A stretch of 64,000 nt of DNA from Fidelibacterota bacterium (lineage in GTDB: Bacteria; Fidelibacterota; Marinisomatia; SCGC-AAA003-L08; D37C17). The translations under genes and the position numbers were made by a program. The notes beneath the pieces are model-generated. The model searched no databases. It was not told the DNA's origin and saw nothing but the letters and a program-made list of their open reading frames with translations. Where the stretch lies: assembly GCA_002717625.1 (NCBI GenBank), contig PBEF01000004.1, positions 4,146 to 68,145 on the forward strand. The letters are read 5' to 3'. Positions within the stretch are counted from its first letter, which is position 1; every line of letters starts with the position of its first letter. Below, one piece after another: positions 1 through 64,000 of this stretch.

Positions 1-1626
1 TCTTAAATGTAAAACCATAAGGTGCCACATAACAATTAATAAAGCTCCATTTTCTTTGGGATCCCAACCCCAAAATCTACCCCAAGATTGATCAGCCCAA
101 ATACCCCCTAAAATTGTTCCAAATAAAGTAAAAAATAAGGCTATAAGAGTTAGGACATAAACATTATTATATAAACTTTTCAATTGAAGCTTATCAGCTT
201 TGAAAAATGAAGCTCTTATTAAATACATATGAGCCATTAAGCCTGATAATAAAGAAACGCCATAACCAAATGTTATAGTAGTTACATGTATAGATAACCA
301 AAAATTAGAGTTTAAAACAGCTACCAGCATACCTAAAGTATCTCCATCAGACGCATACTTAATTCCGACATAATGCAAAACTACTCCACCCAATAAACCA
401 GCAAAAAATGATAATGAATCCTTACGTATTCTTTCAAATATTAATGCAATTAAAATCAATACACAATTCACAAAAATAATTGATTCATAAAGTGTCGATA
501 CAGGAGGACGTTGCATAATAATCATTCTATCTATAATGCCAACTAAATGAAGAACAAATCCAAAAATCATCAATAAGAATATAAGGGGTCTTAATAAAGG
601 TGATTTTAATATTGTGCTCAAGCTTAAAATTATTAACGCAATTAAATAAAAAAGTAAACTTTTATTGAAATATTTAATATTATTATATTGGACTTCTCTA
701 TCTAGTCTATACTTATTAATGTCCTCTATATTAGAATCTAAATAAAACTTAGGATCAGGAGCAGAATAAGAACCTTTTGAAAAATTATTTAAATAACTTT
801 CAATTTGTATAAGAATAGATCTTTCACTATTAGAGATTTCATCTTTAGCAACAATTTCCCATGGAGAATACCATCTTTCACCATCTAAATCAGATGGAAT
901 AATTTTAATAGCATTAGCATATCCATACTGGCTTATACGATGCAATTCAATAGCTACCCTATTTAATTCTTTATGCTTTGCACTCCAATTTTCTGGATCA
1001 ACTTCTAACAATTCTTCCATAAGAGGACTAAACAGTTCAATATTATCAACAAAGAAAAAATAACTTACTTTCAAATTTTCTTCTATTTTTAAAGCTTCCC
1101 TTACATCTATATCATTAATACTAATTTGAGGAATAAGGCATACAAAACTATGAGCAATTTCATCTAGCAAAACTACTTTTGAATAAATATCAACAATTTG
1201 CTGCTCAACATGGGTATAATCATCTTTAGATTTATTCCTTAGGCTCTCTAACAAATTTTGATTATCCTGAAAACTCTGAATAAGTTCATAAAAACTATAT
1301 AAATGTGTTTCCTTATTATCTAAACCTAAGGCAACTTCAACTTCAGGAGAATTATCCCATTTACTTATATGGAATATTTTTTTACTTAATTCTTCTGATG
1401 GATTATGCAATAAATTGGTCAACCAATCAATAGCCTTTATTTTTTCACCTTCTAAATCATCTAAAAAATAATCTTTACCATAAAAAATCAATAGCTGATT
1501 CCTAGCATATGTATCTAACGGTTTTATTCTTCCAGATTCTTGAACAGGAAAATTTAAAAAATTAAATTCTTGTGATAATAAAGGTATGAAGCAAAATAGA
1601 GTTATATAAAATATTTTTTTAATCAT
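1..1626 (-). CDS. ccsA: Cytochrome c biogenesis protein CcsA/CcsB-type (3' end beyond window)
   Basis: The frame opens with ATG at 1626 (signal-like MIKKIFYITLFCF) and stays open to the window edge, about 542 codons, so the C-terminus is missing. The N-terminal ~300 residues are a hydrophilic extracytoplasmic domain containing VQESGRIKPLDTYAR, a signature seen in long CcsA proteins. From about residue 310 it becomes hydrophobic with several membrane segments, ending in the tryptophan-rich heme-handling motif WGRFWGWDPKE. The family exports and presents heme for attachment to apocytochrome c on the outer face of the membrane (system II). It starts 2 bases after resB ends, so the two are co-transcribed, as expected for the ResB-CcsA complex. 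Confidence 0.88.
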   Translation of the reverse strand, partial: MIKKIFYITLFCFIPLLSQEFNFLNFPVQESGRIKPLDTYARNQLLIFYGKDYFLDDLEGEKIKAIDWLTNLLHNPSEELSKKIFHISKWDNSPEVEVALGLDNKETHLYSFYELIQSFQDNQNLLESLRNKSKDDYTHVEQQIVDIYSKVVLLDEIAHSFVCLIPQISINDIDVREALKIEENLKVSYFFFVDNIELFSPLMEELLEVDPENWSAKHKELNRVAIELHRISQYGYANAIKIIPSDLDGERWYSPWEIVAKDEISNSERSILIQIESYLNNFSKGSYSAPDPKFYLDSNIEDINKYRLDREVQYNNIKYFNKSLLFYLIALIILSLSTILKSPLLRPLIFLLMIFGFVLHLVGIIDRMIIMQRPPVSTLYESIIFVNCVLILIALIFERIRKDSLSFFAGLLGGVVLHYVGIKYASDGDTLGMLVAVLNSNFWLSIHVTTITFGYGVSLLSGLMAHMYLIRASFFKADKLQLKSLYNNVYVLTLIALFFTLFGTILGGIWADQSWGRFWGWDPKENGALLIVMWHLMVLHLR

Positions 1627-1628
1627 AC

Positions 1629-2741
1629 TTATCTTTTTTTAAAATTTTTAAATAACATAAAAAACATATGAATTAATATTCCAATACACATGACTATACT
1701 AGAGATATAAGGGAATATTCTCCCATAATTTTTAACTGTTGCTAATACTGTTGTTTCTTTATCATTTTCTTCAATAAAAGATGCTTGATAAAAAGTATAA
1801 TCATAGTGCCTTAAAGGGGCATTCATCTCAATTAACACTTTTCTAGAAATATCATTTTCGATTAAATTAATTTTAGAGCTAAAACTCTTTGCGATATCTG
1901 TGCCTGGATGCATCTCTTTTTTAAAATCAATCAATTCTATTTCAAATGGAAGATATGTTCTATAAGGACGCAATTTCACTTCAAATAAACCAAAATTCTG
2001 AGGAATAGTTTGCCCCATAAATAATATATACACGCCATCATATTGAGTATCATCTTTACCTTTTATCTCAAAAATAATTCCAGGCCTATTATGCTCATAA
2101 TCTTTTTCTATTTCTAATTCTTGCAAATAAAAATTTTTTGCCATACCCTTGAAATTTTCATTTCCAAAATAAACTCGTTGAATAGGTTGACAATTAATGT
2201 AATAATCCAACACTTCAATATCAAAAGGAATAGTTTCAGAATATAACAGAGCATCTCTGTAAAGAAATTCTTCATCAAAAATAGTATATTCATCATATTT
2301 ACTATCACTACTATTTATTACTACAAATTCTTTTTTATAATAATTTTCAAAAAAGTTAGATCTGTTTCCCTCATCAATAATCATACTACCTTCAACACTA
2401 AATATAGAAGTCAAACCTGAACCCAATAATAGCAATAACATACCACTATGAGTAATAGTAATACCTATTTTTTGCATTTTAAATATATTATCTCTAAAAA
2501 AATATGCAGAAAGATTAATTGTCATACATAGCATTGTGAGCTTCGCACTTGGAGTAGGCAGAATACCAAACCACTTAATCCAACTTGAAAAATAATCAAG
2601 CTGAACTAAATATAACCCATTATTTCTTTGAGCAATTGTTCCAAAAAAAACTAAAACCATTAACCAAATTACAAGATATACAAAAATTTTAGGACTACCT
2701 ACTTTATTAACCATAATTAATCTGATTTTCATATTAAACAC
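1629..2741 (-). CDS. resB: ResB-like cytochrome c biogenesis protein
   Basis: 370 residues. Two N-terminal membrane segments (about residues 19-37 and 66-82) with the ResB-like pattern GSPKIFVYLVIWLMVLVFFG followed by a YF-SWIKWFGILP stretch, a third near 90-110, a large extracytoplasmic domain, and a C-terminal membrane segment near 345-365. ResB (Ccs1) works with CcsA in system II cytochrome c maturation, keeping apocytochrome cysteines and heme ready for ligation. The longest start is GTG at 2741; an ATG three codons in (2732) is an equally good start, and neither has a clear ribosome binding site. It is packed between the upstream lipoprotein gene (3-base gap) and ccsA. Confidence 0.82.
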   Translation of the reverse strand: MFNMKIRLIMVNKVGSPKIFVYLVIWLMVLVFFGTIAQRNNGLYLVQLDYFSSWIKWFGILPTPSAKLTMLCMTINLSAYFFRDNIFKMQKIGITITHSGMLLLLLGSGLTSIFSVEGSMIIDEGNRSNFFENYYKKEFVVINSSDSKYDEYTIFDEEFLYRDALLYSETIPFDIEVLDYYINCQPIQRVYFGNENFKGMAKNFYLQELEIEKDYEHNRPGIIFEIKGKDDTQYDGVYILFMGQTIPQNFGLFEVKLRPYRTYLPFEIELIDFKKEMHPGTDIAKSFSSKINLIENDISRKVLIEMNAPLRHYDYTFYQASFIEENDKETTVLATVKNYGRIFPYISSIVMCIGILIHMFFMLFKNFKKR

Positions 2742-2744
2742 AGT

Positions 2745-3305
2745 TTATCTTTGCCTAAATGATGAACAAAAAGCATTAAACTCTTGTTCTAGAATATCTA
2801 GAGCATATAATGTTGAATTAAGCTTAACAAAAACAGTGCTATTTTTTAGAGGTAAAATCATACATAAAAATCCTGATTCTGGCTTTTCAGTATTAATAAT
2901 TTTATGAATTGTATATCTTCCTAAAGAATTTGAACCAGAAATACCTTCAGACTGTATTATTTCTATAGTTTGCGGATTTAAATCCAATTGTTTTCTCCAA
3001 CGATTTACATTTGCTTTAATACCGCCAGCATCTCCTCCAAATTTTGTAACAGATATATCAGCAAAATAATCTAAAACTGGAATTTGATAACTTGCTAAAC
3101 GTACAGAACCTTTATCTTTTGGGATCCAATGCTTAGGAACATTCCATATAAAATTTTCTTCATTTTCTTTTGACTGAATTAAATCATCAGATAAATCATC
3201 AACAACAATATCCTTAGATAATTTATAAAATCGAGGCTGGCTAGGATATCTATCACATCCAAAATATAATAAAAATAAAATACCAACTAAATACGTTCTA
3301 CCCAT
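2745..3305 (-). CDS. Putative lipoprotein linked to cytochrome c maturation genes
   Basis: 186 residues with a hydrophobic N-terminus ending in LFLLYFGC, a weak lipobox with Cys17. The mature part contains W-VPKHW, RLASYQIP, a GGDAGG-ANVNRWRKQ block and a C-terminal hydrophobic core. I recall similar W-x-x-P-x-x-W / NRWR proteins beside cytochrome-related genes in other phyla, but no biochemical function. An ATG at 3305 is preceded by GGAG five bases upstream, supporting this start. It lies 3 bases before resB, so it is probably the first gene of the cytochrome maturation operon. The role is unknown; an outer-face accessory factor is a guess. Confidence 0.6.
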   Translation of the reverse strand: MGRTYLVGILFLLYFGCDRYPSQPRFYKLSKDIVVDDLSDDLIQSKENEENFIWNVPKHWIPKDKGSVRLASYQIPVLDYFADISVTKFGGDAGGIKANVNRWRKQLDLNPQTIEIIQSEGISGSNSLGRYTIHKIINTEKPESGFLCMILPLKNSTVFVKLNSTLYALDILEQEFNAFCSSFRQR

Positions 3306-3499
3306 TTCACTCCAAAATGTATACCATAAACTAAAAAATAAACTGCTAATGAATGTAATAAAAATAATACTTTTTGATTACTCTTTTTATTATATAAAAC
3401 AAATTTAATTACAAATAAAATAGTAGTTAAATAGAGCTATGTTTTTATAAAATATTTCAAAAAAAAGATATAATGTATTCTATTTCAACAGCCATTATT

Positions 3500-4456
3500 T
3501 TAATCTAATAAATGCATTGCCATAAAACTTTTTGAAAACTCAAAGGCTTTTCCCCTTGATTTAGAATGACCTCCAAAACGCGGGTCCCTATCTGCACACA
3601 TGGCAAAACCAATCATTTGAGTAAACCAATTATTCATTGGAATATCTAAGAAATTCATTAATACAGATCCTTGATCATCCATTTTAAATTTACAATCAGT
3701 AAAACTATATCCTCCTTCTGCAACGGTAATTTCTCCACCCCTATCAAACGAATGATGAGCGCCTTCATAAACAGTAATATCAATATCTACTCCTTCATTA
3801 TCCAATAAATCTACAAGGTCTACACATGGTTCTGATGGTGTCCACTCATCAAGTTCTCCTGCTAAGATATGGATTGGGGAATCTGTAAAGTCTAAAATAC
3901 TAGGTTCTACAAAGCAAGCAGGATAAAAAGCTAAATGAGCTGCAAATTTATAATCCGAATCAATGGCATTCATCAAAGGCTTCCATCCTGAAAATAAAGT
4001 AACACCTCCTCCAAGACTCCAACCTGTTATTGCAACATTATCAATATTTATCAATGGATGTTCACTTAATTTTTCAAGAGCTCTATAGCTATCAAGAATA
4101 ATCATAGCATGTGTTACTGTATTTTGTGTTCCAACTGTAGATGTTTCTCCTCTACTTTTAAAACTTTGAAGCTGAAATGTTGCAATGCCCATATCTTGAT
4201 ACATTTTAAGATATTCAAAATGATGCTCTCCCCAACCTGAGCTTCCTGCAACACCTATAACTAAAGGAATATTATCACTTACATTCTCAGGAATAGTTAA
4301 AATACCAGAAACAGTTTGTGTATCTAAATTTTCAATATTTGTTATGATATCTTTAAATGAAAATGGATTTGCACTTTCAAAGGAAACCTCCTGAGACTGT
4401 GAAAAAATAAAAGAGGTTAATATTGTTACAACTAAATACTTTAAATAAAAAATCAT
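3500..4456 (-). CDS. Exported dienelactone-hydrolase-family alpha/beta hydrolase
   Basis: 318 residues with an N-terminal signal peptide (to about residue 20, ending FSQS). The alpha/beta hydrolase triad is visible: nucleophile Ser147 in GWSLGGG, Asp203 in GELDEWTP and His in EGAHHSFD (about 234-235). The GVAGSSGWGEHH segment near residue 68 fits the oxyanion loop. The family hydrolyses ester or lactone bonds; substrate unknown. It has no dockerin-like tail, unlike the other exported hydrolases in the window. It stands alone, with 94 bases upstream before the next gene. Confidence 0.8.
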   Translation of the reverse strand: MIFYLKYLVVTILTSFIFSQSQEVSFESANPFSFKDIITNIENLDTQTVSGILTIPENVSDNIPLVIGVAGSSGWGEHHFEYLKMYQDMGIATFQLQSFKSRGETSTVGTQNTVTHAMIILDSYRALEKLSEHPLINIDNVAITGWSLGGGVTLFSGWKPLMNAIDSDYKFAAHLAFYPACFVEPSILDFTDSPIHILAGELDEWTPSEPCVDLVDLLDNEGVDIDITVYEGAHHSFDRGGEITVAEGGYSFTDCKFKMDDQGSVLMNFLDIPMNNWFTQMIGFAMCADRDPRFGGHSKSRGKAFEFSKSFMAMHLLD

Positions 4457-4550
4457 ATAGCTCCTATTTATAATAGGATAAAATTACTTAATACTCAGCT
4501 AAAATTAAATAGGAATAATTAATAATTTCTTTATTTAATATGCTTAAGAA

Positions 4551-5801
4551 TTATGATGATACTGGTTTATTTTCTAAATAAAATTTAATAGTTAAAATAA
4601 AGGATACAATAAAATAGCTGATTATAAAAATCACAAATACTCCCCCAAGATTAAACCAAATATTTCCCTGCATATAGAGAAGAAAAAATCCTAAAAATAT
4701 TTTAAAGAATTCAGCTAGAATTACATACTTCTTATGATCAAGCATAGCAGTAAAAGAAAATATATGAATAAAGAGAAATAGTCCATACAGGTAATCTAAC
4801 AGGGATGGATTTTCTATATCCATGACTATGAATAAGTGGAACATTATCGCGCCTGCAATAAGATGCTGTATCCAAGACCAAGTTAAGAGCATAGGAGAGT
4901 TTTTAGTTTTATATTTAGTTTGACTATAAGGGTCATCAATCTGTTTTAATGGTAATTTTTCTTTAACATCATCAGGTCTCCAGCCTGTTGGCATAAACCA
5001 AATCCTAAGTTTATCAATGATACTATCAGTATACCATGCATCTTTAATTAATTGCCAAATATGCTTAAAATTTATAAGTATAGGATTCCAAGTTGAGGAT
5101 GGACGAAGCGTACCATATACAGGCTCTACATCATTAAGCTCTTTTTGAAAAGTATTAAAAAATTTATCCCATATAATTAATATCTGGCCATAGTTCTTAT
5201 CAAGATATTCAGGATTTATAGCATGATGAACTCTATGATGTGATGGTGTAACAAATACATATTCTAAAATACCCATCCTGCCAATGAGTTTTGTATGATA
5301 CCAAAACTGCATAAATAAATGTATAGGGCCTAATATAATAAATATTTTTGAGGGAATACCAAGCAAAGCAGCAGGAATCATTAATATGGCAGAGAATTTA
5401 AATGTTTCAGATATTGATTGTCTAAGTGCACATGAGAGATTAAACTCTTCACTACTATGATGAATGATATGTCTATTCCAAAACATATTAACCCTATGAT
5501 TGAGACGATGCATCCAATATCCAGTAAAATCCTGTACTATAAAGGCAATGAGAACTGCTAACCATAAAGGCTCAATTTTATAAATAGTTATATTATCTAC
5601 AAGCCAGGTATAACTAATAAGAACAATCCCAATCTTGAATGCGCTCTTAGTCGTATTTGTAATTCCTGAACTTAAACTTGAAATCATATCTTCAGGTTCA
5701 TTCACTTTAATTCCTTTTAATCTAGAAATAATCATTTCTATAATAATAAGAAGTATAAATGAAGGGACTGCAATAAATAATGACTGTATATAAAAATTCA
5801 T
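4551..5801 (-). CDS. Sterol desaturase / fatty acid hydroxylase superfamily membrane protein
   Basis: 416 residues with multiple hydrophobic segments. The di-iron histidine boxes are clear: HRLNH (98-102), HIIHH (111-115) and HHRVHH (188-193), within the family's catalytic domain. The C-terminal ~130 residues hold further membrane segments, as in the longer bacterial members of this superfamily. These enzymes use a di-iron centre and O2 to hydroxylate, desaturate or cleave lipid chains; the substrate cannot be told from sequence. With the fatty acid desaturase at 8025-9137, this window holds two membrane di-iron lipid enzymes. Confidence 0.85.
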   Translation of the reverse strand: MNFYIQSLFIAVPSFILLIIIEMIISRLKGIKVNEPEDMISSLSSGITNTTKSAFKIGIVLISYTWLVDNITIYKIEPLWLAVLIAFIVQDFTGYWMHRLNHRVNMFWNRHIIHHSSEEFNLSCALRQSISETFKFSAILMIPAALLGIPSKIFIILGPIHLFMQFWYHTKLIGRMGILEYVFVTPSHHRVHHAINPEYLDKNYGQILIIWDKFFNTFQKELNDVEPVYGTLRPSSTWNPILINFKHIWQLIKDAWYTDSIIDKLRIWFMPTGWRPDDVKEKLPLKQIDDPYSQTKYKTKNSPMLLTWSWIQHLIAGAIMFHLFIVMDIENPSLLDYLYGLFLFIHIFSFTAMLDHKKYVILAEFFKIFLGFFLLYMQGNIWFNLGGVFVIFIISYFIVSFILTIKFYLENKPVSS

Positions 5802-5842
5802 ATTTGAATTTAAGAAAATTTAAAATGTAATTACACTAATTA

Positions 5843-6073
5843 TTAAATAGGATCATAATAATCAGATTTTGAAAAAGGATGACATCTTATTAAACGTTTT
5901 ATAGATATATAAGAACCTTTTACAGCGCCATATTTTACTATTGCTTGACTAGCATATACAGAACACGTAGGATTGAATCTGCAATTTTTACCTAAAAATG
6001 GAGATAAAAAAAATTGATAAGCTTTTATTAGTAATATAAAAAATAATACGACTGTTTTATTGATATGCTTCAA
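5843..6073 (-). CDS. yidD: YidD membrane protein insertion efficiency factor
   Basis: 76 residues, the usual YidD length. It has one N-terminal hydrophobic helix followed by the family core YQFFLSPFLGKNCRFNPTCS, then YASQAI and RCHPFS. YidD assists YidC in inserting inner-membrane proteins. The start is TTG at 6073; no ATG occurs before the conserved core. The TTG overlaps the TGA stop of thrS by 4 bases (TTGA), implying translational coupling. An unusual neighbour: YidD normally sits between rnpA and yidC, whereas here it ends a thrS operon. Confidence 0.92.
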   Translation of the reverse strand: MKHINKTVVLFFILLIKAYQFFLSPFLGKNCRFNPTCSVYASQAIVKYGAVKGSYISIKRLIRCHPFSKSDYYDPI

Positions 6074-8028
6074 CTATTTTTTACAGTAAAACTTCTTGTT
6101 TTGATTTCCTGATTAGTTTGATCTACAAAGTCTTCAATTGATAGCGAACCAAGATTTCCCTTAAATTTTCTTCGAATTGAAATTGTATTGCTATTAACTT
6201 CATTCTCACCTACTATAATCATAATAGGAATTCTATCTATCTCAGCATCTCTAATTTTCGCACCCATTTTTTCACTACGTGAATCTATTCTTACTCTAAA
6301 ATCATTATCTTTTAATTTATTACATATAGATACTGCATAATCATTAAATTTATCCGAAATAGGAATAACAATCATTTGCATAGGAGATAGCCATAATGGA
6401 AAATTTCCTGCAAAATGCTCAATTAAAAAACCAATAAACCGTTCATGTGTTCCAAGTGGAGCACGATGAATACATAGAGGTGTTTGTGAAGCATTATTTT
6501 TATCAATATAAGTTAAGTCAAATTTAGATGGAATGGCAAAATCAACTTGATTAGTTGCTAAAGTAAATTCTCTACCAATAGCACTCCATACTTGCACATC
6601 TATTTTTGGACCATAAAATGCAGCTTCTCCTGGAATTTCAACAAAGTTTAAGCCCCCATCTTCTAATGCTTCACGAACAAGATTTTCTGTCTTAATCCAA
6701 AGTTCAGACTCATTTACATACTTTTCACCTAACTTATCTTTATCATGCAAACTTAAACGCATTTCATATTTTTCAATACCAAATATATCAAAATATTTAA
6801 GGTACATTTTACATACTGCTAAAAATTCTTCTTTAAATTGATCTTCGCTACAATAAATATGGGCATCATTCATTTGCATACTACGAACACGCATTAAGCC
6901 AAAAAGCTGTCCTGATTTTTCATATCTATAACAAGTTCCATATTCAGATAATCTTATAGGAAGATCTTTATAGGTTCTTGGTAGGCTTGCATAAATTTTA
7001 TGATGATGAGGACAATTCATAGGTTTTAGATAATATTCATTCCCATCAATATCCATGGCTGGGAACATACTGTCTTTGTAATGTGATAGATGTCCAGATT
7101 TTTCATAAAGAGAACCTTTAGTAATATGTGGTGTTTTAACACGATCATACCCTGCCTTTTGCTCTGTTTCTTTTGCAAGTCTCTCAAGTTCTTCTATAAG
7201 TACTGAACCATTTGGAAGCCATAATGGAAGACCTGGTCCTACTTCTTCATCAAAAGTAAAGAGTTTCATTTCTTTACCTATTTTTCTATGATCTCTCTTC
7301 TCTGCTTCTTTGAGCATATTTAAATAGGTACGCAATTCTTTATCATTTCTCCATGCAGTTCCATAAATTCGAGTGAGCATTTCATTATTTTCATCACCAC
7401 GCCAATATGCACCTGCAACTTTCATCAATTTAAAAGATTTTCCAACATGTTTAGTTGATGGTAAATGAGGACCCCTACAAAGATCCATCCAATCACCTTG
7501 TTTATAAACTGTAACCTCTTCTGATTCCGGAAGCTCTTTAATAATCTCAGCCTTATACTGTTCCCCAATATTAGAAAAATGCTTAATAGCCTTACCTCTA
7601 TCCCATACTTCTCTAATAAAGGAGGTATCAGCATCTATAATTTCATGCATCTTATTCTCAATGACCTCAAGGTCATCAACCGTAAATGGTTTTTTTCTTG
7701 AAAAATCATAATAAAAACCATTTTCAATTGCAGGACCAATTGTAACTTGAGTTTCAGGAAATAACTTCTGTACAGCCTCTGCCATAACATGAGCGCAATC
7801 ATGACGAATTAACTCAAGAGATTCCTCAGCAGAACGTTTTAAAATACTAATTGATACGTTTTCATTTATAGGAAGATATAAATCACAAACTTTATCATTA
7901 AGTGAAACTGCTAGTGCTTGCTCAGCTAAAGCTGGGGATATACCATATGCAACATCATAACCTGTTATACCTTTATCAAAATTCTTTTTATTTCCATCAG
8001 GAAATGTTATTACAATTTTATCATTCAT
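6070..8028 (-). CDS. thrS: Threonyl-tRNA synthetase
   Basis: 652 residues, full length. Order: TGS domain (about 1-62), second additional/editing domain with HDCAHVMAEAVQ near 77 and the second editing segment near 180-230, class II catalytic core (about 265-540) with YLKPMNCPHHH, a FGLMRVRSM motif and APLGTHERF, then the anticodon-binding domain (about 545-645). It charges tRNA-Thr in the cytoplasm. It starts 4 bases inside the end of the upstream desaturase gene (ATGA overlap) and its own TGA stop overlaps the yidD start, so the three are one operon. Its TGA stop shows that TGA terminates normally in this genome. Confidence 0.97.
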   Translation of the reverse strand: MNDKIVITFPDGNKKNFDKGITGYDVAYGISPALAEQALAVSLNDKVCDLYLPINENVSISILKRSAEESLELIRHDCAHVMAEAVQKLFPETQVTIGPAIENGFYYDFSRKKPFTVDDLEVIENKMHEIIDADTSFIREVWDRGKAIKHFSNIGEQYKAEIIKELPESEEVTVYKQGDWMDLCRGPHLPSTKHVGKSFKLMKVAGAYWRGDENNEMLTRIYGTAWRNDKELRTYLNMLKEAEKRDHRKIGKEMKLFTFDEEVGPGLPLWLPNGSVLIEELERLAKETEQKAGYDRVKTPHITKGSLYEKSGHLSHYKDSMFPAMDIDGNEYYLKPMNCPHHHKIYASLPRTYKDLPIRLSEYGTCYRYEKSGQLFGLMRVRSMQMNDAHIYCSEDQFKEEFLAVCKMYLKYFDIFGIEKYEMRLSLHDKDKLGEKYVNESELWIKTENLVREALEDGGLNFVEIPGEAAFYGPKIDVQVWSAIGREFTLATNQVDFAIPSKFDLTYIDKNNASQTPLCIHRAPLGTHERFIGFLIEHFAGNFPLWLSPMQMIVIPISDKFNDYAVSICNKLKDNDFRVRIDSRSEKMGAKIRDAEIDRIPIMIIVGENEVNSNTISIRRKFKGNLGSLSIEDFVDQTNQEIKTRSFTVKNS

Positions 8029-9137
8029 GATATATTTTTTAAATTCATTAAAATTAACATAAGGGAACTTAGAGAGTTTTCTAACTTTAATTCAAAATAT
8101 TTTATTCTCTTTTTATAAAATATATTATTTTTATGACCCTTTTGTTTCAACTTCTTACATTTACTCTCAAGCAATTCCCAAGAATCAATATTTTTCAATG
8201 CACTAGATGTTATATCTTTTATATTTTTATTTAAAATTTTATCAATTTTAATTTTTTGTGCTAATTCAGATATTTTATTATTCACAGTCTCTATTTGAGC
8301 TCTAATAATAATTGGTTTATCAACCTTTCTTAAGCTATATGTTAATTTAAAATAAGATAAAAATTTAATAATCCATTTGCTAGGATCAAAACTGTACCAA
8401 TTGATTCCATTTCTATAATCCCACTGAAACTTATGATGGAAATTATGATAACCCTCTCCAAAAGTAAAAAATGCCATAATCCATGAATCTCTTGCTGTTG
8501 TATTAAACTGATAATTACGTTTACCAATAAAATGACAAAAAGAATTAATAAAAAAAGTAAAGTGATGCACAAAAACTACCCTAACAATACCTCCCCACAA
8601 TAAACCCCCTATAGGCCTATTAAATGTTAATCCTATAAAAAATGGGATAACAAAGCATAAAATCATAGCCATAGACCAATAATATTTTGTTTGAAATTTT
8701 ACAGCTCTCTTTTTTTTAAGGTCAGAAACTCCAATTATTCTTTCTTTACCTTTTTTAACAATCCAGCCAATATGTGCATGGAAAAAACCTTCTTTAATGC
8801 TATATGGATCATCAGCGGTGTCAAGTTTCTTATGATGAATCCTGTGATCAGAACACCAATTAATAATTTTATTTTGCAAACCCATCGTGCCACAAATCAT
8901 CAAAATCCATTCTATAAAAGAAGAGGTTTTAAATGTTTTATGAGAAAAATAACGATGATAACCAACAGTAATCCCCATACCAGCAACAACCCATCCAATC
9001 AAAAGCAATAAAGGCTCTTGCCAAACTATTCCATTCTTATAAATATAAAAAGGGAAATAAAAAAAAGTAATAATATTAAGAGCTAAAATAGAAAATAAGG
9101 TAGTACAATTATACTTATTTATAAATTTATTAAACAT
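8025..9137 (-). CDS. Acyl-CoA/acyl-lipid delta-9-type fatty acid desaturase
   Basis: 370 residues with paired membrane segments and the three histidine boxes of the stearoyl-CoA-type desaturases: HRYFSH (61-66), HRIHH (98-102) and HNFHH (231-235), the last within FGEGYHNFHHKF, typical of delta-9 enzymes. A di-iron, O2-dependent membrane enzyme that introduces a cis double bond into acyl chains and so adjusts membrane fluidity. The C-terminal ~110 residues form a lysine-rich helical extension (residues 265-370) beyond the usual core. It is the first gene of the operon with thrS and yidD and ends in TGA overlapping the thrS start. Confidence 0.88.
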   Translation of the reverse strand: MFNKFINKYNCTTLFSILALNIITFFYFPFYIYKNGIVWQEPLLLLIGWVVAGMGITVGYHRYFSHKTFKTSSFIEWILMICGTMGLQNKIINWCSDHRIHHKKLDTADDPYSIKEGFFHAHIGWIVKKGKERIIGVSDLKKKRAVKFQTKYYWSMAMILCFVIPFFIGLTFNRPIGGLLWGGIVRVVFVHHFTFFINSFCHFIGKRNYQFNTTARDSWIMAFFTFGEGYHNFHHKFQWDYRNGINWYSFDPSKWIIKFLSYFKLTYSLRKVDKPIIIRAQIETVNNKISELAQKIKIDKILNKNIKDITSSALKNIDSWELLESKCKKLKQKGHKNNIFYKKRIKYFELKLENSLSSLMLILMNLKNIS

Positions 9138-9168
9138 AAAGTATGATATATAATTTCATTATTTGTTT

Positions 9169-10695
9169 TTAATTATTAGTTAAAATAATATCTACTAAAA
9201 TTACAACATCCATTATATTAAGTTCTAAATCAAAATTCATATCAGCTAAAATAAGAATTTCATCATCAAATTCATCGTATAATAGAATATAATTAATAAG
9301 CGATACAACATCATTGACATTAATGAAAGCATCGCTATTAATATCACCTAATTCAAATGAATTATTTAAAGTTATATCAAAAGTTATTACTTCTGTTAAA
9401 GCCTCTAAATAATTAGTATTAATAATTAAAATTTTATTATAATCAGAGTATTCATCAAAAAAGAAAATTGTTGATTCATTCATTAAAGATAAATCTGAAA
9501 TAGTAATATTCTCATCAGAGTCAATTAGCAATAAACTTACAGATAATTGATCAAAAGCAGCAGATGTTATTTTCAAATCATTTATATCATTATCTATATT
9601 AAAATAATATGCTCCTCCAGTATTACTATAAAAACTATACAATGAATTTTCTAAATCAGATACTTTAGATTCACAATAAGATCCTGCTTGATTAAAGTAA
9701 TCTAAACCAATAGAACGTTCTCCTGTAAAATATCGCCATAAAGCATAATCATTAAATGCATCAGACAACATAACATTGCCATTTGTAACTTCATATATAG
9801 CTTCATTATAAATAGGGAATAAAGACACCCCATCTCCAGAGGCATACTCTAATCCATAATTTTCCCACATAATTCTTGCAATACTTGAATCTTCATAGGC
9901 TTTAACTAAATATTTCTGCCACAAAGCACTTCTATAAGGAAAAATTTCTGCGGGATAATTAATTCCATGTTCAGGATAAGTTAAAGGAGTAACTACATTA
10001 CAATTTGATAGCATTGCTAATAAATGATTAGAATTAGGAAAAACAACATTTTCCATATAGGTTGCAGATTGCTCAAAAAACCAAAGATTATAAGAATAAT
10101 TTCCAATTTCTCCAGATGTAGAGCTACCATATCTTAATTGTATAGAATGATGTAATTCATGAGCTATAACATAATAAGCCCAAGAGGGATAAATATCGTA
10201 CTGATTTAACATTGTAGATATTTTCATATAGCTAGTATATCCTCCTGTATAAGGTGGAATTTGGTGCGGATTTTCAGGAACAACCATACCCACACCATCA
10301 TTAGATATATATATATCATACAGTGCATTACCACCAAAGTTAACACAATGACTTGGATGCTCTAAGTCTACTATGGATTCATCGCAATCTGGAGGAGGAG
10401 ATATCCACCCATCATGCATATACTTCTCCATTGAGAACTCTAATAAATCTATAATTGATTGGGCATAGGTAAGATTAGATTGCAAACTCATCCACTGATT
10501 ATTAACAAACTGTGAATCAACATCAGATATTGTGAAGTGAATTTTAAAATGTTCACTTTCAATTGACTCTGGATAAGTATAATCATTTCTAGAAATATCC
10601 CTATCTCCAATTGAGGCAATACATGAATGTCCATCTAGATTGGACCATACCAATTGAAAATATATAACCAGAAAAAATATACTCTTCATATTCAT
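9169..10695 (-). CDS. Exported HExxH metallopeptidase-like protein with dockerin-like tail
   Basis: 508 residues with a signal peptide (about 1-18). A zinc-peptidase signature HELHH lies at 179-183 within YYVIAHELHHSIQ, and downstream glutamates (208 in FFEQSATYMENV, or 214) could be the third ligand, as in gluzincin-type peptidases resembling the MXAN_6640 family. After a beta-rich domain (about 380-445) the protein ends in two dockerin-like calcium loops (LGDINSDAFINVNDVV and ADMNFDLELNIMDVV), each followed by a short hydrophobic helix. Probably a surface or secreted protease. The active-site assignment is inferred from motif alone. Confidence 0.72.
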   Translation of the reverse strand: MNMKSIFFLVIYFQLVWSNLDGHSCIASIGDRDISRNDYTYPESIESEHFKIHFTISDVDSQFVNNQWMSLQSNLTYAQSIIDLLEFSMEKYMHDGWISPPPDCDESIVDLEHPSHCVNFGGNALYDIYISNDGVGMVVPENPHQIPPYTGGYTSYMKISTMLNQYDIYPSWAYYVIAHELHHSIQLRYGSSTSGEIGNYSYNLWFFEQSATYMENVVFPNSNHLLAMLSNCNVVTPLTYPEHGINYPAEIFPYRSALWQKYLVKAYEDSSIARIMWENYGLEYASGDGVSLFPIYNEAIYEVTNGNVMLSDAFNDYALWRYFTGERSIGLDYFNQAGSYCESKVSDLENSLYSFYSNTGGAYYFNIDNDINDLKITSAAFDQLSVSLLLIDSDENITISDLSLMNESTIFFFDEYSDYNKILIINTNYLEALTEVITFDITLNNSFELGDINSDAFINVNDVVSLINYILLYDEFDDEILILADMNFDLELNIMDVVILVDIILTNN

Positions 10696-10794
10696 AACAG
10701 GTATAATATAAAATTAAATAATCTTATATAATAACATTAATGAATATAAAAAGTATATTTTTCTTGGATTGTAATTACTTATTAAGAGGTAGTA

Positions 10795-11007
10795 CTATTT
10801 TGGAACTACATTTTTTGCGGCAGGTCCACGATCGCTTTCAGCCACTTCATAATCAACATTTTGTCCATCTTTAAGTGTTTTATAACCTTCCATTTGGATT
10901 TCACTCATATGGACGAATAAATCTTTGCCGCCCTCAGAAGGTTCTATAAATCCAAAACCTTTTGCATTATTAAACCACTTAACTGTACCTTGTTTTACTT
11001 CGCTCAT
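10795..11007 (-). CDS. cspA: Cold-shock domain protein (CspA family)
   Basis: About 70 residues, the standard single cold-shock domain. The RNA-binding motifs are present: KGFGFIEP (RNP1) and DLFVHMSEI (RNP2). It binds single-stranded RNA/DNA and melts secondary structure, acting as an RNA chaperone. GTG (11010) and ATG (11007) are adjacent; ATG is chosen, with AAAGGA about 9 bases upstream. It is divergent from the XRE regulator at 11248, sharing a 240-base AT-rich intergenic region that may hold a structured 5' leader as in other csp genes, though no clear fold could be assigned by eye. Confidence 0.95.
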
Positions 11008-11178
11008 CACTATTCCTTTATTTTACTTTCACAACGGGAATTATAAATTAAACTCCCGATACACCCTAAAAAGAGCTACATAACTTACAATAACTTGCAA
11101 ACCATACAAACATTTAATATTTTTTTTAAAATTATCAAAAACACTACTTCTACCTATAACTTTCAAAAAAAACTTGGC

Positions 11179-11238
11179 ATTATTTAATGTTTTATATTAA
11201 ATTATATATATATTATATTAATTATTTAATGTTTTATA
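11179..11238 (+). promoter_or_regulatory. 18-bp direct repeat and leaderless-type promoter before the XRE gene
   Basis: The 18-bp sequence ATTATTTAATGTTTTATA occurs exactly twice, at 11179-11196 and 11221-11238, with starts 42 bases apart (about four helical turns). The second copy overlaps a TATAAT box at 11235-11240, and the XRE start codon is at 11248 with no Shine-Dalgarno in between. That spacing would place the RNA start at or next to the ATG, so the mRNA may be leaderless. Two same-face repeats over the promoter of a helix-turn-helix gene suggest an autoregulatory operator; this is inference. Confidence 0.5.
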
Positions 11239-11247
11239 ATATTTGAT

Positions 11248-11448
11248 ATGGCTATTATTACAAATCTAGATGTGATGCTTGCTAAGAGAAAAATGTCTTT
11301 AACTGAATTAGCAGACAAGGTTGGAATCAGCATAGTAAATCTATCAAGATTAAAAAAAGGTAATGTAAAGGGAATCAGATACTCTACTCTCAATCAAATA
11401 TGCAAAGCATTAAAATGTAAGCCTGGAGATATTCTAGATTACAAATAA
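11248..11448 (+). CDS. Small XRE/Cro-C1-type transcriptional regulator
   Basis: 66 residues, essentially a single helix-turn-helix domain: LAKRKMSLTELADKVGIS (helices 1-2), then NLSRLKKGNVKGIRYSTLN and a C-terminal CKPGDILDYK. This resembles the short YozG-like XRE proteins that carry no extra sensor domain. It probably binds DNA as a dimer. The gene is isolated on the plus strand between cspA (divergent) and the COQ4-like gene (convergent). An 18-bp direct repeat overlaps its promoter, a likely autoregulation site. Targets are unknown. Confidence 0.88.
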   Translation: MAIITNLDVMLAKRKMSLTELADKVGISIVNLSRLKKGNVKGIRYSTLNQICKALKCKPGDILDYK

Positions 11449-11489
11449 TATAATCCTTTTATCATCCACTCATCCGCACATGAGTTATG

Positions 11490-11536
11490 AAAAACGATTA
11501 GGGGTAGCTAGTGCTCCTCACTATTACCCCTAATCG
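11490..11536 (-). terminator. Strong hairpin terminator of the COQ4-like gene
   Basis: A perfect 12-bp inverted repeat CGATTAGGGGTA / TACCCCTAATCG (11495-11506 and 11525-11536) encloses a second inner stem TAGTG/CACTA. On the minus strand it is followed directly by TTTTT, giving a Rho-independent terminator for the gene at 11557-12030. There is no T-run on the plus side, though the stem may still slow read-through from the convergent XRE gene. Confidence 0.8.
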
Positions 11537-11556
11537 CAACCTAAATAATAAAATTA

Positions 11557-12030
11557 TCAGCTATTAATAATGAATATCCCATATTCAGCCCTTAAATCAC
11601 ATATAGGCCTCGATAGCATACCTTTAGTAACATTAGAAAAAGGCCATTTCTTATGCATTCTAGGAATCCTGCTGAAATGAATTTTTAATTTCAAGGGGAT
11701 ACATCGAGCTATAGCAACAATAACTTTTATCCATCCTCCATTATCTCGAATAATAGATTTTGTAATCTTCATCAAATCTGGATTAAAGGCATATTGATAA
11801 ATTTGATTCCAAGTAATATCAGTACCTCTTAATGTCCATGTATCTAACAACGACTCTTCATAAATACTAGTACCTAAACCAAATATTACATGCGTTATAT
11901 CATGATTTATAAAAAAGGGACCTAATTTATCTGCAAGATGTTTAATTTGAATAGGATTACAAGAATAATACTCTTCTAAACCTTCCTGTAAAGTTAAAGT
12001 GCAGTTTTGCTTTAAATATTCAGGCTTCAT
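11557..12030 (-). CDS. COQ4-like protein (zinc-ligand motif HDxxH-x11-E)
   Basis: 157 residues, soluble. It carries the COQ4-family metal motif H-D-x-x-H-x11-E exactly: His43, Asp44, His47 and Glu59 in NHDITHVIFGLGTSIYEES. In eukaryotes Coq4 supports ubiquinone synthesis at the membrane; bacterial relatives are less understood. The C-terminal part (RIPRMHKKWPF and DLRAEYGI) also looks COQ4-like, but the protein is shorter than mitochondrial Coq4. No quinone genes flank it. It is followed by its own terminator and preceded by an esterase gene ending 33 bases upstream. The identification rests on the motif and general layout. Confidence 0.6.
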   Translation of the reverse strand: MKPEYLKQNCTLTLQEGLEEYYSCNPIQIKHLADKLGPFFINHDITHVIFGLGTSIYEESLLDTWTLRGTDITWNQIYQYAFNPDLMKITKSIIRDNGGWIKVIVAIARCIPLKLKIHFSRIPRMHKKWPFSNVTKGMLSRPICDLRAEYGIFIINS

Positions 12031-12062
12031 GTTTACTACTATCTATAAATTATTGGAATGTA

Positions 12063-13202
12063 TTAGTCTACAATTAAAGAAATAATTACAACTACATCAA
12101 GTATATTTAAAATATTATCAAAATTCATATCAGCAATAATATCGAATTGATTAGATATTATCAGATTAACCAAAAGAATAACATCCAGGACATTAATACT
12201 ATTATCATAATTTATATCGCCATTTTGATACAGATTTAATTGATTATATAAAAAATCATAAGCTTCATTTTTAATTTGCAAATAGTTATCATTAGGCCCT
12301 CCAAACCAGTTCCCATTTAATGAACCCCAATACTCATGTAATTCCCCATCACCTACATAAAGCTCATTTTGGATTCCTACTTCATTCAGCCTATCATGAA
12401 TTAAATTAGATCCATAAACAATAGGCAATGCAATATCTATAGTAAATGGAAAACCTGAATTAAAAGGAACAATAGGGTCAAGATTACCATGAAACATTAT
12501 AGAGGGTATATTATCTTCAGAATCAATCCAACCTAAGTCTCCAATTGCACCCCAACAACTAACCACTCCAGATGGTTTTCCACTATGTGAAAAATTATTA
12601 CCTTCACAATCTATACAACCTAAATCAGGATCATTACCCCCACCATAAGTTGATTCAGGCCTATCATCATCTTCAGAATAAGCTAAATGTAAACCTATAA
12701 AAGAACCTGCACTAGAGCCCCATACAAAAATCTTATCTGGGTCTACCCTAAGTTCTTCATGAAACTCCCTAATATAGCGAATAGCTGCACTAGCGTCCTG
12801 CATACCCCTATACACAGCTCTCTCTCCACTATATGAACTAAGAATATTTAAACCCAATCTATAATTAATATTAAATGAAACATAGCCACGTTTCGCAGAA
12901 TCTATGGATAAATTGACCAAATCATCAACTTCATTATGCCCTGAAAAAAAAGCACCTGCATGCATAAAAATAATTGCAGGCCTATTTACTAGAGTATCAC
13001 CTAAAGGCTCATAAATATCCATATCTAAATCTAAATCAACGGTATTCCACTCAAATAAAAATATAAAGGGCAAATCTGGGGCATTACCATAAATAACATC
13101 TTCAGTTTTAACCACTTCATCAAAAACCTCATCTAGATAACGAATATTCTGAGGAAATAAAAATTGATATAAAAAAACTAATATAATTAATCGCTTTAAC
13201 AT
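12063..13202 (-). CDS. Exported carboxylesterase-like alpha/beta hydrolase with dockerin-like tail
   Basis: 379 residues with signal peptide (about 1-18). The esterase/lipase features are MHAGAFFSGH (79-89, oxyanion region), nucleophile Ser164 in WGSSAGSF, an acid in HGNLDPIVPF and His in GELHEYWG. It ends with the dockerin-like pair NGDINYDNSINVLDVI and ADMNFDNILNILDVV. It probably hydrolyses ester-linked substrates outside the cell. Extra Cys residues in DLGCIDCEG (about residue 195) suggest a local disulphide. Confidence 0.78.
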   Translation of the reverse strand: MLKRLIILVFLYQFLFPQNIRYLDEVFDEVVKTEDVIYGNAPDLPFIFLFEWNTVDLDLDMDIYEPLGDTLVNRPAIIFMHAGAFFSGHNEVDDLVNLSIDSAKRGYVSFNINYRLGLNILSSYSGERAVYRGMQDASAAIRYIREFHEELRVDPDKIFVWGSSAGSFIGLHLAYSEDDDRPESTYGGGNDPDLGCIDCEGNNFSHSGKPSGVVSCWGAIGDLGWIDSEDNIPSIMFHGNLDPIVPFNSGFPFTIDIALPIVYGSNLIHDRLNEVGIQNELYVGDGELHEYWGSLNGNWFGGPNDNYLQIKNEAYDFLYNQLNLYQNGDINYDNSINVLDVILLVNLIISNQFDIIADMNFDNILNILDVVVIISLIVD

Positions 13203-13223
13203 AAATTCAATCTACAAATAAAA

Positions 13224-13244
13224 AAGCCTCTTTAAAAGAGGCTT
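13224..13244 (-). terminator. GCCTCT-family intrinsic terminator
   Basis: Stem GCCTCTT/AAGAGGC (13226-13232 and 13236-13242) with a 3-base loop, followed on the minus strand by TTTTT. It ends the HupE plus small membrane protein unit. It belongs to a set of near-identical hairpins also at 19413, 21803 and 32064. Confidence 0.8.
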
Positions 13245-13253
13245 GTAAAATTT

Positions 13254-13400
13254 TTAATAAGAATTAACAGCATCTCCTTTATTTATATCATCTCCAATTC
13301 TTATATCTATATAAACGTCATTAAATAAAAAAACAACCAAGACAGCCAAAATAAATCCAAGAATCATTCCTAACAATATATTCTTAAAATCAAATGACAT
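13254..13400 (-). CDS. 48-residue single-pass membrane protein
   Basis: A short frame (ATG 13400, TAA at 13254-13256) encodes MSFDFKNILLGMILGFILAV..., with one membrane helix at about residues 8-27 and an acidic C-terminus (DIRIGDDINKGDAV). It begins 7 bases after the hupE-like stop and ends about 10 bases before a clear intrinsic terminator, which supports a real gene co-transcribed with hupE. No known family recognised. Confidence 0.55.
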   Translation of the reverse strand: MSFDFKNILLGMILGFILAVLVVFLFNDVYIDIRIGDDINKGDAVNSY

Positions 13401-13407
13401 TTAAAAA

Positions 13408-14121
13408 TCAATGACTATGATGGTGATGATTATTATGGTCAGAATGACTATGAGTATCTTCTGTAAAAAAACTATTTAACTGATAAAAGAATAATAGTAA
13501 GCCTGCAATCACTAATCCCCAATTAGATAATTTTGAAATCATCATAAAGAATCTACCTCTTAGCATAGACAATAAAGGGAATACTATTAAAAGAACTAAC
13601 ACTTGACCTAGTTCTACACCTACATTAAATGAAAGTATTTGAGGTAATGATAGGTTAATATTATTCTGCATTGCTATTTCTTGTAATTTTGTCGATAATC
13701 CAAAACCATGAATCAACCCAAAAACAAATACCATTAAAAGTAAATTAGGAGGATTAATAGAAAACCATTTTTTAAACCCTTCTAAATTCTCAAAACCTTT
13801 ATAAATTACACTGAACGCGATCACCGCATCGATTAAATAAGCATTAGCCGTGATACCAAGAAAAGTTGCAAAAACAAGAGTTATACAATGAGCAATTGTA
13901 AAAGTTGTAATGAATTTAAAAATATCAAAATAATTTGTAAGAAAAAAAAGAACACCAATAAGAAATAAAATATGGTCATAACCCGTAACCATATGTTCTG
14001 CTCCAAAATAAACATAATCCTTAAGAGATGCATTTGCCATTGCATCCACTGTATCTTGAGATACACCATGAGGGAATAAAACCCCAATGAATATAAAAAA
14101 TAAAATAAATTTATAATTCAT
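13408..14121 (-). CDS. hupE: HupE/UreJ-family membrane protein
   Basis: 237 residues with a signal-like N-terminus (ending FPHGVS), six or seven membrane segments and the family signatures HMVTGYDHILFL (about 43-54) and FGLIHGFGLS (about 134-143). The C-terminus is a histidine-rich tail (HSHSDHNNHHHHSH), a likely metal-binding region. HupE/UreJ proteins are associated with nickel or cobalt uptake in hydrogenase and urease loci. No nickel enzyme lies near, so the metal is uncertain. It starts 5 bases after the S8 peptidase stop, so the two may share a transcript. Confidence 0.82.
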   Translation of the reverse strand: MNYKFILFFIFIGVLFPHGVSQDTVDAMANASLKDYVYFGAEHMVTGYDHILFLIGVLFFLTNYFDIFKFITTFTIAHCITLVFATFLGITANAYLIDAVIAFSVIYKGFENLEGFKKWFSINPPNLLLMVFVFGLIHGFGLSTKLQEIAMQNNINLSLPQILSFNVGVELGQVLVLLIVFPLLSMLRGRFFMMISKLSNWGLVIAGLLLFFYQLNSFFTEDTHSHSDHNNHHHHSH

Positions 14122-14126
14122 AAGTA

Positions 14127-17100
14127 TTAATTACCAAAAATAATATTTACAAGAGCTATAATATCTAATATATCTATAATTTGATCACCCGTAACATCTG
14201 CTGACCATAATTCATATTCAGAATAACTATTTATATCACCAAGAACTATATTAACTATAGATATAACATCTAAAATATCTATAATTTGATCACAATTAAT
14301 ATCACCTAAATTTGGGGAATCGCAACCTCCTATTCCAGAGCTATCTCCAGGTGAATAATTTCCTGTTCGTGCCCAATCACCTTTATATAATGACCATGAA
14401 TTAGTATTTACATCAACATAATATTTAACATCAACAACTATCAAATCTCCAGAAGTTCCTGCTATTATATCAAGGTCTCCATCAGAATCTATATCTATAA
14501 CCTGAGGAGAACTTGCTATAGGAAATTGATAATTAATTGGGAAATATTCAAATAAAGTTAAATCTGAATGAAATGCAAAAATCTCTCCAGAACCAGTTCC
14601 AATTACCATATCCTCAGATTGATCTCCATCTAAATCAGAGAAAATAACGGACCCTGACACTGTATCACCCACATATAACGGAAATCCATCTAATGCATTC
14701 CCATTGATATCAACTGCATACACGTTTCCATCATCAGAACCAAAATAAATATTTCCTTGATTATCAAAAGATGGAGAATTATAAATGTCATCTCCTGTTA
14801 CGATAACAAATCTTAGATCTCCTGTTGAATAATTCAATGCATAAAAATTATTATTTTTACATCCTGTTAAAACGACTTTTTCATTTTCTGCCATATAAAC
14901 AGCAGGTTCACTTCTAATATCGCTACCCAAATCTACAGGGAAATTAGGGGCAATAGTTTGGTCATCTAAAAGCACATAAATAAAATCAGTATCTGTACCA
15001 AAAATAATATCATCAATACCATTATCATTCATATCAGCTATTGCTACTCCAGATTTAATTTTTTCACCTATTACATACGGGAAACCTGTTACATCCGTAC
15101 CATCATGATTGACAGCATATATAGGACACGAACTTGTTGGGCCTTGATAACCTCCAATAACAATTTCTAATTCTTGATCCGAATCAACATTTCCAATAAC
15201 GGGAGTTCCTATTAACCATCTATTAGCATTATAAGAAAATTTTAACCCATTCATATCAAATGCATATAGGTAACCACTTTTAGACGCTACAACAAAATCA
15301 ATCAATCCATCTAAATCTAAATCAGCACTAGAGACTGCGCCCCATACCTGATCTCCAGTATCATATGGAAATATATTATCTTCTAATTCTAAACCATCTT
15401 TTATAATTCTAATTTCTCCATTATAGTCTGCAAAAATGATTTCGTTCATACCATCTTCATCTAAATCAATAACCAATGGAGCTGACCTTATCTCACTATT
15501 AGAATCAAAAGGGTAACCACTTTGAAATAAAGAGACAGTTAAAGAAACCTCTAATGTATTTGTATACTGATATCCACTAGCACTAATACCGGCAATATCA
15601 ACATTAAAATCAATTTCACCTAAACTAATATTATCATCTAATTCTATTTGAAAAGGAAGACCTATAGGAGAAGAAGTACCGCCATTAGATAAAGCTCCAT
15701 AAGTAGCAGTACTATTAACAATAGTAACATTCTCATTATCTGTTGATAAGTAAGCTATTACAGCATTTGCATCTACCCAGCCCTCTTCATTATAAAGTTC
15801 AACAATAAAATCAGCTGTTTCACCTGGATTTAAAACATTATCATCATCAGAAACGACATCAACATAAGAAGAGTTTATATATACATTAGGAGAAAAATCC
15901 ATTCCAATTGCTTTATATACATCAACCATTCCATGCCCAAAACAATCTTCACCACTATTTCCATTACATGTTTCATATTCAGGGTTAACTTCATAAACTC
16001 TACGATCTGCAGACATATAAATCCTATCAAGTAATTGTTGATTAGACCAGCTAGGATAATAAGCTTTAAGTAAACCTATTGCACTTGCAGCATTTGGACT
16101 AGCCATTGAAGAGCCATCCCAAGCCTCATATCCTGTACCAATAACAGCACTATGAATACCTTCACCTGGAGCTGCTAAATCTACTGTATAATGATATGTT
16201 GCCCAATTACCCCATGAATAGGAACATCCCATTGCACAAACAGATGTTGAATTTTGATAGCTCGAAGGATAATGACTTCCATACTCTTGAGAGCCTGAAT
16301 TTTCATCTCCGTTACCCGCTGCACAAACATTAATTGCTCCATATGTATTAAAAGCTGTATTAATTGTAGCATTTTCACTAGCTGAATATCCTCCACCACC
16401 CCAACTATTATTAATAATTGTAAAAGTTCCAGCATAATAACCTGCTTTGGCTGCATATAAAATTCCAGCATAGCCATCATTGATACCAGGTTCACCACTC
16501 TGATTATCTCTAGATACTTTTACTGACATAAATTTTCCATTATAGGATGTGGAAGCCATTCCAAGATCATTATCAGAAGTAGCGGCAAGAATTCCTGCAA
16601 CATGTGTGCCATGAGCCCATGTAGAGCTACTTCCTACTCCTTCTTTAGGATAAGGATCATTATCATCTGTTCCATAAGCACCTGATGGATCCCATCCTAA
16701 TAAATCATCAGCATATCCATTCCCATCATTATCAATACCATCTTCAAATGGAGAACCATCTGAAACAGCATCTCTTAAATTAACTTCTCCATCTCCATTT
16801 AAATCCCCTATATTGTTATCAAGCATCCATTCCACAACTTCAGATGCATCAACATCACCATCTCCGTTTTGATCTATACCTGTTTCAGCCATAAACTCAG
16901 GAATTTCAGCCTGATTAATCCAACTATTATTTTGCAAATCAGGATGAGTATAATCAACTCCCGTATCGACAGAAGCCATAATAACCTGAGAACCATTAGG
17001 GATAACTCCATTTGGAATATCCCAAAAATCCCAAGCACTCTTAGCTTTAATTGCATTCAATGAGCATTGCACATCTACCATTGGATCATTAGGAGAGTAT

Positions 17101-17465
17101 TTTGGAGTCCTAATAAATTCATTTTCAGCATATTTAACGGAACTAAAAGAAGATAAATCTGATATTATAACTGCAATATCCTTCCTAGTCTCATCAGAAA
17201 CATAGACTCTATATATTCTATTTAAATATATATCACCATCATAATCTTGTTCTGTTGCTTGAGGAATCCATTTCTCAATATTAAGGATATTATTATTTTC
17301 AAAATATGTATTTAAAAGCTCATTATCTAAAGAGAAACCTTCATTTGAGCGAGTTATTTCAAGAGGCCTAATATTTGATTCCAAGCAAAACAAAAATGTA
17401 TTTTCTGAAACATCACTAGATAATAAAAAATTCAAACAGCTAAGTATAATAATTAGTTTTTTCAT
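14127..17465 (-). CDS. Exported subtilisin-like (S8) protease with FG-GAP repeats and dockerin-like tail
   Basis: 1112 residues with signal peptide (about 1-16). A prodomain-like region (about 20-120) precedes the S8 catalytic domain: Asp167 in SVDTGVDYTHPDL, His285 in AHGTHVAGI and Ser453 in GSSMASP. Between Asp and His sits a ~90-residue acidic insert with EF-hand-like calcium loops (DQNGDGDVDASEVV, DLNGDGEVNLRDAV, DNDGNGYADD), unusual for subtilases. After a beta domain (about 530-640) come about seven FG-GAP/VCBS-type repeats (DLDLDGLIDFVVAS and similar), then two dockerin-like loops at 1040-1112. Probably a large surface-exposed or secreted protease needing calcium for stability. Confidence 0.88.
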   Translation of the reverse strand: MKKLIIILSCLNFLLSSDVSENTFLFCLESNIRPLEITRSNEGFSLDNELLNTYFENNNILNIEKWIPQATEQDYDGDIYLNRIYRVYVSDETRKDIAVIISDLSSFSSVKYAENEFIRTPKYSPNDPMVDVQCSLNAIKAKSAWDFWDIPNGVIPNGSQVIMASVDTGVDYTHPDLQNNSWINQAEIPEFMAETGIDQNGDGDVDASEVVEWMLDNNIGDLNGDGEVNLRDAVSDGSPFEDGIDNDGNGYADDLLGWDPSGAYGTDDNDPYPKEGVGSSSTWAHGTHVAGILAATSDNDLGMASTSYNGKFMSVKVSRDNQSGEPGINDGYAGILYAAKAGYYAGTFTIINNSWGGGGYSASENATINTAFNTYGAINVCAAGNGDENSGSQEYGSHYPSSYQNSTSVCAMGCSYSWGNWATYHYTVDLAAPGEGIHSAVIGTGYEAWDGSSMASPNAASAIGLLKAYYPSWSNQQLLDRIYMSADRRVYEVNPEYETCNGNSGEDCFGHGMVDVYKAIGMDFSPNVYINSSYVDVVSDDDNVLNPGETADFIVELYNEEGWVDANAVIAYLSTDNENVTIVNSTATYGALSNGGTSSPIGLPFQIELDDNISLGEIDFNVDIAGISASGYQYTNTLEVSLTVSLFQSGYPFDSNSEIRSAPLVIDLDEDGMNEIIFADYNGEIRIIKDGLELEDNIFPYDTGDQVWGAVSSADLDLDGLIDFVVASKSGYLYAFDMNGLKFSYNANRWLIGTPVIGNVDSDQELEIVIGGYQGPTSSCPIYAVNHDGTDVTGFPYVIGEKIKSGVAIADMNDNGIDDIIFGTDTDFIYVLLDDQTIAPNFPVDLGSDIRSEPAVYMAENEKVVLTGCKNNNFYALNYSTGDLRFVIVTGDDIYNSPSFDNQGNIYFGSDDGNVYAVDINGNALDGFPLYVGDTVSGSVIFSDLDGDQSEDMVIGTGSGEIFAFHSDLTLFEYFPINYQFPIASSPQVIDIDSDGDLDIIAGTSGDLIVVDVKYYVDVNTNSWSLYKGDWARTGNYSPGDSSGIGGCDSPNLGDINCDQIIDILDVISIVNIVLGDINSYSEYELWSADVTGDQIIDILDIIALVNIIFGN

Positions 17466-17570
17466 AATAAATCGTTATTTAAGTTTATAATATTTTTTTC
17501 ATTGGAATGAATTTAGTAACAAAAAAAACTCTAAAAAAGATACTTTTAGTTAATTTTTGTAACCAATCAA

Positions 17571-19394
17571 TTATTTACTTTCAGCTTTTTTCTTTTGTGA
17601 AATTCTTGTGTTAATATCAAGTTCCATCTTTCTCATTCTTAAATTTAGAGGCGTTATTTCAATCAATTCATCTTCAGCTATAAATTCTATACACTGGTCT
17701 AAAGATAATTTTTTTGGAGGACGTAAAACAACGGTACTATCTTTAGAAGAAGATCTCATGTTTGATAATTTCTTTTCTCTAACAATATTAACATCTAAAT
17801 CACCAGTTTTATTTCTCTCTCCTACAATCATACCTTTATATACTTCCGTATTAACATCAACAAACAATTCACCTCTATCAACCATTCCCAAAGAAGCATA
17901 TTGAGTAACTTTCCCTGGTCTATCTGCAATTATCACTCCAGAACTTCTCTGAGGTATTACACCAAACCAGGGAACATAAGAATCAAATAATGAATTTAAG
18001 ATACCAGAACCTTTAGTATCAGTTAAAAACTCACTTCTAAATCCAATCATTCCTCTTGAGGGTACTTTAAATTCCAATGTTACTCTTCCAAATCCATTAT
18101 TTTGCAAATTACTCATGAGACCTTTTCTTTTAGAAAGTTTTTCTGTAACAACCCCTGTATGTTCCTCTTCAACATCTAAAAAAACAGATTCTAGGGGTTC
18201 CAATACTACTCCATTTTCTTCCTTTGTAATAACACGAGGCTTTGAAACCATAAATTCATATCCTTCTCTCCTCATAGTTTCAATTAAAATTGCCATTTGC
18301 AACTCTCCTCTACCACACACTTCAAATACATCAGTTTCATTTGTAGAATTAATTTTTAAAGAAACATTACTTAATGTTTCTCTATATAGCCTTTCACTAA
18401 TATTTCTAGATGTTAAAAACTTACCTTCTAAACCTGAAAAAGGGCCATTATTAACATGAAAAAACATTGAGACCGTAGGCTCATCTATAATTATTCTAGG
18501 AAGAGATTTAGGATCTTCATTATCAGATAACGTATCTCCTATTACAACATTTTCAATACCTGCTATAGCAATAATATCTCCAGCTTCCAATGTCTCAACT
18601 TTTATTTTTTTCAATCCCTGAAAGGTATAACAAGCTGATAATTTTTGATTATGCTTAATTTTATCTATACCACATAAAGCATATTGTTTATTTCTAGAAA
18701 TCGAACCATTATTTAACCTTCCAATAGCTATTTGTCCTACATAAGAATCATAATCAATACTTGTAACTAAAAATTGAGTAATAGAGTCATCAGTAGCTTC
18801 TGGACCTGAAAATGTATTTACAATCAAATCAAAAAGGGGCGTAAGATCAGTAGAATTATCTCCTAAATCATTATGAGCAATACCATCTTTTGCATTTGTA
18901 TATATAACAGGGAATTCAATCTGTTTATCATTAGCATCTAAATCAATAAAAAGATCATATACTTCATCAAGGACCTCTTTAATACGAGCATCAGGCCTAT
19001 CAATTTTATTAATCACTAAAATAACAGGTAAATTTTTATTAAGTGCTTTTTGTAATACAAATCTAGTTTGAGGCAATGGCCCTTCGCTCGAGTCAACAAG
19101 TAGCAACACACCATCAACAAGATTCAAGCTCCTCTCTACCTCTCCACCAAAATCAGCATGACCAGGTGTATCTACAATATTAATTTTAATATCATTATAT
19201 AAAATTGCTGTATTTTTAGCCGAAATCGTGATACCACGTTCTTTCTCTAAATCCATAGAATCCATAACTCTATCAGATATGGTCTCATGCGTTTTAAATG
19301 TTCCACTTTGTTTTAATAAACCATCAACTAAAGTTGTTTTTCCATGATCCACATGTGCAATAATTGCAATATTTCGAAATTTATCTTTTACCAT
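17571..19394 (-). CDS. typA: Translational GTPase TypA/BipA
   Basis: 607 residues, the usual TypA length. The GTPase motifs are AHVDHGKTT (G1), GITISAKN (G2 area), DTPGHADF (G3) and NKIDRPDAR (G4), followed by the EF-G-like domains and TypA C-terminal domain (GMIGFRSEFLTDTKG). It acts on the ribosome in assembly and stress or cold adaptation. It stands as a single gene, with an intrinsic terminator of the upstream gene at 19413-19439. Confidence 0.96.
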   Translation of the reverse strand: MVKDKFRNIAIIAHVDHGKTTLVDGLLKQSGTFKTHETISDRVMDSMDLEKERGITISAKNTAILYNDIKINIVDTPGHADFGGEVERSLNLVDGVLLLVDSSEGPLPQTRFVLQKALNKNLPVILVINKIDRPDARIKEVLDEVYDLFIDLDANDKQIEFPVIYTNAKDGIAHNDLGDNSTDLTPLFDLIVNTFSGPEATDDSITQFLVTSIDYDSYVGQIAIGRLNNGSISRNKQYALCGIDKIKHNQKLSACYTFQGLKKIKVETLEAGDIIAIAGIENVVIGDTLSDNEDPKSLPRIIIDEPTVSMFFHVNNGPFSGLEGKFLTSRNISERLYRETLSNVSLKINSTNETDVFEVCGRGELQMAILIETMRREGYEFMVSKPRVITKEENGVVLEPLESVFLDVEEEHTGVVTEKLSKRKGLMSNLQNNGFGRVTLEFKVPSRGMIGFRSEFLTDTKGSGILNSLFDSYVPWFGVIPQRSSGVIIADRPGKVTQYASLGMVDRGELFVDVNTEVYKGMIVGERNKTGDLDVNIVREKKLSNMRSSSKDSTVVLRPPKKLSLDQCIEFIAEDELIEITPLNLRMRKMELDINTRISQKKKAESK

Positions 19395-19412
19395 AATAAT
19401 AATTTACCCAAT

Positions 19413-19439
19413 AAAAAAGCCTCTATAAAAGAGGCTTTT
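19413..19439 (-). terminator. GCCTCT-family intrinsic terminator
   Basis: AAAAAAGCCTCT, 5-base loop, AGAGGCTTTT: a T-flanked hairpin in both orientations. On the minus strand it ends the selenoprotein pair (19464-21256). Confidence 0.85.
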
Positions 19440-19463
19440 AAAATAAAATATAATATTAAAAAT

Positions 19464-20579
19464 TCATTCAATCCCTAAAATATAATTAACCATAGCAACA
19501 ACATCAACAACATTAACTATACCATCAGCATTAATATCTGCATATGTATACTGGCATGTCCCATCATCTACATTAGCTAATTCATCAAAATTAATAGCAT
19601 ATTCATAAGTACATCCAAAATTAATAAATGAAGAATATTGACATGTAGCATTATCTCCATCTCCAAGTAAATCTGCTATAGGGTTGTAATTAAAGGCTAT
19701 AGGATCTGAACAGTTAGCTCCAGACATGCAATGATCTCCCATCCAATAACAGTTCTGACTATTCATACAATCTAATTGATTATCAAAATCCATACATCCA
19801 TCATTTGTTTCCATACAATGATCTCCCATCCACATACATCCAGAGATGGCCATACAATCTAATTGATTAAGAGCATCATCACATAAGTCACAATCATCTC
19901 CATACAAACATAAAGCATCATCATAAACAGCAGTTATATCATAATTACAAGCATTACTATCAGTACATCCATACATAGAATTAATTAGAGAAGGTATATA
20001 AGTATATTGAAAATCATATAAATTAGGCATATCAAATAAATATCTTACAACCATATGATGATCAATAAAAGCATATGCTGAATAAGTTGATCCCGCAAAC
20101 ATATTCCATATATCATGATTAGGATCACAATCTAGGATTAATGGGTTATTACCATAATCACCAAGTTCAGTATATAATTCTGCCCATCCACTACAAGAAT
20201 AAAGGTCTGATTCATTAGAACTATAATCAAGACTAATTAAAAACTCTAAATTTTCATATTCATCTACAACTTCAATAAGTTGATCCATCAAACTGACGTA
20301 ATCATAACAAGCAGGTCACCAAGTTGCATTCATACTAATAAGAGTTATTTTATAATCTCCTCCATTAATATTACCATTGTAGTCAGAAAAAGAAAATGTA
20401 CTTCCTGTTTCATAACTACCTGAGCCATTACATACAGAAAAGAATAAATTCTGATCCTCTATACTCAAAGTATCTCCAGGACTATAAAAAGATCTATTAT
20501 AAGGAACACTCTCAACTGGACAAACTAATTCATCAGGAAATAAAAAAGAGAAAAACAAGAAGAATAAAAGGTATAACAT
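19464..20579 (-). CDS. Selenoprotein: exported thioredoxin-fold protein (WUPAC motif) with Cys-rich repeats and dockerin-like end
   Basis: Read through an in-frame TGA at 20316-20318 (codon 88), the gene encodes 371 residues. Signal peptide about 1-15. A thioredoxin-like domain (about 65-200) holds MNATW-U-PACYDYV, so TGA replaces the first Cys of the WCxxC redox motif (U88, C91). Next come Cys-rich units: GCTDSNACNYD, two copies of an LDCM-x5-C-x-WMGDHCM unit, and GCTYEYAINFDELANVDDGTC, then a single dockerin-like loop ADINADGIVNVVDVV. ATG at 20579 follows the upstream selenoprotein gene by 11 bases, so they form one operon. Read as ordinary stops, the gene would be two fragments, neither with a complete redox motif. 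Confidence 0.85.
20278..20294 (-). promoter_or_regulatory. Candidate bacterial SECIS hairpin (WUPAC gene)
   Basis: Starting 21 bases after the TGA at 20316-20318, AGTT (20294-20291) pairs with AACT (20281-20278), a single T (20290) is bulged, GA pairs with TC, and the apical loop is TGGA. The loop begins 28 bases after the TGA. A bulged U and a G-containing small loop at this distance are features of known bacterial SECIS elements. The stem is short (6 pairs), so the assignment is moderate. Confidence 0.5.
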
Positions 20580-20590
20580 GAGTTAAGAGC

Positions 20591-21256
20591 TTAACTCAAT
20601 ATCATATTAACAAGCTGTATAACATCTAATACATTAATAGTACCATCAAAATTCAAATCTGCTGCAGAATCAGTTTGGTTGCCAAGAATCATATTAACCA
20701 ATAAAATAATATCTTGTATATTAACTACAGAATCTACATTTATATCACCTAATAAAGACTGTTCATAATGCTCTTCTAAGATTCCTCTAATATAATTTTT
20801 CAAAGTATTGTTAACAACATTTGCATTCATACTACCTAAATAGCTTCCATCATAGTCTAAAATGACTACTGATTTATGCTCACCATACGGTGAAAATTGT
20901 TCTCTAATTGGAAGACTTGGGTATGGATCCATTACAAGAGGCAAATCAGAGTTTGCACAAAATGTATCATTAAAACTACTAATATTTGACGTGCCAACAG
21001 CTATAAAAACAACATTTTCATAACCATCTTCACTCCTTAATTCTTCTTGAAAATTGGACAACTGCCCAAATGCACTTGTTCATCCCGCTCATCCTTGAGA
21101 AGAAAAAAAATGAATCGTTATATAATCTAAATACTGAGGAAGCCAAACATCTAGACCATAAGTAGGCGATGTTGTATTGTAATCTTGAGAAGAGTACATA
21201 TAATCATCACAAATACCAATTGATAAAACAAACAATATAATTAAGATTTTCTTCAT
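20591..21256 (-). CDS. Selenoprotein: exported thioredoxin-like protein with UxxU motif and dockerin-like tail
   Basis: Frame from ATG 21256 to TAA at 20591 with two TGA codons at 21089-21091 and 21080-21082 (codons 56 and 59), giving 221 residues. Signal peptide about 1-16 (MKKILIILFVLSIGIC). The domain reads YITIHFFSSQG-U-A-G-U-TSAFG followed by GYENVVFIAVGTSN, a thioredoxin beta-alpha-beta pattern in which both CxxC positions are TGA. From memory the layout resembles the SelP N-terminal domain and the diselenide UxxU motif of SelL. It ends with two dockerin-like loops (GDINVDSVVNIQDII, ADLNFDGTINVLDVI). First gene of the selenoprotein pair; the downstream gene starts 11 bases after its stop. 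Confidence 0.85.
21058..21079 (-). promoter_or_regulatory. Candidate bacterial SECIS hairpin (UxxU gene)
   Basis: ACAAGTGC (21079-21072) pairs with GCAGTTGT (21065-21058) with one G/G mismatch, enclosing the loop ATTTGG. The loop begins 17 bases after the first TGA (21089-21091) and 8 bases after the second. One element could serve both codons or only the first. It has GG in the apical loop, as in bacterial SECIS elements. Confidence 0.5.
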
Positions 21257-21329
21257 ACTCTCCTAATCTAATACAATATATATAACTAATAAAATATTTT
21301 TTTATTTCAATTTGTAATAAAAATATATT

Positions 21330-21752
21330 TTAATTTTCTTTCAACATTTTTTCTACCTCTAAAACATGTAATTCTTCTTGTCCTATCATAGTTCTAGCAT
21401 ATTCTTCTAAATAAACAGATTTACCATCAATCAAAGATAATAAATCATAATAGACCTGTATAGCTTTTTTCTCATGGTCTAAAGTCTCTTTTAAAATGTC
21501 CTGAATATTATGCTTATAGCTCTCTTTTATATTATCAATTCCTAAAGGAGGATGACCACCTAAACCAGTAATGTATTCACCTGCTAAATTTGCATGAGCT
21601 AATGATTCAGAAGCCTGAGATTTAAAAAAATCAATAAGAGGCAATCTATTATAACCAAATATCATTAAAGAGTAATGTGTATATCTAATAACTCCTGAAA
21701 GCTCCAAAGTAAAAATTTCACTTAATTTTTTTACAATCTTTTTTTTATCCAT
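21330..21752 (-). CDS. Ferritin-like / bacterioferritin-type diiron protein
   Basis: 140 residues, all helical. Glutamate and histidine residues are placed as in a four-helix ferritin-like fold: LELSGVIRYTHY (helix A), SQASESLAHANLAGEY (helix B), LKETLDHEKKAI (helix C) and MIGQEELHVLEVEKML (helix D with E-x-x-H). Such proteins store iron or carry out diiron oxidation; subunits of bacterioferritin type are slightly longer (about 155). It is a single gene on the minus strand with AAAGTAAATCTCC just upstream (GGAGAT in sense) as ribosome binding site. Confidence 0.72.
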   Translation of the reverse strand: MDKKKIVKKLSEIFTLELSGVIRYTHYSLMIFGYNRLPLIDFFKSQASESLAHANLAGEYITGLGGHPPLGIDNIKESYKHNIQDILKETLDHEKKAIQVYYDLLSLIDGKSVYLEEYARTMIGQEELHVLEVEKMLKEN

Positions 21753-21802
21753 AAAGTAAATCTCCTAAATATTAACATAAGTTAAATTACAAATAACAAA
21801 AT

Positions 21803-21837
21803 AAAAAAGCCTCTATAAAAGAGGCTTTTTTATTTTT
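21803..21837 (-). terminator. GCCTCT-family intrinsic terminator
   Basis: AAAAAAGCCTCT, loop ATAAA, AGAGGCTTTTT. On the minus strand it follows the Cys-rich repeat gene (21901-23157) and precedes the ferritin-like gene. The hairpin core is identical to that at 19413. Confidence 0.85.
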
Positions 21838-21900
21838 AACTTATAAGAAATTGAGTTATAAACTCTATCTCTTATTGAGGGAGAGTTAAAAAATTAGCTA

Positions 21901-23157
21901 CTAATCATTTAATATAATATTAACAACAAACACAACATCAGTTACATTAAGGATACCATCAAAATTACAATCAAAATCACATAAATCCTCAGGTTGCCCT
22001 CCAGATAAAATTGTATCAATCATAACTATAATATCCGTTACATTAATATTGCCATCATTATTAGCATCACCTGTACCACATTCAGGACAAGATGCATTCC
22101 AATATGGATTCATTTCATCATTAGGCATTACCCACATTTGAGTAGCACCATCACATGCACCAAATGAAACTTCATGTGTAACATAGTCATAACAATAACC
22201 TGATTGACAATCACCACAGTCATCTACCATAGCATCACCACCAGGAACGCCATTACAGTCTGATTCAGAACAATCGTTTGGACAGGTATAATAATTTTCA
22301 TCTTCACTACAAATTCCATCACCACAACCATCAGTACAAGAAGCATTCCAATATGGATTAGAAGGGGAATTAGGATCAACCCACATCTCCATAGCTCCAT
22401 CACAATCGCCAAATGAAACCTCATGTGTAACATAGTCATAACAGTAACCTGATTGACAATCACCACAATCATCGATCATTGCTGAACCACCACAATCACC
22501 ATTGCAGTCTTCTGTAGCATCACCACCCCAAGTACCATTACAGTCTTGTGAGCAAGATCCGTTCCAATATGGATTTGATGGAGAATCAGGATCTACCCAC
22601 ATTTGAGTAGCACCATCACATGCGCCAAATGAAACTTCATGTGTAACATAGTCATAACAATAACCTGATTGACAATCACCACAGTCATCTAGCATAGCAT
22701 CACCATTAGCAACACCATTGCAGTCTGTTGTGCAATTTGAATTCCAGTAGGGATTAGAAGGATGATCAGGAGAATAATAATTATATCCATAGCCTTCACA
22801 TTCATCAATTGATAAATCATAGTAAACACTATGAGCAGGATCACCATTTAAACCAGGACTAAAAAATGAATAGCAAAAACTACTCCAACAATGGCCACAA
22901 TCATCTGCCATATAATTACCAGGACAGTTACCATCAGAATAACTATTCCAATATGGATCTCCTTCTGACCCTGGAATAACCCACATTTCTGTTGGGCCTG
23001 TACAATCTACTTCATCCGTATCATATGATACAGCATGAGATACATAATCATAACAATATGGCATCCAACATGTTCCATTGTCATCTTCATAAAATCCATC
23101 TGGACAAGCAGCAAAGATGAATCCAGTTAACATAAAAATATTTATTATTTTCTTCAT
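21901..23157 (-). CDS. Exported Cys-rich tandem-repeat protein with dockerin-like tail
   Basis: 418 residues with signal peptide (about 1-17, ending FAACPDG). The body consists of four or five Cys- and Trp-rich units whose core is DDCGDCQSGYCYDYVTHEVS then F-G-x-CDGAxxMWV-P-x4-NPYWN-xxC; three are nearly identical, implying recent duplication. A C-terminal pair of dockerin-like loops (GDANNDGNINVTDII, DFDCNFDGILNVTDVV) follows. No enzymatic motif. The many acidic residues suggest calcium or metal binding on the cell surface. Fur-like and TTTCGA-type sites lie in the 150 bases upstream, linking it to the iron/heme group. Confidence 0.72.
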   Translation of the reverse strand: MKKIINIFMLTGFIFAACPDGFYEDDNGTCWMPYCYDYVSHAVSYDTDEVDCTGPTEMWVIPGSEGDPYWNSYSDGNCPGNYMADDCGHCWSSFCYSFFSPGLNGDPAHSVYYDLSIDECEGYGYNYYSPDHPSNPYWNSNCTTDCNGVANGDAMLDDCGDCQSGYCYDYVTHEVSFGACDGATQMWVDPDSPSNPYWNGSCSQDCNGTWGGDATEDCNGDCGGSAMIDDCGDCQSGYCYDYVTHEVSFGDCDGAMEMWVDPNSPSNPYWNASCTDGCGDGICSEDENYYTCPNDCSESDCNGVPGGDAMVDDCGDCQSGYCYDYVTHEVSFGACDGATQMWVMPNDEMNPYWNASCPECGTGDANNDGNINVTDIIVMIDTILSGGQPEDLCDFDCNFDGILNVTDVVFVVNIILND

Positions 23158-23190
23158 TTTAAAGTTCCTTTGTTTAACATTTACATATAA

Positions 23191-23205
23191 TGAGAATGAA
23201 TCTCA
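23191..23205 (-). promoter_or_regulatory. Fur-like box upstream of the Cys-rich repeat gene
   Basis: TGAGAATGAATCTCA is a 7-1-7 inverted repeat with one mismatched pair, close to the perfect TGAGAATGATTCTCA before the porin. It lies 34 bases upstream of the ATG at 23157, a position compatible with repression. Confidence 0.5.
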
Positions 23206-23246
23206 GATAGGTAAATTAAAAAAGAACTAAAATTAAATGCAATAAC

Positions 23247-23270
23247 TATTTCGAATCATTAGTCGAAATA
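23247..23270 (-). promoter_or_regulatory. 24-bp palindromic operator, copy 1
   Basis: TATTTCGA, 8 bases, TCGAAATA: perfect 8-bp arms. It lies about 90 bases upstream of the Cys-rich repeat gene and just after the HmuY-like stop. Read on the minus strand it closely matches the site at 30733-30756 (TATTTCGACTA...ATTCGAA). Confidence 0.55.
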
Positions 23271-23304
23271 TGAAATAATGAGGTTTTATTTAGATTTTTT
23301 AAAG

Positions 23305-24087
23305 CTATTCTCCAAGTATAAAGCCTACAAGACCTACAATATCAACAACATTAACGATACTATCTTCATTGTAATCAAATAAGCATATATCATCTGAAAA
23401 TGATGGATCTGATAATATAAAGTTAACAGTAGAAACAACATCAACCACATTAATTATTCCATCATCATTGGTATCTCCAGGAATTCCAAAGCATTGATCA
23501 GCATCAGGATTATCTATTCCTACCTGATAACGAATTGAAACATTTCCACCTGAACCATTAGCATAATAATTATAGGCCCAAAACTTAACAATATCCTGAC
23601 CGTTAGCAGCTTTAACAAACATAACATAATTAGTAGGATTAAGAACATAGGTTTCATCAAACCATCCCCATGAATTAAGAGCAGGGTTTTTAATGCCTTC
23701 AACAAAAGTATGAGTAGTAAGATCATAAAAATCATTATGGATACCATCTTCTAGCCAATTAACACCACTACCATAATCAGGCACTTCATTTAATTCTGTC
23801 CAATGATCAATCCATGTATAAGCTCCTGAATCTAAAGTCCCTACAGAATCAACAATGGCACCTCCATATCCGGGACCAGAAAGCCCACTATTAGTTTTAA
23901 TATGCTTCCTCTGAAAAGCTAAATCCCACTCAAGAGAACTTTCAGGATAATCAACTAAAACTACGCTATGAGTTGAGAATGAATAATAAACCCAATCTGA
24001 ATAACTAGTGGCTGGTATTGTTACAAAATATTCTTCTTGAGCATACAGTACACAACATAATAACATAATTATACTATTTTTCATCAT
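23305..24087 (-). CDS. hmuY: HmuY-like heme-binding protein with dockerin-like tail
   Basis: 260 residues with signal peptide (about 1-16, ending LYAQ). The body matches the HmuY family: YYSFSTHSVV, SLEWDLAFQRKHIKTNSG, GPGYGGA and NGQDIVKFWAYNYY. HmuY of Porphyromonas is a surface or secreted hemophore that passes heme to the receptor HmuR. Here the family domain (about 20-195) is joined to two dockerin-like loops (PGDTNDDGIINVVDVV and DYNEDSIVNVVDIV), which is not part of classical HmuY. The gene lies 17 bases downstream of the TonB-dependent receptor and is part of the same heme operon. Confidence 0.82.
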   Translation of the reverse strand: MMKNSIIMLLCCVLYAQEEYFVTIPATSYSDWVYYSFSTHSVVLVDYPESSLEWDLAFQRKHIKTNSGLSGPGYGGAIVDSVGTLDSGAYTWIDHWTELNEVPDYGSGVNWLEDGIHNDFYDLTTHTFVEGIKNPALNSWGWFDETYVLNPTNYVMFVKAANGQDIVKFWAYNYYANGSGGNVSIRYQVGIDNPDADQCFGIPGDTNDDGIINVVDVVSTVNFILSDPSFSDDICLFDYNEDSIVNVVDIVGLVGFILGE

Positions 24088-24104
24088 AATATTCCCACTC
24101 CTAT

Positions 24105-26420
24105 TTACTTGAATTTTAAATCAATTCCAACTACAAATCTTCCACCAGGATCATATGCCGATAAAAGATCTTTTTCATAACTATCACTTAAAAATCTCCT
24201 ATCATCTTTATAGTGGAATAAGTTTTTATAACCAAATTTTAAACCTACATAATCATTAATTTTAATTTTTGCAAGCGCATCTGCCATAATATAATCTTCC
24301 AACGTTATAATATCATCACCATCATAAATAATCTTATCTCCTGAATATTTCATGTTAACAGATATATTAAATTTATTTTTTATAACTTTATATGAATAAT
24401 TCAAAGCTAAAGAATGTTCAGATATAAGCTCTAATGCCTCTTTATTATCAGACTCTGGATGAGTATAATTATACACAAACTTTATATTATTTTTATCGTT
24501 AAGAAGACTTTCATAATGACAATTGATACCATAAAAAATGACTGAACTAAAATTACTATAAAGTAAAATATTATTATCAAATTCATCAACAGTAGACTTA
24601 ACGCCTATCAAATTCTTTATATCATTATAAAATAATTCAAATGAATAATTTTTATCTAAATCTTTTTTATCAAAAGAAATAGAGAAAAAATCATTAGTAG
24701 TTGGTTCTAAATCAGGGTTGCCAATCACAGGAGGGCTATGACCTTGAAAATTATAATACAATTCTTTAATAGCGGGAGTTCTAAATCCCTTGCTATAATT
24801 AAACCTTACATCATGTAGGCGAGTTGAATTATTAGTAAACAAATAGGCCATTGAATAAACCAGATTATCTGTATAGTTTTCAGATTTAACCTTCCTAATA
24901 GAAACAGAAAATATATTATCATTATCTAAACTTATTTGATTACCTATAAAAAATGCCTTTTTACTAAATTGCTTAATTCCATTTTGACTATTAAATATAG
25001 ACTCAACTAAACAATCATCTATATCATCTCCACACTCACCATCATTATTCACATCTCCCAAATCATACTTATATATATTAAAAGATGCATATTCATCATC
25101 ATTTTTTTCAAAACCAAAAGTTAAATTATGGGCATTAAACTGAAAGTCATATTGAACTAAAAGGCTTTCATTTGTATTAGTCGCATTTAAAAATTCAGCC
25201 TCAATTAAATTATCTGGATTATTACAGTCAGTTAAAGAACAAGACTCATATGAATAATTGAAAAAATGACTGTTTTTTCTATACTCCTCAAAATTATAAA
25301 AAACTTTGAATGTTGACTCTTCATTCTTATTAAGAAACTTGAAACCATACCTATTATCTTTAAATCTAGGAGAGTTATTTTTATAAGTTTTATAATAAGA
25401 GAATGGATTCTGACAACCCATTTGACAAAGATGACTTTCATATTGATATATTTCATTCGAATAATCTTTAACATTTAGCTCAACAGAGGTATTTTCTGAA
25501 AAATTATAGGTAAAACCATGCTTAACTGATATAGTCTTATACGCTTCTAATGTTTTAATCAAAGGACCCATAACATTATTCTCAAGTGGAGTTAAATCAT
25601 AGCCATCAGATTCTTTTTTATCTATATTAATATTATAATGTATATTTTTATAGTTAAGTCCAAATGCTAATGACTGTGAAATCACCATTGGGTCTTCATT
25701 TAAATAGGATATATCTAGCCAATAAGGATTCTGCTTTTTCTTTGTTATAATATTTACAACTCCGCCTATTGCACTTGATCCATACAAACTAGACATTCCT
25801 CCTTCTACAATTTCAATTTTATCTACATCTGATAAATTCAACATATTAAAATCTAAATTGCCTGCAAACTCACCAGAAACCCTTGCTCCATCTATAAGGA
25901 ATAAAATATATTTATTATCTAAACCCTGAATTTTGACTCTATTATTACTAGTCCCTGCATGACTTGAGACTACATTTTGAACATTGGGTAATTTCATTTC
26001 TAAAATATCTTTAACATTAGTATAGGTTGTATTTGATATATCATTAGAATTAATAACATGAGTTAAAACGGGAGTATCTTTAACATAAGCTTCTTTTCTT
26101 AATCCTGTAACTAATATACGATCTAACTCTACAGGAGTTTCAAAAAGTATTATTTCATATAACTCATCAGAAGAATAATCAATGGGCGTAATACTATCTT
26201 CATATCCTATATGAGAAACTTTAACTGAAAATTCTTTTTCTAAGATAGAATCAATAATGAAATAACCATCTTCATCTGTTAAGGTAGAAGAATTTTTCAT
26301 ATCAACAATTTGAACGTTAGCATTCTTAATAGGATTGTCAGAAACATCTACAACCTGACCTTTAAATGGACCTATTGCGCATAATGCTGATAAAAATAAT
26401 AATTTAAGTATATAATTCAT
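24105..26420 (-). CDS. hmuR: TonB-dependent heme receptor (HmuR-like)
   Basis: About 771 residues from ATG 26420 (a TTG seven codons upstream is less likely because the signal peptide MNYILKLLFLSALCAIG starts here). A CarboxypepD-regulatory-like domain (about 20-95) precedes the plug with VKIQGLDNKYILFLIDG and EIVEGGMSSLYGSSAIGGVV, then a 22-strand-type barrel with NPDLEPTTNDFFS and a terminal aromatic-rich strand. It probably imports heme delivered by the adjacent HmuY-like protein. An acidic loop DLGDVNNDGECGDDIDD (about residue 450) is an extra calcium-loop-like insertion in an extracellular position. A half copy of the TTTCGACTA operator lies just before the start. Confidence 0.88.
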   Translation of the reverse strand: MNYILKLLFLSALCAIGPFKGQVVDVSDNPIKNANVQIVDMKNSSTLTDEDGYFIIDSILEKEFSVKVSHIGYEDSITPIDYSSDELYEIILFETPVELDRILVTGLRKEAYVKDTPVLTHVINSNDISNTTYTNVKDILEMKLPNVQNVVSSHAGTSNNRVKIQGLDNKYILFLIDGARVSGEFAGNLDFNMLNLSDVDKIEIVEGGMSSLYGSSAIGGVVNIITKKKQNPYWLDISYLNEDPMVISQSLAFGLNYKNIHYNINIDKKESDGYDLTPLENNVMGPLIKTLEAYKTISVKHGFTYNFSENTSVELNVKDYSNEIYQYESHLCQMGCQNPFSYYKTYKNNSPRFKDNRYGFKFLNKNEESTFKVFYNFEEYRKNSHFFNYSYESCSLTDCNNPDNLIEAEFLNATNTNESLLVQYDFQFNAHNLTFGFEKNDDEYASFNIYKYDLGDVNNDGECGDDIDDCLVESIFNSQNGIKQFSKKAFFIGNQISLDNDNIFSVSIRKVKSENYTDNLVYSMAYLFTNNSTRLHDVRFNYSKGFRTPAIKELYYNFQGHSPPVIGNPDLEPTTNDFFSISFDKKDLDKNYSFELFYNDIKNLIGVKSTVDEFDNNILLYSNFSSVIFYGINCHYESLLNDKNNIKFVYNYTHPESDNKEALELISEHSLALNYSYKVIKNKFNISVNMKYSGDKIIYDGDDIITLEDYIMADALAKIKINDYVGLKFGYKNLFHYKDDRRFLSDSYEKDLLSAYDPGGRFVVGIDLKFK

Positions 26421-26445
26421 AGCGTTAATATAATATACCAACTAG

Positions 26446-26457
26446 TTAGTCGAAAAG
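26446..26457 (-). promoter_or_regulatory. Half-site of the TTTCGACTAA operator before the heme receptor
   Basis: On the minus strand CTTTTCGACTAA matches one arm and spacer of the 24-bp operators at 23247 and 30733; the second arm is poorly conserved. It sits 26 bases upstream of the hmuR ATG. Confidence 0.35.
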
Positions 26458-26483
26458 TAAAATCATTTAAATTATTTTAAAAA

Positions 26484-26996
26484 CTACTTTTTCTCCGTAT
26501 GGCCCTTATCATTCAAATGTTTAATCTTATTTAAGCTAGGACCAACGAGCCTAAAGGCTCTTCCAAAACCATGAACTAAGAGTCCATCAGTAGGAGTCAA
26601 TTTAAATAAATGGAAATCAGTAAGATTTTTAAGAAAAGATAATTGTTCTTTAAACTTATTTTCTAATAATTGTATTTTTTGATTCCAATCTGAGCTATCC
26701 CTTATAATCTCTTCAGATTTCCCATTCATAGTCAACCTTCTTCTTGCGAATAAATTTTCAGCCTTAGACTCATCTTCAATAATCATTAAAGAAACCTTAT
26801 CATTATTAAGTAAATTTTGAGTATGCTTAGATAGCTCACTTATATAAATATAAAAACTACCATCTTCATCTGAAGCTACCGGAGCATAACTTGAATTCGG
26901 GACCCCCTCAACATCAACGGTACTCAAAATAACACTATCCATTTCTTTAAGTATTTTTTCTTTTTCCTTTATTGCTTTTGATAATTTTTCATCCAT
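26484..26996 (-). CDS. hugZ: HugZ/HutZ-like heme utilisation protein (FMN-binding split barrel)
   Basis: 170 residues with the split-barrel pattern MDSVILSTVDVEGVPNSSYA, SELSKHTQNLLNNDKVSLMI, IEDESKAENLFARRRLTMNG and a C-terminal LLVHGFGRAFRLVG. These are characteristic of the HugZ/HutZ branch of the pyridoxamine-oxidase-like superfamily, which binds and degrades heme rather than flavin. Its place between the receptor and the heme ABC transporter genes supports a role in releasing iron from heme in the cytoplasm. HmuS is also encoded, so two heme-handling cytoplasmic proteins are present. ATG at 26996. Confidence 0.82.
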   Translation of the reverse strand: MDEKLSKAIKEKEKILKEMDSVILSTVDVEGVPNSSYAPVASDEDGSFYIYISELSKHTQNLLNNDKVSLMIIEDESKAENLFARRRLTMNGKSEEIIRDSSDWNQKIQLLENKFKEQLSFLKNLTDFHLFKLTPTDGLLVHGFGRAFRLVGPSLNKIKHLNDKGHTEKK

Positions 26997-27036
26997 TATT
27001 ATACCCCCTCTAGTATAGTTTATGTTAATTATCTCA

Positions 27037-27825
27037 CTAATATGTTACAAACATTCTATCTGACTCTTCATTTTTTATTAATTTTAATTTTACATCAAAA
27101 ACTTCTTCTAATTTTTCAGTATCAATTATTTTATTTGTGCGTTCATATGATACTAACTTTGCCTGTTTCAACATTATGATTTTATTTGAGTTTATTATAG
27201 CCTGATTTAAATCATGTAAAACCATAACGATAGTCAACCCTTTTTTATTCATAGATTTAAGAAAACCAAACAAGCAACATTGATGATTAATATCTAAATA
27301 CGAAGTTGGCTCATCAATAATCAAAACTCTATTATCATAATTATTATCTGACCATATCTGCGAGAAAACTCTTGCTAATTGGACTCTTTGTTTTTCTCCA
27401 CCTGATAAGGTCATATAATTCTGATCAATATGTGAGCTTAAATCAAATACCTCTAAAATCTTCTTACATATCAATTCATTTTCAGAACTAGTACTATCTT
27501 TTATTGGATATCTACCCATTTTAACTATATCTAATACAGAAAATGGAAAAGCTAAATAATTTGATTGCGGTAAAACAGATCTGTAATAAGCTAATTCCGA
27601 AGAACTCCAATCATCAATTTTAATATTATTAAAAAAAACATTTCCTGATGTAACACTTAATTCACCTGTAATCAACTTAATAAGAGTGCTCTTGCCTGAA
27701 CCATTAGGACCAATAATACTTACCATATCACCATTATTAACACTGAAAGATATATCCTCTATTAACAATTTATTATTAATAGAATAATTAACAGAATCTA
27801 ATTTTATTAATGTTTTATTCTGCAT
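27037..27825 (-). CDS. hmuV: Heme ABC transporter ATP-binding protein HmuV
   Basis: 262 residues. Walker A GPNGSGKST (39-47), Q-loop LPQSNY (85-90), signature LSGGEKQR (140-147), Walker B VLIIDEP (167-173) and a switch His in MVLHDLN. The family is the FecE/HmuV type that powers siderophore and heme import. It overlaps the end of hmuU by 11 bases, so the two subunits are translationally coupled. Confidence 0.92.
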   Translation of the reverse strand: MQNKTLIKLDSVNYSINNKLLIEDISFSVNNGDMVSIIGPNGSGKSTLIKLITGELSVTSGNVFFNNIKIDDWSSSELAYYRSVLPQSNYLAFPFSVLDIVKMGRYPIKDSTSSENELICKKILEVFDLSSHIDQNYMTLSGGEKQRVQLARVFSQIWSDNNYDNRVLIIDEPTSYLDINHQCCLFGFLKSMNKKGLTIVMVLHDLNQAIINSNKIIMLKQAKLVSYERTNKIIDTEKLEEVFDVKLKLIKNEESDRMFVTY

Positions 27826-28876
27826 AATTAAACCTTCTTTTTTGACTTAAAATCAGCCATACAAAAAATGGAGCTCCTATAGCTGAAGTAACAACACCAA
27901 TAGGCAATTGAGCTGGGGATATTATGGTTTTTGAAATCAAATCAGATAAAACAAGTAATATTGCCCCCAATATAGCTGACCCTGGAATTAAATATCGATG
28001 ATTAGGACCAATAAATAAACGTATTAGGTGAGGTGTTACAAGGCCTATAAATCCAATCATCCCACAAAAGGAGACAGATACTCCAACTACGATTGAAGAT
28101 ATTAATATAATTTTCTTTTTCAATGATTCAACATTTACACCCAAATGTTCAGATTCAGCATCTCCAAGCATAAAAATATCCATCTGATATTGCAATTTAT
28201 AAACAATTAAAAAGGGTATGACTATAAATAAACTAACTATACCTACAATATTCCAATCAGCCATATCTAATCCACCCAAAGTCCAAAATGTAAAACTGCG
28301 TAGTTCTGTATCTGAAGACATACTAACAAATAACCCTATAATTGAGCCAGATAAGGCGTTAATTGCTATTCCAGATAATAACATAGCCATAATATTTGTC
28401 TTATTAGAAACTTTTGACATTTTATAAACCATCATTGTAGTTACAAAAGCACCCATCATAGCTAAAATAGGTAAAATAAATGGAGATAACATAGCAGGAA
28501 GATATAAATAAATATGATGAGAAAACATAATGGCAACCATAGCGCCAATAGCACCACCACTAGACACTCCAATAAACCCAGGATCAACAAGAGGGTTCCT
28601 GAACAAACCTTGTAAAATTGCACCAGCAGTACCCAAACCCAATCCTACTAAAATAGCCATAATTATCCTTGGAAGCCTAATATCTAATAAGACAGATTCA
28701 TGAATTTTAGAAAAAGTATAGCTTTCAGATAAAATTCCAATTTTATATAAAACAATATCACTTATCTGATTTAATGTTATTTCAACTGGCCCAAATGTAA
28801 TAGAAAATAAAGATAAAGCTATCAAGGACATCATCATTAAAACTAATAAATAACTTTTATAATAAATATTATTCAT
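27815..28876 (-). CDS. hmuU: Heme ABC transporter permease HmuU (FecCD family)
   Basis: About 353 residues from ATG 28876 (MNNIYYKSYLLVL); an upstream in-frame TTG at 28891 is less likely. About ten membrane segments and family motifs: LDIRLPRIIMAILVGLGLG, GAILQGLFRNPLVDPGFIGV, GLVTPHLIRLFIGPNHR and the C-terminal GAPFFVWLI. It forms the membrane channel with HmuV and receives heme from HmuT. The start lies inside the end of hmuT (8-base overlap). Confidence 0.92.
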   Translation of the reverse strand: MNNIYYKSYLLVLMMMSLIALSLFSITFGPVEITLNQISDIVLYKIGILSESYTFSKIHESVLLDIRLPRIIMAILVGLGLGTAGAILQGLFRNPLVDPGFIGVSSGGAIGAMVAIMFSHHIYLYLPAMLSPFILPILAMMGAFVTTMMVYKMSKVSNKTNIMAMLLSGIAINALSGSIIGLFVSMSSDTELRSFTFWTLGGLDMADWNIVGIVSLFIVIPFLIVYKLQYQMDIFMLGDAESEHLGVNVESLKKKIILISSIVVGVSVSFCGMIGFIGLVTPHLIRLFIGPNHRYLIPGSAILGAILLVLSDLISKTIISPAQLPIGVVTSAIGAPFFVWLILSQKRRFNYAE

Positions 28877-29714
28877 CTTCGATACTAACAACTTTCATCA
28901 ACGATAATACATGGTTAACAAAATTAGGACCGAAAGTCAAATACTTACCCATATCTAAATAAATGATTTTCTCATTAGAAACAGCGGATACACTTTTAAA
29001 TGCTGGATTAGTTAAAAACACTGAATCAGAAAGCTTAGAATCAGATCTAATACTCCCAACTAAAATTATATCAGGATTTAAATTTATAATTTCTTCACTA
29101 GTTACCTTTTTATATCTACTGAACCCTGATTTAAAAATATTACTTCCACCTAAAAATTCAATTAAATAATCAGCTCTCGTATCTACTCCTGCTGCATTAT
29201 ATGAATTAGATGTTGGATTCATAAAAAAAGCTATTTTTGGTATATGCTTTCTATCGCTTTTTATTTTATCTATTTGATTTTTAACAGACTTCATCTGATT
29301 TTTAATACTATCACCTCTTGAGCTTAAATCTAAATATTCAGCTATTTGATCAACAAGATTTAATATCTCATCAAAACTATGAGGAGATTTAAAAATTTCT
29401 AAACTAACTCCGCTGTCTTGAATTTGCTCAACTACCTTTTTAGGACCCATATCAGTTGTTGTTAAAATTTTAGTAGGCATCATAGATAATATGCCCTCAC
29501 TAGATATAGCTCTTATATATCCCACCTGGGGCAATTCTTTTACTTCAATTGGAGCAGTGCTAGATTGATCAACAGCAACCACAAAACCTCCTGCTCCTAA
29601 TTCAAATACAGTTTCAGTAACACAACCTCCAATAGTAATCATCCTTTCCTTGGAAGCAGATGATACTAGACCTATAAGTATAATTAAAATTAATATAATT
29701 TTATTCTTAATCAT
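28869..29714 (-). CDS. hmuT: Periplasmic heme-binding protein HmuT
   Basis: 281 residues with signal peptide (about 1-19, ending VSSAS). The substrate-binding fold of the TroA/FhuD-like class shows in MITIGGCVTETVFELGAG, AVDQSSTAP, QVGYIRAISSEGILSM and DIILVGSIRSDS, with the long linking helix in the middle. It shuttles heme from the outer membrane receptor to HmuUV. ATG at 29714 overlaps the TGA stop of hmuS by 4 bases. Confidence 0.9.
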   Translation of the reverse strand: MIKNKIILILIILIGLVSSASKERMITIGGCVTETVFELGAGGFVVAVDQSSTAPIEVKELPQVGYIRAISSEGILSMMPTKILTTTDMGPKKVVEQIQDSGVSLEIFKSPHSFDEILNLVDQIAEYLDLSSRGDSIKNQMKSVKNQIDKIKSDRKHIPKIAFFMNPTSNSYNAAGVDTRADYLIEFLGGSNIFKSGFSRYKKVTSEEIINLNPDIILVGSIRSDSKLSDSVFLTNPAFKSVSAVSNEKIIYLDMGKYLTFGPNFVNHVLSLMKVVSIEDE

Positions 29715-30691
29715 TTATTACTCCTTATATAATCATTTACTATATCATTAAAATCATCTTCATAATTTTCAACTGGACATAAACCAAGCACATTATTATT
29801 ATCAATATCAAAAAAGTCAACAACAAACAAAAAATTTCCAGCATCCATATATTCACTAACTACTGCACTTGTAATTTTAGATTCAAAAATATGAATATTA
29901 AATTTTTTATCAATTACATTAATCCATGGACCAAAATCAACAACATTCTTAATTTTACCTTTATAATATTGTATAACAGTCTCTCCAAAGGCATGAATTT
30001 GTATTGGATTTTTTCTACTAGAGCTATTCTCTAAAAGATACCTTAGCACATCACCCTTTATATCAATTTTCTTATTTAAACTAAATTTTAGAGTCAAATC
30101 ATAATCTGTTTTAACTAAAGAAATATCACCCTTTTTAATACTATTGCTAAAATCATTAGATTTATTTTTTTGAATAGCATAATCATACTCGCATTTATGC
30201 TTATCTGCAATCTGATCAAAGCAGGAAAACGCCTTACCTTTTAAATAAATTTTAAGTATGGCATTACCATTTACATCAAATATCTGGAAACTTTTAAGTT
30301 CTTTTCCTGCATGCGTTTTTTGCTCAAAAAAGACATAATGAAATAAATGAGAATCAAATCTAACAATAGGAAAATCTTTATCAATATAGATAAAACTGTT
30401 ATCTTTTATATCTATATCAGATGTATTAACAATAACTTCATGAACTACATAATTACTCCGAATTAAAAACATCAACCTATCAGCATCTAGAAGATCCTTA
30501 AAAAACAAATTATACTTTTCAATTTTCAAATAAAACACATTATCACCAACTTCAGTACTTAGTAATTCTGCCTCGCTAACATTTAATTGATTAGCAGCAT
30601 CTCTAATGCGTATTTTTTTATTTTTTGGATCAGCTTTAAAACTATTCCATGCAGACTTAATTCTACTTAACTGTTCGATATAACTATTCAT
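29711..30691 (-). CDS. hmuS: Hemin-degrading factor HmuS/ChuS-like
   Basis: 326 residues with the two-half layout of the HmuS/ChuS family. The N-terminal half opens with RIKSAWNSFKADPKNKKIRI RDAANQLNVSEAELLSTEVG in order, and the C-terminal half has IQIHAFGETVIQYYKGKI and WINVIDKKFNIHIFESKI. The family binds heme in the cytoplasm and opens it to release iron, or acts as a heme chaperone. It is the first gene of the heme operon hmuS-hmuT-hmuU-hmuV-hugZ-hmuR-hmuY. Its promoter region holds a degenerate Fur-like box (30705-30719) and the palindromic operator (30733-30756). Ends in TGA. Confidence 0.88.
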   Translation of the reverse strand: MNSYIEQLSRIKSAWNSFKADPKNKKIRIRDAANQLNVSEAELLSTEVGDNVFYLKIEKYNLFFKDLLDADRLMFLIRSNYVVHEVIVNTSDIDIKDNSFIYIDKDFPIVRFDSHLFHYVFFEQKTHAGKELKSFQIFDVNGNAILKIYLKGKAFSCFDQIADKHKCEYDYAIQKNKSNDFSNSIKKGDISLVKTDYDLTLKFSLNKKIDIKGDVLRYLLENSSSRKNPIQIHAFGETVIQYYKGKIKNVVDFGPWINVIDKKFNIHIFESKITSAVVSEYMDAGNFLFVVDFFDIDNNNVLGLCPVENYEDDFNDIVNDYIRSNK

Positions 30692-30704
30692 AGCATTAAT
30701 TTAA

Positions 30705-30719
30705 TGCGACTGAATCTCA
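30705..30719 (-). promoter_or_regulatory. Degenerate Fur-like box before hmuS
   Basis: TGCGACTGAATCTCA can be read as a 7-1-7 repeat with 5 of 7 matching pairs. It contains the element CTGAATCTCAT also found twice before the flavodoxin gene. It is 14 bases from the hmuS ATG, so binding would block the transcript start. Confidence 0.35.
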
Positions 30720-30732
30720 TTTAATAGTAAAT

Positions 30733-30756
30733 TATTTCGACTACTAATTCGAATAA
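30733..30756 (-). promoter_or_regulatory. 24-bp palindromic operator, copy 2 (hmuS / porin divergent promoter)
   Basis: TATTTCGA, CTACTAAT, TCGAATAA: the inner TTCGA/TCGAA pair is perfect and the sequence aligns to the reverse complement of the 23247-23270 site (shared TATTTCGACTA...ATTCGAA). It lies 42 bases upstream of hmuS, in the 177-base gap shared with the porin gene. Confidence 0.55.
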
Positions 30757-30803
30757 AACTTTTTTTATTTGCATTATAATAATTTATATACTTAATATAT
30801 AAG

Positions 30804-30820
30804 ATGAGAATGATTCTCAT
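30804..30820 (+). promoter_or_regulatory. Fur box, perfect palindrome, before the porin
   Basis: ATGAGAATGATTCTCAT is a perfect 17-bp palindrome containing the 7-1-7 form TGAGAAT-G-ATTCTCA, close to the known Fur consensus TGATAAT-N-ATTATCA. A further TTCTCAT half-site follows at 30826-30832. It lies 48 bases upstream of the porin ATG and in the same gap as the hmuS promoter, so iron could control both directions. Confidence 0.72.
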
Positions 30821-30868
30821 TATTGTTCTCATGTTTGATTTTGTTAACTAATCAGAGGTAAAAACATA

Positions 30869-31948
30869 ATGAAAAAAATGTTATTATTAATAATAAGCTT
30901 ATTCGTTTCTGTGTCTTTTGCAGACGAGTTTGTTACTTCATCAACTACTCTTGGTGGTTATGGAGAATTACATTATGACATGGAAGCTAATGATGGAGAT
31001 GGTAAACTTGATTTTCACAGGTTTATCTTTTACATCAAACATGTTTTTAATGATAAATGGTCTCTAATGTCAGAGATTGAAATTGAGCATAACATGGTTT
31101 ATAGTGATGGTGACGGTGGTTATCTTGCTATGGAACAAGCTCACTTAAATTACTGGGATGGAAACTGGGGATTTAAAGGTGGTGTATTATTAGTACCTGC
31201 TGGAATAACTAATGAATACCATGAGCCTCCAACATTCATGAGTGTTGAAAGACCAGAATATAATAAACACATCATTCCAACAACATGGTTTGATAATGGT
31301 TTCGCATTTTATGGGAATATGGGTGATTTCAACTGGAACTTCACTATGACTGGTGACTTAGATGGTAATGGAATAGGCGCAGGAATAAGAAGTGCAAGAA
31401 TGAAAGGTGTTTATTCAAAAACTACTGACTGGACTAAAACATTACAAATGTCATGGACTGGAATGGAAGGTCTTAAAGTTGGTGGTTCTGTAACTATGAA
31501 TGATGCGCCTGTTAGCGCTGTAGAGGAAGCTCATTCATGGGAGTATGATGAAGATGCTGGAACATGGGGTGCTGTTGTAACACCTGCAACTGAGGCATCA
31601 ACAATAGGTGTGCAATTAACAGAAGTTAATGCTACATATACTAAAAATAATCTATATACTAGATTTGAATATGGTACAATAGATTACACAGATAATCCAA
31701 AAGCTGAATCTTCTTCAGGATACTATCTTGATTTAGGTTATAATATCGCTGACTTAGTTAAATGTGATGGTGATCTTTATCTATGGACTAGAACTAGTGC
31801 TTACAATAAAGATGATATGGGTGATGACACTGAAATTTCATTATTTGGTGTAACATTTAAACCTGCAAACAATATCGCAATTAAATTTGAAACAGGCAGC
31901 AAAGATGATGAAGACATCATGAGAATGGGTCTTGGATACATGTTCTAA
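30869..31948 (+). CDS. Outer-membrane porin-like beta-barrel protein (iron-regulated)
   Basis: 359 residues with a signal peptide (about 1-19, cut near SFADEF). The mature sequence has alternating-residue beta strands (GGYGELHYDMEANDGDGKLD, FHRFIFYIKHVF) similar to phosphate-selective/O-P-type porins, and ends with a terminal Phe (RMGLGYMF) as expected for barrel assembly by Bam. A good ribosome site (AGAGGT) lies about 9 bases before the ATG. It diverges from the heme operon and has a perfect Fur box in its promoter, so it is probably induced under iron limitation. Its substrate is unknown. Confidence 0.8.
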   Translation: MKKMLLLIISLFVSVSFADEFVTSSTTLGGYGELHYDMEANDGDGKLDFHRFIFYIKHVFNDKWSLMSEIEIEHNMVYSDGDGGYLAMEQAHLNYWDGNWGFKGGVLLVPAGITNEYHEPPTFMSVERPEYNKHIIPTTWFDNGFAFYGNMGDFNWNFTMTGDLDGNGIGAGIRSARMKGVYSKTTDWTKTLQMSWTGMEGLKVGGSVTMNDAPVSAVEEAHSWEYDEDAGTWGAVVTPATEASTIGVQLTEVNATYTKNNLYTRFEYGTIDYTDNPKAESSSGYYLDLGYNIADLVKCDGDLYLWTRTSAYNKDDMGDDTEISLFGVTFKPANNIAIKFETGSKDDEDIMRMGLGYMF

Positions 31949-32063
31949 AACCTATTGCTTGTAGATTGCAATAAATCTAAAAGGAGCCTGAGAACTTTTA
32001 CCAACAATAAAAATAAAAGTACTTCCTTACTTTCTTTTTGCTTCTTGGGCTTCTTTTGAAATT

Positions 32064-32094
32064 AAAAAGCCTCTGTATTAACAGAGGCTTTTTT
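32064..32094. terminator. GCCTCT-family bidirectional terminator
   Basis: AAAAAGCCTCTGT, loop ATTA, ACAGAGGCTTTTTT: 8-bp stem GCCTCTGT/ACAGAGGC flanked by A-run and T-run. It lies between the convergent porin and Cys-rich protein genes and can serve both. Confidence 0.9.
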
Positions 32095-32162
32095 GTTTAT
32101 AATCAAAAGGCCCTTATATAGAAGAAGGATGCGATAGGAACTTTTGATTTATCGGGAATAAA

Positions 32163-33341
32163 TCAATTATCTAATACTATATTTATTAAAACAATTACAT
32201 CTAAAATACTTACTAGATCATCATTGTTCACATCAGCTAAATAATCATATTCTGCTGAAAGAACTAAATCTACGATTACAACAATATCAATAACATTAAC
32301 AATAAAGTCACCATTCACATCACCTAATTCATACTCAAATTCTTCACAATAGCTAGTATCGATTTCAACTACACCGCCAACACATTGATAATCATATTGA
32401 TAACACATCCAAGTATACCAGCTGCCCCATTGTAAACACTCTCCTTGTTGCAACCAGCACCCATCATAAGAACCACATTGATTGTCAGCTATGGTATTAC
32501 AATTGATATAATCAGATTCAGATGTCCACACACAATCTTGACCATAATTATCATCATTGCATAAAGATTCATCTAATTCAGAACAATCAATTTCTTCAAT
32601 TGGGATTTCAGTACAATAGCTATTATCTACTTCATATGCTCCCCCTAAACAGCTACCATAGCAACAGCCTGCACAACTACCATGATAAAATTCACAATCA
32701 TAGTAACAATTTGGGTTTGAATCACATGCATTTTCAGATAATCCTCCACAATTTTCATACTGGACATCTTCAATCCATTCACAAGCAAAATTATTATCAC
32801 ATTCAATTTGACCCATTTCTGAACAATCCTCAGGCATTGAAATTTCTTCGCAATAACTATTATTTACTTGATATGTCCCATAACAATGAGAACCCATATA
32901 GCTATATGTACCAGAGCTATACCAAAGGCATCCATTAGCTATACATTCAGAATAACTACCGAATGCATAATAACAAGAGGCATCTGTAACATCTTCAATC
33001 CATTCACAAGCAAAATTATTATCACATTGGGTTTGCTCCATTTCTGAACACTCCTCTGGCATTGAAATTTCTTCGCAATAACTATTATTTATTTGATAAG
33101 TTCCACCTGTACAATATGGGCCTGAAGAATCATACCAGCCTGGCTCTGAATCTACATAACACTGATTGGGATAATCATAACAATCATTAACAGATAATTC
33201 CCAACAATTTCCATATTCAATATCTTCTACCCAATTGCATGTAAGGTTACCAAGGCATTGAAATTGACTAGTATATTCAGAACACTGTGAATATAAAAAT
33301 GAATTAAATAGCATTAAGATTATCACTAAATATTTATTCAT
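32163..33341 (-). CDS. Exported Cys/Trp-rich repeat protein with dockerin-like tail (paralogue 1)
   Basis: 392 residues, signal peptide to about residue 19 (FLYSQC). The body is a series of Cys/Trp units of the form C-x3-5-Q-x2-C-x5-C-x-W-x6-7-C (for example CSEMEQTQCDNNFACEWIED), alternating with YQVNNSYCEEI-type segments. It ends in two dockerin-like loops (GDVNGDFIVNVIDIV and ADVNNDDLVSILDVI). It is a tandem paralogue of the next gene upstream (33358-34167), 16 bases away. No catalytic motif; probably a disulphide-stabilised surface protein. Confidence 0.68.
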   Translation of the reverse strand: MNKYLVIILMLFNSFLYSQCSEYTSQFQCLGNLTCNWVEDIEYGNCWELSVNDCYDYPNQCYVDSEPGWYDSSGPYCTGGTYQINNSYCEEISMPEECSEMEQTQCDNNFACEWIEDVTDASCYYAFGSYSECIANGCLWYSSGTYSYMGSHCYGTYQVNNSYCEEISMPEDCSEMGQIECDNNFACEWIEDVQYENCGGLSENACDSNPNCYYDCEFYHGSCAGCCYGSCLGGAYEVDNSYCTEIPIEEIDCSELDESLCNDDNYGQDCVWTSESDYINCNTIADNQCGSYDGCWLQQGECLQWGSWYTWMCYQYDYQCVGGVVEIDTSYCEEFEYELGDVNGDFIVNVIDIVVIVDLVLSAEYDYLADVNNDDLVSILDVIVLINIVLDN

Positions 33342-33357
33342 AAAAATATATCTCCCC

Positions 33358-34167
33358 TTAATTATCTAATATTATATTTACCAATTGTATTACATCTAAA
33401 ACATTTACAGTATTATCAAAATTAATATCAGCTGTCAAATCTAATTCTCCATTTAAAATCAAATTTATTACAATAATAATATCTTGAATATTCACAATAT
33501 TATCTTGATTTATATCACCTGATTCATGTATAATTTCTTCACAATAACTAGCATCTCCATCACAATAACTTTCATCTATCTGAACTACACCACCACCACA
33601 TGCAGTGCTCCATGAACCATACGAACCTCCATAATCAAGATATTCATAACAATCTGGATAATAATAATCACAAGTTCCTGGGCCCCATCCATAAGTTGGT
33701 AAAGTACTACAATTAATAGTTTCTATATCCTCATTCCAATTACAATTATAATTATTACAATTATTTTCTGTATTTAAATTTTCACAGTTAACTTGACTAT
33801 CTACCCATTCACATTGTTCAAGATCATTACAGCTAGATTCAGTTAATGAATCTGAACATTCAGGCATTTCAATTTCTTGACAATAGCCATTATCATATGA
33901 ATATGTTCCACCATTACATACATATCCTCCCTCATAGCACCAATTATACCACCACCCATATTCAAAACATTCATATTCCCAATTACATTCAGGAGCTAAT
34001 TGACAATCAGATTCAGAAAGATTTCCACAAGAACCTGATTCTATATCTTCAACCCAATCACATGTAAGGTTAGTAACACATTCAAATTGATTAATGTATT
34101 CATCACATTGAGAATAAATAAAAGATAAACAAAAAAATAAAATATATATCATACTAAAAATCCCCAT
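33358..34167 (-). CDS. Exported Cys/Trp-rich repeat protein with dockerin-like tail (paralogue 2)
   Basis: 269 residues, signal peptide to about residue 19 (IYSQC). Shares with the downstream paralogue the opening SQC-EY-x-QF-C-x3-LTC-WVEDIE and the C-x5-CEW units, as well as YSYDNGYCQEI-type segments, and ends with the dockerin-like pair SGDINQDNIVNIQDII and ADINFDNTVNVLDVI. It starts directly after the stop of the zinc-ribbon gene (0-base gap), so the three form one operon. Function unknown. Confidence 0.68.
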   Translation of the reverse strand: MGIFSMIYILFFCLSFIYSQCDEYINQFECVTNLTCDWVEDIESGSCGNLSESDCQLAPECNWEYECFEYGWWYNWCYEGGYVCNGGTYSYDNGYCQEIEMPECSDSLTESSCNDLEQCEWVDSQVNCENLNTENNCNNYNCNWNEDIETINCSTLPTYGWGPGTCDYYYPDCYEYLDYGGSYGSWSTACGGGVVQIDESYCDGDASYCEEIIHESGDINQDNIVNIQDIIIVINLILNGELDLTADINFDNTVNVLDVIQLVNIILDN

Positions 34168-34350
34168 TTAATTATCAACTATTGAAGCTAACTTATTATA
34201 ATATTTCATCTGCATATACTCAATCAATTTTAATTGTGCATTTTCCTGTCTTTCATTACGACATTTTTTGCAAACATTTATTTCTAAATCATTAGATAAA
34301 CAAATAAATAACTTCTTACAATCAGAACATGATTTAACTGTTTTCTTCAT
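34168..34350 (-). CDS. Small zinc-ribbon-like protein
   Basis: 60 residues. Two CxxC pairs (CSDCKK near 8-11 and CKKCRNER near 27-30) suggest one bound zinc, followed by a helical tail (LKLIEYMQMKYYNKLA). It is directly before the Cys-rich exported protein genes with no gap, and opposite an inverted repeat at 34386-34427. No family recognised; a nucleic-acid-binding or regulatory role is possible but not shown. Confidence 0.5.
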   Translation of the reverse strand: MKKTVKSCSDCKKLFICLSNDLEINVCKKCRNERQENAQLKLIEYMQMKYYNKLASIVDN

Positions 34351-34385
34351 ATATATATATTATTATATTTTCATACTTTTATTTC

Positions 34386-34427
34386 TACGACAAATTTTCA
34401 CCAAAATAAATGTGAAAAATTGTCGTA
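34386..34427. promoter_or_regulatory. Inverted repeat in a divergent promoter region
   Basis: TACGACAAATTTTCAC (34386-34401) and GTGAAAAATTGTCGTA (34412-34427) are inverted copies with one mismatch, separated by 10 bases. It lies 36 bases before the zinc-ribbon start on the minus strand and about 60 bases before the plus-strand cupredoxin fragment. It may be an operator for either direction. No T-run follows either side, so a terminator is unlikely. Confidence 0.45.
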
Positions 34428-34487
34428 AATATAAAATGTTCATACTGTCTTATTCTTAAGATATCAATTTAATGTTATATAATATAA

Positions 34488-34946
34488 TTGGAGATAATGC
34501 AATATGAAGGTTTAATCGGATCACATATTTTCAATATTCCAGGAATATATGAATATGATTGTGATATTGGAAACCATGCAGAACAAGGCATGACAGGGAG
34601 TGTTATTGTTGGGCAAGGAGGATGTATGGATCATAATGCCTGTAATTATGATGAAGAATTTGACTTCCAATATGGAGAATGTGATTTTGCAGAATTAAAT
34701 TTTAACTGCAATGGTGAATGTTTAATTGAAGTTGATAGCTGTGGGATTTGCGGAGGGAATGGTTCTAATGGAGATGTAAATGAAAATAATTTAATTGAAA
34801 TAGCAGATATTACTTACATTATTGAATACATTATTGGAGAAATTATATTTAATGAAAATCAAATTTGTACAGGTGATGTGAATATGAATGGAATTTTAAA
34901 TGTAACAGATGTAATTCTTATTATTGAATTAATTTTTGAAGATTAA
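34488..34946 (+). pseudogene. N-terminally truncated cupredoxin-like domain with Cys-rich unit and dockerin-like tail
   Basis: 152 codons from a TTG at 34488 (ATG at 34497 is also possible); an in-frame TAA lies just upstream. The opening HIFNIPGIYEYDCDIGNHAE then GMTGSVIVG matches the C-terminal half of a plastocyanin-like cupredoxin, including the Cys, His and Met copper ligands, but the N-terminal half with the first His ligand and the signal peptide are absent. A GCMDHNACNYD unit, a CNGEC/CGICGG segment and two dockerin-like loops follow. Without a signal peptide the protein would not be exported, so a decayed remnant is likely, or a start missed because of an assembly error. Confidence 0.5.
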
Positions 34947-36528
34947 CTTGAACACAATAACAAATAGTATAAAAAAATTAGATCTGCCTATATCAAAAGA
35001 TGTTAATTTGAAATCTTTTAAAACAAATGATGAATTATTTTATCATTTACACATTAATTTATTTGAAAATAATAAGTTAAATCATATAGATAGATTAGAA
35101 GGATTAAATAGACTAAGGACGCTAACTAAAGGCAATGATAATATATTTTCAAGAGCTCATAATCTCACACTAGCAGGAAAGGTAGAACAAGAACTTGGCA
35201 ACATCAAAAATGCAATAAAAAAATCAACGGATGCATACCAACTATTTGAGTCTATTTATCATAAGAACAAATTAGCAGTAAATGGCTCAATTTTTGCCTA
35301 TTCAACACTATCAAATATTTATTCCAATCTAAATTTGAATAATATTGCTTTAGAATATTTATATAAAGGTCAAAAGATATTACATTTATGTGAGAGCAAC
35401 TATATTCCTACAATAAGAATAAATTTAAATCTAAGTATATGCTATCAATCTTTAAAAAAATATAAAAAATCTCTAAAATATTTAAATGAAATTTATCAAT
35501 TAAGCTCAGAAAAAAAAGACTACCCTACACTTATACCTATTATTATAAATCTAAGTGCTAACTATTTTGCTACAAAAAATTATGATAAATGCTTCACACT
35601 TTGTAAAACTGCATTAAAATATTTAGATAAAATTAATGATGTAAACTACAAACCAACTATATTAAATGATTTAGCAATTTGCTATGAAAAAAAAGCAGAT
35701 TATAAAAAAGCATTATTACTATATGAAGAAGCATTAAATATAAACATAAAATTATCTGCAATAAATAAAATCCCAGATGGACTAATAAAAATTGCAAATA
35801 TTAATTTTATTAAAAAAGATTATAAAGAGGCAATAAAGCACTATAAAAATGTTATAAATAACTATAAACAATTTACTGATCAAATCATGATTGCTTATTT
35901 AGAACTATATAAAATCATGGAAATTAAAAAAGACATTAAAACTGCTTTTAAATACCACAAACTGTATACAGAGGCATTAGAAAAAAGTATAAAGGAAAAA
36001 GAATTATTCTACAATAATGAAAATCAAAATACTGTTTTAAGCTTAGAAGCTTATATAGATAATATTGAAAAAGAAAAAGAAAACTCAAAACTAAAGCTCG
36101 AATTAAATCATAAAAAAAGAGAACTAGTTACAAAAAATATTAAAACATTATCAGAAAATAATTTTTTAACATCTATTATAAATAAACTAAAAGAAGTATC
36201 TCTTAATAACGATTCTAATATTAGGAAAGATATTAATAATACTATAAAATTAATCAATAATAGATTAGATGACACAGTAGACTGGAAACACTTTCTTAAT
36301 ATTTTCGATGAATTAAACCCAGAATTCTTTGATAAATTAAATGGAAATAAAGATAAATTAACAGAGCTTGAAATAAGAGTGTGCGCAATGATAAAATTTG
36401 GATTTAACACAAGAGAAATTGCAAGTATTCTATCTATAACTACAAGAGGTGTTGAACAGCATAGATATAGAATAAAGAAAAAAGTTAAATGCTCTGAAAA
36501 TCTAAGTAATTACCTCTTAAAATTATAA
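34936..36528 (+). CDS. TPR-repeat regulator with C-terminal LuxR-type helix-turn-helix
   Basis: 530 residues. No ATG is available at the start; TTG at 34936 or 34948 would be used, and the gene overlaps the end of the cupredoxin fragment by up to 11 bases. Residues about 45-345 form TPR helices (NLSICYQSLKKYKKSLKYL, NLSANYFATKNYDKCFTLC, NDLAICYEKKADYKKALLLY), then a coiled-coil linker (about 370-410), and a C-terminal LuxR/GerE-like domain: LTELEIRVCAMIKFGFNTRE then GVEQHRYRIKKKV. The layout resembles TPR-HTH regulators common in Bacteroidetes-type bacteria. Unlike those it shows no membrane segment near the linker. Targets unknown. Confidence 0.75.
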   Translation: MKINLNTITNSIKKLDLPISKDVNLKSFKTNDELFYHLHINLFENNKLNHIDRLEGLNRLRTLTKGNDNIFSRAHNLTLAGKVEQELGNIKNAIKKSTDAYQLFESIYHKNKLAVNGSIFAYSTLSNIYSNLNLNNIALEYLYKGQKILHLCESNYIPTIRINLNLSICYQSLKKYKKSLKYLNEIYQLSSEKKDYPTLIPIIINLSANYFATKNYDKCFTLCKTALKYLDKINDVNYKPTILNDLAICYEKKADYKKALLLYEEALNINIKLSAINKIPDGLIKIANINFIKKDYKEAIKHYKNVINNYKQFTDQIMIAYLELYKIMEIKKDIKTAFKYHKLYTEALEKSIKEKELFYNNENQNTVLSLEAYIDNIEKEKENSKLKLELNHKKRELVTKNIKTLSENNFLTSIINKLKEVSLNNDSNIRKDINNTIKLINNRLDDTVDWKHFLNIFDELNPEFFDKLNGNKDKLTELEIRVCAMIKFGFNTREIASILSITTRGVEQHRYRIKKKVKCSENLSNYLLKL

Positions 36529-36597
36529 TAGATTAAAAATAAGGTTTTTTTTAATTCCCTTTGTATATTAAATCTATTAATAAAATAATGATTACAT

Positions 36598-37602
36598 ATG
36601 AATAACACCTTTACAATAAATAAAATATTATTTTTAATCTTATTATCAGGATACATATATAGCCAAAACTGTTGCGAAGCATTAGAAATAGCAGAAAATG
36701 AATGCAATGGGAATACGGGTTGTTATATACCTCAATGCACATCAGATTGTAATTGGGAGCCAATGCAATGTTGGGGATCTACCGGATATTGTTGGTGCGT
36801 AGATGAGGATGGCCTAGAAATTGAAAATACTAGTACCCCATCTTGGCAAGGATTTCCAGATTGTGAAGAACATACAAATGAATGTGAACCAGGGTATCTA
36901 AATATTAATAATCTTTGCTTTCATGAAGGAGATTTCAATGTAATTCAAAAGATGATTGATAATAGTTATGCAAGCGGTATTGATTTAGATTGTAATGGAT
37001 CTCCTTATTGTGGCTCTCCTAATCCATATATGGATTCTAGTGATTCTTGGATGTGGATTGGAGTTGATGGAGAATACTATGAATGGAATGCTAATGAGAA
37101 TGGTGTGGTAGAACCCTTAGAACTTGGAATACAAGAATGGGAAAATGGTAGATTAACTAGTTTAATGTGCGGTGCTTATATATATTGCCAACTATCAGGT
37201 CCAATTCCAGATGAGATTGTAGAATTAACAGAAATAGAAACATTAAGGTTGGAATATAACTATTTAAGCGGTTTTATTCCTGATGGTATTTGTGATTTAG
37301 GAACAAATCATTTAGACTATTTAGCATTTGATCTTTCTGGTAATTCTTTATGTCCCCCATATCCTGAGTGTATAAATACTGATGAAGAATCATATTGGTT
37401 TCAGGATACATTATCATGTAATGAAATTGGCGATTTAAATTCTGATTTCATTATTAATATACAAGATCTTGTAATTATAATTTATTTTATACTTAATCCA
37501 AATTCATATGATTATCAAGATTTAATTATTTCAGATATTAATTCAGATGGTGTTTTAAATGTAACAGATGCTGTTCAGTTAGTTAATATCATATTAAACT
37601 AA
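36598..37602 (+). CDS. Exported protein with thyroglobulin type-1-like domain, leucine-rich segment and dockerin-like tail
   Basis: 334 residues, signal peptide to about residue 22 (YIYSQ). Residues about 25-92 match the thyroglobulin type-1 pattern: NWEPMQCWGSTGYCWCVDED (CWCV at 65-68), then G-x-x-I-x-x-T and G-F-P-DC. This domain is mostly known in animals, where some copies inhibit cysteine proteases. A middle region (about 95-270) has a plant-type leucine-rich segment (LSGPIPDEIVELTEIETLRL, LSGFIPDGICDL). The C-terminus has two dockerin-like loops (GDLNSDFIINIQDLV and SDINSDGVLNVTDAV). Function unknown; a binding or inhibitor role is possible. Confidence 0.72.
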   Translation: MNNTFTINKILFLILLSGYIYSQNCCEALEIAENECNGNTGCYIPQCTSDCNWEPMQCWGSTGYCWCVDEDGLEIENTSTPSWQGFPDCEEHTNECEPGYLNINNLCFHEGDFNVIQKMIDNSYASGIDLDCNGSPYCGSPNPYMDSSDSWMWIGVDGEYYEWNANENGVVEPLELGIQEWENGRLTSLMCGAYIYCQLSGPIPDEIVELTEIETLRLEYNYLSGFIPDGICDLGTNHLDYLAFDLSGNSLCPPYPECINTDEESYWFQDTLSCNEIGDLNSDFIINIQDLVIIIYFILNPNSYDYQDLIISDINSDGVLNVTDAVQLVNIILN

Positions 37603-37668
37603 GCCTTGATTTGTAAAAGGTTGTAAAATCAATACTCTCAAATAAATTAATATTTCTACATTACTAGT

Positions 37669-38847
37669 ATGAAAAATATACTTATTATACTCAATTTTAT
37701 TTTACTTAGTTTCATTTATGCTGAATGCTATGAGTTAAATCAAAGTGACTGCTTATATTGGTCAGATTATTGTGAATGGAATGATGAAACAGGCCAATGC
37801 CAAGAATTTGGTGGCGGCGGTGGTGACGGCGGTGGAAATGGAAATGCTGATGGGCCATATCAATATGCATCCATTTCTGAATCAGATGGGCTTCGGAATG
37901 GTCCTGACTATAGAGATGGTGTAGTGTATTACCCTATTAATGGAAATCCACCATACAAAAGCATAATATTAACACCTGGTTTTGGTGGAGGGAGTTCATC
38001 AATGTCAAACTGGGCAACTTTTTTTGCATCACATGGATTTATTGCAATGGCGATTGGACCAAATGATGAAATTAATGACTCGCATTACCAAAGAGGAGAG
38101 GGCTTATTAGATGGTATCTTAACAATTATTGAAGAAAACAATCGTTTAAATTCTCCTGTTTTTGGACTTATAGATGAAAATACTTTTATAGTATCAGGAT
38201 ATTCTATGGGAGGAGGAGCATCACATGATGCAGCCTTGATTGCGCAGGAAAATGGACTTGATTACATTAAAGCCGTTATTTCATTTAATCCTACTGTCTT
38301 ATTTGAAGATTGTGATTTATGTCCTGCTGATTCTTATGAAGGTGAAATTTTCTGTATATGTTTAGTACCAGAATTAATTAATCATAGTGTTCCTTCTTTA
38401 ATTTTTGCCGGAGAAGTGGAGGTTAATGAATTAAGTGCCTATGAAGGAATGCTTGGACAGGATATATATTCAAATATGCCTGCAACTACAGATAAAATTA
38501 TGTTTGAGGGTGCAGATGAAGGTCATAGCTTTGCAGCTTATCCTTATGGAGAAGTTCAAGAATATACTCTAAATTGGTTAAACTTTCATATTATGAATGA
38601 TACTGGTGCATGTGAATCATTATTACAAATACCTTCTACCTCTTCTGAGTACTTAACTAATATAAGCTGTGAACAACAATCTTTAAATGGAGATGTAAAT
38701 GGAGATACTGTAATAAATATTCAAGATATCATACTAACTGTGAATCTTGTATTAAGCAGTAATTATGATAGCGCTGCCGATCTAAATGACGATACTATTG
38801 TTAATATTCTAGATATTGTTGCAATTGTTAATATGATTTTAAATTAA
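37669..38847 (+). CDS. Exported PETase/cutinase-like alpha/beta hydrolase with dockerin-like tail
   Basis: 392 residues, signal peptide about 1-18. A short Cys/Trp unit (CYELNQSDCLYWSDYCEW) and a glycine-rich linker (about 48-58) precede the catalytic domain. The layout follows the polyesterase family that contains PETase and cutinases: GPY start, GVVYYP, TPGF (oxyanion area), FASHGF, nucleophile Ser179 in GYSMGGG, and His286 in ADEGHSF. Where the family has its catalytic Asp (ENDxIAP-like), the sequence is GEVEVNE, so Glu251 or Glu249 would have to serve. Two dockerin-like loops (NGDVNGDTVINIQDII, ADLNDDTIVNILDIV) end the protein. Polyester or lipid-ester hydrolysis is inferred. Confidence 0.72.
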   Translation: MKNILIILNFILLSFIYAECYELNQSDCLYWSDYCEWNDETGQCQEFGGGGGDGGGNGNADGPYQYASISESDGLRNGPDYRDGVVYYPINGNPPYKSIILTPGFGGGSSSMSNWATFFASHGFIAMAIGPNDEINDSHYQRGEGLLDGILTIIEENNRLNSPVFGLIDENTFIVSGYSMGGGASHDAALIAQENGLDYIKAVISFNPTVLFEDCDLCPADSYEGEIFCICLVPELINHSVPSLIFAGEVEVNELSAYEGMLGQDIYSNMPATTDKIMFEGADEGHSFAAYPYGEVQEYTLNWLNFHIMNDTGACESLLQIPSTSSEYLTNISCEQQSLNGDVNGDTVINIQDIILTVNLVLSSNYDSAADLNDDTIVNILDIVAIVNMILN

Positions 38848-38872
38848 TAATTTTATTTAGAGAATGAATTAT

Positions 38873-39394
38873 TTAATCTTTAAAATCATCAATAATTTCT
38901 TCTAACCACATAACCATAAAATCTTCACAAGTTTCTTCATCATCATTATCATAGTCTAAACCTAAACCTAATAATTTATCATCTTTGTCTAAAGCTCTTG
39001 AGCCTGTAAACTGATAATTATCTCTAGAACATTTACCAATGAGAGAACCTCCATTTTTCATAAATGGCTCAGCTAGCATACCTATTGCATCTAGAAAATT
39101 AGCAGGATAACCTACTTGATCCCCACATCCAAAAAACGCTCCAGTTTTTCCTGAAAAATCAAGTTCCTCAAAATCTGAAAATACAGAATCCCAATCTTCC
39201 TGTAATTCACCTATATGCCATGTAGGACAACCAATTATAATATTATCATATTCAAGAATCTTATCAACATCAGTATCTGCAATATTATGAATATCTACTT
39301 GATGATCGTTCATTTCTAAATATTCTTTCATGAATTCTGTTGCTGTGGTTGTATTATCAGTTGAACTTCCCCAAAAAATACCTATTTTTTTCAT
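38873..39394 (-). CDS. fldA: Long-chain flavodoxin
   Basis: 173 residues, the size of long-chain flavodoxins. The FMN phosphate loop is GSSTDNTTTA (9-18), with further flavin contacts in GCPTWHIGELQEDWD and GCGDQVGYPANF. Flavodoxin replaces ferredoxin as an electron carrier when iron is scarce. The promoter carries tandem Fur-like repeats (39417-39447), in line with iron control. The gene is alone, convergent with the PETase-like hydrolase. Confidence 0.93.
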   Translation of the reverse strand: MKKIGIFWGSSTDNTTTATEFMKEYLEMNDHQVDIHNIADTDVDKILEYDNIIIGCPTWHIGELQEDWDSVFSDFEELDFSGKTGAFFGCGDQVGYPANFLDAIGMLAEPFMKNGGSLIGKCSRDNYQFTGSRALDKDDKLLGLGLDYDNDDEETCEDFMVMWLEEIIDDFKD

Positions 39395-39416
39395 TTTTAT
39401 AACCTTTATTTATTTA

Positions 39417-39447
39417 TGATAATGAGATTCAGTAATGAGATTCAGTA
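39417..39447 (-). promoter_or_regulatory. Tandem Fur-like repeats before flavodoxin
   Basis: AATGAGATTCAGTA occurs twice with a 13-base period (39421 and 39434), and TGATAATGAGATTCA (39417-39431) reads as a degenerate 7-1-7 Fur box. The site begins 23 bases upstream of the flavodoxin ATG. The same CTGAATCTCAT element occurs before hmuS. Confidence 0.5.
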
Positions 39448-39534
39448 TCAAAATTAAATAAAATATTAGAAACAAAAAAGTTTTTTATATAAAAATAAAA
39501 ATTAAATATATGAAGGTTTTAAAGTAAAAATAAA

Positions 39535-41388
39535 CTATAGATTAATTCCAAGTATTGTATTAACAAGCGCAATAATATCTACTACATTTACTACTCCATC
39601 AAGATTAATATCATGAGTGCAAAGCTCATTTTCGCCTATTGCATCAGATAAAAGTATAAGATTAACAGTAGATATAACATCAACCACATTTATTACACCA
39701 TCTTGATTAACATCACCATCAGACTCACAAAGATTTAAAATAGGTTCATTTATATCATAATCCCAACTATTATAGAATACGGGATTTATTGAACCCCAAT
39801 ATATATGTATATTAGGATCAGAGGAATTAATATTTTCATAATGATTAAGCCCATAGGAAGATTCATTATCTCCTCCTTTAATTCCAAATTTACACTCTTG
39901 AGATATTGAAGAATTCTCATCATATGTTAAGATTAAAGTATAAATATGGTCATTAGCTACGACGTCTCCATGAGTACCATCATCCCACATTTTTTTAGAA
40001 GTAGTTCCTTGCAATGCGGACCCCCATTGAGTCCAAATCTCTCCATTTGCAGGTGAAGAAGCAGGGCCATTCATCCATACCCCCCATCTATAAAGGCTAT
40101 CAACATTATCAACATGATAACTTCCCTGTATATCAAATAAAGTATCCCCTGATAATATTTGATAATAGGCTGGACTTAAATCAATAGTCCATCTAACATC
40201 TAAATCCTCACCTATAGAATTAGTATTTTCAAAAAAAGGCATTCTCCTAGAATCAATATTTGAGTCTACAATATCTTCTATTTCTAAAATTTGAGAATTT
40301 AAAGAATTATTAAAGTCAAAAAATCTTCTTTCAGCCAAAACAATATCTTCATTAGAATAATCAAAGTTAAAAAACACTTCTCTATATTCAATATCATCAA
40401 TTATTTTATAGTACTGATAATATAACCCCACCTCTTCAGAAACATAAACTGAATCAATATCTACAACATAATCATAAGAAAATGGAAGTAATTGCAACGT
40501 ATCTATTTTTTCAACTGGCTGAGTTTGTCCATATCCCCATTTAACAATTAACATATCTCCAAGTTCAAATCCATTTTCAGCAATAGCATTTGATACATTA
40601 GTCTTAAAGCTTAAACTCGTTAATAAAGAAGTAAATTCTTCACAATCATCATAAGAATCAAAACAAACCTCGTTAAGATAATAACCAGAAACAGGAGAAA
40701 CAGAAATTGTTCTCTGCAATTGTTCTACGCCGCTAAAATCATTTCCATTAATAAATTTATACTGATAATCAATTCCAGGCTCTAATAATAAAGTCACTGA
40801 ATACACCCCATTATTATCACTATCTTCTTGCAAACTTAAATATTCTGCATCATAAACAGGAATTGGAGATTCATTTTCTAAATCATAACCAAAATTGGTA
40901 AAAGAATCATTAGCGCCCAATAAGCCAACTCCATTTTCTGATATATCTACTTGTTGCATATCAACAGTAAAAGTTACAGGGATTAAAATATTATCTATTT
41001 GCTCACAAGTCTCATTTATCAAATTAAAACAGCTAACATTCAATACAGTATCTTGTTCTTGTACATAAATAGTTCTATTGACTTCTCCTTCAAGTTCATA
41101 ATTAGTTCCATTAACAAATTTATAAGAATAAATGGTATTAGGCTCTAGTAATATTGTGCCTGAAAATACACCAGAAAAGTTATCATCAAATAATTGCATA
41201 TCATTTGGAGACCAAGGATTAATCATAGTACTATCTATATTAAAACCAAAAAATGATTCACTTAAAGAATCAGCTCCAGCTAAATAAACATTCCCTCCTG
41301 AAAGGTATTCTTCTTGCATATCTACATTAAATGTTACAGATACAGGATAAACAATTGATATAAATAATATATATAAAAAAATTGCCAT
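39535..41388 (-). CDS. Exported glucan-binding-like (SusE/SusF-type) protein with dockerin-like tail
   Basis: 617 residues with a short signal peptide (about 1-15). Two clear copies of a beta-sandwich starting V-TF-VDMQ and containing LEPNTIYSYKFVNG or LEPGIDYQYKFINGNDF (about 16-105 and 130-240), and a third diverged copy (about 255-375), resemble the starch-binding-like modules of CBM20/48 type. A region near 390-545 (WGVWMNGPASSPANGEIWTQ, KMWDDGTHGD) is another beta domain. It ends in two dockerin-like loops. It is the last gene of the glucan operon, 2 bases after the PorV-like gene, and probably holds glucan at the surface. Confidence 0.68.
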   Translation of the reverse strand: MAIFLYILFISIVYPVSVTFNVDMQEEYLSGGNVYLAGADSLSESFFGFNIDSTMINPWSPNDMQLFDDNFSGVFSGTILLEPNTIYSYKFVNGTNYELEGEVNRTIYVQEQDTVLNVSCFNLINETCEQIDNILIPVTFTVDMQQVDISENGVGLLGANDSFTNFGYDLENESPIPVYDAEYLSLQEDSDNNGVYSVTLLLEPGIDYQYKFINGNDFSGVEQLQRTISVSPVSGYYLNEVCFDSYDDCEEFTSLLTSLSFKTNVSNAIAENGFELGDMLIVKWGYGQTQPVEKIDTLQLLPFSYDYVVDIDSVYVSEEVGLYYQYYKIIDDIEYREVFFNFDYSNEDIVLAERRFFDFNNSLNSQILEIEDIVDSNIDSRRMPFFENTNSIGEDLDVRWTIDLSPAYYQILSGDTLFDIQGSYHVDNVDSLYRWGVWMNGPASSPANGEIWTQWGSALQGTTSKKMWDDGTHGDVVANDHIYTLILTYDENSSISQECKFGIKGGDNESSYGLNHYENINSSDPNIHIYWGSINPVFYNSWDYDINEPILNLCESDGDVNQDGVINVVDVISTVNLILLSDAIGENELCTHDINLDGVVNVVDIIALVNTILGINL

Positions 41389-41390
41389 AG

Positions 41391-42389
41391 CTATAAGTTA
41401 AAAATAAATTCAAAATATTGCATATAACCAAAAACTCCAAAATCATGATAATTATAATCAATATTTAAATTTTTACCATAAATGTTCCAATAAGTACCTA
41501 CCCCAAATGTCAGACCTTCTTCAGTATTTTTTTTTCCTAATTGTCTATAGCCAACCCTAAAATAGAATCTATCAGTATGGTTAGCTTCAAAACCAATATT
41601 TACATGTTCAACATCATCACTAGGGATAACCCAATCTAAAGAAGTTGTAACTAATAGATTCTTATTCAGCACTAGATCTTTAGATAAACCTATTCTATAA
41701 AAAATAGGTAAGGGATATTCCCCAGTCTCCAAAACACATGGGATATTATCATTATTACCCTGATTATCAGGATCCAGATCGCAACTAAAATATAAATCAT
41801 TTCCCTTTAGCATCATATTCAAACCGACATTAGAAATGCTCATACCAAGCCTATAAGCATTTTTATAATTTTGATATAATACTCCTATATCAAGAGCAAC
41901 AGTAGAAGCTGTCTCATTATAAATAGATTGATTAATATACTTTGCTCCACCACCAACAGAAAATTTATCTGTTAAATTTATGCCATAATATAATGCAATA
42001 GATAAATCATAAGCAGACCAATAATCATCAGTTCCATAAGGTTCATAAATTGTAGTGACTTCTTCTTCTCCGTAATCAAGATAAAATAAATTAGCTCCAA
42101 ACGAACTATTACTATTAAGCTTATTAATATATCCCAAATAATACCATTGAGTATCTACCAACCAATTTGTGTGTAAGATTGATATTTGACTATTAGATAC
42201 TTTAGAAACAGAAGCTGGATTCCAATATAAAGAGCTGGGATCACCAATCATAGAGGTAAAGGCTCCTGCCATCGACATAGGTCTTGCTCCTACACCTATA
42301 CCTAAAAATTGTGCTGAAGTAGTTCCAACTTTTGATTGAGACCCTGTAACAATAGATAATAATAATATAAATATAAATCTAATCTTCAT
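41391..42389 (-). CDS. PorV/PorQ-like outer-membrane beta-barrel protein
   Basis: 332 residues, signal peptide to about residue 18. The opening TTSAQFLGIGVGARPMSMAG and DPSSLYWNPASVS are the hallmark of the PorV/PorQ (UPF0164-like) family of FadL-type barrels. PorV shuttles type IX cargo from the secretion channel to the surface. Here the gene directly follows the one protein in the window with a type-IX-like C-terminal domain (1-base overlap TAATG), which suggests a dedicated pair. The terminal strand ends YFEFIFNL, so it lacks a final aromatic but is barrel-like. Confidence 0.8.
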   Translation of the reverse strand: MKIRFIFILLLSIVTGSQSKVGTTSAQFLGIGVGARPMSMAGAFTSMIGDPSSLYWNPASVSKVSNSQISILHTNWLVDTQWYYLGYINKLNSNSSFGANLFYLDYGEEEVTTIYEPYGTDDYWSAYDLSIALYYGINLTDKFSVGGGAKYINQSIYNETASTVALDIGVLYQNYKNAYRLGMSISNVGLNMMLKGNDLYFSCDLDPDNQGNNDNIPCVLETGEYPLPIFYRIGLSKDLVLNKNLLVTTSLDWVIPSDDVEHVNIGFEANHTDRFYFRVGYRQLGKKNTEEGLTFGVGTYWNIYGKNLNIDYNYHDFGVFGYMQYFEFIFNL

Positions 42390-45300
42390 TATTTAATAAT
42401 TGCTATCTTACCTTTTGTGGATCCTGAAGGAGATTCAAGCACATAAAGATATACACCATAGGCAATATCCATATTTTCATCTGTCTTAAGATTCCAACTT
42501 ACTGAACCATTAAAAATATTTCCATCATGTTTTAATGTTTTAATATGTTGTCCTCTAATATTAAATATTTTTATAATGGCATCATTAGGGACGTTTTGAA
42601 ATTCTATTTTTCTCTCACCTCGCCCACTAGAAATACCAGGGGGCAAGGATGATTCAATTGATGTTGCAGCAATATATGGATTTGGAACAACTCTTACATT
42701 TGATAAATCTACGTAATCAGGAGAATAATGCACTTCAGGAATATATGATTTTAATATAAACTCATCTCCATTCCTAAATGGTTTTTTTGTATAAATATAT
42801 AATGTATCACCTGAACCAAACTCTAAATCAGGTTCTATCATTTGCTGACTTGGGAAATATGAAAAACCTATATTCCAAGTATACAAATCAACATCACCAT
42901 ATTTTTCAATAAGGCCAAGTCTATCTTCATTAGTGATCTGATTATCACTATTTTCATCTTGAAAATAAAAATCAAGTTCATAATTATTTGTAATATCATA
43001 TACTTTAAATCTTGTTGTTAAGCGATTAGAACTTTGTTCAAAATTCAAATCATCATCAAACACAATCATATAATTGTTTGGAGAAGCAAAAGACTTTAAA
43101 CCGGGGTAACTTAAAGTATCAACGGATACATCTAAAATAGATAAAATATCATTATCCATAATTTCAACACCGTCAATAATCCATTTAATACTATCTAATT
43201 CTATATCCCAATCATTATCAAACTCAAGCCTCATTCCATCAAAAACTTCTCCATCTAGCACTTCTTCAATCCATAAAGAGTTACCATCATAATCATCATA
43301 ATCAAGTTCATTATCATCATTAATAAGAGTACCGTCCCAACTAGCACCATTTATATAAGGACTTTTATAAATTGGATAATAATTAAAAACAGCTTGAAAA
43401 CTATTTGGTAACTCTGATATATTGATTTTGATTTCTCCACTTGAAAAATTAATTTCATAAAGATTTTCAGGGACTATTTCATTATTAGAATACTTAAGCT
43501 CAAAGGACTCATCGATAATATTATTTTTTCTCAAATTATAGTAAGTTGTGTCATATACCATCAATTCGAATTCAACAACTATATCATTTAAATTCTCAAT
43601 ATTATAAAAACTTGTAATGGGAATAATCTCATCTCCCGCATCAATAACACCATCTAAATTATTATCAACTAAATCATTTGAAGAGTCCCAAAATTCAACT
43701 AAATATTCATGACCGGATATATCTTCATTATTCACAACATTACAATTAATCATACCTGTTCCAATATCTAAACCTATATTTTCAATGTCAATATCATCAA
43801 CTTCAAAGCCTTGGACAAAAGATGTTGGAGTTACGTACCCTGTATTATTATCAGTAATAATTTCTCCAGTTGGTAATACTGTTATATATTTTGTGTTTTC
43901 AGATGGGAAAGTATGCTGAGGATCTCCTTCATCATATGCAGTAACAGCATAATAGTAAGTTCTACCATTAATTAAATTTGAGTCTATATAGCTATGAACC
44001 AAGCCACTATTATTACCTAAATTAAAAGAAAGTCCACCTGATTGTTGAAAAATTTCATAACTAGGGTAAAATAATGAATCAATATCATCAATTAAATCAA
44101 ATTGAGCTATAGGGGAATAACTTTCTACTATACCATATGCATTTGTAATATTTCTAACATCATTAAAATCAGGATCTGTTGCTCTATAAATTTTATAACC
44201 TTGAAAATCATAATCTAACAATACAGGATCCATCGTTGTTTCAGCTATTCTATCCCAGTATAAATAAGCTTTTGAATCTCCAGGAACAATAGTCAAGTTT
44301 GGTTTAGATGGAGGAGGCGGAAATTGGTAATCATTATCATAAATTTCTTGTACTACATCTTTGTTTCTATCAAGATCAAATTTATTTTCCCCATAAATAA
44401 GAGCTATTGAAAAACGTTCTGTTTGCCCTGGTAAAAGTGGAAAATAACCTGAACCAAAAATAAAATCTCCATCTTCACCAGAAGTAGGCTCTCCATTATT
44501 AATTGATTCAGGAACATCAAAAAAACCAGGAGAAAGTTTATTCCAAAGTTCTTCATCATCGCTTGCTGGATAGGAACCTGAAGGAACAAAATAATCAAAA
44601 CTTGTAAGCCCAATTTGGTCAGATTCATCTGGATCTGTTTGATCAAAATTAGGTTCTCCAGCATCAGGTATTCCATTTCCTTCACTTCCATCTAAATCAA
44701 AAGTATTAGCGATACCATCAGAGCCAACATCATGAACAGAGCTATTCCAATCATTATCATTATCTATTCCATCATCACGCCTCTCATCAATCAAATCAAA
44801 TAAACCAACATCTATAAAACCATCAATATTATTTTCATAAGATAGATAATCAATATATGCCTTTGGGTTAATTAAATCAAAAAGAGTCTCTTCTATTCCT
44901 GTTGATTCATTATAAAATTTTCTTACTTGACGATAATGCAAATAATAATTTTCATCAATCAACCCATCTAAATCATCATCAAGGCCATTAAAAGCATTAT
45001 CATTAATCGAACCATCAATTTCATTTCCTTCATTAAAAATAGACTCACCTACGATAACAACAATTTCTCTTCCTTGAGATATTAATGTAGTGTCTTGATT
45101 AATTTGAACTTTACTTCTATTATAATTTTCATCAATAATAATAACATTATCTCCAATGTTAATGATTTTATCAATAAAATTTTGTTCTCCAAATAAAGGA
45201 GCATTAGATTCAGAATCACCATCATTATCGATTCCATCATAAGGATTACCAGGACTTTCTAAAAAAGCATATCCAACCATACCTACATCACCAACCCAAT

Positions 45301-46159
45301 TAGGATTATTATTTGAACAATTATTATCAAAATCTCCTGTATAGGTAAGATCTGAGTTTACATCAAAAAAAGACCAATCATCATCAGCTTCAGTTTCTAC
45401 ATTTCCAATATAAGTTCCTACTAGCTCTCCTAAAACAACCTTTTTATATTCAGTATCACTTATATTTTTAATCTCATATAGAAAAAATATACAATCTTGT
45501 GCTAAGATTTGTTGCCATTGCATACCCCTAACTTTAACTTCTAATCCTAATCCATTCATTGATGGATTAGATATTGGAGAAGGCTTGAAGGCAACCCCCC
45601 ACTGATTTTTATCCGAATAATTAAATTCATGATCATTATTATCATTCATAACATAAAAACTCTCTTGCTGAATATATTGAGTATCCTTACCAAAATATCC
45701 ACACCAATCACCACCCCAATTACATTTTTCATCAGGCCAAATATTTGGCCACGTATTAGAATTAGTACTAGTTGCAACATATAGCTGCGAAGGGTTTAAA
45801 TAACCAGAAACTGGTTCAAAGCCCCAACGTAAACCTGCATTAGATTGTTCTGGACCTGTTGATGAAGGCCTATCAACAGGACAAGTGACAACTGAGTGAA
45901 AGGTAATATTATTACCTTGTTGGTCTAAAGCTTCAACCTCAGCACCAACAAGCAAACTAACATCACCTATGTAACCATTATTATCATTAATCCATGCTCC
46001 TCTAGGACCTTTATCTCCAGGCTGTCCAACAACTCCCCAATTGCTATAAACAGTTTTAACTAAATTCCCATTATGAATACCATATCTTCTATAAATATCT
46101 CCAGATTCACTCTGCATTAAAACAACACAAAATAATAATAATAAAATATTCTTTTTCAT
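42389..46159 (-). CDS. Large exported surface protein with FN3-like domain and type-IX-like C-terminal domain
   Basis: About 1256 residues from ATG 46159 (MKKNILLLLFCVVLMQSES signal); a start five codons earlier would overlap the receptor gene. Acidic calcium-loop-like segments (YDGIDNDGDSES, FNGLDDDLDGLIDE, DERRDDGIDNDND) lie in the first half, an FN3-like stretch (SKAYLYWDRIAETTMD, YKIYRATDPDF, YYYAVTAYDEGDP) at about 630-765, and a C-terminal domain with VVPNPYIAATSI, KIEFQNVPNDAIIKIFNIRG and GVYLYVLESPSGSTKGKIAI, matching the T9SS type A / FlgD-like sorting domain. No dockerin-like loops. It sits between the TonB receptor and the PorV-like gene, so it may be the receptor's surface partner instead of SusD. 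Confidence 0.72.
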   Translation of the reverse strand: MKKNILLLLFCVVLMQSESGDIYRRYGIHNGNLVKTVYSNWGVVGQPGDKGPRGAWINDNNGYIGDVSLLVGAEVEALDQQGNNITFHSVVTCPVDRPSSTGPEQSNAGLRWGFEPVSGYLNPSQLYVATSTNSNTWPNIWPDEKCNWGGDWCGYFGKDTQYIQQESFYVMNDNNDHEFNYSDKNQWGVAFKPSPISNPSMNGLGLEVKVRGMQWQQILAQDCIFFLYEIKNISDTEYKKVVLGELVGTYIGNVETEADDDWSFFDVNSDLTYTGDFDNNCSNNNPNWVGDVGMVGYAFLESPGNPYDGIDNDGDSESNAPLFGEQNFIDKIINIGDNVIIIDENYNRSKVQINQDTTLISQGREIVVIVGESIFNEGNEIDGSINDNAFNGLDDDLDGLIDENYYLHYRQVRKFYNESTGIEETLFDLINPKAYIDYLSYENNIDGFIDVGLFDLIDERRDDGIDNDNDWNSSVHDVGSDGIANTFDLDGSEGNGIPDAGEPNFDQTDPDESDQIGLTSFDYFVPSGSYPASDDEELWNKLSPGFFDVPESINNGEPTSGEDGDFIFGSGYFPLLPGQTERFSIALIYGENKFDLDRNKDVVQEIYDNDYQFPPPPSKPNLTIVPGDSKAYLYWDRIAETTMDPVLLDYDFQGYKIYRATDPDFNDVRNITNAYGIVESYSPIAQFDLIDDIDSLFYPSYEIFQQSGGLSFNLGNNSGLVHSYIDSNLINGRTYYYAVTAYDEGDPQHTFPSENTKYITVLPTGEIITDNNTGYVTPTSFVQGFEVDDIDIENIGLDIGTGMINCNVVNNEDISGHEYLVEFWDSSNDLVDNNLDGVIDAGDEIIPITSFYNIENLNDIVVEFELMVYDTTYYNLRKNNIIDESFELKYSNNEIVPENLYEINFSSGEIKINISELPNSFQAVFNYYPIYKSPYINGASWDGTLINDDNELDYDDYDGNSLWIEEVLDGEVFDGMRLEFDNDWDIELDSIKWIIDGVEIMDNDILSILDVSVDTLSYPGLKSFASPNNYMIVFDDDLNFEQSSNRLTTRFKVYDITNNYELDFYFQDENSDNQITNEDRLGLIEKYGDVDLYTWNIGFSYFPSQQMIEPDLEFGSGDTLYIYTKKPFRNGDEFILKSYIPEVHYSPDYVDLSNVRVVPNPYIAATSIESSLPPGISSGRGERKIEFQNVPNDAIIKIFNIRGQHIKTLKHDGNIFNGSVSWNLKTDENMDIAYGVYLYVLESPSGSTKGKIAIIK

Positions 46160-46160
46160 T

Positions 46161-49034
46161 TTAGTTAAAATCATATCTAAATCCTATTTCTAATCTTCTA
46201 GGTGCGGAATAAAATGTTTCATTATTAAACCAATCATCAATTGAATTTATAATTTGATTTGTATTTTGACTTAAGGCTTGATCTTTATAAGATGTTCTAT
46301 CTGCTCTCCCTGTATCATTATAAACCTGTATATGATTTAATTGATCAAACAAATTATAAATATTAAAATACATCATTATGTTTTTAAAATTCTTAAACTT
46401 CATAGTAGCTTTTAAATCAATATTTAAAGTCATCGGTTTAAAATCAGAATTTTTTACTAAATTTGAAAAATTAGAATTAACTAATGGCGTATAAGGCTGC
46501 CCTGAACCCATTTTACCTATTAAGCCAATACCATAATATTTAGAATTATAATAAAGAGTTGCATTTATAGTATGACGCTGGTCCCAATCAAGAGGAATCA
46601 TTTGCACATCAGGATATTCATTGTTTGCTAAAGCATTATATGCATCAGATGGATTAGAAGCTGTTCCTTTGGCTTGCTGGAAGGTATAATCAAAAGTTGT
46701 TGACAATCCATTATCAAAATTCTTTTTATACGATAGGACTAAACCTTTTACATAAGCAAAATCAGAATTTGAATATTGATGATAAGTAGATCCATTAAAT
46801 GTATATATAACATCTGCTCTAGTTCCTGTTAAATCTCTAATATCTCTAAAATATAAAGTCATATCAAGAGCACTATTAGAATCAAGCATATACTGCATAC
46901 CTATTTCATAACTAATTGTTTTTTCAGGTTCTAAATCAGGGTTTCCAATAATACCAATATTACCTGTACCTCCTCTATCAAGTGCTATATCTGCATTATA
47001 ATACAAATACTCAAATTTTGGAATTTGAAAAAAATGACCATATGAAAAATGTACAACGCCTTGATCTGAGATTGGGAAAGACACTCCAAGACGAGGACTC
47101 AGCATAGACTTGGAACTTGTTGGCCTATACCAATAATCCAATCTATCTTCTACTGATTGCAGAGATTCATTATCACCGCAATAACCATCAAATTCACTAC
47201 AGTCATATATATACTCTGGTTTAATAGGATTATATAAAAAAGGATCTGATGGATCAGACAACAATAAACCTTTAGGATCAAAGTAATCATAGCGCAATCC
47301 AACATTGATAATAATTTCATCCATTTCAATCTTATCCTGAATATACATACTAAATTCTTCTGGACTAAAACTATACCTACTAGTATTAATTGTAGTATCA
47401 GAATCTACAACAGCGGTTATAAAAGGACTATCATAGATAGGATTAAAACCACCTGTAACATCATATTGTAAATTAATATCTTCATAGAATACTGTATGCT
47501 TCCTACGCTCAAAGCCCATCTTTATTTGATGTGATATATTAATCTGATTAGTATAATCTAATTTAAATGTTTTAGAAAATGTTTTTCTATAAAAACGATT
47601 ATGATTAACACCACCAACAGAATAACTATATGGAGGAGTATTTTGAATATTTAAATCACTATGTACATAATCATTTAAATCTTTAAAAACAAAATGCTTA
47701 TATGTTTTTTTATATTCTATCAAGCCAACAGTAAAATAAGAATTTTCATCAATAACCTTATTAAGTTGCAACATATTTGTTTGACCTAATCTATATCTCA
47801 ATAAATCACCATCAGGGTTAAGTTGGTAATAACGATCATATTCTTGAAATGTAACATTATCATTAAAATGTGAATATTTAATTTTTGTATTATTAGATAA
47901 TTTATATACTAAATTAATTTGCTTATATTTTTTTAGATTCCAATCCATAGGAACAAATTCATAGTCACCAATAGGATTTGGTTCTGAATGAGCATCCAAA
48001 AGATTATTTAAATAATTTTCAGTTTCATCTCCACAATTAAGTGGTCCTAGACATTCTATATTATTAACATATACATCATTATCATAATCGCTACCTAAAA
48101 CATGCCAATATTTATCTCCTGTTAATAAATTTTCTAATTGATAACCATACGATTGAGGAGTATAAGCTCTAAGTCCCTCATGTACACCCTGGTAATAAAT
48201 ATGCCTCCAACTGTAATAATAAAACAACTTATCTTTTATCAAGCTACCATGAATACTAAGATTTTGATTTCGTGTACTATTAAAAAATTTAACATCATCT
48301 ATATTCCTAAAAATATTTGAATGTTCACTAATATAATCTCCAACATAAGCATTAAAACTGCCACCAAATTCATTTGAACCTTCATCTGTTGTAATATTTA
48401 CGATACCACTCATTGCCTGACCATATTCAGCATTAAAAGAGCCTGATATTAGTTGCATTTCTCTTACTGCATCTTTATTGACATCAATAATACTGCTACC
48501 ATCAAAACTATCTGTTACAGGCATCCCATCAACCCAATATGCAACTTCACTATCACGACCACCTCTTAAGTGACCATCGACAAATCCTGCTTGTAAATTT
48601 AAAATTTCAGATATTTCATTAACGGGCAATTTAGATATAGACTCACTTGTTATAATAGCAGTTGTGGAAGTTAAATTTTTATTAATTAATTTAGGAGTAG
48701 CTTGAACAATTACATTTTTTAATTCTACAGAAGACTGACTAAGCTCAATGTTCACAGTTAATGTCAAATCTATATTAATCTCAATATTTTGCATAACATA
48801 TTCACTATAGCCAATCATTTTAGCATGTAAATCATATAATCCTGGAGTTACATTTAATATAAAATAATTACCATCATTATCAACTGCAGTTCCATATTCA
48901 GTTTCAGCTAAATAAATAACACAGCCAGTTAGAGGCTCTTTTGTAACTGCATCCACAACCTGTCCTTTAACTTTACCTGTAGTGCCGGATAAAAGAGGGG
49001 TTAAAAAAAATAAAAATAATACTATCTTATTCAT
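46161..49034 (-). CDS. TonB-dependent receptor of the glucan locus
   Basis: 957 residues, signal peptide about 1-17. N-terminal CarboxypepD-regulatory-like domain (about 20-100: KVKGQVVDAVTKEPLTGCVI, GLYDLHAKMIGYSEY), plug domain (about 115-225: LRGGRDSEVAYWVDGMPVTD, GSFNAEYGQAMSGIVN), then a large barrel with NPDLEPEKTISYEIGMQYML and a final strand EIGFRYDFN. Probably takes up oligosaccharides made by the GH13 enzyme encoded 9 bases upstream. No SusD gene is present; the next gene (T9SS-tagged protein) starts at its stop codon. Confidence 0.87.
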   Translation of the reverse strand: MNKIVLFLFFLTPLLSGTTGKVKGQVVDAVTKEPLTGCVIYLAETEYGTAVDNDGNYFILNVTPGLYDLHAKMIGYSEYVMQNIEINIDLTLTVNIELSQSSVELKNVIVQATPKLINKNLTSTTAIITSESISKLPVNEISEILNLQAGFVDGHLRGGRDSEVAYWVDGMPVTDSFDGSSIIDVNKDAVREMQLISGSFNAEYGQAMSGIVNITTDEGSNEFGGSFNAYVGDYISEHSNIFRNIDDVKFFNSTRNQNLSIHGSLIKDKLFYYYSWRHIYYQGVHEGLRAYTPQSYGYQLENLLTGDKYWHVLGSDYDNDVYVNNIECLGPLNCGDETENYLNNLLDAHSEPNPIGDYEFVPMDWNLKKYKQINLVYKLSNNTKIKYSHFNDNVTFQEYDRYYQLNPDGDLLRYRLGQTNMLQLNKVIDENSYFTVGLIEYKKTYKHFVFKDLNDYVHSDLNIQNTPPYSYSVGGVNHNRFYRKTFSKTFKLDYTNQINISHQIKMGFERRKHTVFYEDINLQYDVTGGFNPIYDSPFITAVVDSDTTINTSRYSFSPEEFSMYIQDKIEMDEIIINVGLRYDYFDPKGLLLSDPSDPFLYNPIKPEYIYDCSEFDGYCGDNESLQSVEDRLDYWYRPTSSKSMLSPRLGVSFPISDQGVVHFSYGHFFQIPKFEYLYYNADIALDRGGTGNIGIIGNPDLEPEKTISYEIGMQYMLDSNSALDMTLYFRDIRDLTGTRADVIYTFNGSTYHQYSNSDFAYVKGLVLSYKKNFDNGLSTTFDYTFQQAKGTASNPSDAYNALANNEYPDVQMIPLDWDQRHTINATLYYNSKYYGIGLIGKMGSGQPYTPLVNSNFSNLVKNSDFKPMTLNIDLKATMKFKNFKNIMMYFNIYNLFDQLNHIQVYNDTGRADRTSYKDQALSQNTNQIINSIDDWFNNETFYSAPRRLEIGFRYDFN

Positions 49035-49043
49035 CTATATAGA

Positions 49044-51950
49044 TTATAATGAAAGTATCATATTAACTAAGGCAACAATATCAATTACATTTATAATACC
49101 ATCACTATTAAGATCTGCCATAGATTGCTGTTGATCATTCAGCTGATCACCTAGGATACCATTTACCATCGCTACTATATCAATAACATTAATAATTCCA
49201 TCAAAATTTAAGTCTCCTAATAATACAGGCTCTTCTTGATTAGGTAAAAATATATATGCAGTTAGTGGAGAAAGACTAAAACCACCATACCAATTAGTAT
49301 CAATTTGAATTTGAGTATCTCCAATATATTCATTCCATTCTCCATTATGAGGGAACTCAATATCAATAACCTGCGGATAAATTCCTAAATTAATAGCGAC
49401 AACTATCTTTTGATTCTCATCTGCTCTCCAATAGACGATTGAATTAGTACTGTTACTTGAATATTTCAATTCCATTGGTGGTTCTTTTAAAATATCATAA
49501 TTATTTCTTAAAGAAATTAATTTTTTATAATGATTATTAAGCTCTTGAACATTTTCATTTTCTAAATTTGACCATTGTAATGGCTGAGAAATAGGAAAAC
49601 CATAGGAATCTCTCACAGGTGCATTTTGAGCAAATTCTTGGCCACTATAAATCATAGGCACACCATGACTTGTAAATAATATAGAAGCTCCCAACATAGA
49701 ACGCTGATATGCTTCTTCTAAAGAATGATTTTGGAACTGAGTTGATTGATATATTAATCGATTTTCATCATGACTTTCTATATAATTAACTGGACCAGTT
49801 ACAAAGCCATATCCTTGATTATATGCATTAATATGATTAGTAACATTATCAACATCTAGATATATACCTAAAATATTATCAAATAAATTATGATGATAAC
49901 TATAATCCCAACCTGAATCAAAATCTGTAACATTTATTTGTGATGCATTATCAGCTTCTGCTATTAATATCAATGAAGGATCTAAGTTATCTAATAAATT
50001 AACGTAATAAGCTGCACCATCATTATTATCTCCCCAACCTATCCCATCAACATAATCAAATCTAAAACCATCTATATGATATTCTTCAACCCAAATCTTC
50101 AAAGCATCTTCAACATACTTCCATCCTCTATATTGACGTCCATTTACTTCATGCCAATGCTCTAATTTATATCCCCAATCTGATGGAGCATTATCAAAAT
50201 AAGGACATAAGGAAAAATCATGACTATCCCATTCATAATTATCTAAAGGATGATATAGCTGAAATAAAGGTGAAGAACCCCACATATGATTATATACTAC
50301 ATCTAATAATATTGCTATATTATTTTGATGAGCAATATCAATAAAGTTCTTCAAGTCATTAGGAGTTCCATAAGAACTTTCAGGGGCCATTGCATATGAA
50401 GTATTATATCCCCAAGAATAGGAACCTTCAAACTCATTTATAGGCATCAACTCAATAGCATTAATACCTAAATCATTAAAATATCCTGATTGAATTTTAT
50501 TTATAATCTCAGAATAGGTGCCAGTAATACCTTCTTGACCCAAAAAATCACCAACATTTAATTCATAAATAACCAGGTCCTTTATTTCTGGCCTAATATA
50601 TGTATCATCATTCCAAGCATACTCTTCTTCACCAATAGTAAAAAATGTTTTAGCATCTTGAAAATTACCACTTTCATTACCAGAAAAAGGGTCTACCCAT
50701 TCTACATCTAATGACCAAGGATCTGCAATATATTTAATTCCCTCAAGATTGTATTGATATGTATAATTCCCATCATCTAATTCTTTTTGATACCACCATA
50801 AGGTATCTCCTGATAAATTCATAATTTCTCCATTAGGAAACTCTGAATTCCAAGAACCTGTGATAGATACATATTCTTTACCTGGAGCATATAAAGCAAT
50901 AATGACATTATTACCATCTATATTAAGACCATCATTAATCCCTATAGGTGCTGGAGCATTATTAATCTGATACTGCAAATTAAAATCAACAAAAGAAAAG
51001 GAAACTTGTCCACTATCATAAATTGCTTTTGCAATAATTTCAAGATCTCCAAAAAAACCTGGATCAGGCTCCCATAAATAATTAAAAGGTTCATTTGTAA
51101 GCACTGTTAATAAGTCTCCATTTAGCCACAGTTCAACATTATCAGCATCACCCTGACAAACAATAGATACATCTCCTGTTAATTGTTGATTATTTTCTGG
51201 AGATATAAAATCAACATAAGGATCATCATCTGCAAGGTTGTAATCAAAATAAATATCATAATATATAATCTGACCATTTTCACCTACATCATAACTTCCA
51301 TCTTCCCATAATATTTTAAATTTAAGAGATGAAACTACCTGACTACCTGATTGGAAAGAGTCAAAGTCTACAGAAACACTGCTATCTGATATAAAGTTTA
51401 ATGGAGTATGCACTAAACCATTATTTAAGAAAGAACCTATAGGCCAATAATCTTCAATTGGGTTTATATGTCCAGATCCGGAATCTACCGTCCAAACAAT
51501 ATAACCTCCTTGATCAATATTATTTAAAGTTATATTAAAACTATCATTAGGTGTGGGATTAAATGGAGACCAATAATAATTCATACTTATATGCCAATCA
51601 ATACCTAACCCTCCATTATTATCCCAATTATCATTTAGATCTGTAAAAACAAAATCAATAGTTTCCGCATCTTCTGGAATCTGATAGGTATAATACCACC
51701 AACCCGTTCCTATAAATGGAGCATATGACATTGCATAATCATCTGTTTCTTGCCAACCATTATACCCTAAATGAATATATGCAGGGAATGTATTATTTGG
51801 TAAAGAGCCTTCCATTGTATTATAGTAAATTGTAATTTCACTTCCAGGAATTGGGATTTCAGGCTCCCAATATACATAATTTGAAAAAACACAACTAAAA
51901 AATAAACAAAATACAACTATTTTGATTGTTATAAATCCCCTGCTAATCAT
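49044..51950 (-). CDS. Exported alpha-amylase family (GH13) glycoside hydrolase with dockerin-like tail
   Basis: 968 residues, signal peptide about 1-23. N-terminal beta domains (about 25-325, carbohydrate-binding-like and an Ig-like VDFISPENNQQLTGDVSI), a CBM48-type domain (about 335-445: PGKEYVSITGSWNSEF), then the GH13 barrel: DVVYNHMWGSS (region I, about 550-560), nucleophile Asp632 in GFRFDYVDG, acid/base Glu665 in LIAEADN and Asp728 in NYIESHDENR. Two dockerin-like loops finish it. It should cut alpha-1,4 (or 1,6) glucans at the cell surface. First gene of the glucan operon, divergent from GH97. Confidence 0.9.
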   Translation of the reverse strand: MISRGFITIKIVVFCLFFSCVFSNYVYWEPEIPIPGSEITIYYNTMEGSLPNNTFPAYIHLGYNGWQETDDYAMSYAPFIGTGWWYYTYQIPEDAETIDFVFTDLNDNWDNNGGLGIDWHISMNYYWSPFNPTPNDSFNITLNNIDQGGYIVWTVDSGSGHINPIEDYWPIGSFLNNGLVHTPLNFISDSSVSVDFDSFQSGSQVVSSLKFKILWEDGSYDVGENGQIIYYDIYFDYNLADDDPYVDFISPENNQQLTGDVSIVCQGDADNVELWLNGDLLTVLTNEPFNYLWEPDPGFFGDLEIIAKAIYDSGQVSFSFVDFNLQYQINNAPAPIGINDGLNIDGNNVIIALYAPGKEYVSITGSWNSEFPNGEIMNLSGDTLWWYQKELDDGNYTYQYNLEGIKYIADPWSLDVEWVDPFSGNESGNFQDAKTFFTIGEEEYAWNDDTYIRPEIKDLVIYELNVGDFLGQEGITGTYSEIINKIQSGYFNDLGINAIELMPINEFEGSYSWGYNTSYAMAPESSYGTPNDLKNFIDIAHQNNIAILLDVVYNHMWGSSPLFQLYHPLDNYEWDSHDFSLCPYFDNAPSDWGYKLEHWHEVNGRQYRGWKYVEDALKIWVEEYHIDGFRFDYVDGIGWGDNNDGAAYYVNLLDNLDPSLILIAEADNASQINVTDFDSGWDYSYHHNLFDNILGIYLDVDNVTNHINAYNQGYGFVTGPVNYIESHDENRLIYQSTQFQNHSLEEAYQRSMLGASILFTSHGVPMIYSGQEFAQNAPVRDSYGFPISQPLQWSNLENENVQELNNHYKKLISLRNNYDILKEPPMELKYSSNSTNSIVYWRADENQKIVVAINLGIYPQVIDIEFPHNGEWNEYIGDTQIQIDTNWYGGFSLSPLTAYIFLPNQEEPVLLGDLNFDGIINVIDIVAMVNGILGDQLNDQQQSMADLNSDGIINVIDIVALVNMILSL

Positions 51951-52067
51951 AATAATATTATTCCTATCAAATTAAGTCTAAGAAAGTAACAACTTTTAAG
52001 GTAAATTTCTAATTGCTTTTTATTAAAATTTGTATCAACTAAATATTTAAAAAAAATAGGACTAATT

Positions 52068-54209
52068 ATGGATAAAAATAAAATTATAGCTGCAATAATT
52101 GTTATCTTTATTATTGCTCTTACTTTTTCAGAAAATCTTAGCAATAATGAATTATCAATATCATCTCCAAACAAAACATTAAAATTAAATATATATAATG
52201 AAAATGGACTATTATCATATTCACTTGATAAAAACAATAAAACCATTATAAACCCTTCTTTACTTGGTATAGAAACGGATCAATTTAAACTGATTTCAAA
52301 TTTAAAGATTAGTAATATAGAAAAATCATCAATTAATCAAGAGTGGAATCAAATATGGGGAGAACAAAAAACTATTATTGATAATCATAATGAAGTCAAA
52401 ATAACTCTATCATCAAATGATAATAATATAAATATGATAGTACGATTTAGGTTATTTAATGATGGTTTAGGGTTCAGGTATGAAATACCAAATAGCGGTG
52501 AAATTAAAAATTATAATATAATGGATGAAATCACTGAATTTAATTTTGCACAAGATTCAAAATCATGGTGGATTCCAGCTTATGCATATCGCAGATATGA
52601 ATTTTTATATGCAAATACATTAATAAGTGAAATATCAAGAGATAAATTTTCTGAATTAGTTGAATACTTGCATGGAGATCGTATTGGACCAGAAGCTGTT
52701 CAAACTCCCTTTACTGTACAAAGAGATGACGGCATTACTATTGCGATTCATGAAGCAAATCTTACTAACTACTCAAGCATGACTTTAATGGCAGATGGAA
52801 CAAAAAATATGAAGTGTGATTTAATTCCATGGTCAGATGGCATCAAAGTCCGTGTTAAAAATCCTTTAATTACACCTTGGAGAACAATAATTGTAGGTGA
52901 CTCTCCTAGTGAACTAGCAATGTCAACCCTAACTTTAAATCTAAATGAGCCAAATAAACTTAAAGATACAGATTGGATAAAACCTGGAAAATATATAGGT
53001 CTATGGTGGGAAATGATTGGAACTAATCAATCAACATGGGGATCTGGGCCTAATCATGGAGCTAAAACAGATAGAGTTTTAGAATATATTGACTTTGGTT
53101 CTAAATATAATTTTGATGGCTTATTAGTAGAAGGATGGAATACAGGGTGGGATGAAAACTGGTGCTGTACAGGAGAAGGTGAAAGTTTTGGATTTTATCA
53201 TCCACATCCAGATTTTGACCATAAAAAAGTAAGTAAATATGCATCTGAAAAAGGAATTCGAATTGTGGGACATCATGAAACAGGAACACAAATTCAAAAC
53301 TATGAATCACAAATGGATAGTGCCTTTTCATACTGTCAAGAAAATGGAATTAGAGTTGTAAAAACAGGCTATGTTAATGATGGCAGCCAAAATATAAAGA
53401 GAATTGATCAAGATGGGAATATCCATAAAGAATGGCACCATGGACAATATATGGTTGAACACTTTCGAAAAGTATTAGAAACATCAGCAAAATATCAAGT
53501 TGGCATAGTTGTGCATGAACCAATAAAGGATACAGGTCTAAGAAGAACATTCCCAAATATGTTATCTAGAGAAGGTGCTAGGGGGCAAGAGTTTAATGGC
53601 TTTATGCCAAAAGATTATAATAACAAACCAAATCATACAACTATAATTCCGTTCACTCGTTTATTAAGTAGTCCTATGGATTATACACCTGGAATTTTCA
53701 ACTTAAAAGACTATAGATATCATAGTCCAGATAATAGAACAATAAATACAGAGCACCATATTCCGAGTACAATAGCAAAAGAATTGGCTCTGTATGTAAT
53801 AATATATGCACCTGTTCAAATGGCAGCCGATCTACCACAAAACTATGAAGGACATCCTGCGTTCCAATTTATTTTAGATGTTCCAGTGGACTGGGAGAAA
53901 ACTCATATTTTAAATGGAGAAATAGGACAATACATTACGACTGCACGAAAAGATATTAATAGTGATGATTGGTACCTAGGAAGCATTACAAATGAAGATG
54001 CTAGAGATATAGAAATCAAGCTATCTTTTCTTGATCCCTATAAAACTTATAATGCTACCATTTATAAAGATCCTTCAGATGGAGGTTGGGAAACTAAACC
54101 TGAAGAAATTATCATAAAAGAACTAAAGGGTATATCATATAATCAATACTATAAAATAAAACTTCCTAAAGGAGGTGGACAAGCAATCCGTTTTTCTCCT
54201 ATTAATTAA
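52068..54209 (+). CDS. GH97 alpha-glucosidase (SusB-like)
   Basis: 713 residues. N-terminal hydrophobic signal (about 6-22), then the GH97 N-terminal beta-sandwich (SISSPNKTLKLNIYNENGLL, RFRLFNDGLGFRYEIP), a catalytic barrel with KYIGLWWEMIGTNQSTWG, NFDGLLVEGWNTGWDENW, HHETGTQIQNYE, VHEPIKDTGLRRTFPN and SREGARGQEFNG, and a C-terminal beta domain. The conserved HEP and REGxRGQE glutamates and the Gly in KTGYVND (where retaining members have Asp) point to the inverting alpha-glucosidase type like SusB. It has no dockerin-like tail, so it is probably periplasmic. Divergent from the GH13 operon with a 117-base shared promoter region. Confidence 0.93.
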   Translation: MDKNKIIAAIIVIFIIALTFSENLSNNELSISSPNKTLKLNIYNENGLLSYSLDKNNKTIINPSLLGIETDQFKLISNLKISNIEKSSINQEWNQIWGEQKTIIDNHNEVKITLSSNDNNINMIVRFRLFNDGLGFRYEIPNSGEIKNYNIMDEITEFNFAQDSKSWWIPAYAYRRYEFLYANTLISEISRDKFSELVEYLHGDRIGPEAVQTPFTVQRDDGITIAIHEANLTNYSSMTLMADGTKNMKCDLIPWSDGIKVRVKNPLITPWRTIIVGDSPSELAMSTLTLNLNEPNKLKDTDWIKPGKYIGLWWEMIGTNQSTWGSGPNHGAKTDRVLEYIDFGSKYNFDGLLVEGWNTGWDENWCCTGEGESFGFYHPHPDFDHKKVSKYASEKGIRIVGHHETGTQIQNYESQMDSAFSYCQENGIRVVKTGYVNDGSQNIKRIDQDGNIHKEWHHGQYMVEHFRKVLETSAKYQVGIVVHEPIKDTGLRRTFPNMLSREGARGQEFNGFMPKDYNNKPNHTTIIPFTRLLSSPMDYTPGIFNLKDYRYHSPDNRTINTEHHIPSTIAKELALYVIIYAPVQMAADLPQNYEGHPAFQFILDVPVDWEKTHILNGEIGQYITTARKDINSDDWYLGSITNEDARDIEIKLSFLDPYKTYNATIYKDPSDGGWETKPEEIIIKELKGISYNQYYKIKLPKGGGQAIRFSPIN

Positions 54210-54276
54210 ATAGATATTAATACAAGGTGTTACAAATCAAATATTTAAAAAAAAACAAATACTCATTAAATTTACA

Positions 54277-54377
54277 TTGTAGCTTATGAGGAAACTAATA
54301 TGCTTTAAATATTAGACTCCTCCCAAACAAGTACTAATATTTATATACTGAGTAAGCTTTGTTTCCTCATGCTACAA
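54277..54377. ncRNA. Candidate structured RNA or complex bidirectional terminator (nested inverted repeats)
   Basis: Outer arms TTGTAGC-TT-ATGAGGAAAC (54277-54295) and GTTTCCTCAT-GCTACAA (54361-54377) pair over 17 positions with a 2-base bulge, and inner arms TAAATATTAG (54306-54315) and CTAATATTTA (54334-54343) pair perfectly. The result is an approximately 100-nt two-tier stem-loop. It sits in the 285-base gap between the convergent GH97 and esterase genes. No T-run follows the outer stem, so a small RNA or mobile-repeat origin is possible, as is a protein-bound terminator. The remaining bases of the gap hold nothing else recognisable. Confidence 0.4.
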
Positions 54378-54494
54378 AACAATCCAAAAAGAATCGTAGC
54401 TAAGTTTAATATTGCATTTAATTTTTGAATATAAAAATTGGAATGTAAAAAAGGTAAACTGTATCTAAAAAAGGATAAAAATCTATATTAGTAT

Positions 54495-55499
54495 TTAATT
54501 AGTTAAAATGATATTAACTAATTGTACAATATCAATAACATCTACATATCCATCAAAATTCATATCAGCTAAATCAGAATAGCCAACATCAAGGATAAGA
54601 TTAACGATAAGAATAATATCTTGTATATTGATATTATAATCTTGATTTAAATCTCCTAATAAAACATTATTTATAAAATCAGTTAATTCATACTGTGAAA
54701 AAAAATTAACTAACTCTTCACTAGCATTAAACCCCCAATTATTCCAAAACCATTCATGTTGTCCTCCATTAACTTTATAATGTACAAATTGAGTAGGAGA
54801 AGATTCTTTAAAATATGTATAGATTTCAACATTAGAATTAAGTGATTCATAGAACTCTAAATCTAAATTATTAAAATCTGACCAATAGTCAATTGATTCA
54901 CTAACTGTTAAAGCTTGGTCAAAAGAGGGAGGAGAATAATCAACGGTAGGATCATTTGTACCATGAAAATGAATTATAGGAATTTCTCTATCATTATCAC
55001 ATTGTTGATTTGAATTCAGCATAAAATTTCCAGCTACAGAACCAAATGCTGTTATTCTATCTGATAGCTCACAAGCTAATTCATATGCCATATAACCACC
55101 ATTTGAAAATCCGCAAGCATAAACCCTATTAAGATTAATATCAAAATTAGATGCAATATCATCAATAACTGCGCTTAAAAAACCAACATCATCCTGAGTA
55201 CTAAAATCCCAGAATGTCCCTACATTCCATGATGTTGTACCTATACTTGAATTTGCTCCTTGAGGATAGACAACTGCTAAATTTTCAGGATGCGCATAGC
55301 TATTCATTTGAGTACCTGATATTTGACTTGCAGCAGTACCGCCAAAACCATGCATATTGATAATTAAACCAGCAGGTGAAGATGAATTATTTGGATATGC
55401 AACATAATATGTTCTATTAGTACCCTGATAATTCAAATCAAACCACTGCGCAAAACAAAAAGAATAAAATAAGATTATATACAAGAAATATTTTATCAT
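54495..55499 (-). CDS. Exported PHB-depolymerase/feruloyl-esterase-like protein with dockerin-like tail
   Basis: 334 residues, signal peptide about 1-17. The catalytic layout fits the LpqC/esterase-PHB family: MHGFGGTAAS (oxyanion area), WNVGTFWDFSTQDDVGFLSA, nucleophile Ser132 in GFSNGGYM, an acid in HFHGTNDPTVDY and His in GGQHEWF. The last ~65 residues carry two dockerin-like loops (GDLNQDYNINIQDII and ADMNFDGYVDVIDIV). It probably hydrolyses polyhydroxyalkanoate oligomers or phenolic/sugar esters outside the cell; the exact substrate is unknown. Confidence 0.82.
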   Translation of the reverse strand: MIKYFLYIILFYSFCFAQWFDLNYQGTNRTYYVAYPNNSSSPAGLIINMHGFGGTAASQISGTQMNSYAHPENLAVVYPQGANSSIGTTSWNVGTFWDFSTQDDVGFLSAVIDDIASNFDINLNRVYACGFSNGGYMAYELACELSDRITAFGSVAGNFMLNSNQQCDNDREIPIIHFHGTNDPTVDYSPPSFDQALTVSESIDYWSDFNNLDLEFYESLNSNVEIYTYFKESSPTQFVHYKVNGGQHEWFWNNWGFNASEELVNFFSQYELTDFINNVLLGDLNQDYNINIQDIILIVNLILDVGYSDLADMNFDGYVDVIDIVQLVNIILTN

Positions 55500-55569
55500 A
55501 GAAATAATTTATCACTAAAAATAAACATATAAAAGATACTTTAATGGCTAAAATATTAAATTTCTAATT

Positions 55570-56340
55570 TTAAATAACTTTAATAAATTCATCTGATTTA
55601 AGCCTAAATCTTTCACCATAAACACCATTTTTAGCACGTTTACCCACACTAATGACCATACATATTTCTGCTTTTTTAGGTAATTTTAACATTTTTTTAA
55701 TTCTACTAGAATCCATTCCTTCCATAGGGCAACTATCATATCCATATGCACGTAAAGCTAGCATTAAATTTTGGCACGCTAAAGCTGTGGTTTTATGTGC
55801 CCAAACTCTCATATCAGAAATAGAATGAGGTTCTCTTGGAAGAACTTTAAATACACCAAAAACAGATATTAATATTTTTTTTAAAAAGCCAAATATACCA
55901 AAGGGACCTTGAGAGTAAACAAATGGAACAATTTTTTCATAATATTTGATTGCAGATCTTGGAGTAGAATCATTTTTTTTTAAATAATTAATAATATTAT
56001 TTTTATTTTTTTTCCAAGTATCTATTCTAGCTACACATACAATTAGCTCTTGTGAGGTTGTTGCTGCTGACTGACTCAGACAATAAGATTTAAGTTTTTC
56101 TTTATTTTCTTTACTTTTAGCCCAATAGAATTCCCAACATTGTAGATTAGATGAAGTTGGCGCAAGAAGAGCTAATTCAATACACTCTTTTAAATCGCTA
56201 TGTTTAACAGCTTCATCAGTAAAAACACGAACACTTCTTCTGCTCTTAATAAGTTTAATAAATTCATCTCTATCAATATCAACTGCAGGCTCAATATGAT
56301 TATGTTTAGGAATATTTTGAAGTATATTATTCTTGCTCAT
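55570..56340 (-). CDS. Nitroreductase-family flavoprotein
   Basis: 256 residues. FMN-binding pattern RRSVRVFTDEAV near residues 34-45, LAPTSSNLQCWEFYWAKS (about 75-92), AHKTTALACQNLMLALRAYG and PMEGMDSSRI, as in the nitroreductase superfamily. A central segment (about 120-185) is longer than in NfsB-type enzymes and resembles the larger members with an inserted helical region. It reduces nitro groups, quinones or other electrophiles with NAD(P)H; substrate not known. It precedes no obvious operon partner, with 70 bases to the esterase and 34 to the SulP gene. Confidence 0.82.
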   Translation of the reverse strand: MSKNNILQNIPKHNHIEPAVDIDRDEFIKLIKSRRSVRVFTDEAVKHSDLKECIELALLAPTSSNLQCWEFYWAKSKENKEKLKSYCLSQSAATTSQELIVCVARIDTWKKNKNNIINYLKKNDSTPRSAIKYYEKIVPFVYSQGPFGIFGFLKKILISVFGVFKVLPREPHSISDMRVWAHKTTALACQNLMLALRAYGYDSCPMEGMDSSRIKKMLKLPKKAEICMVISVGKRAKNGVYGERFRLKSDEFIKVI

Positions 56341-56374
56341 AAATATATTTTAGCATTCTACTATTAATATCAAA

Positions 56375-58108
56375 TTATTTATCTAGAATAATAGAAGATA
56401 CTATTTTTTCAGATTCTTGATAATTATCCTGTCCTATATTTTCAATAAAACCTATTTTTTCAAGTACTTTTTTAACACCAGCATTCGCATTTGATACAAA
56501 AACTTTAATATTTTCAGTCTCTGATTTTTTAATAAGATCTTCTAAAATATATATACCCGACAAATCTATCATAGTGATATAATTCATATCTATAATTAAC
56601 ATATTATGTTTAGGAGCAACAGCATAAACACTAATTAAAGATTCAGTTGAACCAAAAAATAAAGGGCCATGTGGTTGCAATACACTAATACATCTTTTAC
56701 TTAATTTCATCTTGTCCTTTTCTTGCAATATAAAATCTGACTCTAAAAAAGGAATAATTTTATGCTTGCAGGAAGTACTTAAAACTAATCTCATCTCTTT
56801 AATAGATACAAATAATGCAAAAACAACACCTATAAAAACAGCTATCATTAAATCTGCATATATAGTAATACAAAAGACAATAATAAAAATTAATAAATCA
56901 TTTATAGGCAACTTTTTTAGAACTGGTAAAACACGATAATCTAGAATCTCTAATCCTATTTTAAATAAAATAGCAGCTAAACATGCATTAGGAATAGCAG
57001 CTACTAAATATCCAAGTCCACACAATACACCTAACAAGCTTAACCCTTTAACCATAGTTGAAAGTGGAGTTTTTGCACCAAAAGTAACATTTCCAACTGT
57101 TTGAGTTGTAGCTGTTGCTGTTGATATTCCTCCTACAAGACCGGCCGCCATATTTGCCATTCCTTGTCCAAAAGCTTCTCTGTCACTGCTATGACGAGTT
57201 CCTGTTAAATTATCAGCAACTTTACAACTCAATAAACTATCTAAAACAGCTAGCCCAGCTAAAGCTATCGCAGGTTTAATAAATTCAGATATTCTAGATA
57301 AATCTGGAAAATAAAATGTAAATACATTTGAACTATTATTTACACCCATTTTATCTCCGATATAAGGTATATTTAAATTCAAAAAATAAGCAATACTAGA
57401 ACCTACAATTAGAGCTGCAAGTGGAGATGGAATAACTGATAAGAATTGTATTTTACTTTTAATTGTTTTCCATAAAAACATTATAATCAAAGATGGTATT
57501 GAAACATACAATGCTTCTACATTAATGTTTGTAATTGTACCTTTAATATTCTTTAGAATATCTTGAATATTTTTTTCAGCTTCTAAACCTACAAAAGGAT
57601 TAAACTGAGATAGAATGATAATCACACCAATTCCACACATAAATCCAGCTACTACAGAATACGGAATATAATGAATAAATCTAGAAATTTTTAATATTGA
57701 AATACCTACCAAAATTAAACCACTTAAAAAAATAATTGAAAAAGCTGCAACTAAATCAGGTTGATTAGTTGTTCCAATTACAAAAGAGCTCATAATAACA
57801 GCTATCTGAGATGCCATTGGAGCAGTAGGGCCACTAACTCCAACCATTGAGCCCCCAAATAAACCTCCAATAATTCCACCAACAACTGCACTCCAAATTC
57901 CAGCTTCAGGTCCTAATTGAGAAATTTCTCCAAAAGCAAGACCTAAAGGAAGTGCAATAATAGCAACCATAATGCCTGCAATAATATCATTTTTTAAATT
58001 ACTATGGAGTAGTTTAATGTTATTCCAAGGACTTAACTCTTTAAAAGTATTTCTAATAAACTTAATTAAAAAAAAATCACTTAACATATTTCTAGAATTA
58101 GATTCCAT
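56375..58108 (-). CDS. SulP-family anion transporter with STAS domain
   Basis: 577 residues. About 10-12 membrane segments with the SulP signature LKNDIIAGIMVAIIALPLGL, SQLGPEAGIWSAVVGGIIGG, VSGPTAPMASQ and a GQGMANMAAGLVGG block, then a C-terminal STAS domain (about 455-570) containing IDMNYITMIDLSGIYILEDL. Family members carry sulfate, bicarbonate or other anions across the inner membrane. The DLSG motif of STAS is intact. It is downstream of the beta-helix gene by 8 bases. Confidence 0.9.
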   Translation of the reverse strand: MESNSRNMLSDFFLIKFIRNTFKELSPWNNIKLLHSNLKNDIIAGIMVAIIALPLGLAFGEISQLGPEAGIWSAVVGGIIGGLFGGSMVGVSGPTAPMASQIAVIMSSFVIGTTNQPDLVAAFSIIFLSGLILVGISILKISRFIHYIPYSVVAGFMCGIGVIIILSQFNPFVGLEAEKNIQDILKNIKGTITNINVEALYVSIPSLIIMFLWKTIKSKIQFLSVIPSPLAALIVGSSIAYFLNLNIPYIGDKMGVNNSSNVFTFYFPDLSRISEFIKPAIALAGLAVLDSLLSCKVADNLTGTRHSSDREAFGQGMANMAAGLVGGISTATATTQTVGNVTFGAKTPLSTMVKGLSLLGVLCGLGYLVAAIPNACLAAILFKIGLEILDYRVLPVLKKLPINDLLIFIIVFCITIYADLMIAVFIGVVFALFVSIKEMRLVLSTSCKHKIIPFLESDFILQEKDKMKLSKRCISVLQPHGPLFFGSTESLISVYAVAPKHNMLIIDMNYITMIDLSGIYILEDLIKKSETENIKVFVSNANAGVKKVLEKIGFIENIGQDNYQESEKIVSSIILDK

Positions 58109-58115
58109 AATATCT

Positions 58116-60167
58116 TCAACTATCTAAAACTATATTTACCAAAGCTATAATATCAACTATATCGACTATATCATTACTATTAAGATCTGCTCTTACAATA
58201 TACATATCATCAAGTATTATATTAATAATAGCAATAATATCAATTACATTTAATAAACCGTCATAATTAATATCTCCTAATAAAAGAAATAAATTATCTG
58301 GAGGATAAAAATCATCACCAAATTCTTGATGTAAATCCCAAGTTATACCTGGAACCCAATAGTCTGAACCATACTCATAAGCTCCAATATCAGGATTTTC
58401 TCCACTAAATTCTATATCTAAACTTCCATCAATTCTTCCTGAATCAATTAATACAGAGTTGTCTAAAAGACTGAAATCATTATTATTTACATCTACTAAA
58501 AAATCTTTAATATCTAAATTTGTTTCATATCCATTCCAATTGTTCTCATAAATTCCAGGAGTAGGGTACATATCATAAGAGCCCGTACGATGTCCTGCTA
58601 TTTGATTAGCGGCATTATTAATTGTTATAGTTCCCTCATTACCACCTTGATCTATCATTATAATAATATCATTTTTATCTCCATTATCAAAGGCTGTATT
58701 ATTATATATATTATGGTTATATCCTTTTACCATTATTCCACCTTGCACATTCCAAATCACATTATGATGAATATGTCCACTATTACCATCACCCTCACCA
58801 TCAAACCTTGCCCCAAACTTTTCAGTATCATGCAACCAATTATACCTGATTTGAGCATTTGGTTGTTGTCCCACCATGCATTGCACAAGAGCTCCATCAC
58901 TTTGCATATGGCCACTATCTGACATATCATTTAATTCAACAATTGATGAATTCCCTGGATTCAGCGTTGCAGATGCACCCATTTTATGCATTGTATTCCG
59001 TCTAAAAATATTATTGCTTCCTCCCATTTGTATAGTTGTCATAAGACCATTTAAATCTGTTGCTGAATAATCAATATGATAGAAGTAACAATTATCAATC
59101 ATATTATTATTTGAATACATTTCAAGTGCAGAACCATCTGTATATCTAAATGCACTATTGCTTACAATACAATTACTACTAGAAGTAAAAACCGTCATTT
59201 CAGGCTGAGCAGCAACTACACCCAACATTCTTTTATAGCAGCTAGGATAAACAAAATTACAATGATCTATTTTTGAATTATCACTATTATGAAATTTGAC
59301 CGTTGTACCAAAAAATTCTAAATTATTAATTTCAACATAATCAGAATTATTAACTTCAAAAGCATAGGACTGGACTTTACCTCTTATATCCAATGTATTT
59401 GGATCAGAATTATTTAGAGCCCAAAAATATATTTTTGATGAATCAGGATTATAGAACCATTCTCCTTGACTATCTAAAAATTCCAACTTCCTTTCTAAAA
59501 AATAATCATGATGCTTAGTTTTCCATAAATCTACAGGCTCATAAGTAAAAGTAGTTCCAGTATGCGTTAAAACCTCTCTTGTATAAGTTTTAAATGAACC
59601 AACATTTAAAATTGCAGTAGCACCTTGAATATTAAAGCCTATATTCTCTAATGAAATATTACCGTGAGGTTCATCAATCATCGTACCATTTTGATATGCA
59701 TTTTCATCAGTATCAATCAAGCCATGAGCCCAATGATTTTCTTTATCCCATATAGAACCATCAATAAAATTTGCATTTGGCCATCTTGCCATTATCATTT
59801 CTTCGTAATCAACAAAAAATTGCCAAATATCAAAATCGATATCAGCAACCCAAATATTACCCATATATGGGTTCCATATTGAATTAATTGGTACTGTCCC
59901 ATCAAATACAACTCTTTCATCATTATAAGCAGTAAAAATTATAGGATTTCCTAAATCGCCATCTTGGTTATCTAAGATAACACTCTCATGATACACTCCT
60001 TTTCTAATATAGCATATATCACCAGCCTGCATAATATCAGCAGCTTGTTGTACATGTAAAAAAGGGCTATCAAATGTTCCTGTATTTAATAAATCACCTG
60101 TTGTAGAAACATAATACTCTGCAGAGTAAATAAAAGATATAATAAAAAATAATAATATTTTTTTCAT
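58116..60167 (-). CDS. Exported right-handed beta-helix protein with dockerin-like tail
   Basis: 683 residues, signal peptide about 1-16. The N-terminus (EYYVSTTGDLLNTGTFDSPF, ADIMQAGDICYIRKGVYHES) and a series of short coil repeats (NNMIDNCYFYHID, SNCIVSNSAFRYTDGS, HNIYNNTAFDNG) indicate a parallel beta-helix of the type found in polysaccharide lyases and surface adhesins. MARWPNANFIDGSIWDKEN (about 120-140) is a conserved extra block I recall from marine beta-helix proteins. Two dockerin-like loops close it. A polysaccharide lyase or hydrolase role is plausible; no catalytic residues could be fixed. Confidence 0.72.
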   Translation of the reverse strand: MKKILLFFIISFIYSAEYYVSTTGDLLNTGTFDSPFLHVQQAADIMQAGDICYIRKGVYHESVILDNQDGDLGNPIIFTAYNDERVVFDGTVPINSIWNPYMGNIWVADIDFDIWQFFVDYEEMIMARWPNANFIDGSIWDKENHWAHGLIDTDENAYQNGTMIDEPHGNISLENIGFNIQGATAILNVGSFKTYTREVLTHTGTTFTYEPVDLWKTKHHDYFLERKLEFLDSQGEWFYNPDSSKIYFWALNNSDPNTLDIRGKVQSYAFEVNNSDYVEINNLEFFGTTVKFHNSDNSKIDHCNFVYPSCYKRMLGVVAAQPEMTVFTSSSNCIVSNSAFRYTDGSALEMYSNNNMIDNCYFYHIDYSATDLNGLMTTIQMGGSNNIFRRNTMHKMGASATLNPGNSSIVELNDMSDSGHMQSDGALVQCMVGQQPNAQIRYNWLHDTEKFGARFDGEGDGNSGHIHHNVIWNVQGGIMVKGYNHNIYNNTAFDNGDKNDIIIMIDQGGNEGTITINNAANQIAGHRTGSYDMYPTPGIYENNWNGYETNLDIKDFLVDVNNNDFSLLDNSVLIDSGRIDGSLDIEFSGENPDIGAYEYGSDYWVPGITWDLHQEFGDDFYPPDNLFLLLGDINYDGLLNVIDIIAIINIILDDMYIVRADLNSNDIVDIVDIIALVNIVLDS

Positions 60168-60170
60168 GTT

Positions 60171-60395
60171 TTAATCCTTACAATCTTCATGCACATCTGA
60201 CTTAAGAGGTTTAAAATGAACATGCTCTTTAGGTAAATAAAAACTAGCTAGTAATTCAATTGAAATAAAAATCAAAGCTATAGTTGCTGTTATATAAGCA
60301 CCTTCACTAACGGCTGCAACAACCTCTACTAAGTGACCTATCCCATGAAACCTTAAACCCCACCTTAATATTTCTAAAAAATTTCTTTTAAACAT
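60171..60395 (-). CDS. Small membrane protein of unknown function
   Basis: 74 residues with two hydrophobic stretches (about 17-30 and 33-53), a basic N-terminus (MFKRNFLEILRWGLRFHGIG) and a charged, His-containing tail (KEHVHFKPLKSDVHEDC). It sits 3 bases upstream of the beta-helix gene and 34 bases after the GST-like selenoprotein gene, so it is likely co-transcribed. No family recognised. Confidence 0.55.
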   Translation of the reverse strand: MFKRNFLEILRWGLRFHGIGHLVEVVAAVSEGAYITATIALIFISIELLASFYLPKEHVHFKPLKSDVHEDCKD

Positions 60396-60429
60396 AAATT
60401 AACCCTTTCATTAAATTATAAAACTAATC

Positions 60430-61035
60430 TTATTCTACCCAAACATTTTGCTTATCCATTATTTTAAGAAATAAATCTGATGAGGCAATCTCTTCAAGCC
60501 AGTATTTCAAATTAGAATAATTATTTTCAAACCATTGATAATCAACATTTGCAAATTGTCTTACAAATGGGAATATTGCAATATCTGCAATGCCTACAGT
60601 ATTTCTTAAAAGATATTTTGTTTTATTTAATTGCTCCTCATAATCAGATAATACTTTACCACATTGCATCCTATAATATTCTTTAGAATCCTCTAAATAT
60701 CTATCATGATATTTATATCGATCAAGCCACTTTTTAAATAATGTATCATTTTGATTAATTGAATCCATATCATCACAATCATCAATCAACCATGTTTGAT
60801 TTAAACTACCTTGTAATGCCCAAACCATTATATCCAAACTTTCATCAATAACTACACCATTTAAAGTAATCAATACTGGCACAGTTCCTTTTTTAGAAGC
60901 CTGATATAGCTCTTTTGGTCTATCTTTAAGTGATATTTCTCGAATTTCTACTTGAGTTTCTGTATATGCAAGTGCCATCCTAGCACGAATTGCATATGGT
61001 CATCTTCTATATGAATATAAAATAGGTAACTTCAT
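60430..61035 (-). CDS. Selenoprotein: glutathione S-transferase-like protein (RRUPYA)
   Basis: Read through TGA at 61000-61002 (codon 12), the gene is 201 residues from ATG 61035: MKLPILYSYRR-U-PYAIRARMAL. The motif R-R-C-P-Y-A with the redox Cys in GST/glutaredoxin-like proteins is matched exactly with Sec in place of Cys. The thioredoxin-fold half continues with GTVPVLITLNG (cis-Pro) and DESLDIMVWAL, and the helical half with GIADIAIFPFVRQF. Without read-through the first possible start would be ATG 60978, deleting the first beta strand and active site. It starts 2 bases after the MAPEG stop, so a thiol/selenol detoxification operon is likely. A strong SECIS-like hairpin follows the TGA. 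Confidence 0.88.
60964..60997 (-). promoter_or_regulatory. Bacterial SECIS hairpin of the GST-like gene
   Basis: Beginning 2 bases after the TGA: ATATGCAA (60997-60990) pairs perfectly with TTGCATAT (60971-60964), a 3-base bulge TTC follows on one side, GTGC pairs with GCAC, and the 7-base apical loop is TAGGATG. The loop starts 17 bases after the TGA with GG at its third and fourth positions. A 12-pair bulged stem with a G-bearing loop at this distance is what bacterial SECIS elements look like. Confidence 0.72.
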
Positions 61036-61037
61036 TA

Positions 61038-61451
61038 TTAAATAATATTATAGATAAAAATAGACCACCAAACTATCAACACAAGCATTCCTAATTTAAA
61101 AACTTTAGCTCTATATGGAACATAGTTAGAACTTAATCTGATATAGCAATGTAAATATCTAGATACTACAAATATCCAAGCAAGGATAAGATCTAATTGA
61201 GAAACTTTATCAAACGCTAATATAACAGATATTAAAAAATAAAAGAAAATTGGAAGTTCAAATTGATTCTTAAGTGTTTGTCTTGAAACAGTTACATAAT
61301 CCGGAACTTCTCCCTGATATGCTTTAAAGTAACTAAATTTTATAGATTTATTTTTTGCTGCTTTTCTATTATCTGAATGATTCTTAAAATACAAAAACCA
61401 TGTTAAAAACATCATTGCAAAAGCAGGATACAATATTAAGGTTTTTTCCAT
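61038..61451 (-). CDS. MAPEG-family membrane protein
   Basis: 137 residues with four membrane segments and the family motif RQTLKNQFELPIFFY (about 58-72) plus SRYLHCYIRLSSNYVPYR. MAPEG proteins include microsomal glutathione transferases and leukotriene synthases, membrane enzymes that use glutathione or related thiols. Its immediate downstream neighbour (2-base gap) is the GST-like selenoprotein, supporting a linked role in electrophile or peroxide removal. Confidence 0.85.
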   Translation of the reverse strand: MEKTLILYPAFAMMFLTWFLYFKNHSDNRKAAKNKSIKFSYFKAYQGEVPDYVTVSRQTLKNQFELPIFFYFLISVILAFDKVSQLDLILAWIFVVSRYLHCYIRLSSNYVPYRAKVFKLGMLVLIVWWSIFIYNII

Positions 61452-61462
61452 TCTTTAATTTA

Positions 61463-61495
61463 CAAAATAAAGAACCTCTACAAAAAAGGCTTTAT
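61463..61495 (-). terminator. Degenerate intrinsic terminator
   Basis: AAATAAAG and CTTTATTT arms with an inner CCT/AGG pairing, located directly after the stop of the TonB-dependent receptor. It is a decayed variant of the GCCTCT-type hairpins elsewhere in the window. Confidence 0.45.
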
Positions 61496-63724
61496 TTAAA
61501 ATAATATTTTATAATTTATAACGATATTTCTACCTGCTTCAGGCATAATTGATTTTATTTTAGATAAATGATTATAATATTTCTCATCTAATATATTATT
61601 AATTTGCATTGTAATATTTTGATTATTTTTTTGATAGCTCACAATAAAATCAACTAAAGATGCAGAGGAAGTATAAGTTTCAAATTCTCCCAATCTATTC
61701 TGAGAATGAATTCGAGATAATCTTAATTTATAATTCATTAATTCTTTTTGATATTCTAAAATTAAAATTTGTTTGTCTGGGTTAATATAAGAAAGTGGTG
61801 ATTTATTAGTTAAATCATCCCCCCTAGTTAATGAAAAATCATATGTGATTTTGAAATTTTTATAATCATATCCTAAATTAAACTCTAAACCTCTAATTAA
61901 TGATTTTATGCCCTTAATTTTATATTTATATAAACCTGTACTCCATTCAATAAATTCAGCATTAGCACATGGATGACTTTGAGAATCAGGGTCCGATTCA
62001 TTAAGGCATTCACCCATCTGTTTCATCTGATGATAATATGGGCTATAATTATAAAAATTTGTTAATGAAATAGTTAATGAACTAGCATTATAAGCAATAG
62101 AGGACTCAATTCCATATATTTTTTCTAATTCTAAATTTGGCTCTCCAATTTCATAAGAATATGTAGCAAGATGAGGACCATCAGAATATAATTCCTCAAC
62201 TCTAGGAGCCCGCATTGTATTCATAAACCAACTATTAATTTCAAATTTATTAATTGATTTTTTAATTCCTAATGAAGATGAAAAATAATCAAATCTTCTA
62301 TTTCTAACTTGTTCACTATCAATATTATTATAATTATATTGATTTGGTTTAATAGATAAATGGCTAAGTCTTAATGAACTTAATAATGTCAAATTTTTAA
62401 GATCTATTTCATTAAAAGCATAAATAGAAAAATTTAATTCATTAGTATTAGGGGTAAAATATAAACCTCCTGATGAAAATTGTTTATAATCTAATTCTGC
62501 CCCTATTATTGTATTTAATGACTGGAGCTCAATTTTAATATTATTTGTCCTTTTATTTAAGGCAACACCCAAACTATTATTGCTTTCAAATTCTTTATGA
62601 CCATAATCAATTAAATTATATTTAGCATCAAATTGATTGAAATTATAAAATGTAATATCTTTATGATAATTAGACTGAAATGTATTTTTTTCGAGCTTAA
62701 TATCAACTCCTCTTATATCATCTGAATTAGGAGGAATCCCATAATCCATATTGTGATTTTCTAAAATAAAATTAATATAGCCACTTTTACTATATCTAGT
62801 AAATCCTAATTTATGATTAGTTGATGTAGAATATGTATTTTCTAGGTTACCAATTGGACTAGATTGATCCTTTGTATTTCTATTATTAAAGGATAGATTT
62901 AATTGATGCTCTTTTATAGGTATATGTAGCATTAAACTACCATATAAACCTCTATTAAATGATTCTCCCCCAAATATTATTTTTTTATATATTTTACTAA
63001 CTCTCATCTTAGGATTTCCACTAATACTCGTATTAACTACACCCCCTATAGCATTAGCACCAAATATTAATGCTTTTGGTCCTCTTATAATTTCTATTGC
63101 ATTAACTTCATTCATATCTAAAGCAATAGCATGATCAATTGAGGATTGAGATAAATCTCCTGCTTCATTACCATCCTTTGTAAGTAAAAATCTATCTCCT
63201 GAATATCCTCTTAATACAGGTTTTGATGTTACTGTTCCAAATGAGCTAACTCCAATATTAGGTTGATTAGATAATGTTGCGGCTATATTCCCTCTAAGAT
63301 TATCATTTAATTTTTGGCCGCTTAATGAAAAATCTGAAATCTGTTTTGATTCCTCTTTATGTGAATGTACATGAACAGATTCTAGTTCTAATGATTGAGA
63401 TATCATGTGTATTTCACCTAAATTAATCATACTTGCAGATAACTCAAGTGGCATAAGTATTTCTTTATAACCCATTATTTTTATATTTAAAACAACTCTA
63501 TTCTCTAATTGATTATTTAAAAATAATAAAAAATACCCTTCTTTATCTGTTATTGTCGCTAAATCAGAATTACTAATAAAAATACTTACATTTTGAATTG
63601 GCTCTTTTGTATCAGAATCTAAAATTCTACCTGATATATTATATGTCTGAGCTATTGATAAGCTCAGACATATAATAAAAAATATTAAAGATTGGATTAT
63701 TTTAATATTAATCCTGAACCTCAA
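61496..63724 (-). CDS. TonB-dependent receptor, possible metal or cofactor uptake
   Basis: 742 residues, signal peptide about 1-25 (ending SLSIAQ). CarboxypepD-regulatory-like domain (about 28-105), a His-rich junction SVHVHSHKEESKQ (about 117-130), the plug with LRGYSGDRFLLTKDGNEAGD and EIIRGPKALIFGANAIGGVV, then a barrel ending INYKILF. The His/acidic stretch before the plug and the overlapping upstream gene, which encodes a His/Cys/Asp-rich exported-looking protein, suggest a zinc or other metal substrate; this is inference. ATG at 63724 overlaps the end of the upstream gene by 17 bases. Confidence 0.82.
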   Translation of the reverse strand: MRFRINIKIIQSLIFFIICLSLSIAQTYNISGRILDSDTKEPIQNVSIFISNSDLATITDKEGYFLLFLNNQLENRVVLNIKIMGYKEILMPLELSASMINLGEIHMISQSLELESVHVHSHKEESKQISDFSLSGQKLNDNLRGNIAATLSNQPNIGVSSFGTVTSKPVLRGYSGDRFLLTKDGNEAGDLSQSSIDHAIALDMNEVNAIEIIRGPKALIFGANAIGGVVNTSISGNPKMRVSKIYKKIIFGGESFNRGLYGSLMLHIPIKEHQLNLSFNNRNTKDQSSPIGNLENTYSTSTNHKLGFTRYSKSGYINFILENHNMDYGIPPNSDDIRGVDIKLEKNTFQSNYHKDITFYNFNQFDAKYNLIDYGHKEFESNNSLGVALNKRTNNIKIELQSLNTIIGAELDYKQFSSGGLYFTPNTNELNFSIYAFNEIDLKNLTLLSSLRLSHLSIKPNQYNYNNIDSEQVRNRRFDYFSSSLGIKKSINKFEINSWFMNTMRAPRVEELYSDGPHLATYSYEIGEPNLELEKIYGIESSIAYNASSLTISLTNFYNYSPYYHQMKQMGECLNESDPDSQSHPCANAEFIEWSTGLYKYKIKGIKSLIRGLEFNLGYDYKNFKITYDFSLTRGDDLTNKSPLSYINPDKQILILEYQKELMNYKLRLSRIHSQNRLGEFETYTSSASLVDFIVSYQKNNQNITMQINNILDEKYYNHLSKIKSIMPEAGRNIVINYKILF

Positions 63725-64000
63725 CTGTAATTATAATTGGGGTATCATCCTTTGTTTCATAATCAGGATGATCATTATGCATTAGCATTAATTTAAAACT
63801 TGTAGTTCCAGTTCCATAATCTAAACCAACTATTTTAATCATCATTTCATGAGTATCATGTCCTAAATCTTCACATTCGCTATCAGCAATATGCCATTCA
63901 CAATGATCAGATAATCCGCATGCTACTTCACCTAGATCTTCACAGTGTTCTTCATCTGCATGAGTATCTACTTGTTCAATTGATACCATATTATCATCAT
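63708..64000 (-). CDS. Metal-binding-like protein, 5' end beyond window
   Basis: The frame is open to the right edge of the window (an internal Met at 63989 is not necessarily the start). The visible ~97 residues begin EQVDTHADEEHCEDLGEVAC then HCEWHIADSECEDLGHDTHE, dense in His, Asp, Glu and Cys, followed by a beta-rich segment ending IIITVEVQD. The Cys/Trp spacing C-x5-C-x-W-x6-C matches the small Cys/Trp units in other exported proteins here. Linked to the downstream TonB receptor by a 17-base overlap. A metal-capture partner is plausible but unproven. Confidence 0.5.
   Translation of the reverse strand, partial: DDNMVSIEQVDTHADEEHCEDLGEVACGLSDHCEWHIADSECEDLGHDTHEMMIKIVGLDYGTGTTSFKLMLMHNDHPDYETKDDTPIIITVEVQD

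Follow-up and report, generated by a model that had tools for sequence, protein, structure and literature searches.

The minus strand of the window, a 64,000-bp stretch of a Fidelibacterota bacterium genome (contig PBEF01000004.1, assembly GCA_002717625.1), carries two adjacent genes, designated B and A, whose internal, stop-like UGA codons are predicted with good support to be read as selenocysteine (Sec). Together, the two genes probably constitute (at a probability of about 0.72) a two-gene, three-selenocysteine unit encoding an exported thiol/selenol oxidoreductase pair, whose members exchange electrons or share a substrate. This conserved operon, with its two probably exported selenoproteins and three Sec residues, belongs to an uncultured marine phylum, Neomarinimicrobiota (the Marinimicrobia of the original prediction), for which Table 1 of a 2016 survey gives three SAR406 single-cell genomes with SelD and no other selenium genes (PMC5029168). 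UxxC and UxxU thioredoxin-fold selenoproteins are a known kind of protein; the family and the pairing appear to be new.

Gene A (19464..20579; on the minus strand, like the parts of both genes and the hairpins given below) encodes a predicted selenoprotein of 372 residues with a WUPAC motif. Its frame opens with an ATG at 20579 and runs through 87 codons to a single in-frame TGA (20318-20316, codon 88), which is located in the motif TWUPACYDYV and is followed by 283 sense codons and a stop codon that is itself a TGA (19466-19464); the in-frame TGA and the 283-codon continuation are as the original prediction had described them. Gene B (20591..21256), directly upstream, encodes a predicted selenoprotein of 221 residues with a UAGU site. 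Based on sequence and alignment, its two TGA codons (codon 56, 21089..21091; codon 59, 21080..21082) lie within GUAGUT, in a TUGYCR-like redoxin domain, and the protein ends with a type I dockerin domain (residues 169-220; 20597..20752). An ordinary list of open reading frames breaks A into pieces of 87 and 275 residues and cuts B to 156, and the pair illustrates how standard gene calling fragments or shortens selenoprotein genes.

Genes related to A were found in 22 of the 23 genomes of the taxonomic family, among them 12 orthologues (that of the window's own genome and 11 with 56-68% identity), the others having mostly 26-42% identity. When 245 genomes of the phylum were considered, 14 possessed an A orthologue at E <= 2.0e-60, two of them outside the family (G141, 70%; G177, 52%), and, within the first 200 residues, the 13 other orthologues are 52-70% identical to the window's A protein. 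All 14 orthologues, each from a different genome of the phylum, contain exactly one TGA in the matched stretch, at the aligned codon, with the frame reading on behind it. The weaker matches of the A family were fetched as loci in 18 cases, and six of these 18 paralogues have a Cys at the Sec88 site; the proposal that the TGA stands where a WCxxC motif has its first Cys, and that homologues with Cys at position 88 could be aligned, is in this way supported. A tree built from 32 family rows (26 with Sec and 6 with Cys) has some long branches and places the 14 orthologues in one group with a support of 100/100. A search of genome contigs with a back-translated query provided seven loci, which were mainly Cys relatives because the query had been back-translated with Cys; two loci from this search (L084 and L085) stop at a TGA at the site, and the alignments used for structure prediction did not include them.

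Both genes display a putative bacterial SECIS (bSECIS) hairpin, identified by alignment, covariation and folding. That of gene A (20282..20303) has a spacing of 22 bases from the UGA and a 5+4 stem, with its core stem at 20286-20298 and a GUU loop at 20291-20293, while that of gene B (21054..21069), with an AGUU loop, lies 16 bases after the second UGA. The hairpin of A falls within 49 bases counted from the UGA, which align without gaps. Among the orthologues, 97.5% of the same-residue pairs at codons 92-99 share the same codon, versus 57% outside codons 89-100, and these eight codons rank at the top of 180 eight-codon windows of A for silent-site conservation. Ser96 is encoded by AGT in all 14 orthologues, and Leu97, where present, by TTG (13/13). 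The orthologues by themselves show no covariation at the A hairpin: no pair changed on both sides, and all 500 shuffles scored as high (13 of the 14 were counted, as L079 joined the orthologue alignment later). In 20 family members (18 distinct), all 90 cells are paired and three of the five pairs display compensatory changes; the covariation score was matched by none of 500 shuffles and the count of doubly changed pairs by 17 of 500, a support that comes from six of the 12 Sec paralogues, added for having the hairpin in register, while L034, L035, L036, L043, L044 and L047, whose register differs, were left out of the count. For gene B, all 108 cells are paired across 21 sequences (18 distinct), 12 of the cells are compensatory, and three of the six pairs differ on both sides; no shuffle out of 500 attained the paired percentage or the covariation score, and 36 attained as many doubly changed pairs. 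Pairing persists in two B genes in which the residues on either side of the loop are replaced (L061, G to V and S to H; L078, G to T and S to C).

The folding energy of the A hairpin is -6.3 kcal/mol, with a z-score of -2.20 for the hairpin alone and of -0.48 for a 42-base stretch, and reaches -7.2 kcal/mol in a 55-base stretch. These values lie above the free energy of -7.5 kcal/mol or lower that is required by a published bSECIS search model, as quoted in PMC13188914; the limit belongs to a search model and is not a biological one. The fold expected behind the TGA of gene A is a conserved hairpin that covaries once paralogues are included, but is of modest energy and shows no covariation among orthologues.

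The genome carrying the window (1.49 Mb in 23 contigs, 89.7% complete) encodes the machinery for Sec insertion: a tRNA-Sec above cut-off (65.8 bits; ARAGORN anticodon tca), selB (330 bits) adjoined by selA (506.6 bits), and selD (376 bits). The selD gene (L016, G000:C21:4078-5004) contains one in-frame TGA, and SelD is for this reason probably a selenoprotein itself. The full selenium set found here differs from the SelD-only SAR406 genomes in the table of the 2016 survey (PMC5029168), for which incompleteness of the latter is a possible cause.

Since SelB-type decoding is available and a constrained hairpin follows the UGA of each gene, the internal UGA codons are predicted to encode Sec and the final UGA of gene A to act as a stop. 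Were the TGA at codon 88 an ordinary stop, or the product of a sequencing error or frameshift, the downstream part would be a separate gene; TGA is indeed a true stop elsewhere, including at the end of gene A, but this reading is very improbable in view of the same TGA being present in 14 genomes with the protein conserved on both sides, of the complete Sec machinery, of the RNA-level constraint behind the codon and of the existence of Cys relatives. Even less credible is a changed code in which UGA would specify an amino acid such as Trp or Gly. Such a code would account for in-frame read-through, yet TGA ends eight of the 44 non-overlapping ORFs of at least 120 aa in the window, gene A among them, which rejects a globally changed code and implies that Sec decoding must be local; moreover, paralogues use Cys as the alternative residue, and a tRNA-Sec is present.

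Protein A is predicted to be composed of a Trx/TlpA-like domain and a Cys-rich domain of its own. The Trx/AhpC-TSA-like domain (residues 58-200; 19980..20408) was delimited from profile matches and alignments. Its similarity to known profiles is low: A scored 14.9-16.4 bits against Pfam AhpC-TSA (cut-off 26), no profile of the Trx/TlpA/ResA family matched above its curated cut-off, and the full protein had no NCBIfam match at E <= 1. The domain is better recognised in the relatives of A (best values among 24: PF00085, 1.8e-8; PF00578, 5.8e-8; ResA, 1.2e-7). Solved structures searched by sequence gave weak matches, the best being thioredoxin 4fyu (E 0.0024), and structure predictions were of low confidence (pLDDT 41.4 for A with five Cys relatives, 33.6 for a Cys relative together with A and four more). 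Cys50 is invariant across the 24-member family alignment, and Cys129 almost so. The cis-proline that precedes the third strand in thioredoxin, TlpA and ResA is a Ser in 13 of the 14 A orthologues (one is masked) versus a Pro in 17 of the 18 paralogues (the 18th was not read); the pattern used for this site failed or matched elsewhere in seven of the 32 rows, of which six were read by eye and L046 was left unread.

The Cys-rich domain (residues 205-343; 19551..19967), characterized by sequence search and alignment, contains two CxWMGDHCM units, and 17 Cys/Sec columns are invariant in the 11 full-length orthologues. A 114-residue piece of it was searched in 23 genomes and matched in one place in each of nine A-carrying genomes, with 51-77% identity in the eight besides its own, and with one further weak match in G004. 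A generic repeat was rejected on this basis. The predicted domain is specific to gene A, so that the Cys-rich repeats of the original prediction are Cys-rich as stated and are better described as a domain accompanying A alone; three orthologues (L028-L030) have no WMGDHCM domain. The dockerin-like loop noted earlier, at the end of A (residues 346-368; 19476..19544), is one half of a type I repeat that matches PF00404 (E 0.0086), at 16.7 bits below the gathering score of 22.9, and A lacks the two Ca-binding dockerin repeats over this score in Pfam. Gene B has a complete dockerin with both loops (E 5e-7, 30.3 bits, gathering score 22.9). For gene B, the sequence search against solved structures gave no meaningful match, and a single one of 23 B-family members matches PF04592, at 0.037.

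Gene B ends 11 bases (20580-20590) before gene A on the same strand, and the two are probably co-transcribed, in agreement with the spacing initially reported. We found B directly upstream of A, on the same strand and with gaps of 0-18 bases, for all 12 family orthologues, and also for both orthologues outside the family (G141 and G177), so that the co-occurrence suggested earlier as a check extends to 14 of 14 A orthologues following a UxxU gene. A wider conserved operon around the pair was not found; a ferritin-like gene and typA are nearby in some genomes only. Gene A is followed by a terminator-like hairpin (GCCTCT/AGAGGC and a T tract; 19413..19441), read from the sequence and not listed by the hairpin scan, while the scan identified a near-identical one upstream of the ferritin-like gene (21798..21836). 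The two hairpins bracket the ferritin-like gene (21330-21752), B and A; the unit would thus end at 19413-19441, and the ferritin-like gene may share its transcript here. A second B-family UxxU gene (L069, G000:C4:75583-76008) is located on the same contig outside the window, and no A orthologue was found beside it.

Both A and B are likely exported from the cytoplasm, as was originally proposed, based on their signal-like N-termini, their dockerin-type ends, the type IX tails on relatives, and the presence of SprA and DsbD. The N-terminus of A (20532..20579) is hydrophobic and signal-peptide-like in the translation and its orthologues, and the signal peptides of both proteins were judged by eye. 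SprA was found in 21 of the 23 family genomes, including that of the window, and type IX sorting tails in all 23, with 16 matches in the own genome. Cohesin (PF00963) exceeded its cut-off in 19 of 23, with one match (30.5 bits) in the own genome; these matches allow docking and name no partner. DsbD_TM was present in 22 of 23, the own genome included, where a TlpA/ResA-like gene comes next to and after that of a DsbD-like protein of 626 residues. The two routes of export, and a source of electrons in the periplasm, would therefore exist in these genomes. The type IX C-terminal sorting domain has no match on the A or B protein of the window, and for A itself we infer export out of the cytoplasm only. 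Sorting domains above the cut-off of 23 bits occur on Sec-containing paralogues of A (L036, 43.5 bits; L038, 34.3 bits) and on the Sec-containing B-family member L065 (26.7 bits); with their predicted Sec, these three are probable cell-surface selenoproteins.

At a UxxC site the selenolate attacks and a selenenylsulfide closes; the bond closed at a UxxU site would be a low-potential diselenide. In the proposed mechanism, both proteins would be thiol/selenol oxidoreductases at work outside the cytoplasm. Protein A would be a TlpA/thioredoxin-like enzyme in which Sec88 attacks and Cys91 resolves in a selenenylsulfide cycle, and B a redoxin with a diselenide-type site; the two would swap electrons or have a common substrate, with DsbD as the source of reducing power in the periplasm. 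The roles of B as electron donor and of A as its partner, put forward in the original prediction, are hypothetical. The Cys-rich domain and the dockerin segment would most likely keep A in an extracytoplasmic assembly or on a client. Should they function beyond the cytoplasm, above all at the cell surface, selenium redox chemistry would need an electron supply in that place. More speculative, and in our estimate rather unlikely, is a surface-displayed selenium redox relay, in which the UxxU and UxxC proteins would be carried across or to the outer membrane and pass electrons among three Sec residues outside the cell, delivery being of type IX in some relatives and by dockerin-cohesin here, with the Cys/Met/His-rich domain of A serving as a client or metal site.

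That A and B act together is suggested by their adjacency, which is not a proof of interaction. They may instead be separate exported selenoproteins that share a promoter, each having its own clients and exchanging no electrons, a less favoured reading that nevertheless deserves serious consideration: B-type UxxU genes do occur without an A orthologue (L069 in the own genome, and in G005, G007, G008 and G013), whereas each of the 14 A orthologues has B directly upstream, though the other neighbours differ. It is also conceivable, and quite unlikely, that A is a metal- or selenium-handling protein and not mainly a disulfide reductase. The Ser at the cis-proline position would then let the Sec/Cys pair bind a metal, which the Cys/Met/His units of the CxWMGDHCM type would bind as well; the cis-proline of the thioredoxin fold is described as a likely element of the site where substrate binds, and as a residue that may keep CxxC from binding metal (PMC2757866). 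The replacement of this residue throughout the readable orthologues and the 17 invariant Cys/Sec columns agree with such a role, but no metal-binding family matches A, the orthologues L028-L030 do without the WMGDHCM domain, and invariant Cys residues in an exported domain may be mere structural disulfides. An exported oxidoreductase pair is the reading we prefer.

The closest known proteins are the Prx-like and Trx-like UxxC/UxxU selenoproteins (Prx-like thiol:disulfide oxidoreductase; GOS Prx-like 2, Prx-like 3 and Trx-like 1), which have a Trx fold with, as predicted for A, Sec for the first Cys, and UxxU in some (PMC2398784, PMC13188914, PMC9312934); A differs from them by its own Cys-rich domain and the Ser at the cis-proline site. 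The GOS study describes UxxU in Prx-like 2 and, for other families, a few selenoprotein genes that are neighbours (PMC2398784); Prx-like 2 is characterised as UxxC/UxxU with low similarity to SelP_N (pfam04592). Some GOS members, compared by description only, may be of the same family as A or B. Reviews from 2022 and 2026 include UxxC/UxxU Prx-like proteins (PMC9312934, PMC13188914); the term 'dockerin' is absent from both and 'Marinimicrobi' from the 2026 one, and none of the terms looked for occur in deep-Sep (PMC12013277). The open-licence literature provided no report of a selenoprotein combining thioredoxin and dockerin, nor of a dockerin in Marinimicrobia, which is weak evidence of novelty, and one paper that names both selenoproteins and Marinimicrobia does so incidentally.

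Among curated models, NCBIfam NF053656 (redoxin_TUGYCR) matches all 23 members of the B alignment (best 1.8e-30), but the B of the window, at 67.4 bits, stays under the cut-off of 100 and has UxxU. ResA/TlpA/DsbE share the WCxxC-type site and give weak matches with some members of the A family (best ResA 1.2e-7, TlpA 2.4e-5), whereas the A of the window has none at E <= 0.01 and is distinguished by Ser in place of the cis-Pro, Sec and an extra domain. The C-terminal part of the Omp28-related selenoprotein model NF045500, an accession listed for GOS_C in a table of PMC13188914, is similar to B in its dockerin segment (19.6 bits) and to a portion of the paralogue L083 (73.3 bits), so that a tail of this type is already represented in a selenoprotein model; the likeness is confined to the tail region and not the catalytic domain, and lies far under the cut-off of 200.

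Elsewhere in the window (23305-26441), an HmuY-like protein with a dockerin-like end is encoded beside a gene resembling a TonB-dependent receptor by sequence. The A-B pair of L079 (G141:C11) comes from a genome outside the window's family, yet it nests within that family, among genus g3, indicating either a recent transfer or a misplaced contig. Predicted Trx-fold selenoproteins also occur in tandem arrays, with four A-family genes in a row at G001:C44:4027-8442 and at G003:C13:17296-22232, three of the four in each array having an internal TGA.

Follow-up and report, generated by a model that had tools for sequence, protein, structure and literature searches.

A putative exported thioredoxin-fold selenoprotein with a UxxU motif and a dockerin-type tail in Fidelibacterota

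The two-UGA gene and the adjoining WUPxC gene

The window analysed here is a stretch of 64,000 nucleotides from a Fidelibacterota bacterium, whose genome is a metagenome-assembled genome (MAG) of 23 contigs (1.49 Mb, 89.7% complete). On its minus strand lies a gene of 221 residues closed by TAA, and the only internal in-frame stops are two TGA codons. A sequence-only reading had reported that two TGA codons occupy both CxxC positions of a thioredoxin-like domain in an open frame, which proved correct for codons 56 and 59. The interval that it gave, 20591-21256 in forward-strand numbering, also stands; the gene itself is on the minus strand and is read from 21256 to 20591. A second putative selenoprotein gene lies immediately downstream. 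The features of the locus are as follows.

20591..21256, minus strand: putative dual-selenocysteine (Sec) protein with a predicted thioredoxin fold, 221 aa, TAA stop (translation through two TGA codons)
21209..21256, minus strand: signal-peptide-like N-terminus, about residues 1-16 (K-K and a hydrophobic run)
21089..21091, minus strand: UGA1, putative Sec56, N-terminal redox position (translation, conservation)
21080..21082, minus strand: UGA2, putative Sec59, C-terminal redox position (translation, conservation)
21054..21069, minus strand: putative SECIS hairpin, stem UUGGGC/GUCCAA, loop AGUU (pairing in 26 sequences)
20768..21121, minus strand: predicted thioredoxin/ResA-like domain, residues 46-163 (AlphaFold2 model, Foldseek)
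20597..20752, minus strand: dockerin type I tail, residues 169-220 (PF00404, E=5e-7)
19464..20579, minus strand: putative TlpA/redoxin-like selenoprotein with W-U-P-A-C and a dockerin-like end, 371 aa (two ORFs joined over a TGA)
20316..20318, minus strand: UGA of the partner (W-U-P-A-C)
20286..20298, minus strand: candidate partner SECIS, loop AGUUU, 21 nt after the UGA (folds in several orthologues)

The N-terminus of the protein (MKKILIILFVLSIGIC) resembles a signal peptide, as had been suggested; its helix (residues 2-14) was modelled at low pLDDT. The AlphaFold2 model, computed from a 25-sequence family alignment, has a pLDDT of 86.5 and shows a strand (46-53), Sec56 and Sec59, a helix (59-75), and then the usual order of thioredoxin elements. 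The thioredoxin-like domain of the sequence-only reading is thus predicted with good confidence. The redox motif is Q-G-U-A-G-U-T, with U56-A-G-U59 at the start of helix 1; both TGA codons map to the β1/α1 junction. Among solved structures, Foldseek ranked ResA first (1su9; 14% identity, TM-score by target 0.76); next came TlpA/DsbE-like proteins, GPX4 and peroxiredoxins. Pfam gave a sub-threshold match to Thioredoxin_8 for the domain; the calcium-loop tail proposed earlier was recovered as Dockerin_1 (PF00404) above the Pfam cut-off. A tblastn search of the gene product found no match in phages, and Foldseek against viral proteins returned generic thioredoxin/GPX matches only. Gene callers split such genes, as had been anticipated: the table-11 ORF list contains only a 156-aa fragment of this gene, starting 3' of the second TGA, and the partner appears there as two ORFs.

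The partner is encoded by ORFs 20579-20316 and 20315-19464, joined over one TGA, and begins 11 nt downstream of the UxxU gene. It showed weak redoxin/AhpC matches and the start of a dockerin; no NCBIfam model matched it, and its AlphaFold2 model is weak (pLDDT 66). Its candidate hairpin has a C-AGUUU-G apex and folds in several of 13 orthologues. The two genes adjoin in 13 loci (the window and 12 others), and the TGA of the partner is kept in all 13. The intergenic gap is mostly 0-18 nt; two loci with an uncertain start codon have 89 nt and a small overlap. Many UxxU loci, including that of a second UxxU copy in the host genome, lack an adjacent WUPxC gene, and the pairing is therefore not obligatory; the UxxU genes occur in two genomic contexts. 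That second copy (L053:7350-8012, minus strand; C4:75352-76008) is about 69% identical to the window gene, carries both TGA codons and lies near a contig end.

Conservation of the motif and of the hairpin

Each of the 22 best matches, one of which is the gene of the window itself, has exactly two in-frame TGA codons in a full-length frame, so the double TGA is not due to chance. The own gene matched at 99% identity, and the relatives and paralogues at about 48-70%; the named relatives with homologues are Candidatus Neomarinimicrobiota MAGs. A search of 245 genomes of the phylum found the redox family in 67, each full-length match having one or two TGA codons; no full-length homologue free of TGA was found among the 245. 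The few TGA-free matches in this search are all partial and start at or after the motif; in one of them (G001:C40, L112) the contig ends just before its U. Only Sec or Cys occurs at the positions of codons 56 and 59 in the homologues, with Cys at 59 in the single-Sec group; unrelated residues, which had been named as evidence against a selenoprotein, did not occur there.

Three subfamilies were recognized: A (QG-UxGU-T, two Sec), which includes the window protein, B (GWx-UxGU-R, two Sec) and C (GHx-UxxC-xR, one Sec). In the unrooted maximum-likelihood tree a branch sets each of them apart from the rest (A and B starred; C 89/62), so that a single event, in which the second Sec was either gained or lost, is sufficient. 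Two side observations concern single loci and codons. A near-identical UxxU gene (f1 form) with its partner is present in G160 (L074/L121), which belongs to a different family; this might be a recent transfer or MAG contamination. The Gly codon before UGA2 (21085-21083 in the window) is GGA in the window and GGC in 19 of the 22 group A genes. GGC is unusual there for a genome of 29% GC, and a decoding-context effect is possible.

A hairpin test was performed on 26 UxxU sequences aligned without gaps from UGA1. Columns 23-28 and 33-38 form a hairpin of six pairs, which was paired in 100% of cells (26/26 sequences); none of 500 shuffles reached this value, and slid versions paired in 17-51%. Three of the pairs show compensatory change, with 24 cells altered on both sides. 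For example, the stem and loop read UUGGGC-AGUU-GUCCAA in the window, UUGUGC-AGUU-GCACAA in L056 and L038, and UCAUAC-AGUU-GUGUGA in L063. The loop codons CAG-TTG were invariant in 28 of 28 distinct sequences, which are related, so that this count is no probability. Elsewhere in the same genes CAG makes up 20% of the Gln codons and TTG 10% of the Leu codons; the next Gln codon (+14) is CAA throughout group A.

In the window, the AGUU loop starts 16 nt 3' of UGA2 and 25 nt 3' of UGA1. The published model of the bacterial SECIS has a stem of 4-16 bp, a distance of 16-37 nt from the UGA and a minimum free energy of at most -7.5 kcal/mol (PMC13188914). The conserved hairpin fits this model in its loop, its stem (6 bp) and both spacings; the energies of the core hairpin are -6.5 (window), -8.3 (L030), -6.9 (L056) and -7.2 kcal/mol (L062), against the limit of -7.5. 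Both UGA codons fall inside the 16-37 nt range, and one hairpin may therefore serve both. We infer that the conserved hairpin at 21069-21054 is a SECIS positioned to direct both Sec insertions.

The sequence-only reading had pointed to a hairpin with GG in its loop after the second TGA and to 21040-21095 as the region to fold. That hairpin exists in the window sequence, where, taken alone, it is slightly more stable than the conserved one (-7.6 vs -6.5 kcal/mol). It overlaps the conserved hairpin, was paired in 62.9% of cells across the UxxU genes, and was rejected as the SECIS; what the region does hold is the AGUU hairpin. Neither of the other two hairpins examined close to the UGA codons was conserved across the UxxU genes.

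The single-Sec (UxxC) genes have a hairpin of their own. Its columns (16-19 with 25-28, loop GGUUC) were paired in 77.4% of cells in 21 sequences, a value that 0 of 500 shuffles matched; RNAalifold alone gave no structure for this set, and the hairpin there rests on the pair counts. The two hairpins are not interchangeable: the UxxU hairpin was paired in 46.8% of cells on the single-Sec genes, no better than shuffled sequences, and the single-Sec hairpin in 34% on the UxxU genes. The loop RGUU is common to both, whereas its position is shifted by three codons, R-F (CGG TTC) vs Q-L (CAG TTG). The loop of the single-Sec hairpin likewise lies 16 nt 3' of the only UGA. Since both loops stand 16 nt after the last UGA, the SECIS is shifted in register with that codon. 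The simplest reading would be that the last UGA to be decoded fixes the place of the hairpin, which also serves the first UGA at longer range.

The host genome encodes the machinery for Sec. A tRNA-Sec with anticodon tca (65.8 bits, cut-off 47), SelB (330 bits), SelA adjoining SelB (507 bits) and SelD (376 bits) were detected; the absence of selB and selC, named beforehand as an argument against the selenoprotein, was thus not observed, and selA, selB, selC and selD are all present, as is an in-frame UGA at a Cys position of homologues. The frame of SelD itself crosses a TGA: at L104 2460-2300 (minus strand; C21 of the same genome) it occurs as G-U-A-C, and 3' of it lies a candidate hairpin UUACUC...GAGUAA. 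Of 36 long frames in the window, 7 end in TGA, a count that includes the internal TGA of the partner gene. It is therefore a normal stop within the window and the host is not a TGA=Trp genome; TGA as a genome-wide sense codon was rejected.

Genomic context and rival explanations

Many secreted proteins of the window end in dockerin-type tails, including an esterase, an amylase, HmuY and others. The host genome contains 83 dockerin-type matches and one cohesin match. The type I domain of a cellulosomal dockerin was found, and a scaffoldin with several cohesins was not found in this genome; the tail may have no classical partner. The genome also encodes the type IX secretion system (T9SS) translocon protein SprA and 13 sorting tails above the cut-off. 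In L069, a member of the redox family, a T9SS sorting tail (TIGR04183, above the cut-off) replaces the dockerin, and several single-Sec members of another family (f13) have similar-looking tails. A surface role of the dockerin-type tail is suggested by the T9SS sorting tail at the corresponding position of a relative; in this clade it would serve as a tag for sorting to the surface or for attachment there, and not as a cellulosome plug.

Upstream of the UxxU gene and on the same strand is a haem uptake and storage cluster (21330-30691, minus strand). It encodes HemS, a binding protein, an FecCD permease, an ABC ATPase, a PNPOx-like protein, a TonB receptor, HmuY with a dockerin tail and a ferritin-like protein. 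This arrangement (30691 to 21330), which includes an HmuTUV-like transporter, might suggest that the UxxU protein belongs to the haem system and acts at the surface as a reductase of haem or iron. However, HmuY, the TonB receptor and ferritin lie beside the UxxU gene in none of 24 relative loci; a haem function was set aside because the adjacency is not conserved, and we regard it as quite improbable. It might also be asked whether the TGA codons are nonsense mutations or sequencing errors in a pseudogene or a misassembled gene, as the window is from a draft MAG. This can practically be dismissed: about 20 independent genomes share both codons at this position in an otherwise intact frame, the paralogue L053 of the host genome also has both, and the RNA hairpin is conserved. 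Reading of the UGA codons as Cys or Trp instead of Sec is very improbable, in view of the full Sec machinery, the SECIS hairpin and the normal use of UGA as a stop elsewhere.

A rival that carries some weight, although we consider it unlikely, is that only one Sec is inserted efficiently. UGA1 would then be mainly a stop or poorly read, yielding mostly a short peptide and little full-length protein. The spacing of UGA2 is that of the single-Sec sister family, and the spacing of UGA1 is longer, which would agree with such a view. However, 25 nt is inside the reported range (PMC13188914), the partner loop lies at 21 nt and the SelD candidate at >30 nt from the UGA, and no member of the UxxU clades has a sense codon in place of UGA1. 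The reading that we favour, and hold to be probable, is a genuine exported dual-Sec selenoprotein with one hairpin for both UGA codons, a surface tail, a diselenide and an oxidoreductase role together with the WUPxC partner. The motif, the RNA signal and the gene pair are evident in the sequences.

The course of events in this favoured reading may be outlined. SelB with Sec-tRNA would bind the single hairpin, placed for UGA2, and UGA1, at 25 nt from the loop, would be decoded before UGA2, at 16 nt. The protein would be exported by its signal peptide, and the dockerin-type tail would sort or attach it at the cell surface. A reversible diselenide could form between Sec56 and Sec59. The protein might act outside the cytoplasm as a thiol/peroxide oxidoreductase, with the downstream WUPxC selenoprotein as its electron donor or acceptor. 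Sec insertion, the diselenide, export and its route, the substrate, electron flow and the partnership are all proposed from comparison of sequences. The most detailed version has the SECIS three codons apart in the one-UGA and two-UGA forms, a single hairpin decoding two UGAs successively, a tail-sorted extracellular diselenide oxidoreductase paired with WUPxC, and UxxU in two subfamilies; taken as a whole, we hold and doubt it in equal measure.

If so, uncultured marine bacteria would carry exported, selenium-rich redox proteins on the cell surface; diselenides, being harder to over-oxidise, could be useful there. The use of one bacterial SECIS for two nearby UGA codons has been little explored, as far as we found. 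With two UxxU clades, one UxxC clade and a hairpin in two registers, the spacing rule is testable in a reporter.

Comparison with known systems

UxxU in a thioredoxin-like fold is shared with SelL, which was reportedly described by Shchedrina in 2007 as a Prx-like protein of thioredoxin fold with a UxxU diselenide motif and one SECIS for two UGAs. The window protein differs in being predicted as exported with a sorting tail. As proposed beforehand, the SelL and SelP families were searched. The SelL-related model NF040769 did not match the window protein at E 0.01 and matched 2 of 36 family members (best E=0.0019), so membership was rejected and SelL is regarded as a look-alike; SelP_N (PF04592) gave weak matches in 2 of 36 members (E=0.027).

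A closer relative is NF053656 (redoxin_TUGYCR), which has the same fold and is homologous over residues 22-149. It matched all 36 family members, and the single-Sec relatives approach or exceed its cut-off (L068 with 103 bits); the window protein scored 67.4 bits over the full length and 69 bits for the domain, and did not reach the cut-off of 100. The motif of the model is T-U-G-Y-C-R (UxxC), whereas that of the window protein is UxxU, with the SECIS shifted by three codons. The ‘Prx-like 2’ family from the GOS data was described in 2008 as marine and thioredoxin-like, with low similarity to SelP_N, with UxxC and with several UxxU members (PMC2398784). It is likened to the window family by this description; the parts of that paper available to us do not describe genomes, a tail, an operon or the SECIS register. 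Prx-like oxidoreductases with UxxC or UxxU are also listed in recent reviews (PMC9312934, PMC13188914). The earlier impression that an exported bacterial UxxU protein is a rarity needs to be qualified accordingly: it belongs to a clade-wide family and UxxU was known by 2008, whereas the putatively exported and tagged version is a new variant.

No relevant paper on a selenoprotein with a dockerin, or on Marinimicrobia with dockerins, was found in the open literature, nor were genomic UxxU clades, a SECIS registered to UGA2, the selenoprotein pair or the tail swap found described there. The thiol-disulfide oxidoreductases of the ResA/TlpA family are the closest solved fold; they are exported and have CxxC at the same place, whereas the window protein has Sec at both positions, a dockerin tail and no ResA sequence signature. 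A dockerin-like tail of this kind also closes the model of the already named Omp28-related selenoprotein (NF045500, GOS_C), but the catalytic domain there is a different one and the motif is UxxC. Compared with these systems, double-Sec sites were known already; what is new is the putatively exported, tagged and paired version, together with the spacing of its hairpin.
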